Positions 1-35,309 of a stretch of DNA of 35,309 nt are shown here, piece by piece. The notes beneath the pieces were generated by a model. It searched no databases. It was not told where the DNA came from and saw nothing but the letters and a program-made list of their open reading frames with translations. Every line of letters starts with the position of its first letter. Positions within the stretch are counted from its first letter, which is position 1. The translations under genes and the position numbers were made by a program. This DNA comes from Verrucomicrobiaceae bacterium. Its GTDB lineage: Bacteria > Verrucomicrobiota > Verrucomicrobiia > Verrucomicrobiales > Akkermansiaceae. The DNA is taken from positions 1 through 35,309 of the forward strand of contig JAIYDT010000587.1 of the NCBI GenBank assembly GCA_027487355.1, given 5' to 3'.

Positions 1-2
1 AA

Positions 3-2252
3 TCAGGGAGTCGCGTAAACAGTCGAGTAAACCTCGCCCTTGATGACGCCGGCCTTGTCGTCCTCGAGATCGTAGCCGACCTTGAGGCTCATCGAGGGCT
101 TCATGCCTTCAAGGACGAGTTCGATGGTTTTTCCGTCAGGCAGCAGCTTCGCCGAACTGACCTTGACGTCGTCACGCTTCTTGACGCCTTTGGACTCCTT
201 TTCGGCCGCTTGCTTTTCGGCGGCTGCATCAGGCTGATCCACCGAGAACTCCCCGGAGCCGTATTGCTCGGAGCGGACATAGTTCCAACGCTGCACGGCA
301 TAGCTGGTGGGATCGTTGGCGAGTTCCGGGTCAAGTTTCTGGGCGAAGTGAAGACGGACGCCGGTCTTGGTGGCCTCGAACTTGTCGGGGTTCGGCAAGG
401 CGGCTCCGGTGTAGCGGACGCGTTGGAAGGCACACTCGGTGGCGGCGTTCGTCTGCCAGCCGCGGAAGCCGAGGACATACATCGAGCCATCGCTGTGGAA
501 GCGGGCGCGCATGGCGGAGGACTGGAGCTTGATCGGGAGCTTGCTGACCCCGGCCTGGAGCTTGTCGCCGACCTTCTGCGGCAGCACGCGGAAGATACTG
601 GATTGGCCGTAGGAAAGGTGGAGCATCTCGCCGGCATTGAGGCCGATCTTCGCCTCAGGTGTCACCCAGGCTTGGGAGCCGCCGGAGTTGTCGACATCCA
701 TCGGCATGAAGCAGAGCGGCTCGGTGTAGGGAGTCTTCACGTCATGCTTGCTCGGCTCGCAGCCGAAGAACACCGGAGCATCCGACGCGCGGACGAAGTT
801 GATCTTGCAGGCAGGTTCCCAGGTGCCCTCATTTTCCCCGGTGCTGATCTCTCCGTTCGGTCCGATGCCGACTCCGCCGGGCGCACGCAGGCCGCTGGAG
901 GCCACTTCGAACTTTTTCCCATCCGGGGAAATCTTCGCCACGATGCCATGGTGGGGCAGGATGCGGTCGAAGCCACGCCCACCACCACGGACGGGCGAGG
1001 CCTTGGCGAAGTAGAAGTTGCCTTGCTTGTCGGTCTGGAGGTCGAAGGCGAACTCGTGGAAGTTCGGGGAGATCAGGACATCGCGGTTGAAGACCTTGAA
1101 CTGGTCGGTCTCGCCGTCGCCATTGAGGTCGATGAGCTGGGTGATCTGGTCGCGGCCATTCACGTAGATGTTTCCCTTCACGACCTTGAGGCCGAGGGTT
1201 TCGAAGAGCCCGGAGGCGATGCGCTGCCAGGTGAGTTTTTTCCAGTCGCCCTTGAGTCCCTTCACGACCCAGACGTCACCGTTCCAGGAGGAGAGGGCGG
1301 CGCTGTCTTCGTCGATGAAATCAAAGCCGCCGAAGCGCAGGTTGGACTTCCAGGGATTCTCGGTGGGAAGGGTGACGATGTCGGTGGCGTAGGGCGTGTC
1401 CTTGTCGGTCGAAGTCTTGCCCTCGGTCTCGATCTTTTCAGGCCAGAGGGGAGCCCCGCCCTTGAGCAGGGCGGCGAAGTCCGGCGCGGCGGCGGGCTTG
1501 GCCTCGCCGCTGCGGGAAAAGGCGAGCTGGATGAGGGCCTTGTCCGAACCCTTGGTGACGCTCACCAGCAGGCGATTGGGATTCTTTGGATCCGCCGCAA
1601 GCTTTCCGGCACCCTTGAGAGAAACGTTGAGCCCGTCTTCGGACTTCGCGGACAGTCCGTCGGCGGCGATGCTGAAGGGCTTCGCTTCGTCGGCGACGAG
1701 GCCGGTGAGGTTGCTTTTCCGCGACTCGATCTGGAGGCTGCGGGTGACGGTGCCATCGGCGATCGAGGAGGTCTCGAGTACTCGGCTGCCGAGCACGTTG
1801 TAATCGAACACGATGACGTTTCCGCTGCGGAAGTAGCCGTTGAAGGAGGCGTGGGAGAGGTTTCCGAAGCCGGGAATCTGGCGCTTGTCGTCGAAGGAGC
1901 CGGAAGCGTCCGCCCAGCCGGGGCCGGAGGCGGTCTTGAAGATGGCCGAGTCATCCTGGAGGGAAACGAGCTGGCCGTGCTGGCCGGTCCAGGGCGTGCC
2001 ACCCCAGTTCACGTAGCCCATGTAGGCGCTGACGAGGCGGAGGGTCTCGGTGTCGAAGAGCGCGTTGGATTTTCCGTCGCCCAGACCTGCGAGAATACCC
2101 TTGAGGGCAGCGACCCGCTTCTGTCCCTGATAGGAGTCCTCGAAGGTGTTCGACCACGCGGGGCCGATCTTCATTTCCTCGAACCACTTCGCCGCGTGGG
2201 CAGTGGTCAGCGACGCAGCGAGCAGGGCGAGAATGGGCTTGGCGGGCGACAT
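3..2252 (-). CDS. Exported DUF6797-type beta-propeller protein
   Basis: A complete 749-residue protein with a Sec signal peptide (residues 1-20, ending TAHA), so it acts in the periplasm or outside. The middle carries blocks typical of DUF6797 proteins of Planctomycetes and Verrucomicrobia (FGGFDFIDEDSAAL, WNGDVWVVKGL). It then has a glucose/sorbosone-dehydrogenase-like propeller stretch (GVGIGPNGEISTGENEGTW). Relatives often carry a cytochrome c, but I see no CXXCH haem motif here. The start is placed at the ATG that opens the signal peptide; the reading frame is open further upstream, but that would overlap the divergent DUF456 gene and bury the signal peptide. Substrate and reaction are unknown; a role in sugar or polysaccharide breakdown beside the sulfatases is a guess. 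Family assignment is from memory of motifs. Confidence 0.8.
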   Translation of the reverse strand: MSPAKPILALLAASLTTAHAAKWFEEMKIGPAWSNTFEDSYQGQKRVAALKGILAGLGDGKSNALFDTETLRLVSAYMGYVNWGGTPWTGQHGQLVSLQDDSAIFKTASGPGWADASGSFDDKRQIPGFGNLSHASFNGYFRSGNVIVFDYNVLGSRVLETSSIADGTVTRSLQIESRKSNLTGLVADEAKPFSIAADGLSAKSEDGLNVSLKGAGKLAADPKNPNRLLVSVTKGSDKALIQLAFSRSGEAKPAAAPDFAALLKGGAPLWPEKIETEGKTSTDKDTPYATDIVTLPTENPWKSNLRFGGFDFIDEDSAALSSWNGDVWVVKGLKGDWKKLTWQRIASGLFETLGLKVVKGNIYVNGRDQITQLIDLNGDGETDQFKVFNRDVLISPNFHEFAFDLQTDKQGNFYFAKASPVRGGGRGFDRILPHHGIVAKISPDGKKFEVASSGLRAPGGVGIGPNGEISTGENEGTWEPACKINFVRASDAPVFFGCEPSKHDVKTPYTEPLCFMPMDVDNSGGSQAWVTPEAKIGLNAGEMLHLSYGQSSIFRVLPQKVGDKLQAGVSKLPIKLQSSAMRARFHSDGSMYVLGFRGWQTNAATECAFQRVRYTGAALPNPDKFEATKTGVRLHFAQKLDPELANDPTSYAVQRWNYVRSEQYGSGEFSVDQPDAAAEKQAAEKESKGVKKRDDVKVSSAKLLPDGKTIELVLEGMKPSMSLKVGYDLEDDKAGVIKGEVYSTVYATP

Positions 2253-2343
2253 AGGCGGCTTCCTACGGGGTTTTCCTGCGAGGTCTAGCATCCAAAACTG
2301 GGATTGAGTTGCAGATTGGCGGGATTGGGCTATTCGGTCCGGC

Positions 2344-2880
2344 GTGTGGGAAACATTGGTCAATTGGGGCGGCTTGGGGACTGTTGGCACCGTTTTGGCT
2401 TGGGTCGTGACCTGCTGTTTCCTGATTGCGGGGCTGGTTGGCTGTTTCCTACCCATCCTTCCCGGTCACCTGATCCTGCTGATCGCGGCGATCGTCCACC
2501 GCCTGATGCTGGGCCGCGAGGGCTCGGGCCTGGAATGGTGGTCGTTCGTGATCCTCGCCGCTCTGATGGCGGCGTCGCAGGCCTTCGAGTTCTTCAGTGG
2601 TGCCGCAGGCAGCAAATGGTTCGGCGGGACTCGCTGGGGCGCGCTCGGCGCTTTCATTGGCAGCATTGTCGGGATGTTCTTCATGCCCCTGGGCCTGCTG
2701 CTCGGTCCCTTGATCGGGGCCCTGGTCTTCGAACTCGGCATTGCCCGCAAGGAACTCAAGCCCGCCACGGTCTCCGGAGTCGGCTCGGTCGTCGGCACCG
2801 TCGCCGGCATGGCGGTGAAGTTGGCGATCGGACTGCTGATGATCGCTTGGTTCTTCGCAGACGTATTCCTCGTTAGGTAG
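2344..2880 (+). CDS. DUF456 family membrane protein
   Basis: A 178-residue, very hydrophobic protein with about five membrane segments. It has the DUF456 pattern: an N-terminal helix followed by GCFLPILPGHLILLIAAI, then a glycine-rich repeat (GTRWGALGAFIGSIVGMFF, PLGLLLGPLIGALVFEL) and a last helix. It is predicted to sit in the inner membrane; the family has no established function. The start is GTG, 91 bp from the divergent DUF6797 start, so the short gap must hold promoters for both. The gene ends just before the 7-bp-phased array upstream of rnpB. Confidence 0.85.
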   Translation: MWETLVNWGGLGTVGTVLAWVVTCCFLIAGLVGCFLPILPGHLILLIAAIVHRLMLGREGSGLEWWSFVILAALMAASQAFEFFSGAAGSKWFGGTRWGALGAFIGSIVGMFFMPLGLLLGPLIGALVFELGIARKELKPATVSGVGSVVGTVAGMAVKLAIGLLMIAWFFADVFLVR

Positions 2881-2884
2881 GCTT

Positions 2885-3017
2885 CAAGGTCGAAGGTCGG
2901 GAAAGCGCACGCATCTGCCGAACCTCTCCCTCTCCCTTTCGAATTTCGTGCTTAGAATTTCGAATTTCATCTTCTTTTTCCCTTGGAACTTGGTCCTTGG
3001 AACTTGGAACTTCCCAT
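2885..3017. repeat. 7-bp-phased repeat array upstream of rnpB
   Basis: About 19 consecutive heptamers in one phase. Examples are caaggtc and gaaggtc (2885-2898), gaatttc at 2941, 2955 and 2962, and ttggaac at 2983, 2997 and 3004 with the variant ttggtcc at 2990. Different heptamer families occupy one array without loss of phase. It begins 5 bp after the DUF456 stop and ends about 15 bp before the RNase P RNA, so it may overlap that gene's promoter. It does not appear to be coding. Confidence 0.8.
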
Positions 3018-3031
3018 GATTCCCTCCCCCC

Positions 3032-3421
3032 GCCGCCTCCCGGACGGTCGCGGTCGTGTGTCAAAAGCACGGTCGAGGAAAGTCCGGACACCATAGGGCA
3101 ACGCGCCTCGTGAAAGCGGGGGACGGAAGTCGCGAGACGACCGGACGGAAAGTGCAGCAGAGAGCAAACCGCCGATGGCCCGCAAGGGCACAGGTAAGGG
3201 TGAAAGGGTGGGGTAAGAGCCCACCGCGCGTCCGGGCAACCGGCGTGGCACGGCAAACCCCGCGTGGTGCAAGACAGAACAGGGGAAGGGCGGCCCGCCC
3301 GATCAAGATCTCCGGGTATTAGTCGCATCCTGCGCAAGCAGGGTCCCGCGCAAGCGGGAAGAGAAATGGCCGTCCAGTCCCGCTCGCGGGATGGACAGAA
3401 TCCGGCTTACAGGGGGGCGGC
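3032..3421 (+). ncRNA. rnpB: RNase P RNA (bacterial type A)
   Basis: The catalytic RNA of ribonuclease P, which cleaves 5' leaders from pre-tRNAs. The universally conserved segments are all present in order: gaggaaagtccgg near 3074, ccatagggca, agagcaaaccgccgatggcc near 3160-3180, aggtaagggtgaaagggt near 3192-3210, ggtaagagcccaccgcg, and acagaatccggctta near 3395-3408. The ends were set by the P1 helix: 3032-3041 pairs with 3412-3421 through ten pairs including one G-T wobble. The size of about 390 nt is normal for type A. No open frame across it resembles a protein. Confidence 0.95.
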
Positions 3422-3422
3422 A

Positions 3423-3458
3423 CCCTCTTTCCTTCGGGCGATCTTCTTTGCAAGAGGG
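3423..3458 (+). terminator. Possible hairpin terminator after rnpB
   Basis: ccctctt (3423-3429) can pair with aagaggg (3452-3458) across a 22-nt loop. There is no T-run, so termination here is uncertain; it could instead belong to the 5' leader of the sulfatase gene. Confidence 0.3.
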
Positions 3459-3485
3459 GGATCTGCCCGCCGTAGCTAGGACGTC

Positions 3486-4826
3486 ATGTTGAAACGACTG
3501 CTTCTGGCCCTTGGATTTCTGGCAGGCTCCGCGCTGGCGGCGGACAAGCCCAACATCATCTTCATCCTCGCCGATGACCTCGCCCAGGGCGACCTCGGCT
3601 GCTACGGCCAGAAGCTGATCCAGACCCCGAACCTCGACCGGATGGCCTCGGAAGGCACCCGTTTCAATCAGGCCTACTCCGGCACCAGCGTCTGCGCGCC
3701 ATCGCGATCCTCGCTGATGACCGGCCTCGACATGGGTCACTGCCCGATCCGCGCCAACCGGGAGATCGGCAAGGGCCTGGGTCAGATGCCCCTGCCCGAA
3801 GGCACGGTGACCGTCGCCTCCCTCCTCAAGTCTGCCGGATACGCCACCGCCTGCACCGGCAAGTGGGGCATGGGCATGCCGGGATCCTCTGGCGAGCCAC
3901 TCAAGGTCGGCTTCGATCGGTTTTACGGCTACTACGACCAGGTCCACGCCCATGATTACTTCACCGATCACCTCTTCGACGACAGCAAGCGGATCGACCT
4001 GCCGGAAAAACCCTACGCCCAGAACCTCATCCAGAAAGCCACCCTCGACTGGGTCCGCTCGGTCAAGGACAAGCCCTTCTTCCTCTTTTACGCTGTCACG
4101 CTGCCGCATGGGAGCTACGAGATCGACTCGCTTGGAGCCTACGCCGACAAGCCCTGGACTCCCCAGCAGAAGACCTACGCGGCCATGGTTTCACGGCTCG
4201 ATCACGATGTCGGCGAACTCCTGACCCTGCTCAAGGAACTGAAGGTCGATGACAACACGCTGGTGATGATCTCCGGCGACAATGGCTCCTCCTTCGCGCC
4301 CGGCTCACCGGTTGGAAAACTTTTCGACCAGTCGATGGGTGGCAAGCTGCGCGACTTCAAGCGCTCGATGTTCGAAGGCGGCCTGCGCCAAGCCTCGATT
4401 GCCCGCTGGCCCGGCAAGATCCCGTCGGGTCGCGTCTCGGATGAGCCCTGGGCCTTCTGGGATTTCCTGCCCACTGTCGCCGAAATCACCGGTGCAAAGA
4501 TCCCCGCCGCCTGCAAGACGAACGGACTGTCCTTGCTGGATTTTCTCAAGGGAGGAAAGGCCCCAGAGCGCCCGTTTTTCTACTGGGAACTCCACGAAGG
4601 TCCGCCCTGCCAAGCGATCCGTTTCGGCGACTGGAAAGCGGTCCGCATCGCGCCAAACAAGCCCATGCTGCTCTTCGATCTGAAGACCGACTCCGCCGAG
4701 AAGACCAACCTCGCCGCTCAGCATCCGGACCTTGTGAAGAAGGCGGTCGAACTCATGAATCACCACCGCGTCGCGGATCCCAAGTGGCCCGATCCAGCGG
4801 GAGTGGAGGGGAAAGTGAAGAAATAG
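3486..4826 (+). CDS. Secreted sulfatase (S1 family)
   Basis: A 446-residue formylglycine-dependent sulfatase that hydrolyses sulfate esters, probably from sulfated polysaccharides outside the cytoplasm. Signal peptide is residues 1-18 (cleavage after ALA). The mature protein opens with KPNIIFILADD, whose two Asp residues bind the metal. The C-x-P-S-R sulfatase signature is CAPSR at residues 70-74; Cys70 would be converted to formylglycine. The later GKWGMG and SGDNGSS blocks carry further active-site residues. The layout resembles arylsulfatase A / N-acetylgalactosamine-6-sulfatase-like enzymes, but the substrate cannot be read from sequence. It faces the convergent sulfatase-esterase fusion across 321 bp. 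No formylglycine-generating enzyme is in the window. Confidence 0.92.
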   Translation: MLKRLLLALGFLAGSALAADKPNIIFILADDLAQGDLGCYGQKLIQTPNLDRMASEGTRFNQAYSGTSVCAPSRSSLMTGLDMGHCPIRANREIGKGLGQMPLPEGTVTVASLLKSAGYATACTGKWGMGMPGSSGEPLKVGFDRFYGYYDQVHAHDYFTDHLFDDSKRIDLPEKPYAQNLIQKATLDWVRSVKDKPFFLFYAVTLPHGSYEIDSLGAYADKPWTPQQKTYAAMVSRLDHDVGELLTLLKELKVDDNTLVMISGDNGSSFAPGSPVGKLFDQSMGGKLRDFKRSMFEGGLRQASIARWPGKIPSGRVSDEPWAFWDFLPTVAEITGAKIPAACKTNGLSLLDFLKGGKAPERPFFYWELHEGPPCQAIRFGDWKAVRIAPNKPMLLFDLKTDSAEKTNLAAQHPDLVKKAVELMNHHRVADPKWPDPAGVEGKVKK

Positions 4827-4840
4827 CCTCCACTGCCTGC

Positions 4841-4866
4841 CAGGTGGTCGAATCTACGACCACTTG
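4841..4866. terminator. Hairpin downstream of sulfatase
   Basis: caggtggtcg (4841-4850) pairs with cgaccacttg (4857-4866) around a 6-nt loop, giving ten pairs with one G-T wobble, 15 bp after the sulfatase stop. No U-tract follows. It is a plausible 3' stabilising or termination hairpin. Confidence 0.4.
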
Positions 4867-5068
4867 ACCGGAATTGAGGCCTTTGAGTGCTTCCCAAAGC
4901 TGAAAATTCAGGTCATCGTGTCACCAACGAAAGACGACAGCCCACCTCGGTGAACTGAAAACCTTTCCAACATTTCCAGACGTTCGACGCTGGCCCTTCT
5001 CTGGTTGATCCGGGGGGAGCAAACCAAGAAATGCCGCCGACAAACTAAGCTGGTTCATGTGCACACAC

Positions 5069-5096
5069 GGGCGCGAATCCTCCGGGGTTCGCGCCC
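5069..5096. terminator. Strong hairpin between convergent sulfatase genes
   Basis: gggcgcgaa (5069-5077) and ttcgcgccc (5088-5096) form a perfect 9-bp GC-rich stem with a 10-nt loop. It lies between two convergent genes, so it could work as a bidirectional terminator. The rest of the 321-bp gap (4827-5147) holds smaller hairpins (ctgaa/ttcag near 4900, tcacc/ggtga near 4920-4955) but no recognisable RNA gene. Confidence 0.5.
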
Positions 5097-5107
5097 TTGA
5101 TGCGCCA

Positions 5108-5156
5108 AAGTTCCAAGTTCCAAGTTCCAAGTTCCACTTCTCACTTCTCACTTCTC
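5108..5156. repeat. Heptamer array, 4x AAGTTCC then 3x ACTTCTC
   Basis: Four perfect tandem AAGTTCC units (5108-5135) are followed without a phase break by three perfect ACTTCTC units (5136-5156). AAGTTCC is the complement of the GGAACTT heptamer in the arrays before rnpB and prmA. The last units run into the minus-strand sulfatase-esterase gene, supplying its stop codon and its last two codons in full (Glu and Lys). Confidence 0.95.
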
Positions 5157-7352
5157 ACTCGGCACCGGCTCGTGCTTGGGAAAGCCGAGTTTGACTAGGG
5201 TCGGCTCCAGAGCCTCCGCCCAGCGGCGGTAGCCTTCCTGACCGGGGTGGAGGAAATCGGGCATGATCTCCTTCGTGAGCGTGCCGTCCTTTTCGAGGAA
5301 GCTGGCGTTCACATCGAGGTGGAGAATGGTTCCTCCATCCGCGAAGGCGGCGATGCGCTGGTTGAGGTCGTCGTTCATCTTCCGGAAACGGCCATCAGGT
5401 GTTGCGTCGCGCGGGAATACGGAGAGCACGACGATCTTCGCATTCGGCTTGCGATCGCGCAGCAGGTCGAGAATGCAGCGCACTCCGCTGGCGGTCTTTG
5501 CGGGGTCGTCCTGACGCTGGCCGGTGTTGTTGGTGCCGATCATCAGCACGAAGGCCTTTGGATCGACCTTCTCCAGCTCCCCATTCAGCAAGCGCCATAG
5601 CAGGTGCTCGGTGCGGTCGCCGGAGAAGCCGAGATTGAGAGCCTTGCGATGGCCGTAGAACTCATCCCACACCGGCTTGCCCGGGCCCTCCCAGCTCTGG
5701 GTGATGGAGTCGCCGAGAAAGACCAGCTCGTGCCCCCCCGCTGCGGCCTGCTGGAGTGACTGCTGGTGTCGTGTCTTCCACCACGGGACCGACATCTTGT
5801 CGACCGGCACGGTGGCCTCGTTGACGCGATACTGGACCTTCAGTTCCTCGTAGCGCTTCTTCAGCCCTTCCAGCGTGGCCGCATAGGCCGGATCCGCGTG
5901 CACGGACTTCATTTCCTGCGGGTCTTTCTCGAGGTCGAAGAGGTTCCACTCCTTCGTGCCCGGGAAATGCATCAGCTTGAGCTTGTCGGTGCGGATCCCG
6001 TCGTGGGCCGCGACCGAATGGGTGCCCTCGCCACTGTAAAAGTAGTAGATCGCATCGCGCCAGCCCGCCGGGGTGTCATTTCCTGCTTTCAGAACCGGCA
6101 CGAGGCTTCGTCCTTGGATTTCCTCGGGCACCTTGACGCCGGCCATCTCAAGGAAGGTCGGGGCGTAGTCGATGTTCTGGATCAGCGAGGCATTGCGCGA
6201 CCCCGGCTTCACCACGCCGGGCCAGCGGATGAGGAAGGGCATGGAAAGCGATTCCTCGAACATCCAGCGCTTGTCATACCAGCCGTGCTCGCCGAGGTAG
6301 AAGCCCTGGTCGGCGGAGTAGATGACCACCGTGTTCTTCGCGAGACCGCTTTTCTCCAGGTAGTCGAGCAGTCGGCCGACGTTCTCGTCGACCGCACGCA
6401 CGCAGCGCAGGTAGTCCTTCAGGTAGCGCTGGGCCTTCCAGCGGGTGACGTCCTGATCGCTTAGCTTTCCAGCCCGCATGGACTCGATGAAGGCCTGGTT
6501 CGGCGGCTCGTAGGCCTTGTCCCAGGCGGCCTTCTGCTCGTCCGACATGCGCTCGTATTCGTTGTTCTTCCCCTCGTTGGTGAAATGGGCGGGAAAGAGG
6601 TTGTCGCCCTTGAACTTCATGTCGTTGCCCCAGGAAAAATTCCGGGAGATCTGCATCTGCTGTTTCTTGAGGGTCTCGCTGCGATTGACGTAGCCGTCGA
6701 AGAGATTTGCGGGTTCGGGAAAGGTGACGTCGTCGAACAGATTCAGGTGCCGCGGAGCCGGGGCCCAGTTGCGATGCGGGGCCTTCTGCTGGCACATCAG
6801 GACGAAGGGCTTCGATTTGTCGCGACCCTTCTCGAGCCAGGAGATCGCCTTGTCAGCGATCAGGTCGGTGCAGTAACCCTCCTCGCGCTTCATGCCTGAA
6901 GCCGTGATGAACTGCGGGTTGTAGTATTGGCCCTGGCCGTTGAGGATTTCCCAGTAGTCAAAGCCGGTCGGCTGGGTGATCAGGTGCCACTTGCCCACGA
7001 TCGCCGTCTGGTAGCCGGCCTTCTGGAGAAGCTTCGGGAATGTGGTCTGCGTGCCATCGAACCGGCTTTGGTCGTTGTCCACAAATCCGTTGACCGCCGA
7101 ATGCTTGCCGGTGAGAACCGCCGCGCGAGATGGGCCGCAAATGGAGTTGCAGCAGTATGAACGCGTGAAGATGGCTCCCTCCTTGGAAAGGCGGTCGATG
7201 TTAGGTGTGGGAGCGACATCCCTCAGCGGCCCGCCATAGGCGGAAATGGCGCTGAGCGCGTGATCGTCCGAAAACAGAAAGACGATGTTAGGTGGCTCCG
7301 CCGCCACCGCCATTCCCAGGGTCACACCGATCAAGCAAAGCATCGCACGCAT
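5148..7352 (-). CDS. Sulfatase fused to SGNH/GDSL esterase
   Basis: A 734-residue two-domain exported enzyme. The start is the ATG opening the signal peptide (residues 1-18, ending AVAA); the frame runs 34 codons further upstream but those look non-coding. Residues 20-480 form a sulfatase with FLFSDD metal ligands and CGPSR at 72-76 (formylglycine at Cys72). The insertion pattern recalls N-acetylglucosamine-6-sulfatase or heparan-type S1 enzymes, though I cannot assign a substrate. After a linker, residues about 530-720 form an SGNH hydrolase: GDSIT near 544 (nucleophilic Ser), IGTNNTG near 600 (Asn), and DFLHP near 700 (Asp/His). This part resembles PAF-acetylhydrolase-like carbohydrate esterases. 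One polypeptide could therefore remove sulfate and acyl groups from the same polymer. The 3' end lies in a heptamer array. Confidence 0.9.
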   Translation of the reverse strand: MRAMLCLIGVTLGMAVAAEPPNIVFLFSDDHALSAISAYGGPLRDVAPTPNIDRLSKEGAIFTRSYCCNSICGPSRAAVLTGKHSAVNGFVDNDQSRFDGTQTTFPKLLQKAGYQTAIVGKWHLITQPTGFDYWEILNGQGQYYNPQFITASGMKREEGYCTDLIADKAISWLEKGRDKSKPFVLMCQQKAPHRNWAPAPRHLNLFDDVTFPEPANLFDGYVNRSETLKKQQMQISRNFSWGNDMKFKGDNLFPAHFTNEGKNNEYERMSDEQKAAWDKAYEPPNQAFIESMRAGKLSDQDVTRWKAQRYLKDYLRCVRAVDENVGRLLDYLEKSGLAKNTVVIYSADQGFYLGEHGWYDKRWMFEESLSMPFLIRWPGVVKPGSRNASLIQNIDYAPTFLEMAGVKVPEEIQGRSLVPVLKAGNDTPAGWRDAIYYFYSGEGTHSVAAHDGIRTDKLKLMHFPGTKEWNLFDLEKDPQEMKSVHADPAYAATLEGLKKRYEELKVQYRVNEATVPVDKMSVPWWKTRHQQSLQQAAAGGHELVFLGDSITQSWEGPGKPVWDEFYGHRKALNLGFSGDRTEHLLWRLLNGELEKVDPKAFVLMIGTNNTGQRQDDPAKTASGVRCILDLLRDRKPNAKIVVLSVFPRDATPDGRFRKMNDDLNQRIAAFADGGTILHLDVNASFLEKDGTLTKEIMPDFLHPGQEGYRRWAEALEPTLVKLGFPKHEPVPSEK

Positions 7353-7413
7353 CGCTGGATCATACGCTCGGTGGGAGTCAGTCTTGCAAGCCCAAGCCAC
7401 CTGCGATGAGGAG

Positions 7414-7435
7414 GCTTGCGATTGGCCGCGCAAGC
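7414..7435. repeat. REP-like hairpin upstream of RAYT remnant
   Basis: gcttgcg (7414-7420) and cgcaagc (7429-7435) form a perfect 7-bp inverted repeat with an 8-nt loop. It is one of several palindromes in the 209 bp between the sulfatase-esterase start and the transposase remnant. Confidence 0.5.
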
Positions 7436-7462
7436 AATATCCGGAGGTCGGCAATCCTTTAT

Positions 7463-7509
7463 TGTCAATCCGTCCCGTAAGGCTCCGCTCACTGGAGTGA
7501 CGATTGATA
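7463..7509. repeat. Nested inverted repeat (REP/BIME-like)
   Basis: tgtcaatccgtc (7463-7474) is nearly complementary to gacgattgata (7499-7509) with one bulge and one wobble. It encloses the palindrome tcactggagtga (7489-7500). Such paired palindromes beside a RAYT gene are typical of REP/BIME elements; the assignment is by position and shape only. Confidence 0.5.
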
Positions 7510-7510
7510 G

Positions 7511-7560
7511 GCTCAAAGGGATAGACGTTATGTAAAAGCTCAAAGGGACGAGCTCAAAGG
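7511..7560. repeat. Three GCTCAAAGG direct repeats
   Basis: gctcaaagg occurs at 7511-7519, 7538-7546 and 7552-7560. The last two are 14 bp apart. The third copy ends two bases before sequence that encodes the RAYT C-terminal part, so the repeats sit at the truncation junction. Confidence 0.75.
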
Positions 7561-7561
7561 T

Positions 7562-8089
7562 GTTAGAGCCGGGATGGTCAAGGATCCCGCCGACTACCGC
7601 TGGAGCAGCTATGGCGAAGCGATTGGCGGTGGGAACAAGGGCAACGGCAAGAAGGCGCGCGAAGGCCTGGTTCGGGCGTGTTTAAGTCATCGCGGCGCGG
7701 GCTTTGAAGCTGAAAGGTGGAAGGACGCAGCCAAAGTTTACCGGCAGATGATGGGCTTGGCCCTCCAGCGCAAAAGCGTTGACGCTGATCTAACAGCCGA
7801 GAAAAAAGTGCTCAAAGCCAAGGTCAAAGGCGACGTCGAGACCACCCCACAAGATAACGGCACTGTTCTGCCTGAGCCCAGCATGGCGGCGATGCTTCGC
7901 TGCAAGGTCCGTTACTTCACAGACGGTGCGGTGATTGGCAGCAAGACCTTCGCGAACGAAGCCTTCACGGCCTCGCGCGAGCGTTTCAGCGCCCGCCGGA
8001 AGGACGGAGCGCGGAAGATGAAGGGAGTCGGAGCTCCTGCCAGCGGCCTACTTTGGACTGTTAGAGATCTGCGGATGGGAGTGTCCTGA
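7562..8089 (+). pseudogene. Truncated REP-associated tyrosine transposase (RAYT), C-terminal part
   Basis: The 175 codons read VRAGMVKDPADYRWSSYGEA and continue to GSKTFANEAF...RRKDGARKMKG. These match the C-terminal half of Y1-type REP-associated transposases, which act on REP palindromes as single-strand HUH nucleases. In intact RAYTs the segment is usually preceded by ...NP and, further upstream, by the HUH motif and catalytic Tyr. All of that is missing: homology stops at 7562, where CTCAAAG repeats begin. The ATG at 7574 is an internal Met of the ancestral protein, so this is a remnant rather than a functional small gene. It still lacks stops up to its natural end, so the deletion may be recent. 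The flanking hairpins fit a REP context. Confidence 0.75.
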
Positions 8090-8146
8090 CTGAAGAAATG
8101 TCGGAAAGAAGGCTACGGAGGTCCACAATCATTCAGGAACTCGGAG

Positions 8147-9349
8147 TCAATTGGCGACTTTCGAAGGAAGGCCGCGATTCTTGATCAGGCGTCGCCAGGT
8201 GAGTGCATAACCTGTCCAGATGAGGAGCATCGTCGCGAGGCAGGTCAGGGCCGCGAGGAGCTGTCCGAAAAGGCCTCCGATTTCTCCGGTGTGGGTCCAG
8301 CGGATTGACTGCCGCAGCCGGGTGGCTGGGGAGAGCTTGTCAAAACCTTCACGCGTGAGGATCTGGAAGTTCTTGCGATCAATGAGGAGTTTCACTCGTC
8401 GATCAGGTCGTCCACGTCCCGCATCGGTGACGGTGACGGAGTAAGGCTTTGAGTCGTTGACAGGCAGTTCGAGACTCATCGCTTTCCAATCAGGCATTTC
8501 ATTGCGGGCCACTTCAGCCACACGGTCGAGTCCAGTGGTGAGGATGGCGGCTGGTGGCTTCTCTTGATCTGATCCTCCCGCTGAACCTCGCTTCAATGGG
8601 GCTTGCTCACCGAAGGTTCGGAAGAGGAGTTGGTTCGCCCATGGATAGGCCATGATCAGTCCTGTCAGGGTGATGGCGAAAATCAGCGGAGCGGCCCAGA
8701 AACCTGTTAGATTGTGCCAGGTCCAGTCGCGAGCTCGTCCCTTCAGACGTGGATTAGGCAAAAGGACTGCCTTGAAGGCCGGGCGGGAGAGCTTCTTGGG
8801 AATCCAAAGAAGCAGACCGCTGGTGAGCAGACCGAGAAACCCGAGGCAGGCGGCGGCTTGAAGGTTTCCGCCGATCTCCTTCCACGTGATGGGTTTTCGT
8901 ATCGTTCCATCGGAGGGTTTGCGGGTCTCTGGCCGGGGTGTGGAGAATGTCAGCCAGCGATGAATCGACAGGACGGTCTGAAAAAAGGTGCGGGTGCCTG
9001 TCGCTCCCTTGCCAAGGAATTCTCCGCTGGCGGGGTGGAAGAGTTGCTGGTTGCCGCGATCGACCAGAAGAATGACGGGGTCTTCGGGGTGGTTGGTGTA
9101 GTTGAGGCTGCTTGGTTGGCCCTTGATGTTGGATGATTCAATCAGAGCCATCATGGATTCGGGTGCGAGCACTTCGCTGCGTCCGTTTGTCCTTTCCCTC
9201 ACCATCGAGCGCTCCACGGCTCCGATGATCTGGGTTTCAAACGACATCAGAAATCCTGTGATGGCGAGGATCAGGATGAGAAGACCGACGGTCACGCCCA
9301 CGACGAGATGCCCCCAGAACAGGAAGCGACGGAGTTTGTGAATGCTCAT
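8147..9349 (-). CDS. PepSY-domain inner-membrane protein (siderophore uptake associated)
   Basis: A 400-residue membrane protein. The first helix (residues about 6-33) contains the HLVVGVTVGLLILILAITG block typical of PepSY-associated TM proteins. Further helices lie near the centre (LGFLGLLTSGLLLWIPKK; FWAAPLIFAITLTGLIMAYPW) and at the C-terminus (LLAALTCLATMLLIWTGYAL). Relatives (PiuB and similar iron-regulated proteins) are thought to reduce or release iron from siderophores at the inner membrane; the exact reaction is not settled. The start is the ATG giving MSIHKLRR, 10 bp after the PKHD dioxygenase stop. The three-gene order receptor, dioxygenase, PepSY suggests co-transcription from the Fur-like site upstream of the receptor. 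Confidence 0.85.
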   Translation of the reverse strand: MSIHKLRRFLFWGHLVVGVTVGLLILILAITGFLMSFETQIIGAVERSMVRERTNGRSEVLAPESMMALIESSNIKGQPSSLNYTNHPEDPVILLVDRGNQQLFHPASGEFLGKGATGTRTFFQTVLSIHRWLTFSTPRPETRKPSDGTIRKPITWKEIGGNLQAAACLGFLGLLTSGLLLWIPKKLSRPAFKAVLLPNPRLKGRARDWTWHNLTGFWAAPLIFAITLTGLIMAYPWANQLLFRTFGEQAPLKRGSAGGSDQEKPPAAILTTGLDRVAEVARNEMPDWKAMSLELPVNDSKPYSVTVTDAGRGRPDRRVKLLIDRKNFQILTREGFDKLSPATRLRQSIRWTHTGEIGGLFGQLLAALTCLATMLLIWTGYALTWRRLIKNRGLPSKVAN

Positions 9350-9359
9350 GCTGAGGATT

Positions 9360-10052
9360 TCACATTTCCGCCCACTGGCGGATGAGGTTGTGATAAACGC
9401 CGGTGAGCTGCACGGTCGATTGGGCAGCCGACGGTTGATCCGGGAGATCACGACCGAGTCGCTGGATGGCGAGGTCGAGATCGAAGAGGATCGCGCGTTG
9501 TTCGTCGCTGCGGATCATGCTTTGGAGCCAGAAGAATGAACACAGCCGGGTGCCGCGGGTGATCGGGGTGACATGATGCAGGCTGGTCGATGGATAAAGG
9601 ACCATGTGTCCGGCCGGGAGCTTCACGCTCTTCGTGCCATAAGTGTCCTCAATGACGAGTTCGCCGCCGTCGTATTCATGGGGTTCTGCGAAGAACAGGG
9701 TGCAGGAAAGGTCGGTCCTGATTCGGTGACCGTTGCCGGGCACGGTGCGGACGGCGTTGTCGACATGGGTCTTGAACTGCTGGCCAATGGAATAGCGGTT
9801 GAACATCGGCGGCAGGATTTGGAGCGGGAGCGCGGCGGAGACGAAGAGGGGATTCGATTGCAGGGCAGAGACGATCATTCGTCCGACCTCTAGGGCGGCT
9901 GAGTGCTGGACGGGTAGCTGGCTGTTGTCTTTCGCCTGCGCGGCTTGATGGCCGGCGGTGATTTTTCCATCAATCCAGTCGGCGCTTTCCAGGAGGGAAC
10001 GTGCCTCGCGGGTCTGCGAAGGGGAGAGGACATCGGGGATGCAGAGGATCAT
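9360..10052 (-). CDS. piuC: PKHD-type Fe(II)/2-oxoglutarate dioxygenase (PiuC/YbiX family)
   Basis: A 230-residue cytoplasmic protein that aligns nearly end to end, from memory, with E. coli YbiX: the N-terminus (IPDVLS), PLFN/FNRY, RTDLS-TLF, YDGGELV, KLPAG--VLYPS-SLH and the C-terminal YHNLIRQW. Iron ligands are His96 and Asp98 (HVD) and His159 (SLH); Arg169 is the likely 2-oxoglutarate anchor. Homologues are iron-regulated and sit beside catecholate siderophore receptors; the hydroxylated substrate is unknown. The start is the ATG giving MILCIPD, matching the family N-terminus; ten codons further upstream fall partly in the heptamer array. The 54-bp gap to the receptor gene holds that array and no obvious terminator. 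Confidence 0.92.
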
Positions 10053-10064
10053 GAGGATAAGAAA

Positions 10065-10099
10065 ATTCGAAACTCTAAGCACTAAACTCGAAACGTAGA
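10065..10099. repeat. Heptamer-phased array between receptor and dioxygenase genes
   Basis: Five units in one 7-bp phase: attcgaa, actctaa, gcactaa, actcgaa, acgtaga. They are diverged, and related to the gaatttc-type units upstream of rnpB. The array fills most of the spacer between two genes that probably share a transcript. Confidence 0.6.
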
Positions 10100-10106
10100 G
10101 TAGCCT

Positions 10107-12317
10107 TTAGAAGGTGATGTTGGTGCTGATGACGAATGAGCGTCCGGTGCCGGGGACAAAGTGTCCGCCACCGAGACGGTCGGCGTAGTCCTTGTCGCCG
10201 AGGTTGTAGCCGTTCAGCCGGAAGGTGACGTGGTCGTTGAGCTTGTAAGAGAGCATCGCATCAAAGAGAAGGAAGTCCGACGCGGCCTGGCGGGTGCTGC
10301 GGTTGTTGTTGTTGAATCGCTCTCCCGTGTATTGGACCCCGGCTCCGAACTCGAAACCGCCGGGCAGGGTGTGGACGGACCAGAGGTTGAATGAGTGCTC
10401 GGGCGTGTTCATCAGCTCGTTTCCGACTTCCAGCGCGTTCTTGGATTCGCGGATCTCGCTGTCGAGCCAGGCATAGCCGCCGAGGAGGTGCCACGATTCG
10501 GTGATTTCACCGGTCAGGCCGAACTCGAATCCCTGAACGCGCTGCTCGCCTGTTAGAACGATGATGTCGGTGGGATCGGTTGGGTCCTCGGTGCGGGCGT
10601 TGGTCTTGTCCGTCCGGAAAAGCGCGGCGGTGAGGCTGAGCTTGTCATCGAAGAGATCCCACTTGGTGCCGAGTTCCAGGGTGTGGTTCTTTTCCGGATC
10701 GGTGTTGAGGTTGTTGGTGGCCGTGGCGGTGTTGCCGAGTGTCAGGCCTTCCGCAGAGGGGTTGAAGGAGGTGCCATGGCCAAGGTAGATGCTGCCGTTT
10801 TCTGCCGGCTTGTAGGTGATCGCGGCACGGTAGCTGAGCATCTGGTCATCGCGTTGCAAGCGCGTGACAGCTCCTGCGGTGCTACGGGAAGTGTAGTCGA
10901 CGTCGAAACTGTCCCAGCGCAGGCCGCCGGTGAGCTGCCAGTGATCGCCGAGCTTGAGGGTGTCAAAGGCGTAAAGGGCGAGACTGTCTGCGGCGGTGTC
11001 GGTGACTGAGCCATCGCGGACGATGCTCGGGATGTAGGGTTGGCGAGGATTCGGGAACTCCAGGTCGGTGTTCGGGCCGCCACCGTTGAGGTCCCTTCGA
11101 CCGTAGTTTCTCGATGTCTCGCGAGCCAGCTCGAGTCCGCTGACGAGTTCGTGTTCGACTGGTCCGGTTTCGAAGTCGAAGCGCAGGTCGGTTTGGTTGG
11201 CGAAGATGGAATCTGTCTGATCGCGGCTTTTCCAGTCGGTGCGACGAACATCGGCGGCATCGGCACCGGTGTTGTCGAATCGAGGTGAGGTGATGATCGA
11301 GTCGCGCCCGGTGATGCCGTAGCGGGTGGTGTTGCGCAGCTTCTGCGTGTCGGTGAAATTGTGCTCGAGGAGGCCGGTGAGCATGTCGGTTTGGATCTTC
11401 TCGTAGTCGCGACTGAGGAGGCCATACCAGTTGTCGAAATCCACATTGGGAATGCCTGCTGGCAGCCCGGAGTTGTTGCCGGTGCGTGGAACGAAGGGGA
11501 TGCCGTTGTCGGGAACGTTGTTCTGATCGAGATGGAAGAAACCAAGGGTGAAGCGGGTGTCGGTATCGAGCCCCAAGGCGATGGTGGGAGCGATTCCCCA
11601 GCGCTCCTGTTCTACGTGATCACGGCCTGGCACGTCCTGAGTGTGAACCATGCCGTTCACGCGAAGGGCCGCGCCCTCGATGCCATGGATCGTCTGGTTC
11701 GCATCGAAAGTGGTGCGACCGTAGTGGTCGCTTCCACCGCCGAGCATGAGCTCATAACGGTTTTTCAAGGTCGGCGTTTTGCTGCCGAGGTTGACCGAGC
11801 CACCGGTGGAGCCGCGACCGCCGTTGGAGGAGGATGGGCCCTTGGTGACCTCGACCTGTTCGAGGTTGAAGGGGTCACGGCTGTAGCCGCCGAAGTCGCG
11901 CACGCCATCGACGAAGAGATCCGTGCGGGCATTGAAACCGCGGATGGAAAGGTTGTCGCCGTTTGGCACTCCACCCTCGCCGGCCTGCATGCTGATGCCA
12001 GGGACGTTTTTGAGAATGTCGCGCAAGGAGGTGGCTCCCTGCTCCTTGATGACTTCCTTGGGAATGACCGTGATCGTTTGCGGAACATCGCGAAGGGGGA
12101 CTGTGTACTTCGGGGTTTGTAGCTTCTCGGGTTTGTAGAGTGAGCCGCGCACCGCTTCGACGACGAGGTCGGCGAGTGCCTGGGGTTTCTCGTCACCGGG
12201 CGGAGGCTCCGAGGTGACGTGTTCATTTCTTGCGGGCTCGGCGAAGGCTTGGCCGAGGCTCAGAAGTGTGCCGAGGGCGAAGAGTTCGCGGGCGGGGACC
12301 TTGGGAAGTGGTTTCAT
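10107..12317 (-). CDS. TonB-dependent catecholate-siderophore receptor
   Basis: A 736-residue outer-membrane receptor for ferric siderophores. It has a signal peptide (residues 1-26, ending AFA). The plug domain covers roughly residues 55-190, with VPQTITVIPKEVIKEQGATSL, NLSIRGFNARTDLFVDGVRD and NLEQVEVTKGPSS, typical of the siderophore (FhuA/Fiu) group. A 22-strand barrel follows and the chain ends in the aromatic residue expected for barrel insertion (TNITF). Presence of a piuC-type dioxygenase next door favours a catecholate ligand as for Fiu; this is inference. The gene leads the minus-strand iron operon, with a Fur-box-like sequence about 55 bp upstream of the ATG. Energy would come from the divergent tonB-exbB-exbD genes. 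Confidence 0.93.
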   Translation of the reverse strand: MKPLPKVPARELFALGTLLSLGQAFAEPARNEHVTSEPPPGDEKPQALADLVVEAVRGSLYKPEKLQTPKYTVPLRDVPQTITVIPKEVIKEQGATSLRDILKNVPGISMQAGEGGVPNGDNLSIRGFNARTDLFVDGVRDFGGYSRDPFNLEQVEVTKGPSSSNGGRGSTGGSVNLGSKTPTLKNRYELMLGGGSDHYGRTTFDANQTIHGIEGAALRVNGMVHTQDVPGRDHVEQERWGIAPTIALGLDTDTRFTLGFFHLDQNNVPDNGIPFVPRTGNNSGLPAGIPNVDFDNWYGLLSRDYEKIQTDMLTGLLEHNFTDTQKLRNTTRYGITGRDSIITSPRFDNTGADAADVRRTDWKSRDQTDSIFANQTDLRFDFETGPVEHELVSGLELARETSRNYGRRDLNGGGPNTDLEFPNPRQPYIPSIVRDGSVTDTAADSLALYAFDTLKLGDHWQLTGGLRWDSFDVDYTSRSTAGAVTRLQRDDQMLSYRAAITYKPAENGSIYLGHGTSFNPSAEGLTLGNTATATNNLNTDPEKNHTLELGTKWDLFDDKLSLTAALFRTDKTNARTEDPTDPTDIIVLTGEQRVQGFEFGLTGEITESWHLLGGYAWLDSEIRESKNALEVGNELMNTPEHSFNLWSVHTLPGGFEFGAGVQYTGERFNNNNRSTRQAASDFLLFDAMLSYKLNDHVTFRLNGYNLGDKDYADRLGGGHFVPGTGRSFVISTNITF

Positions 12318-12371
12318 GATGAGGTGGAAATGGGATCTTCAGGTTGCCGGAAAGCCCGGACGGCCAAAGCC

Positions 12372-12390
12372 AATAATGAGAATGAGTCGC
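12372..12390. promoter_or_regulatory. Fur-box-like operator between divergent iron genes
   Basis: The 19-mer beginning aataatgagaatgag matches 13 of 19 positions of the classical Fur consensus, mainly in the left half. An AT-rich half-site (attattatt near 12400) follows. It lies 55 bp from the receptor start and 139 bp from tonB, so one repressor could control both arms. Confidence 0.5.
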
Positions 12391-12405
12391 AATAGCAATT
12401 ATTAT

Positions 12406-12435
12406 TTGACGAAAGTGAGGGAAAGTGGCTAGTTT
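12406..12435 (+). promoter_or_regulatory. Possible sigma70-type promoter for tonB operon
   Basis: ttgacg (12406-12411) is a good -35 match and is followed after 17-18 bp by ctagtt/tagttt, a poor -10 match. It overlaps the AT-rich stretch beside the Fur-like site and points toward tonB. Confidence 0.3.
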
Positions 12436-12451
12436 TTCGGCAGTTAATCCC

Positions 12452-12485
12452 ACAGCGGGCTACGGGATTTCCCTAAACCCGCTGT
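12452..12485. promoter_or_regulatory. Hairpin in tonB leader
   Basis: acagcggg (12452-12459) pairs with cccgctgt (12478-12485), and gggatttccc (12464-12473) lies in the loop. It is in the predicted untranslated leader, 43 bp before the tonB ATG. Its function is unknown; it could be an attenuator, an mRNA stabiliser or chance in GC-rich DNA. Confidence 0.35.
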
Positions 12486-12528
12486 TGCGTCAGCCTTCGG
12501 TCCTCGCCTAGCTACCCGCGCTCACTTC

Positions 12529-13290
12529 ATGAATTCCATCCTTCAGGCACTGAACATCGGCACTCTCGCCACCTGGCTGAGCGTTTCGGGCGCGAGCACG
12601 GTTGCTTGCTTGGTGAGGGTTTCCGATCACTTGCCGGCGCTTCGGCAGCAGGAGGTGTCGCTGTCGAACGAAGGAATGATCGATCTGGATCAGGAGTCGG
12701 CGGGCTCGGCTCCGGTTGATCCTTCCGAGGCCACCGAGGTCATCCCGGATGCCCCGGTCGAACCTTCGCCCGTCGAGGATGTGGCGGAAATCCCTCCTCT
12801 GGCGGAGATGACTCCGGTGCCGGAACTGCCGGATCTTCCTGCTCCCAAGCCCGAGGCGCTCGAAATGGAGCAGCCCAAACCCTCTCGTCAGGCTCCGGCG
12901 GCAAAACCCTCTTCCAGCCCAAGCCAGCAGCAGGCTTCGCGGTCGGCCACTCGCTCCTCCGCCCGAGAGAACAATGGTGCGGGCAGCGGCAGCGGCGCAG
13001 GCACGAACAAGGGGGCCGGTGCAGGCGCTGTCGGGGCAGATCGTTTTGCCGGTGGTCGTCGTCCGAAGCCAAACTACCCGGCGGAGTGCCGCAGCAAGGG
13101 ACAGGTCGGTCGCGTCGGGTTCACCATCTCGATCGACGAGCAGGGAAATGTGGTCGGCTTCTCCTTGAAAAGCCCAAGCCCCTATCCGGCCTTGAACAAG
13201 GCCACCGAGGACGCGGTCCGGCGCTGGAAGTTCAAGCCCGGCCCGCGCGCGACCACCAATGCTTCCGTGACCTTTCAACTCAACGACTGA
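12529..13290 (+). CDS. tonB: TonB energy transducer
   Basis: A 253-residue protein with TonB architecture: a short N-terminal hydrophobic anchor (residues about 8-28, weaker than usual and interrupted by polar residues), a long Pro/Glu/Ala-rich periplasm-spanning region (about 55-125), a Gly/Ser/Ala linker, and a C-terminal TonB domain (about 175-253). The last carries PNYPAECRSKGQVGRVGFTI, a DEQGNV turn and AVRRWKFKPG. It would transmit proton-motive energy from ExbB-ExbD to outer-membrane receptors, presumably the divergent siderophore receptor. exbB starts 3 bp after its stop, showing an operon. Confidence 0.88.
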   Translation: MNSILQALNIGTLATWLSVSGASTVACLVRVSDHLPALRQQEVSLSNEGMIDLDQESAGSAPVDPSEATEVIPDAPVEPSPVEDVAEIPPLAEMTPVPELPDLPAPKPEALEMEQPKPSRQAPAAKPSSSPSQQQASRSATRSSARENNGAGSGSGAGTNKGAGAGAVGADRFAGGRRPKPNYPAECRSKGQVGRVGFTISIDEQGNVVGFSLKSPSPYPALNKATEDAVRRWKFKPGPRATTNASVTFQLND

Positions 13291-13293
13291 TTC

Positions 13294-13956
13294 ATGTTCG
13301 CCAATATTGTCATCGAAACCTTCATTCACGGTGGATGGGTCATGTGGCCCATCCTTGTGACCTTCTTTCTCGCCGTCTGCGTGCTGCTGGAGCGCACCTT
13401 GTGGTGGATCGGCTTGCGGAGGACCATCCACCGAAAAGGCCATGTGGAGGTCCGCGAGACGCTCGGCATGGGAAAGTTTGATGAGACCTGGGCGCAAGTT
13501 GGAAAATCGGACGATCCGTTTCTCGTGAACCTCCGTGAAGGCATGACCCACGCCCACACCTCGATGTTGGCGGCGATGCAGCTCCACGCTTCGGATTTGC
13601 TGGAAAAAGCAGAGGCGCGTCAGTGGGTGCTGGGCACGATCATCACGCTCGCACCGCTGCTTGGCCTGCTCGGCACGGTGGTGGGCATCATGGGTTCCTT
13701 CAGCTCCATCGGCGATGAGGCGCTGGCGGTTTCGAAAGTCTCCGGCGGCATCGGTGAGGCGCTGATCGCCACGGCCTGTGGTCTGGCGATTGCGATCAGC
13801 TGCCTGCTGCCCTACAACTATTTCCGCAAGCGGGTCTCGGTGCTGCGCGGCGATCTCGAGCGCTGGATCAACCACGCCGAGCTTCTCGTCCAGAACGCCA
13901 AGTCCCATGGTCACGACCTCGAGTCGTTCGCGGCCAGGATCCATCCTCCCCACTAA
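13294..13956 (+). CDS. exbB: ExbB/TolQ/MotA proton-channel protein
   Basis: A 220-residue inner-membrane protein. Helix 1 is near residues 15-35 (MWPILVTFFLAVCVLLERTLWW). The diagnostic MotA/TolQ/ExbB block follows: WVLGTIITLAPLLGLLGTVVGI with helix 2, then GGIGEALIATACGLAIAISCLLPYNYF with helix 3. It forms the pentameric channel that works with ExbD to energise TonB. It lies 3 bp after tonB and 5 bp before exbD. TolQ is an alternative by sequence alone, but the tonB neighbour and iron context favour ExbB. Confidence 0.92.
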   Translation: MFANIVIETFIHGGWVMWPILVTFFLAVCVLLERTLWWIGLRRTIHRKGHVEVRETLGMGKFDETWAQVGKSDDPFLVNLREGMTHAHTSMLAAMQLHASDLLEKAEARQWVLGTIITLAPLLGLLGTVVGIMGSFSSIGDEALAVSKVSGGIGEALIATACGLAIAISCLLPYNYFRKRVSVLRGDLERWINHAELLVQNAKSHGHDLESFAARIHPPH

Positions 13957-13961
13957 GTCCG

Positions 13962-14384
13962 ATGCCGGTCAAACTTTCAGGTGGCTCGTCCGATCAGGAG
14001 GAGGAAGCGCGGATCGAGATCGTTCCGCTGATCGACATCATGTTTTTCCTGTTGGCGAGTTTCATGCTCGTCAGCCTGAGCATGACGCAGATCCATCGGA
14101 TCAACGTGAAGATTCCCCAAGCGGCGTCCTCCGTGCAGGATGTGAAACCGCCAGTCGTCCACCTGGCGATCGATGTCCATGGCATCGCGACCTGGGACAG
14201 CAAGACCGTCACCCCTTCGGAAATCACCGCCCGCCTGAACAGCCTGCCACCCACGCCTGACACCCGTGTCCTGATCGCGGCCGACGTGGATGCGCGCCAC
14301 GGCCAGGTCATTGCAGTGCTCGATGCAGTGAAGGCGGCGAAGATCGACAAGGTCGGATTCGAAACCAAGAAGCCAACTCCATGA
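13962..14384 (+). CDS. exbD: ExbD/TolR proton-channel protein
   Basis: A 140-residue protein with a short cytoplasmic N-terminus (EEEARIEIVPL), one membrane helix containing the conserved proton-carrying Asp (PLIDIMFFLLASFML) and a periplasmic domain with the usual alpha/beta pattern (PPVVHLAIDVHGI, TRVLIAADVDARHGQVIAVLDAVKAAKI). It partners ExbB. Its stop overlaps the next gene's start (ATGA), so the fourth gene is translationally coupled. Confidence 0.92.
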   Translation: MPVKLSGGSSDQEEEARIEIVPLIDIMFFLLASFMLVSLSMTQIHRINVKIPQAASSVQDVKPPVVHLAIDVHGIATWDSKTVTPSEITARLNSLPPTPDTRVLIAADVDARHGQVIAVLDAVKAAKIDKVGFETKKPTP

Positions 14385-14842
14385 GCGCTAGGGTTTTCGC
14401 CATTCTCAACGCTGTCGGCTGCCTGTGCCTGAGTGCCTTTATCTTCGTGCAGTGGTTTTTAGGCAACGCCGTCGAAAAGGAGCTGACAGGTGCAAAGCGC
14501 TCCCTGCGCGACGAGCAGAACGCCCATTTCGAAACCCACGAGCGGGCCACCCGCCTCGAAGCGGACGTGACGGGCTTGAAGGCCTCGCTCGATTCCCTGC
14601 GAGCCTCGGCCGAGGAAAGTGAAAAAGCCTTGGCGGAAAGGGTGAAGGAAGCGGAAGCGATGCAGGCCACCCTGAACCAGAATTCCGCGCAGGCGAAGGT
14701 CAATGAGGAGGCCATCAAGGCGCGTGACGAAGCACTGAAGACACGCGACGAGAGGCTCAAGGAACTCAATGAGGCCCTCGTCGCCACACGCAAGCGCCTC
14801 GACGAAGCCATCGCCAAGCTCAAGGAGGCTGGTGCGAGGTAG
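14381..14842 (+). CDS. Single-helix coiled-coil protein, fourth gene of tonB-exbBD operon
   Basis: A 153-residue protein with an N-terminal membrane helix (about residues 5-27, VFAILNAVGCLCLSAFIFVQWFL). It is then almost wholly charged heptad-type coiled coil, rich in Ala, Glu, Lys and Arg, with no globular domain. Topology suggests a helix anchored in the inner membrane and a rod in the periplasm. It overlaps exbD by 4 bp, so it is made with the TonB complex. I do not recognise a named family. A scaffold or accessory of the ExbBD-TonB machine is the natural inference but is untested. Confidence 0.8.
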   Translation: MSARVFAILNAVGCLCLSAFIFVQWFLGNAVEKELTGAKRSLRDEQNAHFETHERATRLEADVTGLKASLDSLRASAEESEKALAERVKEAEAMQATLNQNSAQAKVNEEAIKARDEALKTRDERLKELNEALVATRKRLDEAIAKLKEAGAR

Positions 14843-14846
14843 TGGC

Positions 14847-14863
14847 GGCGGATTCCATCCGCC
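14847..14863 (+). terminator. Hairpin after exb operon
   Basis: ggcggat (14847-14853) and atccgcc (14857-14863) form a perfect 7-bp stem with a 3-nt loop, 5 bp after the coiled-coil gene. No T-run is present. Confidence 0.45.
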
Positions 14864-14883
14864 ATGCCAAACACGCGAGGCTT

Positions 14884-14900
14884 GGCGCTTGAAAAGCGCC
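14884..14900 (-). terminator. Hairpin after trpC
   Basis: ggcgctt (14884-14890) and aagcgcc (14894-14900) form a perfect 7-bp stem with a 3-nt loop, 8 bp past the trpC stop on the minus strand. With the preceding hairpin it separates two convergent transcripts. Confidence 0.45.
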
Positions 14901-14907
14901 CCCTAGA

Positions 14908-15696
14908 TCACTGCATTTCCAGCGCGAGATAGGCCTCGATTTCCTCGGCCGGATTGTGGGCGCGCATCAGGCTTTCTCCGATCAGCACCGCGTTCGCGCC
15001 GGCATCGAGGGCACGCTGGGCATCGGCCAGGGTCTTGATTCCGCTTTCGGAAACGAGCAGCACTTCCTCAGGTACTTCGTCGGCCAGCTTTTCGGTGGTC
15101 GCGAGGTCGATTTCGAAGGTCTTCAGGTTGCGGTTGTTGATGCCGATCAGGTCCGCGCCGAGTTCGAGAGCGCGTTCCATTTCGTGGAGGTCATGCACCT
15201 CCACCAGCACGTCGAGCTGGAAGGCCTTGGCCTCGTCGTAAAGCTTGCGCAGCAGATCGTCATCGAGCGCCGCGACTATCAACAGGATGGCATCCGCACC
15301 GCAGACCGCTGCTTCGTGGATCTGCACCGGATGGATCGTGAAATCCTTCCGCAGCAGGGGAGCGGAGGAGAATTTCGAGATCTGGGTGAGGTAGCTCAGC
15401 GAGCCTTGGAAATACTTCTCATCGGTCAGGATCGAGAGGCAGGAGGCGCCGCCATCAAGGTAGCGCCCGGCCTGGCGAACGGGGTCGAACGAGGGATCGA
15501 TCAGCCCGACCGACGGTGAGGCTTTCTTCACTTCCGCGATCACGCCCAGCTTGCCTGGTCCACGGTCCAAGGCGGCCCGGAAGCCTCCGAAATCGTTCCG
15601 TTGTAGCGCGGCGGCGCGCAGCAGGGCGGCGCGAGGCATCAGGGCTTCGACTTCCTCGTGTTTCGTGGCGATGATCTGGGCAAGCTTGTCGGACAT
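14908..15696 (-). CDS. trpC: Indole-3-glycerol phosphate synthase
   Basis: A 262-residue TIM-barrel enzyme of tryptophan synthesis, closing CdRP to indole-3-glycerol phosphate in the cytoplasm. Family blocks are all visible: GVIAEVKKASPS (catalytic Lys near residue 53), LRKDFTIHPVQI (Lys), LVEVHDLHEM (Glu), GINNRNLKTFEIDL (Asn) and LLVSESGI (Glu/Ser). The start is the ATG giving MSDKLAQI, matching normal family length; an open stretch of 43 codons upstream reads as non-coding. No other trp gene is nearby, so it stands alone, as is common in this phylum. Confidence 0.95.
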   Translation of the reverse strand: MSDKLAQIIATKHEEVEALMPRAALLRAAALQRNDFGGFRAALDRGPGKLGVIAEVKKASPSVGLIDPSFDPVRQAGRYLDGGASCLSILTDEKYFQGSLSYLTQISKFSSAPLLRKDFTIHPVQIHEAAVCGADAILLIVAALDDDLLRKLYDEAKAFQLDVLVEVHDLHEMERALELGADLIGINNRNLKTFEIDLATTEKLADEVPEEVLLVSESGIKTLADAQRALDAGANAVLIGESLMRAHNPAEEIEAYLALEMQ

Positions 15697-15834
15697 GGCG
15701 GAAAGGGAAAAGGCCGCAGCGATCGCAACGGCGAGCCACGGAAACTCGAAAATGAAATTCCGGCAATGGTTTCTCAAAAAAACTCTTGCGCCGGGTCCGC
15801 GGATGCGTAGAAAGCGCCCACGCAAATAGCTTTT

Positions 15835-15909
15835 GCGGGCGTAGCTCAGTGGTAGAGCGCCACCTTGCCAAGGTGGATGTCGTGAGTTCGAATCTCATCG
15901 CCCGCTCCA
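15835..15909 (+). tRNA. tRNA-Gly (anticodon GCC)
   Basis: A full cloverleaf: acceptor gcgggcg (15835-15841) pairs with cgcccgc (15899-15905), followed by discriminator T and an encoded CCA (15907-15909). The D-arm is agctcagtggtagagc. The anticodon stem is ccacc/ggtgg with GCC at 15867-15869. The T-arm is tgagttcgaatctca. All invariant positions fit glycine. Confidence 0.97.
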
Positions 15910-15916
15910 ATTTTTC

Positions 15917-15940
15917 AAGCCACCTCCGGGTGGCTTTTTT
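15917..15940 (+). terminator. Rho-independent terminator of tRNA-Gly
   Basis: aagccacc (15917-15924) pairs with ggtggctt (15929-15936) around a 4-nt loop, and the T-run continues to 15940. It is a textbook intrinsic terminator 7 bp after the tRNA. Confidence 0.9.
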
Positions 15941-15954
15941 GTTGGATGTATCGA

Positions 15955-15989
15955 GGGTTGGAACTTGGAACTTGGCCCTTGGCACTTCA
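15955..15989. repeat. Heptamer array upstream of prmA
   Basis: Five units in one phase: gggttgg, aacttgg, aacttgg, cccttgg, cacttca. The unit AACTTGG is a rotation of GGAACTT seen before rnpB and, in complement, between the sulfatases. It ends 10 bp before the prmA start. Confidence 0.8.
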
Positions 15990-15999
15990 AAACTCCGCC

Positions 16000-16866
16000 A
16001 TGTTCGTCTGGTCGAAACTCTCTGCTGCGAAATGGATGGATGCTTGGGAAGAACGCTTCGCCGGCAATCCGAACCTCGCGATCGAAATCATCAAGGGCGG
16101 CAAGTCCGTCCGCGTGCAGGTCTATTGCGGCACGAAAAAGGAGGCCGCCGCCATCGTCGCGCAGTTCGGCGGTTCAGTTCGGGAAATGAAGAAGGACTGG
16201 CATCGTGCCGAGGTGGAACTGCCGCGCTCGATCAAGGTGCGGGATGTTTTCGTCGTCACTGGCGAAAGCCGGGCCAAGGAGCTCGCCGCGATCCGCAAGG
16301 AAAACGCGAAGCGTGAGGTGATCTCCATTCCTCCAGAAATGGCCTTCGGAACTGGCGACCACGCGACCACTTCGACCTGTCTGCGCCTGCTGGTCGACAT
16401 TTCACGCGAGCGGAAAGGCACCAATTGGACCGTCGCCGATCTCGGCACCGGCACCGGTCTGCTCGCCATTGCGGCGCGGAAACTGGGTTCCGGCGAGGCC
16501 TTTGCCTGCGATTTCGATCCCTTTGCGGTGAAGGTCGCCGGGGAAAACCTGGAGCGCAATGGCGTCGAGGGCGTGGAACTCAAGGAGCAGGACGTCCTGA
16601 AATGGAAGCCCCGCAAGAAGGGCTATGACGTCGTGTTGGCGAACCTGTTCTCCACCGTACTGATCCAGGCCTGGCCGGTGATCGCGAAATCCATCGCTCC
16701 GGGGGGCGATTTGATCGTCTCCGGCATCCTCGCGTCCCAGGCCTGGGAAGTCTTCACCGCCGCCGCGTCGGAAGGCATCGGCTTCACGAAAGTCATCAAG
16801 AAGGGCAAATGGGTCACGGCTCGTGGAGGTCGGATGGCGGATCTGGTGGAGCGATCCGGGGAGTGA
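16000..16866 (+). CDS. prmA: Ribosomal protein L11 methyltransferase
   Basis: A 288-residue SAM-dependent methyltransferase that trimethylates ribosomal protein L11. The N-terminal substrate-binding domain is followed by the PrmA signature PPEMAFGTGDHATTSTCL (GTGDH at residues 117-121), SAM motif I VADLGTGTGLLAIAA, the acidic ACDFDPFAV, and motif VLANLFSTVL (the NPPY-like site, here NLFS). The start is the ATG at 16000 giving MFVWSKL; a start 18 codons upstream would translate the heptamer array. Related methyltransferases cannot be excluded, but the GTGDHATT block is strong. Confidence 0.9.
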   Translation: MFVWSKLSAAKWMDAWEERFAGNPNLAIEIIKGGKSVRVQVYCGTKKEAAAIVAQFGGSVREMKKDWHRAEVELPRSIKVRDVFVVTGESRAKELAAIRKENAKREVISIPPEMAFGTGDHATTSTCLRLLVDISRERKGTNWTVADLGTGTGLLAIAARKLGSGEAFACDFDPFAVKVAGENLERNGVEGVELKEQDVLKWKPRKKGYDVVLANLFSTVLIQAWPVIAKSIAPGGDLIVSGILASQAWEVFTAAASEGIGFTKVIKKGKWVTARGGRMADLVERSGE

Positions 16867-17016
16867 TTTTGTGATTACATTTCCCGGTTCCCTCCCATTT
16901 CACTTGCCACTGGTAGGGGACAAGCTCCAAAACAGCGGCCCGCTTCACCCGGGAGGGCGCGCGAGCAATCCAGTTGCACCGCCCGGGCCGGCGGCACAAC
17001 CACACCGCGCGTTTCC

Positions 17017-18183
17017 ATGGACAGCATCTCATCCCGCATCGCCCTCGTTTCTCCTTCGCTCACCCTCGCCGTCACCAACCAAGCCAAAGCCATGCAGGCC
17101 CGCGGCGAAGAGGTTTACGGACTTGCAGGTGGCGAACCCCAGGCGGACACGCCCGACTTCATCAAGGAGGCCGCCATCCAGGCCCTTCGTGACGGACACA
17201 CGAAATACACTCCCGCCGCCGGCATTCCTGCCCTGCGCGAGGCCCTTTCCGCCAAGCTCGCCAAGGACAACGGCCTGACCTACGCCGCCAACCAGATCTG
17301 CGTCACCGCCGGAGCCAAGATGGCCTGCTACAACGCGATCCTCGCCGTCGTCGAAGAAGGCGACGAGGTCATCATCCCGACTCCCTACTGGGTCTCCTAT
17401 CCGGAAATGGTGCGCCTCGCCGGTGGCATCCCGGTCCTCGTGGAAACCAAGGAATCCACCGGCTGGAAGATGACTCCCGAGCAGTTCGAGGAAGCCATGA
17501 CCCCGGCCACCAAGATGGTCATCCTCAACAGCCCGGCCAACCCGACCGGAGCCGTCTACACCAAGGACGAACTGCTCGCCATCGGTGAGATCGCCCTGAC
17601 CGAGGACATCGTCATCCTTTCCGACGAGATCTACGAAAAGCTCGTCTACGGCGAGGCCAAGCACATCTCGATCGCCTCCCTCAGCGAGGAACTCTACAAC
17701 CTCACCATCACCGTCAACGGCTTCTCGAAGGCCTACGCGATGACCGGCTGGCGCCTCGGCTACACCGCCGCTCCAAAGCCCCTCGCCGAAGCGATCGAAA
17801 AGATCCACAATCACACTGTCTCGAACGCCACCAGCTTCGCGCAATACGGAGCAGTGGCCGCCCTGACCGGTGACCAGTCCTTCATCGAAGACCTCCGTGG
17901 TGAATACGACGTCAGCCGTCAGTTCATGCTCAACCGCCTGCGCGGCATCAACAACATCCGCGTCGTCGAGCCCCAGGGCGCGTTCTACTTCTTCGTCTAC
18001 ACCGGCGCACTCGGCCTGAAGTCGATGAACCTCTGCGACAAGTTGCTTTCCCGCTACAAGGTCGCCGCCGTTCCGGGTGTTGCCTTTGGTTACGACGAAG
18101 GCATCCGCCTCAGCTACTGCACCACGCTGGACGTCCTCAACGAAGGACTGACCCGCTTTGAGCAGTTCTGCCGCGAGCATTGA
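17017..18183 (+). CDS. Pyridoxal-phosphate aspartate aminotransferase (class I, subgroup Ib-like)
   Basis: A 388-residue cytoplasmic aminotransferase. Fold type I blocks are clear: GEPQADTPDFIKEAA, GHTKYTPAAGIPALREA (Ib-type), VILNSPANPTGAVY (the Asn-Pro-x-Asn PLP block), ILSDEIYEKLVY (Asp/Tyr) and the Schiff-base lysine K238 in NGFSKAYAMTGWRLGY. The C-terminal substrate Arg lies in GIRLSYCTT. It likely interconverts aspartate and oxaloacetate, though prephenate specificity is possible in this subgroup. Codons are heavily biased to C-ending forms (gcc, atc, ctc, ttc), more than in neighbouring genes, suggesting strong expression. The 150-bp gap before it shows no clear element. An intrinsic terminator follows. 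Confidence 0.92.
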   Translation: MDSISSRIALVSPSLTLAVTNQAKAMQARGEEVYGLAGGEPQADTPDFIKEAAIQALRDGHTKYTPAAGIPALREALSAKLAKDNGLTYAANQICVTAGAKMACYNAILAVVEEGDEVIIPTPYWVSYPEMVRLAGGIPVLVETKESTGWKMTPEQFEEAMTPATKMVILNSPANPTGAVYTKDELLAIGEIALTEDIVILSDEIYEKLVYGEAKHISIASLSEELYNLTITVNGFSKAYAMTGWRLGYTAAPKPLAEAIEKIHNHTVSNATSFAQYGAVAALTGDQSFIEDLRGEYDVSRQFMLNRLRGINNIRVVEPQGAFYFFVYTGALGLKSMNLCDKLLSRYKVAAVPGVAFGYDEGIRLSYCTTLDVLNEGLTRFEQFCREH

Positions 18184-18209
18184 TCGCTGGAAATCAGTCC
18201 GTTTCACTC

Positions 18210-18247
18210 AAAGCCGCCGCTGGGTTTGCCTGGTGGCGGCTTTTGTT
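18210..18247 (+). terminator. Intrinsic terminator after aminotransferase
   Basis: aaagccgcc (18210-18218) pairs with ggcggcttt (18235-18243) across a 16-nt loop, followed by ttgttt. It lies 27 bp after the aminotransferase stop. Confidence 0.75.
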
Positions 18248-18275
18248 TGAAAAGCGTGGCGTCCAAGTGGGTTCA

Positions 18276-18316
18276 AAACATGAAAAGTCTCACCGATAAT
18301 GACGGTTTTCATGTTT
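18276..18316. promoter_or_regulatory. Perfect 11-bp inverted repeat upstream of AAA/DUF4143 gene
   Basis: aaacatgaaaa (18276-18286) and ttttcatgttt (18306-18316) are exact complements separated by 19 bp. It sits 50-90 bp before the GTG start in an AT-richer stretch. It could be an operator for the ATPase gene or a scar end; it lacks the GC stem of a terminator. Confidence 0.55.
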
Positions 18317-18338
18317 GAATCGAATGAAGATTGAAAAA

Positions 18339-18354
18339 AGCGAGTCTAGTCGCT
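18339..18354. promoter_or_regulatory. Short inverted repeat at the ATPase start
   Basis: agcga (18339-18343) and tcgct (18350-18354) flank gtctag. The repeat ends 11 bp before the GTG start, so a hairpin there could hide the ribosome binding region. Confidence 0.4.
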
Positions 18355-18365
18355 AAATTTCAAGT

Positions 18366-19505
18366 GTGCATCCCATTCATCGTCAGCGTTTCCACGACGA
18401 GATCCAGACCGCTCTGTCCCGCAACCCTGTGGTGGCGGTTCTGGGGCCGCGGCAGTGCGGGAAAACCACCATGGCCCGCGAGTTCGTGCCGGAAACCTCT
18501 GCGAACTATTTCGATCTGGAGGATCCCGCCGCCCTCGGCGTCCTGGAAAACCCGATGACCGCGCTCTCGGCACTGCGGGGGCTGGTGGTCATCGACGAGG
18601 CTCAAAGGAAGCCTGAGATCTTTCCGGTTCTCCGCGTTCTGGCGGACCGATCCGATGCGCCTGCCAAGTTTCTCATCCTCGGCAGCGCTACACCGGAACT
18701 CAGCCGGCAAGCTTCCGAATCGCTCGCAGGACGAATCGAGGTCGTGGAAATGAGCGGATTCTCCCTCTCGGAAGTCGGGGTCCCGGCTGAGCGGACACTC
18801 TGGCTGCGAGGAGGGTTTCCACGATCCTTCCTCGCGGAGACCGATGAGGCCAGCGATCGTTGGCGTCGCGAATTCATCCGCACGTTCCTGGAAAGGGACC
18901 TCGCGCTGTTGGGCTTCGGGCTGTCTCCGCAGCTGATGCATCGGTTCTGGACCATGGTTTCCCACTACCATGGGCAGATCTGGAATTCCTCGGAAGTGGC
19001 GGGCTCACTCGGCGTGAGTCCCAATACCGCCCGGAGCTACCTCGATGCCCTCACGCAGACCTTCATGATCCGCCAGCTTCAACCGTGGCACGAGAACATC
19101 GGGAAACGGCAGGTGAAGTCGCCAAAGATCTATCTTCGTGATAGCGGGCTCTTTCACCGCCTCCAGGGCATCTCCTCATGGGACGCCATGCAGACCCATC
19201 CCAAACTCGGCGCATCCTGGGAGGGCTTTGCGCTGGAAGAAACGCTCAGGGCGGCAGCCCCGGACGAAGCGTATTTCTGGGCGGTCCACAGCGGTTCGGA
19301 GCTCGATCTTCTCATGTTCCGTGGAGGCAAGCGCATCGGAGTGGAGTTCAAGCGCACCGATGCTCCCAAGTTGACCCGGTCCATGGGAATCGCCGTGAAG
19401 GATCTGGGATTGGATGAATTGGTCGTAGTCTATCCGGGCGTACGTCGCTACGAACTCTCCGAGACGGTGAGGGTAATACCCCTGGCGGAAATCGCGACGA
19501 TTTGA
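18366..19505 (+). CDS. AAA ATPase with DUF4143 domain
   Basis: A 379-residue protein of the widespread AAA_14/DUF4143 family. The Walker A is GPRQCGKTT (residues 27-35), Walker B is LVVIDEAQRKP (near 76-86) and a sensor-like ILGSATPEL follows. The C-terminal half holds the DUF4143 region: a winged-helix-like segment (SLGVSPNTARSYLDALTQTFMIRQLQPW), KIYLRDSGLFH, and a PD-(D/E)XK-like strand pattern (ELDLLMFRGGKRIGVEFKRT). The cellular role of the family is not established; the nuclease-like C-terminus suggests nucleic acid work or toxin-antitoxin-like behaviour. The start is GTG. These genes are often horizontally shared. Confidence 0.9.
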   Translation: MHPIHRQRFHDEIQTALSRNPVVAVLGPRQCGKTTMAREFVPETSANYFDLEDPAALGVLENPMTALSALRGLVVIDEAQRKPEIFPVLRVLADRSDAPAKFLILGSATPELSRQASESLAGRIEVVEMSGFSLSEVGVPAERTLWLRGGFPRSFLAETDEASDRWRREFIRTFLERDLALLGFGLSPQLMHRFWTMVSHYHGQIWNSSEVAGSLGVSPNTARSYLDALTQTFMIRQLQPWHENIGKRQVKSPKIYLRDSGLFHRLQGISSWDAMQTHPKLGASWEGFALEETLRAAAPDEAYFWAVHSGSELDLLMFRGGKRIGVEFKRTDAPKLTRSMGIAVKDLGLDELVVVYPGVRRYELSETVRVIPLAEIATI

Positions 19506-19555
19506 GAACACAGGATCGCCACCAGAGTCTGTGGAATGAAAAGTTACGGATCCTC

Positions 19556-20110
19556 ATGAGAAGAAAACTCCCAGCAGTCCTGCGATGGCGATGGTGGCTT
19601 TTTGAACTCATGCTCCTGATCCTGGGGGCCGCCCACAAATCGCTCTCGACCCTTTTTCCCTACTCCCCGCCGCACGTCGAATTCCCCGCAGAGAAGTTCG
19701 AGCCCTTTGTCAGGGCGGAGGTCCGGGAATCCACCGTCCCCGGAGCAGGGCAGGGGCTTTTCGCCGTCGATCCCGTGGAACCCGGCATCGTCATCGGCGA
19801 ATACCTCGGAGACCCGGTGGATTCATTTTTCAAGGCGCTGCGGATGCCCGATTTCAGTTATCTCGCGATGTGGGAGAAGCTCGATGGGGCCATCGACGCG
19901 ATTCATCATCCCGGAATGGCCATGCGCTACGTGAACCATCACCCGGATCCTGAAGCCTCGAACACTCTGTTCCGTGCGGAAGGTCGCCGGGTGTTTCTGT
20001 TGACCACCAAAAGAGTGGAAGCCGAAGAGGAATTCTTCGCGAACTACGCGGAAGGCTATTGGCGGCTGCTGGGGATCAGGCCTGCAGCGCCACCTTCCGC
20101 TCCTCTGTAG
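19556..20110 (+). CDS. Membrane-anchored SET-domain protein
   Basis: A 184-residue protein. An N-terminal hydrophobic helix (about residues 8-30, LRWRWWLFELMLLILGAAHKSL) is followed by a SET domain: VRESTVPGAGQGLFAVDPVEPGIVIGEYLGD, then the NH motif as RYVNHHPDPEASN, and EEEFFANYAEGYW at the end in place of the usual E(E/D)L-x-x-Y-Y. SET domains are SAM-dependent protein-lysine methyltransferases, and those features fit. A membrane helix ahead of a bacterial SET domain is unusual. The start is the ATG; a TTG 54 bp upstream, just past the ATPase stop, is possible. The target is unknown. Confidence 0.75.
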   Translation: MRRKLPAVLRWRWWLFELMLLILGAAHKSLSTLFPYSPPHVEFPAEKFEPFVRAEVRESTVPGAGQGLFAVDPVEPGIVIGEYLGDPVDSFFKALRMPDFSYLAMWEKLDGAIDAIHHPGMAMRYVNHHPDPEASNTLFRAEGRRVFLLTTKRVEAEEEFFANYAEGYWRLLGIRPAAPPSAPL

Positions 20111-20131
20111 GCTTTTGATGCAGCGCCAGAT

Positions 20132-20425
20132 TCACAGCAGCGTCTCCGCGATTTCCAGCCACTCATCGGCGAGGTCCTTGCCACGGGACGGAGTGGGTTT
20201 GCGGGCCCGGTCATACCAATAAGCGGCGTTTCCCAGATCGCCTTCCTCGCGATGAAGCCAGGCGTGGATCCAGGCTCCATCTGGATCAGGGAGATCCTGG
20301 CAAAGGTCGTGGGCCTCGTCCCATCGACCCGCCCTGGCGAACCAGAGCGTGCGGGCAGTCTCTGAAAGCCCTTGGGGCGGCTGGGGGTCTCGGGCGGCGG
20401 ATTGAGAAAGTTCGGCGGCTTTCAT
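20132..20425 (-). CDS. Small conserved TPR-like protein
   Basis: About 97 residues (an ATG at 20464 would give 110). The sequence has paired helices with LWFARAGRWDEAHDLCQ, then PDGAWIHAWLHREEGDLGNAAYWYDRA. This is a pattern I recognise from small proteins found in many bacteria that have no assigned function; the helix pairs resemble one or two tetratricopeptide repeats. It is likely cytoplasmic and alpha-helical. It is convergent with the SET gene and divergent from the following exported protein. The shorter start leaves room for that gene's promoter. Confidence 0.7.
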   Translation of the reverse strand: MKAAELSQSAARDPQPPQGLSETARTLWFARAGRWDEAHDLCQDLPDPDGAWIHAWLHREEGDLGNAAYWYDRARKPTPSRGKDLADEWLEIAETLL

Positions 20426-20472
20426 GGGATTTCGGCTCGCAACCTCAGGCGCTGCGATGTTCATTCGTAGTC

Positions 20473-21306
20473 ATGATTCAAAAGCCTATTCAATCCATCA
20501 TCGCAAAGATCGGGATCCTGCTCGTTGTTGGCTGCCAAACCGCCCAGGCCCAGCTTCCAGCCTTGCAGAAGGAGCCTTGGCTCGGCTTCTACGCGGTTCA
20601 CCAGCAGCGGGATTTCCAGTTCAAGATCGATACCAAGGGGCAGGGGATTCTGATCCCGCTCCAGAAGAATGGTGAGCCGATCACCCAGGTCCTGCACCTG
20701 CCTCTGGAGATCTTCATTGAAGAGAAGATGCCGGACGGAAAGCAATCGCTTCGGGCGGTCCAGGCCGTCTCCCTCACGGCAGTCGAGCCTCCGGCCGAGA
20801 AGCTCGCCAAGGCGACTTTCAAGGGGAAGACCGTCGGCGACGCGGCCTTCGAAGTGACGGTCGAAGCCCAAGGCGCGCGACTCCGCTACGGCGGACGGAT
20901 CACCGACAAGGGTTCGCTGACCGCCAATCCCATCCGGCTCATCATCCGTACAAGGTTTCCTTCCGCCTACAAGGCCGGGGATCGTGACAAGAAGGAGGTC
21001 ATCAAGCAGATCAAGGACGACGAACTGCGGGTGGCGCGACTCGATGGCAAGCGTTTCAAGCTCTCCGGCGACAAGCCCCTTGCCGAGCCGCCCAACGAGG
21101 TGGCGGACAAGGATCTCAGCTCGGTCGGCGTCAAGATCGGCGCGTGGCGGGGAATGGCTTTCGAGTTTTCAGCGACGGCCCATTCAGCCATCCGTCTCAC
21201 CACCGCCGGAAGCGACGAACTGATTCGCGGTTTCCATGTCGAGTGGTCACCCGACCCGGCGACCGATCCCAAAGGTGAGTCCCGGCTGCAGATCGAGGTG
21301 AAGTGA
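20473..21306 (+). CDS. Exported protein of unknown function
   Basis: A 277-residue protein with a signal peptide (residues 1-26; IIAKIGILLVVGCQTAQA). A Cys at residue 21 sits near the end of the hydrophobic stretch, but the surrounding VGCQ is a poor lipobox, so it is more likely secreted than a lipoprotein. The mature part is beta-rich and charged, with no catalytic motif I can identify. The pattern (a baseline formula, gradual lysine-rich strands, a final WSPDP...LQIEV strand) fits a periplasmic beta-sandwich, but this is only an impression. It precedes the division cluster by 298 bp and is probably transcribed separately. Confidence 0.75.
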   Translation: MIQKPIQSIIAKIGILLVVGCQTAQAQLPALQKEPWLGFYAVHQQRDFQFKIDTKGQGILIPLQKNGEPITQVLHLPLEIFIEEKMPDGKQSLRAVQAVSLTAVEPPAEKLAKATFKGKTVGDAAFEVTVEAQGARLRYGGRITDKGSLTANPIRLIIRTRFPSAYKAGDRDKKEVIKQIKDDELRVARLDGKRFKLSGDKPLAEPPNEVADKDLSSVGVKIGAWRGMAFEFSATAHSAIRLTTAGSDELIRGFHVEWSPDPATDPKGESRLQIEVK

Positions 21307-21327
21307 GGCCCGGTTTCCTCCTTGCAA

Positions 21328-21577
21328 AGTACACTGGCATGCCTATTTCTGTCGCCGCGTACACTCCTCGTTGAATTACCAAAATTCGGTGATTTTTCGG
21401 CCCAAAAAAGTCACCTGAGAGTCTAAAATTCACCGGCTTTTTGAACAATCTCAACCTGACCATTCGAGACGACTCGACCTTTTAATTTCCTATCTAATTG
21501 ATTTTAAGTGATTTAAAATTTTAGTTTGGGGCAGCAAGATTCTCATTGATCTTTCCGGTGTACTCTGGTGTATTTGG
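21328..21577. promoter_or_regulatory. AT-rich regulatory region of the division cluster with GTGTACT-like motifs
   Basis: The gap 21307-21604 is AT-rich, most strongly at 21478-21530. It holds agtacact (21328-21335) and gtacactc (21359-21366), and near the start ggtgtactct (21558-21567) immediately followed by ggtgtatttg (21568-21577). The last pair are direct repeats at exactly 10-bp spacing, one helix turn; the first two are in reverse orientation. MraZ autoregulates its own promoter through short GTG/TGGG-type direct repeats 10 bp apart in other bacteria, so these are candidate MraZ operators. I cannot name a convincing -10/-35 pair. Confidence 0.4.
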
Positions 21578-21604
21578 CTCAAGGTAGCCAGTAATACAGC
21601 GGAT

Positions 21605-22045
21605 TTGAGCAAGACCAGTCAGTGCCACGAAGGATATTTCTCCTACAAGATGGACTCGAAGTTTCGGGTGTCCGTCCCGCCGAACTGGCGTCCGGCCAAT
21701 GGCGAGTTTCTCCGGCTGCTGGAATCGAAGGATCACGGAATGCAGGTGATCAAGGTCCTGACCCAGGAATCGTTCGATATCCGTTTGAAGATCATCGAGG
21801 ACAGCGACCTTCCCGCAGGCAGAAAGCTCGAATTGAGTGGCAATCTTTACATGCGATGCCGTGCCGCATCCGTGAACGACCAGGGCAAGCTCCTGATCCC
21901 GAAGGAGCTGAGCGAAAAGGCCGGAATCGCCGCTGAGGATGAAGTCATCCTCGCGGGTCGCGGCGCGCATTTCGAAGTCTGGAACAAGGCCAACCACGAA
22001 CGCCTGATGAAAATCGAAGACGAGGACGAGCTCGGCATTTTCTAA
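21605..22045 (+). CDS. mraZ: Transcriptional regulator MraZ
   Basis: A 146-residue protein with two SpoVT-AbrB-like MraZ halves. The first has KMDSKFRVSVPPNWR (cf. DSKGRLSVP of E. coli), the second has SVNDQGKLLIPKELSEKAG...EVILAGRGAHFEVWN. MraZ is a nucleoid-located ring-shaped DNA-binding protein that represses the division cluster. The start is TTG, which gives the expected ~16 residues before DSK; the next ATG falls inside the first motif. It is the first gene of the dcw cluster and is 27 bp from the next in-frame ATG (22073). Confidence 0.92.
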   Translation: MSKTSQCHEGYFSYKMDSKFRVSVPPNWRPANGEFLRLLESKDHGMQVIKVLTQESFDIRLKIIEDSDLPAGRKLELSGNLYMRCRAASVNDQGKLLIPKELSEKAGIAAEDEVILAGRGAHFEVWNKANHERLMKIEDEDELGIF

Positions 22046-22072
22046 ACACTCTCCCACACCCCTACGGCTGAC

Positions 22073-23569
22073 ATGCTGTTCACCCCACCAACTCTGATGC
22101 TTGACGCGGATCACCCCATGGTGACCCCGGTCGCCGCTGCGCATGCATCAGGGTTGGGAGCATTTTCCAACATCGCCATTCGCAAACTGCTCGGGACAGC
22201 AGTGGTGGAATCGGCTCAACCGGCGGTCTGCACCGCTCCTGGCTGGTTGTCGGGGCAGGCGCCGGAAACTTTCCTGGCTGGGCGGATGACGAATCTCGGG
22301 ACAGATCGTCAGTCGCCATTCAACAAGGTTGTCCGCGCCGCTTCTGGCTGGTTGTTGGCGCGGGCAACCCGAAATTTCCCCAACAAGCGCGAGCAGGACC
22401 TCGGGACAGGCCTGTTCGATGCGCTTCAAGCTCCGGTCGCATGCACCGCTCCTGGCTGGTTGTCGGGGCTGCGGCCGGAATCTTTCCTGGCTGGGCGGGT
22501 GACGAATCTCGGGACAGATCGTCAGTCGCCATTCAATCGGGTTGTCCGCGCCGCTTCTGGCTGGTTGTTGGCGCGGACATCCCACTCTTTCAAGACGGAG
22601 GCCGCTCCGGTCCATCTCGCCTCGGACGACGCGTCGGGCGAGCTTCCGCATTACCACCTGTCGGTCTTTCCGGCCGAGGTCGCGAAATGGATGGCGGCAG
22701 GTCCGGGCAAGCTGATCATCGACGGCACCCTCGGCGGTGGTGGCCACAGTGAAGCCTTTTTGAATGCCGGAGCCGATGTGCTCGGAATCGACCGCGATCC
22801 CGAAGCGCTGGCCCATGCGTCCCAGCGACTCGCGGGCCACGGTTCGCGCTTCCGCACCTGGGAAGGCAATTTCGCAGATCTCGAAGAGACCCCAGAGGTC
22901 CAAGGGGGGAAACAGGCCGATGGCCTGCTTTTGGACCTCGGGGTGTCTTCGCGACAACTCGATGCGGCCGAGCGCGGCTTTTCCTTCATGAGGAATGGTC
23001 CGCTCGACATGCGCATGGGACCTTCCAGCCCGCGCACGGCGGCGGAGGTGGTCAACGGCTGGTCCGAGTCCGAGCTTTCCAAGCTGATGTTCGAATACGG
23101 AGAGGAGCCCAAGGCCCGCCGCATCGCCAAGGCCATCGTCGAGCGCCGCGCCCAGCGCCCGTTCGACACCACACTTGATCTCGCCGACTGCATCGAAAAG
23201 GCGGTCGGTCGTCATGGTCGCACCCACCCAGCCACCCGCGCATTCCAAGCGATCCGGATGGCGGTGAACGAGGAACTTGAATCCCTTTCCAAAGCGCTCG
23301 AAGCCTCCGCCCGAGTGCTGAAACCCGGAGGCCGCCTGTTGGTCATCACCTTCCACAGCCTGGAGGACCGGATGGTGAAACGGTTCCTGAAATACCGCTC
23401 CACTGCCTGGCTGGACGAGCCGGGCTGGCCCGATCCAAAGCCCAATCCCGATCTCCAGTTCCGCCTGCTGGTGCGGAAAGCCGTGGTTCCCACCGCATCT
23501 GAAACCTCCCTGAACCCCCGGGCCCGCAGCGCGAAACTGCGGGTCGCCGAGCTTCTAGCCTCACCATGA
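22073..23569 (+). CDS. rsmH: 16S rRNA m4C1402 methyltransferase RsmH (MraW), with repeat-derived N-terminal extension
   Basis: The predicted protein is 498 residues. RsmH homology begins only near residue 193 (PHYHLSVFPAEVAKW) and runs 306 residues, the normal family length. It carries DGTLGGGGHS (SAM), GIDRDPEAL, DLGVSSRQLD, RGFSFMRNGPLDMRM, and GGRLLVITFHSLEDRMVKRFLK. The first ~190 residues have no RsmH counterpart and contain two near-identical 45-residue copies (53-97 and 124-168) coded by a duplicated DNA element. The true start could be ATG 22073, GTG 22499 or TTG 22565/22568; no other ATG lies between residue 72 and the conserved domain, so all starts after residue 72 would be GTG or TTG inside or just after the second repeat. 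Function is secure; the start is not. ftsL overlaps its stop (ATGA). Confidence 0.9.
   Translation: MLFTPPTLMLDADHPMVTPVAAAHASGLGAFSNIAIRKLLGTAVVESAQPAVCTAPGWLSGQAPETFLAGRMTNLGTDRQSPFNKVVRAASGWLLARATRNFPNKREQDLGTGLFDALQAPVACTAPGWLSGLRPESFLAGRVTNLGTDRQSPFNRVVRAASGWLLARTSHSFKTEAAPVHLASDDASGELPHYHLSVFPAEVAKWMAAGPGKLIIDGTLGGGGHSEAFLNAGADVLGIDRDPEALAHASQRLAGHGSRFRTWEGNFADLEETPEVQGGKQADGLLLDLGVSSRQLDAAERGFSFMRNGPLDMRMGPSSPRTAAEVVNGWSESELSKLMFEYGEEPKARRIAKAIVERRAQRPFDTTLDLADCIEKAVGRHGRTHPATRAFQAIRMAVNEELESLSKALEASARVLKPGGRLLVITFHSLEDRMVKRFLKYRSTAWLDEPGWPDPKPNPDLQFRLLVRKAVVPTASETSLNPRARSAKLRVAELLASP
22229..22363. repeat. REP-like repeat copy 1 within mraZ-rsmH
   Basis: A ~135-bp unit repeated 213 bp downstream with no indels. 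It contains a long palindrome at 22281-22317 (ggcg...tgacga arm, complementary tcgtca...cgcc arm, loop cgggac; two mismatched positions and one bulge). CTGGCTGG-type boxes lie on both sides. Offset 213 is divisible by three, so both copies stay in the same reading frame. Confidence 0.85.
22442..22576. repeat. REP-like repeat copy 2 within mraZ-rsmH
   Basis: Second copy of the unit, with the palindrome at 22494-22530. Differences from copy 1 are a few substitutions clustered near 22470-22485, 22499 and 22537. Between the copies (22364-22441) lies partly related, more diverged sequence. Confidence 0.85.
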
Positions 23570-23904
23570 ACCATCGCCGCGACGAACACCCGAACCGCCA
23601 TCGCTTCACGTTTCTTTCCGTGATGGTGGGAGTGCTTGTGGCCGCAGCGGGCGGCATTCTTTACGCCTACTGCATGAACCGCCAGGTCGAGACCAACCGC
23701 GAGTTGAAGCGGGTCGAGATGCGGATCAAGGAGCATGAGCTTGCGATCCTTAACACGCGTCGACTGATCGACGATGACCTGGGCCGCTATCTGATCCGGG
23801 ATAAACTCGTCCAGCAGCATTCCACGTTGAAACCGATCCCGCAGGGCGTGATCGAGGACGTGCAACCCAAGCAGCCGCGCGCCGTCGCCTCGATGGCCCC
23901 TTGA
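23566..23904 (+). CDS. ftsL: FtsL/DivIC-like division protein
   Basis: A 112-residue protein with a basic cytoplasmic tail, one membrane helix (residues about 16-36, FLSVMVGVLVAAAGGILYAYC) and a coiled-coil segment (QVETNRELKRVEMRIKEHELAIL). FtsL proteins are poorly conserved in sequence; the call rests on topology and on position between rsmH and ftsI, as in E. coli. It would bridge the divisome to FtsI. It overlaps rsmH by 4 bp and ends 4 bp before ftsI. Confidence 0.75.
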   Translation: MNHRRDEHPNRHRFTFLSVMVGVLVAAAGGILYAYCMNRQVETNRELKRVEMRIKEHELAILNTRRLIDDDLGRYLIRDKLVQQHSTLKPIPQGVIEDVQPKQPRAVASMAP

Positions 23905-23908
23905 ATCC

Positions 23909-25837
23909 ATGGCCCTTTCGTTTCAAAGCCGGTCTTTGGTGGTGTGCTCGGTCCTGGTGACCGGGCTCAGTTTGCTTTCGGCCCGCTTGATCCAGATCCA
24001 GCTTCTCGACCGGAAGCGCTATGCGGAAAGTTCTTGGAACACGTACCATCGAGTCGAGCTCCTGCCTGCGATGCGTGGCACGATCGTGGATTGCAACGAG
24101 GAGGTTCTCGCCCGCAGCCTGCCGGTCTCCTCGGTGATGGTGGATCTCAATCATCTCGAAGATGAGAAGATCGCCGCCTTCGGGCTGGCGTACGCGCAAG
24201 CCATGGCCAGTCCGAAATGGCCATCGCTCGACAACCGCAAGCGCCGCGCCCTGGTGTATCAACTGCGCGGCGAGATCCTGGAGTCGGAGACTCCCGAGGC
24301 GATCATCGAGAAGCACAAGGCCTATGCCATCAGCGTTCTGTGTCGGCCGCTCCGCCTGACCCGGGAGGAAATCCGCGCCAGGATCGAAGGCGGAAAAGGG
24401 CAGTACTTTGCCATCGCCAAGGACCTGCCCGGCGATGTTGCCGATCTCTTGCGTGGCGAGATCGAGAACAGCGGAGTTCGCGGCCTGGAAATCGAGAATT
24501 CATTGAAGCGCTGGTACACCTCTTCCATGACAGCTGCCCACGTGGTCGGCATCACGGGCGAAAAGGTCGAGAAGGATGCGGAAGGCAAGGAACAGCGGAA
24601 GGTGGTGGGCAAGGCCGGCATCGAGTCCGCACTCGAGAGTTATCTGGCAGGGCGCGATGGCTGGCAGGAGCATCGCAGTGATTCCCGTGGACTTCCGCTT
24701 CCTGGTGACTCGGGTAGCCTGATGCCGCCGAAGGCAGGTTTGAATGTCCAGCTCACCCTCGACATGGGGCTTCAGGTGATCGCTGAGGAGGAGCTTGATT
24801 CCGCCTTGGCCGAGTTCGAAGCGAAGAAGGGCACCGTGGTCCTGATGGACCCGAATACCGGTGGCATCCTGGCCATGGTCAGTCGGCCGAATTATGACCT
24901 GAACGTCCGGGATAAGCGGATGGTGTCCAACGGTTCAAACTTCGCCCTTCAGGCCGTTTATGAGCCCGGCTCGACCTTCAAGATCATCGCCTCCGCAGCC
25001 GCTCTGGATGAGGGACTGGTCTCGCCGCAGACGACGATTTTCTGCCACAACGGTCTCTATGTGGAAGGCCCGATCAAGGTGCCGGACCACTCGCCATACG
25101 GAAATCTAACCGTCGAGGGAGTCCTTCAGAAGTCCTCCAACATTGGGGCCTACAAACTCGCCCGGCAGCTTGGAAATGAACGCTTCTACAGCTACGTCCA
25201 CCGCTTCGGATTCGGCACGCGCACGGGCATCCTTCTGAGTGGTGAGGTCAACGGAATGGTGCGCAACAGTGGCAATCCGGTGGATTTCTCCCGCGCCAGC
25301 TACGGATACGCGCTCAACGTCACGCCGCTGCAGGTCGCCTGTGCCTACAGCGCCATCGCCAATGGCGGCGAACTTTTGAAACCCCACATCGTCAAGGCGC
25401 TCGTCGCCAACGATGGGTCGGTGGTCGAGAGTTACGACCGCGAGGTGGTCGGCCGTGCAATCAAGACCGAGACGGCCCGGAAAATGCGGACCGCTCTGGA
25501 GAAAGTGGTGGACAAACTCGGCACGGCTCCGCTCGCTGCCGTCCCAGGCTTCCGCGTTGCCGGCAAAACCGGCACCGCCAAAATGCACGACCCCAAAGGA
25601 CGCGGCTATCTCGAGGGTCAGTACACGGTTTCCTTCGCGGGGATGATGCCTGCTGAGAATCCCGCTTTCGTGGCAGTCGTGGTGATCGAGGATCCCCGCA
25701 CGACCAAGGTCACCCGTTACGGCGGCACCATCGCCGCACCCGCATTTGGGAAAATGGCCGCCCGCATTGCCACCCGTATGAATTTGCAACCCACCGAACC
25801 CGTCGAAGCGCCGCGCTTGACCACCACCGCCCGATGA
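23909..25837 (+). CDS. ftsI: Division transpeptidase FtsI (class B PBP)
   Basis: A 642-residue membrane-anchored enzyme that crosslinks septal peptidoglycan. The helix is residues about 8-30. The pedestal domain begins with RGTIVDCNEEVLAR. The transpeptidase triad is STFK at 355-358, SSN at 409-411 and KTG at 553-555, all intact. No PASTA domain is seen. Length and order match cluster FtsI. Its stop overlaps murE (ATGA). Confidence 0.95.
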   Translation: MALSFQSRSLVVCSVLVTGLSLLSARLIQIQLLDRKRYAESSWNTYHRVELLPAMRGTIVDCNEEVLARSLPVSSVMVDLNHLEDEKIAAFGLAYAQAMASPKWPSLDNRKRRALVYQLRGEILESETPEAIIEKHKAYAISVLCRPLRLTREEIRARIEGGKGQYFAIAKDLPGDVADLLRGEIENSGVRGLEIENSLKRWYTSSMTAAHVVGITGEKVEKDAEGKEQRKVVGKAGIESALESYLAGRDGWQEHRSDSRGLPLPGDSGSLMPPKAGLNVQLTLDMGLQVIAEEELDSALAEFEAKKGTVVLMDPNTGGILAMVSRPNYDLNVRDKRMVSNGSNFALQAVYEPGSTFKIIASAAALDEGLVSPQTTIFCHNGLYVEGPIKVPDHSPYGNLTVEGVLQKSSNIGAYKLARQLGNERFYSYVHRFGFGTRTGILLSGEVNGMVRNSGNPVDFSRASYGYALNVTPLQVACAYSAIANGGELLKPHIVKALVANDGSVVESYDREVVGRAIKTETARKMRTALEKVVDKLGTAPLAAVPGFRVAGKTGTAKMHDPKGRGYLEGQYTVSFAGMMPAENPAFVAVVVIEDPRTTKVTRYGGTIAAPAFGKMAARIATRMNLQPTEPVEAPRLTTTAR

Positions 25838-27330
25838 TTCTCCGCGATCTAGTTTCCAAGCTTCCACGAGCCACCGTCGCCGGCAGTCTCGAGGTCGAAC
25901 TCACGTCCGTGACGGACGATTCCCGCCAGGTCGCACCGGGCGTGCTTTTCATTGCGGTCCGCGGAGAGGAGGTCGATGGCCATCAGTTCATCTCCAATGC
26001 CCTCGCCGCCGGAGCGCCGGTGATCTTGGCGGAAACCGCGCCGCCTTCCGGACTCAAGGAGGGTGTCACCTGGGTCCACATCGGCGATACCCGGGCGGCG
26101 CTGGCCATTTGTGCGAGTGCCTTTTTCGAAGATCCGTGGAGCGCGATGTCGATGGCCGGCATCACCGGTACCAACGGCAAGACGACCACCGCTTTCCTGC
26201 TCCATCACATCATGAAGACCATCTGGCATCGCGCCGGACTGCTCGGCACGGTGGTGATCGACGATGGGGAAACAGTCGAGACCGCCCACCAGACGACTCC
26301 CGGTTCGCTGATGCTCCAATGCCTGCTGGGCCGGATGCGGGACCATGGCTGTCGCGGCGTGGTGATGGAGGTTTCCTCTCACGGCATCGACCAAAAGCGG
26401 GTTGCGAATCTCGGCTACGACGCTGCGGTTTTCACCAACCTCACTCTGGACCATCTCGACTACCACGGCACGATGGAGAACTACTTCGCGGCCAAGAAGT
26501 CCTGGTTCGATGCCCTTGTGGCGGACCCACTTGGCAAGAAGCCGACGGCGATCATCAACGTCGATGATTCCCACGGCCTCGAACTCGCCGAGTCGCTGGC
26601 CGGGAAAATGCCCGTGGTGCGCTTCGGCTTTGGCGTTCACTGCGATTTCCGTGCGAACAACTTCAAGCAGAACGCCCGTGGGATGGAGTTCGAGCTGACC
26701 ACGAAGACCAAGTCCTTCCTCGTCCGTGCGCCGCTGATCGGCCGCTTCAATGTTTACAATCTTCTCGCTGCGATTGCGGCGGCCAACGCCTGCGGCATCC
26801 GTCCGCGGGAGGCCATCGCCGCGATTCCGGAGGCGCCCCAGGTGCCGGGTCGCATGGAGAACATCGGACACGTCGGTGGGGCCACGGTCTTCGTGGACTA
26901 CGCCCACACGCCGGATGCCTTGGAAAATGCCTGCCGCACGCTGCGTGAGCTCAATCCGCGCCGCCTGATCACGGTCTTCGGCTGCGGGGGCGACCGGGAC
27001 CGCACCAAGCGTCCGCTGATGGGCGCGGCTGCTTCAAAGAACAGCGATCTCTGCATCATCACGTCCGACAATCCGCGCAGCGAGGATCCGCTCCAGATCA
27101 TCCGTGAGATCGAGGCCGGCATCAACGGCGCGCCGACCACCAGCATTCCCGACCGCGCCGAGGCGATCTCGTCGGTGATCAAGGCCGCAAGAGCGGGGGA
27201 CATCGTGTTGATCGCCGGGAAAGGTCACGAGACCTACCAGCAGTTCGCCACGGAAACGATTGATTTCGACGACCGCAAGCACGCCTGGAAGGCCCTGCGG
27301 GAACGCACCGAAGAAACTGAAAGACAGTGA
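25834..27330 (+). CDS. murE: UDP-MurNAc-tripeptide synthetase MurE (meso-DAP type)
   Basis: A 498-residue Mur ligase that adds the third amino acid to UDP-MurNAc-L-Ala-D-Glu. It has the ATP loop GTNGKTTT near 112-119, the EVSSHGIDQKRV block, and DYAHTPDALENACRTLRE. DNPR at 412-415 in DNPRSEDP is the meso-diaminopimelate specificity motif, so the wall is predicted to be DAP type (Gram-negative-like). It overlaps ftsI by 4 bp and murF by 4 bp (GTGA). Confidence 0.95.
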   Translation: MILRDLVSKLPRATVAGSLEVELTSVTDDSRQVAPGVLFIAVRGEEVDGHQFISNALAAGAPVILAETAPPSGLKEGVTWVHIGDTRAALAICASAFFEDPWSAMSMAGITGTNGKTTTAFLLHHIMKTIWHRAGLLGTVVIDDGETVETAHQTTPGSLMLQCLLGRMRDHGCRGVVMEVSSHGIDQKRVANLGYDAAVFTNLTLDHLDYHGTMENYFAAKKSWFDALVADPLGKKPTAIINVDDSHGLELAESLAGKMPVVRFGFGVHCDFRANNFKQNARGMEFELTTKTKSFLVRAPLIGRFNVYNLLAAIAAANACGIRPREAIAAIPEAPQVPGRMENIGHVGGATVFVDYAHTPDALENACRTLRELNPRRLITVFGCGGDRDRTKRPLMGAAASKNSDLCIITSDNPRSEDPLQIIREIEAGINGAPTTSIPDRAEAISSVIKAARAGDIVLIAGKGHETYQQFATETIDFDDRKHAWKALRERTEETERQ

Positions 27331-28691
27331 ACTCCATTCCTGCCAACCAGCTTGCAGAGATCCTCGGCGTGACCGTCGCCGCGGGAAATCCTGCTGCCCT
27401 GGTGTCGGCAGGAGTATCGACCGACACGCGCACGATTCCTGCGGGTTCCGCGTTTTTCGCTCTGCGGGGAGAGCGTTTCGATGGTCATGGATTCAGTGAG
27501 GCCGCTCTAACAGCCGGGGCCTCCGCGGTGGTGGTGGATACCTGGTCCGGTGTGGCTCCGGAAAATGCGGCGGTCATCGTGGTGAAGGACACGCTTGCCG
27601 CGCTCCAGCGTCTGGCCTTCTGGTGGCGCAGCCAGCTTCAGATTCCCGTGGTGGGCATCACCGGCAGCAACGGCAAGACCAGCACCAAGGACTTCACGGC
27701 GGCCGTGCTTTCAAAGCGCTTCAAGGTCAGTGCGACGAGGGGAAACTTGAACAACCACATCGGGGTGCCTCTAACTGTCCTCGGAACCTCGGCTGATTGC
27801 GGTGCGGCGGTCTGGGAAATGGGCATGAACCATAGCGGCGAGATCGCGCCACTGTGCGAGATTTCCCGTCCCAAGATCGGCATCATCACCAACATCGGCA
27901 CCGCGCACATCGAGTTCCTCGGATCACGCGAAGGCATCGCCGAGGAGAAAGGCATGCTCGCCCGCTCACTTCCAGCGGATGGGACCTTGTTTGTTCCGGC
28001 AGGCTGCGATTTTTACGACTACTTCCGCCAGCGCACGAAGGCGCAGGTGGTGCCGGTGGGCAATGGCCGTGGCCTAATCCGCGCCGAGAGGCTGGAGGTG
28101 GGCGATGGATTCTCGCGCTTCACCCTGGTGATCGAGGGCCGCGAAACCGCCGACGTCCTGCTTCCGGTCGGCGGACGCCACATGGTGACGAACGCCCTGC
28201 TCGCGGCGGGTGCCGCATGGAAGCTCGGGCTTTCTCCAGAGGAAATCGCTGCCGGACTTTCCAGTTCAACTCTAACAGGTGGCCGCCTGCGCCGGATCGA
28301 GCACGAGGGCATCATTCTGTTCGACGACACCTACAACGCCAATCCCGAGTCGATGGCTGCGGCCCTGGAAACCCTGGCCGACCTCCCCGTGGCCGAGAGT
28401 GCCCGCCGCATTGCAGTGCTGGGGCGGATGGCGGAGCAGGGTGAGCACGCACCTGCCGCGCATCGTCGCACAGGCGAACTCGCTGCCAGTCGCGGCATCA
28501 CGGTGCTGGCCGTGGGAGAGGGGGCCGAGGAGATCGCTTCCGCTTCCGAGACCAGCGAGCATTTTCCCGACATCGAGTCTGCGGCCGAGTGGTTGCGCGA
28601 TCACTGCCGGGCCGGCGACGTCGTTCTGTTCAAGGGCAGCCGCTCGGCCGCGATCGAACGTGTCATGAACTCCGCATTTCCCCGCAACTGA
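27327..28691 (+). CDS. murF: UDP-MurNAc-pentapeptide synthetase MurF
   Basis: A 454-residue Mur ligase joining D-Ala-D-Ala. The nucleotide loop is ITGSNGKTSTKD (111-122), followed by the MurF pattern GNLNNHIGVPLTVL, WEMGMNHSGEI, NIGTAHIEFLGS, and DDTYNANPESMAAALETL. The start is GTG, overlapping the murE stop. It is the expected next step after MurE, and its stop shares a base with the mraY start. Confidence 0.95.
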   Translation: MNSIPANQLAEILGVTVAAGNPAALVSAGVSTDTRTIPAGSAFFALRGERFDGHGFSEAALTAGASAVVVDTWSGVAPENAAVIVVKDTLAALQRLAFWWRSQLQIPVVGITGSNGKTSTKDFTAAVLSKRFKVSATRGNLNNHIGVPLTVLGTSADCGAAVWEMGMNHSGEIAPLCEISRPKIGIITNIGTAHIEFLGSREGIAEEKGMLARSLPADGTLFVPAGCDFYDYFRQRTKAQVVPVGNGRGLIRAERLEVGDGFSRFTLVIEGRETADVLLPVGGRHMVTNALLAAGAAWKLGLSPEEIAAGLSSSTLTGGRLRRIEHEGIILFDDTYNANPESMAAALETLADLPVAESARRIAVLGRMAEQGEHAPAAHRRTGELAASRGITVLAVGEGAEEIASASETSEHFPDIESAAEWLRDHCRAGDVVLFKGSRSAAIERVMNSAFPRN

Positions 28692-29905
28692 TGCTCCCCG
28701 CGATTTACGATTTCTGGAAAGCCGCTTTCGATGCCGAGGCACTCGCGAAGCAAGATGGCTGGGCACACACCTGCTCGTTCATCAATCTGCTGCAATACAT
28801 CACCTTCCGTGCGGCGCTGGCTTGTTTGGTGTCGTTCATCGTCAGCCTGATGTTCGGGCCGCGGGTGATTCGAAAGCTGATTTCCCTGAAGCTCGGCCAG
28901 CCGATCCGCACGGCGGCGGAGGTCCACAAGCTCGCCGAACTCCACGGCGGAAAGATCGGCACCCCGACGATGGGCGGCGTCCTGATCCTTGGCGCGGTGC
29001 TGGTCTCGACCTTGATCTGCGCCCGTCCGTTCAATCCCTTCGTCGCAGTCTGTGCCTGCACGATGGGAGCCTGCGGATTGCTCGGCTTCTGCGATGATTT
29101 CAAAAAGGTCCGCGAGAAGAAGTCGGATGGCATCAGCGCTCGGTCGAAACTGTTCTGGCAGGTGACGATCGCGCTGGTGGCGGCCTGCTTCATTTTCTTC
29201 AAGAAGGAGATCTCCGGCTATGGTGCGACTGACTCGGCAAGGCTTCTCGGGGAGGCGGGATTCAGGCTGGGCAAGGTTCCGATCGACATCGGGGAGATCT
29301 GTTTTCCGCTTCTGAAGTTCCCCTTGGTCGATCTCCACTGGCTGGCGATCCCGTTCTTCGTGGCGATCATTGTCGGCTGTTCGAATGCGGTGAACCTGAC
29401 CGACGGTCTCGACGGTCTGGCCACTGGTTGCACGATCACCGCTGCGCTGGCCTACGCGATCATCGCCTACCTGGCCGGCCATTTCTACATGGCCACGGAT
29501 TATCTCGTCATTCCCCACAACCGTTATGTCGGTGAACTGGCGGTCTTCATCATGGCGCTGGTGGGCGCAGGCTTCGGCTTCCTTTGGTTCAACTGTCATC
29601 CAGCGAAGGTGTTCATGGGAGACACCGGTTCTCTCGGTATCGGAGGTGCGCTCGGCACCGCAGCGATCTGCACCAAGCAGGAGCTGCTGCTGGTCATCAT
29701 CGGCGGCGTGTTCGTCATGGAGGCGATGTCCGTCATCCTCCAGGTCGGCAGCTTCAAGCTCCGCAAAAAGCGGATCTTCAAGATGTCTCCGATCCATCAT
29801 CATTTCGAGCTGTTGGGCTGGCATGAGAACCAGGTGATCATCCGCTTCTGGCTGCTCTCGATCATGCTCGCGCTGTTCGGTCTCGCTCTTTTGAAAGTCG
29901 CATGA
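28691..29905 (+). CDS. mraY: Phospho-MurNAc-pentapeptide translocase MraY
   Basis: A 404-residue polytopic membrane enzyme forming lipid I. Conserved blocks: GTPTMGGVLIL, FCDDFKK (Asp pair), NLTDGLDGLATG, FNCHPAKVFMGDTGSLGIGGALG and the SPIHHHFELLGWHENQVIIRFW cytoplasmic loop. It is longer than the usual 360 residues, through a ~35-residue N-terminal segment and a loop around 175-200. The ATG shares its A with the murF stop (TGATG). A longer open frame upstream overlaps murF and is not used. Confidence 0.95.
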   Translation: MLPAIYDFWKAAFDAEALAKQDGWAHTCSFINLLQYITFRAALACLVSFIVSLMFGPRVIRKLISLKLGQPIRTAAEVHKLAELHGGKIGTPTMGGVLILGAVLVSTLICARPFNPFVAVCACTMGACGLLGFCDDFKKVREKKSDGISARSKLFWQVTIALVAACFIFFKKEISGYGATDSARLLGEAGFRLGKVPIDIGEICFPLLKFPLVDLHWLAIPFFVAIIVGCSNAVNLTDGLDGLATGCTITAALAYAIIAYLAGHFYMATDYLVIPHNRYVGELAVFIMALVGAGFGFLWFNCHPAKVFMGDTGSLGIGGALGTAAICTKQELLLVIIGGVFVMEAMSVILQVGSFKLRKKRIFKMSPIHHHFELLGWHENQVIIRFWLLSIMLALFGLALLKVA

Positions 29906-31212
29906 ACCTCTCTGGAAAACAGGTCGTGATTCTGGGTGCCGGCCGCAGTGGTCGGGCCGCCGCCGTGCTTGCCTTGCGCGAGGGCGCGATCGTGTCCGTT
30001 CATGACGCCGCAGGCCTGGAGTCCATCTCCGGCATGCCCGACGGAGTGACGATCCATCCTCATGCCTCGGTTGAAACCGGTGCCTCGACCCGCTGTGACC
30101 TGCTGGTGGTGAGCCCGGGCATCGACACCTACGGCCCGCTGGTTGCGGCCTATTCGCAGCACGCGGGTGAGCTGATCGGGGAAACGGAACTGGCTGCCCG
30201 CTATTACCAGGGCAAGATCGTCGGAATCACCGGCACGAACGGCAAGACCACGACGACCGAACTGGTTTCGAGAATCCTCGCGGCCGCCGGACTTGGAGGG
30301 GATCCTTGTGGCAACTATGGTGTTCCTTTCGCCGAGATCGTGATGAAGGCCGAGCCGCCCTCCGCCGTTTCGCTGGAGCTGAGTTCCTTCCAACTTGAGA
30401 CGATCCGCAGGCTGCATCCGCTGGTGGCGGTGTGGTTGAATTTCGCGCCGGACCACATGGATCGCTATCCGACGGTGGAGCGCTACCGTGCGGCGAAGCT
30501 GAGGATTTTCGAGAATCAAAGCGCTGCCGATACGGCGGTGATCCGGGCGGGTGAATCGCTCCCCGGAGTGAAGGCAAAGGCGGAGTATTTCTCAACCGAG
30601 GATGACTCCGTCGAGTGGTTCTCTGATGGGCATGTCATCCGGCATGGCGGCGAAGTTGTGCTCGATCTGATGGCGGACACGAGTCTGCGTGGACTCCACA
30701 ATGCAGAGAACACGATGGCGGCTCTGGCGGCCGGTCGCGCACTTGGCATCCCCTTCGAAACGATGCGCGCGGCCCTTCACGGGTATGCGCCACCGGCTCA
30801 TCGCTGCGAGCTGATCCGCACCCTGGATGGGGTCGAGTATTTGAACGACTCCAAGGCCACCAACCTGCATGCGTTGGAAAGCGCGTTGCGTTCCCAGACC
30901 CGACCGGTGGTGCTCATCGCGGGAGGCAAGGAAAAGGGCCTCGACTACGCACCCGTGGTGCCGCTGTTGAAGAAGAAGGGACTCGCCGCAGTGACCTTCG
31001 GGCAGATCGCCGCACCGCTTGGCGAGGTGCTGTCAGGAGCTGTCCCAGTCGAATCGTTTTCCACCTTGACTGATGCCGTCCAGGCCGCGCGCCGCCTCGC
31101 GCCGCGTGGTTCGACGGTGCTGCTTTCGCCGGGGACTTCGTCGTTCGACCAGTTTTCCGGCTATGAACATCGCGGGGATTCCTTCCGCGAACTCGTCCAC
31201 CAATTGCGCTGA
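29902..31212 (+). CDS. murD: UDP-MurNAc-L-Ala:D-Glu ligase MurD
   Basis: A 436-residue Mur ligase adding D-Glu. It has an N-terminal Rossmann stretch (VVILGAGRSGRAA), GITGTNGKTTTTE (108-120), ELSSFQLETI, NFAPDHMDRY, YLNDSKATNLHA and LLSPGTSSFDQFSGYEHRGDSF at the C-terminus, all diagnostic. It overlaps mraY by 4 bp; the next gene starts 5 bp later. Confidence 0.95.
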   Translation: MNLSGKQVVILGAGRSGRAAAVLALREGAIVSVHDAAGLESISGMPDGVTIHPHASVETGASTRCDLLVVSPGIDTYGPLVAAYSQHAGELIGETELAARYYQGKIVGITGTNGKTTTTELVSRILAAAGLGGDPCGNYGVPFAEIVMKAEPPSAVSLELSSFQLETIRRLHPLVAVWLNFAPDHMDRYPTVERYRAAKLRIFENQSAADTAVIRAGESLPGVKAKAEYFSTEDDSVEWFSDGHVIRHGGEVVLDLMADTSLRGLHNAENTMAALAAGRALGIPFETMRAALHGYAPPAHRCELIRTLDGVEYLNDSKATNLHALESALRSQTRPVVLIAGGKEKGLDYAPVVPLLKKKGLAAVTFGQIAAPLGEVLSGAVPVESFSTLTDAVQAARRLAPRGSTVLLSPGTSSFDQFSGYEHRGDSFRELVHQLR

Positions 31213-31217
31213 ATCCG

Positions 31218-32057
31218 ATGAAACATCAACCGACCCTCCCCACCAAGCGTCAGCCCATCCGCAAGAGCGTCCTCAAGCGGCTCTTCGCGAACATTCCCGG
31301 CCGGAAGAAGCAACGCGCCACCACCACGGCGAATCCGGCCGATTTCGAAACCGAGATGCCGGGCCGCAAGATCGGCAACGCTCTCGCGGTCATCCTGGCC
31401 GTGCATGTGGCGGCGGCTGGGCTGGTGTTTTTTCATCACTGGCGCCTGGAAGGGCGCGGGGCAGATGCGGCCAAGAAAGCGGGGATCGAGCCGATGCTTC
31501 CCACCTCGCTTTATGACCCGGGCAATACGTCTCCCGCGCCTCAACGAGCGCAAGGGGAGCCTGGGCACATGGTGACAGCCGGCGAGACCTATTCCAGCAT
31601 TGCGGAGAAGCTTGGTGTATTGGAAAGCGATCTTCGCGGGGTCAACGACAAACGCCCGCTTCAGAGTGGCCTTGTGCTCAAGCTCCCGCCGAACAAGATC
31701 GTGGCGAAGGAGTCTCCGGAGGTGACCCAGCGCCGGGCCAACGAGCCCTCTGCGGATCGCGGAAACGTCGAGATTCCACGTGCCACTCCGGTGGTTGAGC
31801 AGCCGCAATTGGTTCGTCCCTCGGCCCAGAAAGTGACGGAGCACTCCGCAGCCCAGTCACAGAAGTCTCCGAGCCGGACGGTGGCGACCCAGCCGAAGCC
31901 CGCTGCTGGAAGCCGCAGCTACACGGTGAAGGCCGGTGACAATTTCTGGAGCATCGCCAACAGGTTCAAGGTCGATCAGAACCAGCTGATGAAGGCCAAT
32001 GGCATCACCGATGCGAAGAAGCTCAAGATCGGCATGAACCTGGTGATCCCCAACTGA
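31218..32057 (+). CDS. Membrane-anchored double-LysM protein in division cluster
   Basis: A 279-residue protein: basic cytoplasmic N-terminus (1-50), one membrane helix (about 53-73, IGNALAVILAVHVAAAGLVFF), a LysM near 116-160 (VTAGETYSSIAEKLGV...GLVLKLPP), a low-complexity Pro/Gln/Ser linker, and a second LysM at 233-279 (YTVKAGDNFWSIANRFKV...GMNLVIPN). LysM domains bind peptidoglycan GlcNAc chains. No catalytic domain is present. It sits between murD and ftsW with 5- and 4-bp gaps, so it is co-expressed with septal wall synthesis. A septal peptidoglycan-binding role is inferred. Confidence 0.85.
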   Translation: MKHQPTLPTKRQPIRKSVLKRLFANIPGRKKQRATTTANPADFETEMPGRKIGNALAVILAVHVAAAGLVFFHHWRLEGRGADAAKKAGIEPMLPTSLYDPGNTSPAPQRAQGEPGHMVTAGETYSSIAEKLGVLESDLRGVNDKRPLQSGLVLKLPPNKIVAKESPEVTQRRANEPSADRGNVEIPRATPVVEQPQLVRPSAQKVTEHSAAQSQKSPSRTVATQPKPAAGSRSYTVKAGDNFWSIANRFKVDQNQLMKANGITDAKKLKIGMNLVIPN

Positions 32058-32061
32058 TCTC

Positions 32062-33255
32062 GTGACCCGCTACTGCTCCATCCTCCTTTGCACGGCCGTC
32101 GCCCTTCTGGTGGCGCTCGGTGTGGTCATGCTGGCCAGCACCAGTGCATGGGTGCTGGAGGAGGGGCAGGATCCCTATTATTTCGTGAAGCGGCAGGTAG
32201 GCATGCTGGTGCTGGGCCTGGTTCTGGCGTTCTTCGCCTCCCGTGCCTCGGAAGGCTTTCTTCGCAAGCTCTGGCCCTGGGCCCTTGGTGTTTGTTGCGT
32301 GTTGCTGGCCCTTTGCTTCGCGCCTGTTGTCGGCGTGGAGATCTTCGGGGCCAAGCGCTGGGTGAAGTTTCCAGGGCTGCCGCAATTCCAGCCGTCGGAG
32401 CTGGCGCGGGTCGTCATCGTCATCGCCCTGGCCGGCTGGTTCGCCCGCTGGCAGTCGGAAAACCGAACGTTCTGGCGGGGCTTTGTTTTGCCCGGGATGC
32501 TGGTGGGACTGCCGATCGGGCTGATCGCGATCGAGACCGACATGGGCTCCGCCATTTCCATCTCCTGCGCCTGTGCGGCGGTGTTCTTCTGCGCCGGTTC
32601 GCGCCTTCGTTTCCTGCTGCCGGTCGGGCTGGCGGCCGTGGTGATGGCCGGGGTGTATCTCCGCAGCAATGAGACCCGCTGGTCGCGGATCGAGGCCTGG
32701 CGCGATCTCGGAAAGCAGCAGCACGAGATGAGCGAGAAGGAGTGGAAGGCCCTCGTTGAGAAGCGCGACAAGGGCAAGGGCAAGCAGCAGTGGCGGGCAC
32801 TGGTGGCCTTTGGCAACGGTGGACCCACCGGCGTCGGGCTGGGGAACGGGGCCGAGAAATTCGGCAACCTGACCTTTTCCCATATCGATTTCATTTTTCC
32901 TGAGATCGGCGAGGAGCTGGGCCTGCCGTTCACCTTAGGCACGGTGTTTTGCTTTGTTCTGATCGGCGTCTGCGGATTCGGCATCGCGCTTCAGGCGAAG
33001 AATCCCTTTCCGCGCCTGATGGCCGTGGGGCTGACCTGCATGATCGTGATTCCCGCCATGCAGAACATCGCGGTCACGACGGCGGCGATGCCGAATGACG
33101 GGCTGCCCCTGCCATTCGTTTCGTTCGGCGGTTCCAGCATTGTGTTTGCCTTGATCGCCGTCGGGATGCTCGTCGGCATCCATCGGCGCTGCTGCCCGGA
33201 GGAGGTGCCTGAAATCGCGCTGTGCAAGAACCGGCGCTACGCGATCCGGCTTTAA
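32062..33255 (+). CDS. ftsW: SEDS glycosyltransferase FtsW
   Basis: A 397-residue, ~10-helix membrane protein that polymerises septal glycan with FtsI. SEDS blocks: GAKRWVKFPGLPQFQPSELARVVIVIALAGWFAR, ETDMGSAISISC, GNGGPTGVGLGNGAEKFGNLTFSHIDFIFPEIGEELG (extracytoplasmic loop with the conserved Asp), and NDGLPLPFVSFGGSSIVFALIAVGML near the C-terminus. The start is GTG. RodA is the alternative, but the cluster position after murD favours FtsW. The usual murG/murC do not follow. Confidence 0.93.
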   Translation: MTRYCSILLCTAVALLVALGVVMLASTSAWVLEEGQDPYYFVKRQVGMLVLGLVLAFFASRASEGFLRKLWPWALGVCCVLLALCFAPVVGVEIFGAKRWVKFPGLPQFQPSELARVVIVIALAGWFARWQSENRTFWRGFVLPGMLVGLPIGLIAIETDMGSAISISCACAAVFFCAGSRLRFLLPVGLAAVVMAGVYLRSNETRWSRIEAWRDLGKQQHEMSEKEWKALVEKRDKGKGKQQWRALVAFGNGGPTGVGLGNGAEKFGNLTFSHIDFIFPEIGEELGLPFTLGTVFCFVLIGVCGFGIALQAKNPFPRLMAVGLTCMIVIPAMQNIAVTTAAMPNDGLPLPFVSFGGSSIVFALIAVGMLVGIHRRCCPEEVPEIALCKNRRYAIRL

Positions 33256-33348
33256 CCCGACCGGGGAGTGTTTCCAGCCCGTCGCAGTGCCCTTGTAATC
33301 ACACTTCACGGGAATTTCGCGCCCACTGAAGATTCGGGGCAGGAGGTA

Positions 33349-33377
33349 GGTTGACAACCCCGGTCAGGGTTGACCAA
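33349..33377. promoter_or_regulatory. Palindromic GTTGAC/GGTCA region upstream of ATPase gene
   Basis: Around 33350-33375 the sequence contains two gttgac copies and a ggtca/tgacc inverted repeat (33362-33366 with 33371-33375), which is nested with aaccc/gggtt. It is in the 114-186 bp gap before the ATPase gene and could be an operator. Confidence 0.3.
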
Positions 33378-33441
33378 TCTGCCACACGCCTCGGCCCGTG
33401 AAATGATTCCGGGTGGGCACCATCCCTGGATTTTCCGACCC

Positions 33442-35112
33442 GTGTTTTCAAACGAAGAATACCTCGCCCAACTGCTGACGGAAGCCGGCATTGTCAGTGA
33501 AGACGATGTGGCCCAGGCCCGGCTTGAACTTTCGGGCCGTGAGACGCTGATCGAACGGCTCCTCGCCCATGGTTCCCTGACCCAGGAGGCGGTCGCCGAT
33601 GTGCTGGCCGTGAACTCCGGCATTCCGCACGTCAATCTCGACAGCGTGACCTTTGCCCCTGGAATCACCGAGTCGGTTCCGGAAGACGTGGCCCGCCGCT
33701 ATCATGTGGTTCCTGTTGAGGATGACGGCTACGCCTTGACCCTTGCTGTGGCGGACCCTCTCGACTTCGAGGTGCTCGACAGCCTTCCCCATGTCCTCGG
33801 TCGCGAGCTGAACCTGGTCTGCGCCACGCACAAGTCGATCCAGGTGGCGCTGAAGCAGTTCTACGGCATCGATGCCGCCGGGTCCTCCGCTGGAGATCTT
33901 GGAATCGTTTCGGAGACCGATGACCAGGGCGGTGATGACGCGCCGATCATCAAGCTGGTCTTCAACCTGCTGGCCGACGCCTTCCGGCTCCGCGCTTCCG
34001 ACATTCACATCGAGCCCCTCGAGACCTCCGTCCGCATCCGCTACCGCATGGACGGAAAGCTGGTGGAAGTGGCCAATCACCCGAAGAAGCTCCTTCCGGC
34101 CATCATCGCCCGTCTCAAGGTGATGAGCACCACCATGAGCATCGCGGAAAAGCGGCTTCCCCAGGACGGCCGTATCCAGCTCAAGATGGGTGGCGACAAG
34201 GAAATCGACCTTCGTGTTTCCTCCGTCCCCTCGAACCATGGCGAGTCGATCGTCATGCGTATTCTCGACAAATCCGCCCTCGTTCTGGGACTCCCGCAGC
34301 TCGGGTTTTTCTCGGATGACCAGGAGACCTTCGAGCGGATGATCACCCTTCCCGATGGCATCATCCTGGTGACCGGTCCCACGGGTTCCGGAAAGACCAC
34401 CACCCTATACGCCTGTCTCAACGTCATCAACCGCCCCGACAAGAAGATCATCACGGTCGAGGACCCGGTCGAATACGAACTCGCCGGCATCAACCAGGTG
34501 ATGGTGAAGGCGGACATCGGCATGACCTTCGCCGCCGCCCTCCGCGCCATGCTCCGGCAAGCCCCGAACATCGTCATGATCGGGGAAATTCGAGACGCCG
34601 AAACGGCGAACATCGCCATCAATGCCTCTCTCACCGGTCACTTGGTGTTCTCCACCCTCCATACCAACGATGCTCCCGGATCGGTTGCGCGTCTCGCCGA
34701 CATTGGCGTGAAGCGCTTCCTCATCGCCTCCGCCGTTCGCGCGGTCATCGCCCAGCGCCTCGTCCGGAAACTTTGCCCCGTCTGCAAGGCACCTGCCGAG
34801 CTTTCGCTCAAGGAACTCCGAGCCCTCAACCTCGACGCCGGCCGCATGCAGGACGCTTCGATTTTCGGACCCGTCGGCTGTGAAAAATGCCGCGGAGGTG
34901 GCCACAAGGGCCGCATGGGAATCTTCGAGGTCTTCGAGGTCGATGACGAGGTCAGGCACATGATCAACGCCGAACTCACCACCGTTCAACTCCGCAAGCG
35001 TGCCCGCGAACTCGGCATGCGCTCCCTCCGTGAAGACGGCATCCGCAAGGTGCTCGCCGGCCTGACCTCCGCGCAGGAAGTCATCCACGCCACCATGTCC
35101 GACTTCGACTGA
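33442..35112 (+). CDS. PilB/GspE-type secretion ATPase
   Basis: About 556 residues from the GTG giving MFSNEEYLAQLL. Longer frames (ATG 33403, TTG 33370) add a sequence that looks unlike a cytoplasmic N-terminus. An N-terminal T2SSE_N-like domain (about 1-150) is followed by the ASDIHIEPLE and Walker A GPTGSGKTTTLY (about 312-323), Asp boxes (ITVEDPVEYEL), Walker B IVMIGEIRDAETANIAI, the His box FSTLHTNDAPG, and a tetracysteine zinc site (CPVC...CEKC). These are type IV pilus/type II secretion assembly motors. No pilin or PilC/PilT gene is in the window. It starts a new unit after the dcw cluster. Confidence 0.9.
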   Translation: MFSNEEYLAQLLTEAGIVSEDDVAQARLELSGRETLIERLLAHGSLTQEAVADVLAVNSGIPHVNLDSVTFAPGITESVPEDVARRYHVVPVEDDGYALTLAVADPLDFEVLDSLPHVLGRELNLVCATHKSIQVALKQFYGIDAAGSSAGDLGIVSETDDQGGDDAPIIKLVFNLLADAFRLRASDIHIEPLETSVRIRYRMDGKLVEVANHPKKLLPAIIARLKVMSTTMSIAEKRLPQDGRIQLKMGGDKEIDLRVSSVPSNHGESIVMRILDKSALVLGLPQLGFFSDDQETFERMITLPDGIILVTGPTGSGKTTTLYACLNVINRPDKKIITVEDPVEYELAGINQVMVKADIGMTFAAALRAMLRQAPNIVMIGEIRDAETANIAINASLTGHLVFSTLHTNDAPGSVARLADIGVKRFLIASAVRAVIAQRLVRKLCPVCKAPAELSLKELRALNLDAGRMQDASIFGPVGCEKCRGGGHKGRMGIFEVFEVDDEVRHMINAELTTVQLRKRARELGMRSLREDGIRKVLAGLTSAQEVIHATMSDFD

Positions 35113-35145
35113 TCCGCCCTCACGCGCACCCGCTTTCTCCGTCCC

Positions 35146-35309
35146 ATGGACAACAACCAGCTCATCGAACTCTTCCAATCGCGCGGTCTCATCGACCGCT
35201 CGCTCGCCCAGGATATTCTCGCCGAAGTCGACAACAGTGGCAAGGAGGTCGCCGAAATCCTCGCCGACTTCCAGGTCATCGGACATCGCGACGACATCTG
35301 GCCGATCGT
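35146..35309 (+). CDS. Second PilB/GspE-type protein, N-terminal part (cut by window end)
   Basis: The first 54 codons (MDNNQLIELFQSRGLIDRSLAQDILAEV...) match the N-terminal regulatory T2SSE_N domain of a second ATPase. It is 33 bp after the first ATPase. Tandem PilB/GspE-like ATPases are common in Verrucomicrobia as I recall, perhaps with different roles. Only 164 bp are present; the ATPase core is outside the window, so it could also be a stand-alone GspE-N protein. Confidence 0.6.
   Translation, partial: MDNNQLIELFQSRGLIDRSLAQDILAEVDNSGKEVAEILADFQVIGHRDDIWPI

Follow-up and report, generated by a model that had tools for sequence, protein, structure and literature searches.

The window, that is, the whole stretch of 35,309 nt that was analysed, contains an rsmH reading frame whose catalytic domain lies well downstream of the start codon, and the question raised by this locus is whether the repeated, palindromic DNA between mraZ and that domain serves as protein, as nucleic acid or as both. 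The mraZ stop codon ends at 22045, 27 nt 5' of the rsmH ATG at 22073. From this ATG the frame remains open without a stop to 23569, which bears out the first-pass annotation in placing the repeat region in frame with RsmH, and the Pfam MraW match begins at residue 194, position 22652. Residues 194-493 match TIGR00006 (RsmH/MraW) with 306.6 bits against a curated cut-off of 154.3. Two further features lie upstream: a gene for a SET-domain protein at window 19502-20110, upstream of the dcw cluster, and CCGGTGTACTCTGGTGTATTTGG at window 21557-21580, upstream of mraZ, which consists of direct repeats with ~10-nt spacing, possibly MraZ boxes.

The near-identical direct repeat with imperfect palindromes described in the first-pass annotation is present (22220-22370 and 22433-22583, 151 nt, 91% identical, spacing 213 nt). 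The reading as two copies was correct about the repeat itself but not about its period, which is ~105 nt rather than 213, each long copy being two sub-units. Between ATG 22073 and the RsmH domain (22652) there are four ~105-nt units and one start-proximal hairpin (H0), with CTCGGGACAG recurring at 22190, 22295, 22400 and 22508 (spacing 105/105/108). Each unit consists of two hairpins, A, with the invariant loop CTCGGGACAG, and B, with the near-invariant loop CTYCTGGCTGGTTGT, and a C motif, TGGCTGGGCGG, is often found 5' of A. Against dinucleotide shuffles, the fold of 22046-22640 is more stable by 5.2 SD. The features are as follows, with R1 a model of the B hairpin and R2 a model of H0.

21605-22045, + strand: mraZ, an ORF matching PF02381, with the NCBIfam MraZ models below cut-off; the 5' bound is that of the ORF and may not be the start codon.
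22073-23569, + strand: rsmH ORF, 498 aa, with a 193-residue N-terminal extension and the catalytic domain from residue 194 (22652).
22088-22158, + strand: H0, long start-proximal hairpin, arms 22088-22100 and 22145-22157, R2 match at E 1.6e-11, with covariation.
22176-22213, + strand: hairpin A1, loop CTCGGGACAG at 22190-22199.
22222-22264, + strand: hairpin B1, loop CTCCTGGCTGGTTGT at 22236-22250, R1 match at E 2.4e-9.
22275-22285, + strand: C motif TGGCTGGGCGG, overlapping the 5' end of hairpin A2.
22281-22318, + strand: hairpin A2, loop CTCGGGACAG at 22295-22304.
22327-22369, + strand: hairpin B2, loop at 22341-22355, 14 pairs including G.U, R1 match at E 3.0e-8.
22386-22423, + strand: hairpin A3, loop CTCGGGACAG at 22400-22409, with a weaker stem.
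22435-22477, + strand: hairpin B3, loop at 22449-22463, R1 match at E 7.1e-8.
22488-22498, + strand: second C motif TGGCTGGGCGG.
22494-22531, + strand: hairpin A4, loop CTCGGGACAG at 22508-22517.
22540-22582, + strand: hairpin B4, loop at 22554-22568, R1 match at E 1.2e-8.

Comparison of the reading frames indicates that the array is translated from ATG 22073. Between the end of mraZ and the RsmH domain, the RsmH frame of the relatives in genera g1 and g7 holds 6 stops in 4776 codons, four of which come from one incomplete genome (G069), against 73 and 68 in the other two forward frames over the same interval; after the first ATG there are no stops in 3,922 codons from 21 genomes. Later starts had been put forward at GTG 22499, which lies directly 3' of the second C motif, and at TTG 22565/22568, which are inside the B4 loop. 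These are not supported: the start MLFTPP and H0 are common to several genera, and their conservation favours ATG 22073, the frame of which is the only one free of stops. The H0 model also matches genera g8 and g16; weak H0 matches in other families (G227, G264 and G293) were taken as chance, that of G227, the one whose place relative to rsmH was compared, lying on another contig. It had also been proposed that the region is either a translated extension or a structured leader. Both descriptions apply together, the frame being open from ATG 22073 and the leader being under strong selection as nucleic acid, and it is the choice between them that falls away.

The structured element itself is well supported. 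The A loop is invariant at 10/10 positions in 45 aligned sequences from the genus and a sister genus and the B loop at 12/15 positions in 46 sequences, although this invariance is partly built in, as both sets were gathered by loop matching. Evidence independent of that sampling is their recurrence: almost every unit in each species carries them, with flanking sequences that differ. In g7 a variant of the B loop occurs. The stems, by contrast with the fixed loops, covary. Two-sided changes are found in 12/13 pairs of the B stem (covariation 0.489 vs 0.200 when shuffled and 0.06-0.13 with slid partners), in 12/12 pairs of the A stem in one of its two sequence classes (0.542 vs 0.221 shuffled and 0.15-0.26 slid) and in 9/13 pairs of the H0 stem (0.417 vs 0.233). 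Permuting the arms among elements gives z of 14 for B and 15 for A but, given that the sequences share ancestry, such shuffle counts overstate significance and the slid-partner controls were therefore relied on as well. Shuffles that permute codons and keep the protein, run on 24 genomes, place the folding of the extension at z -1.0 to -7.7, below -3 in 22 of the 24, and that of the enzyme core at +0.8 to -5.3, mostly above -3.

It is conceivable that the hairpins need no partner, and that structure early in the ORF slows or lowers RsmH translation, or protects or processes the mraZ-rsmH junction. The strong folding energy would fit such a role, as would the use of different hairpins at the same place in other genera. 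When folded, the mraZ-rsmH spacers of g11 and g13 each give two hairpins, with loops AAGGGACG and GACTTGGAGGGA respectively, and that of g12 gives tandem ~147-nt units lying partly outside the RsmH frame; the hairpins of all three genera are unrelated to A and B yet occupy the same spacer. The g12 units (L025, L028, L029, L152) carry ACTGGATAACTGGAACACTGGAACA, 3' of which there is usually an ATG together with a large hairpin whose loop is often TGCCTTGCC. Nevertheless, the loops are the most conserved part of the A and B hairpins, even if their counts are inflated by the sampling noted above, and since bare stability does not require a conserved loop, a role for structure alone is unlikely.

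The genome-wide search for the unit that had been recommended gave matches only in rsmH, four copies at no more than one mismatch, in the window's own genome (89% complete). R1 matches 59 of the 61 genomes of the genus with essentially one cluster per genome; in a few, matches fall on two contigs, possibly owing to assembly breaks at repeats. The clusters are always in the same orientation, and their position was read as the rsmH leader in some 25 genomes and is inferred for the rest. R1 also matches a sister genus. In the family sample, it matches 22 genomes of g1 and 11 of g7, and there are no matches in the 14 other genera. No comparable array was found in 24 leaders from other families of the order. 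In family f4 (L193, L195, L202) the N-terminal extension of RsmH is conserved and non-repetitive, e.g. FQVGVWPWFGTSEDAMDDMMPLGRGTL. The suggestion that a dispersed repeat had been exapted is not supported, and a dispersed repeat or mobile element was rejected on the single locus and the lack of dispersed copies in the genomes searched. An apparent link of the array with a second RsmH paralog was dropped because that paralog is widespread in the order; it stands alone (e.g. L174, G000:C198:5652-6461) and is 35-41% identical to the dcw copy.

A further possibility is that the acting form of the hairpins is single-stranded DNA or a cruciform, in recombination, in replication or as a domesticated mobile-element site, with tandem copies spread by recombination. 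Copy number varies widely and neighbouring copies are near-identical, which would suit this explanation. The G.U vs A.C strand test of the hairpins does not separate RNA from single-stranded DNA, and in the genomes used for the codon-permuting shuffles the sense fold is not consistently more stable than the antisense fold. In g3 (L110, L111, G028, G047) RsmH is encoded by an open frame of ~524 codons, and fused to its N-terminal side is a stretch that looks like a Y1 (IS200-like) transposase domain, HVHV motif included; the Pfam match, at E 0.0032, falls short of the family cut-off. This may be counted on the same side. Against this stand the confinement of the array to essentially one cluster per genome, in one orientation and in the rsmH leader wherever this was read, and the tie between its position and the rsmH start; moreover, two differences from close relatives, at 22224 and 22339, give U.G in the sense RNA when checked by eye. 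Taken together, a role as DNA appears improbable.

The remaining explanation is that the unit acts as protein, the repeat-bearing N-terminal domain targeting the enzyme or binding rRNA, with nucleotide conservation arising from codon choice and gene conversion. The frame is indeed uninterrupted in every well-assembled relative, certain residues (GW, LGT and R among them) turn up repeatedly, and RsmH proteins extended N-terminally by 60-100 aa are frequent in the order. The substitution pattern points the other way. When G000 is compared with G061, dS is 0.048, dN 0.025 and dN/dS 0.52 in the extension, as against dS 0.231, dN 0.012 and dN/dS 0.05 in the core, so that dS in the extension is ~5 times below that of the domain and dN is above it. 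In a codon alignment of 19 sequences, third bases are at least 90% identical in 7/14 conserved fourfold codons of the extension and in 0/61 of the core (p 2e-6). Some A copies in G070, G060, G068 and G006 are shifted by one base, which turns the peptide LGTARRF into SGQHAASS and leaves the hairpin intact. The covarying stems and the tolerance of wide copy-number variation likewise tell against a protein role, as does an AlphaFold2 prediction from 19 sequences in which residues 1-194 have pLDDT ~26 and no predicted structure, the catalytic domain being mostly at 75-95. There is consequently little likelihood that the peptide is the functional product. The protein is mostly not what is selected in the extension, and selection acts at the level of the nucleic acid. 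A unit found nowhere else had been coupled in the first-pass annotation with purifying selection on the protein; the uniqueness holds, and the selection is on nucleotides instead.

The combination of fixed loops, freely covarying stems and several identical copies favours a cis-acting mRNA element that is bound by something. It is suggested, with moderate confidence, that the region is a translated cis-acting array of mRNA hairpins with identical loops, through which a putative trans-acting factor controls rsmH and the dcw operon; that the acting form is RNA rather than DNA, that the role is regulatory and that such a factor exists are all inferred. H0, followed by the tandem alternating A and B hairpins, would form the cis-acting element within the 5' rsmH coding sequence, and the identical loops would most likely be the recognition surface. 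The candidate factor, an RNA-binding protein or, with lower probability, an sRNA, may occupy several copies simultaneously on the mraZ-rsmH mRNA and thereby adjust how well rsmH and the dcw genes 3' of it are translated or how stable their message is. An open frame may be retained to let ribosomes that reinitiate 27 nt after mraZ traverse the array, the encoded disordered peptide then being a tolerated by-product. Counting against an RNA element is the position of H0 and the array 3' of the start codon, as both would be melted by ribosomes in the course of translation.

Two further ideas about the loops were rejected. Hairpins bound by CsrA are protein-bound mRNA leaders, and GGA is present in the A loop CTCGGGACAG and absent from the B loop; CsrA was set aside as the factor, no match to PF02599 being found in the window's own genome (89% complete). 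Mimicry of rRNA by the A and B loops was also rejected, as the 16S loci have no more than 7-10-mers in common with them, which either do not exceed chance or fall outside the gene, and nothing beyond chance lies within 16S. One g11 loop has an 11-mer in common with 16S, unremarkable given that several comparisons were made. A broader and more tentative proposal is that tandem identical-loop RNA hairpins within an ORF form a dual-function class, a putative docking platform for an RNA-binding dcw regulator in which the type of hairpin is swapped between genera.

A structured element without an Rfam match heads the dcw cluster in nearly all sampled genomes of the genus: in 21300-23000 no Rfam family is matched at E <= 1, RF01746 included, and among open-licence papers none was found on this rsmH leader element. 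A repetitive protein extension that looks poorly conserved can be the shadow of an element at the nucleic-acid level, which is a warning not to label extensions of this kind as protein domains. The array also offers a concrete handle for seeking a factor that regulates rRNA methylation and cell division in Verrucomicrobia.

The closest comparison by gene is the mraW RNA motif (RF01746) of Actinomycetales, a conserved RNA structure in the leader of mraW, that is, rsmH (PMC2864571, PMC3890552). The present array is likewise in the leader of that gene, between mraZ and the RsmH domain, but it occurs in another phylum and takes the form of tandem units that lie 3' of the rsmH start codon and are translated. 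Rickettsia palindromic elements, which are MITE-like and dispersed in many unrelated genes (PMC10969869), resemble it in being palindromic units of ~100-150 bp in frame within a protein gene; unlike these and REP or MITE elements, the unit described here occurs at a single locus in the genomes searched, and its loops and stems are conserved. Autogenous or protein-bound mRNA leaders, such as that of the r-protein S15 (PMC4137082), share with it, as do CsrA-bound hairpins, fixed-loop hairpins near the start of a translation-related gene, whereas here no rRNA mimicry by the A and B loops and no CsrA gene was found, and the ORF itself contains several identical hairpins. Finally, MraZ boxes are found upstream of the dcw cluster in E. 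coli and Mollicutes, in the latter as direct repeats in the mraZ promoter (PMC8475190). As with these boxes, the array presents repeated putative recognition sites in the mraZ-mraW region; in contrast to them, its sites are covarying hairpins and lie downstream of mraZ.
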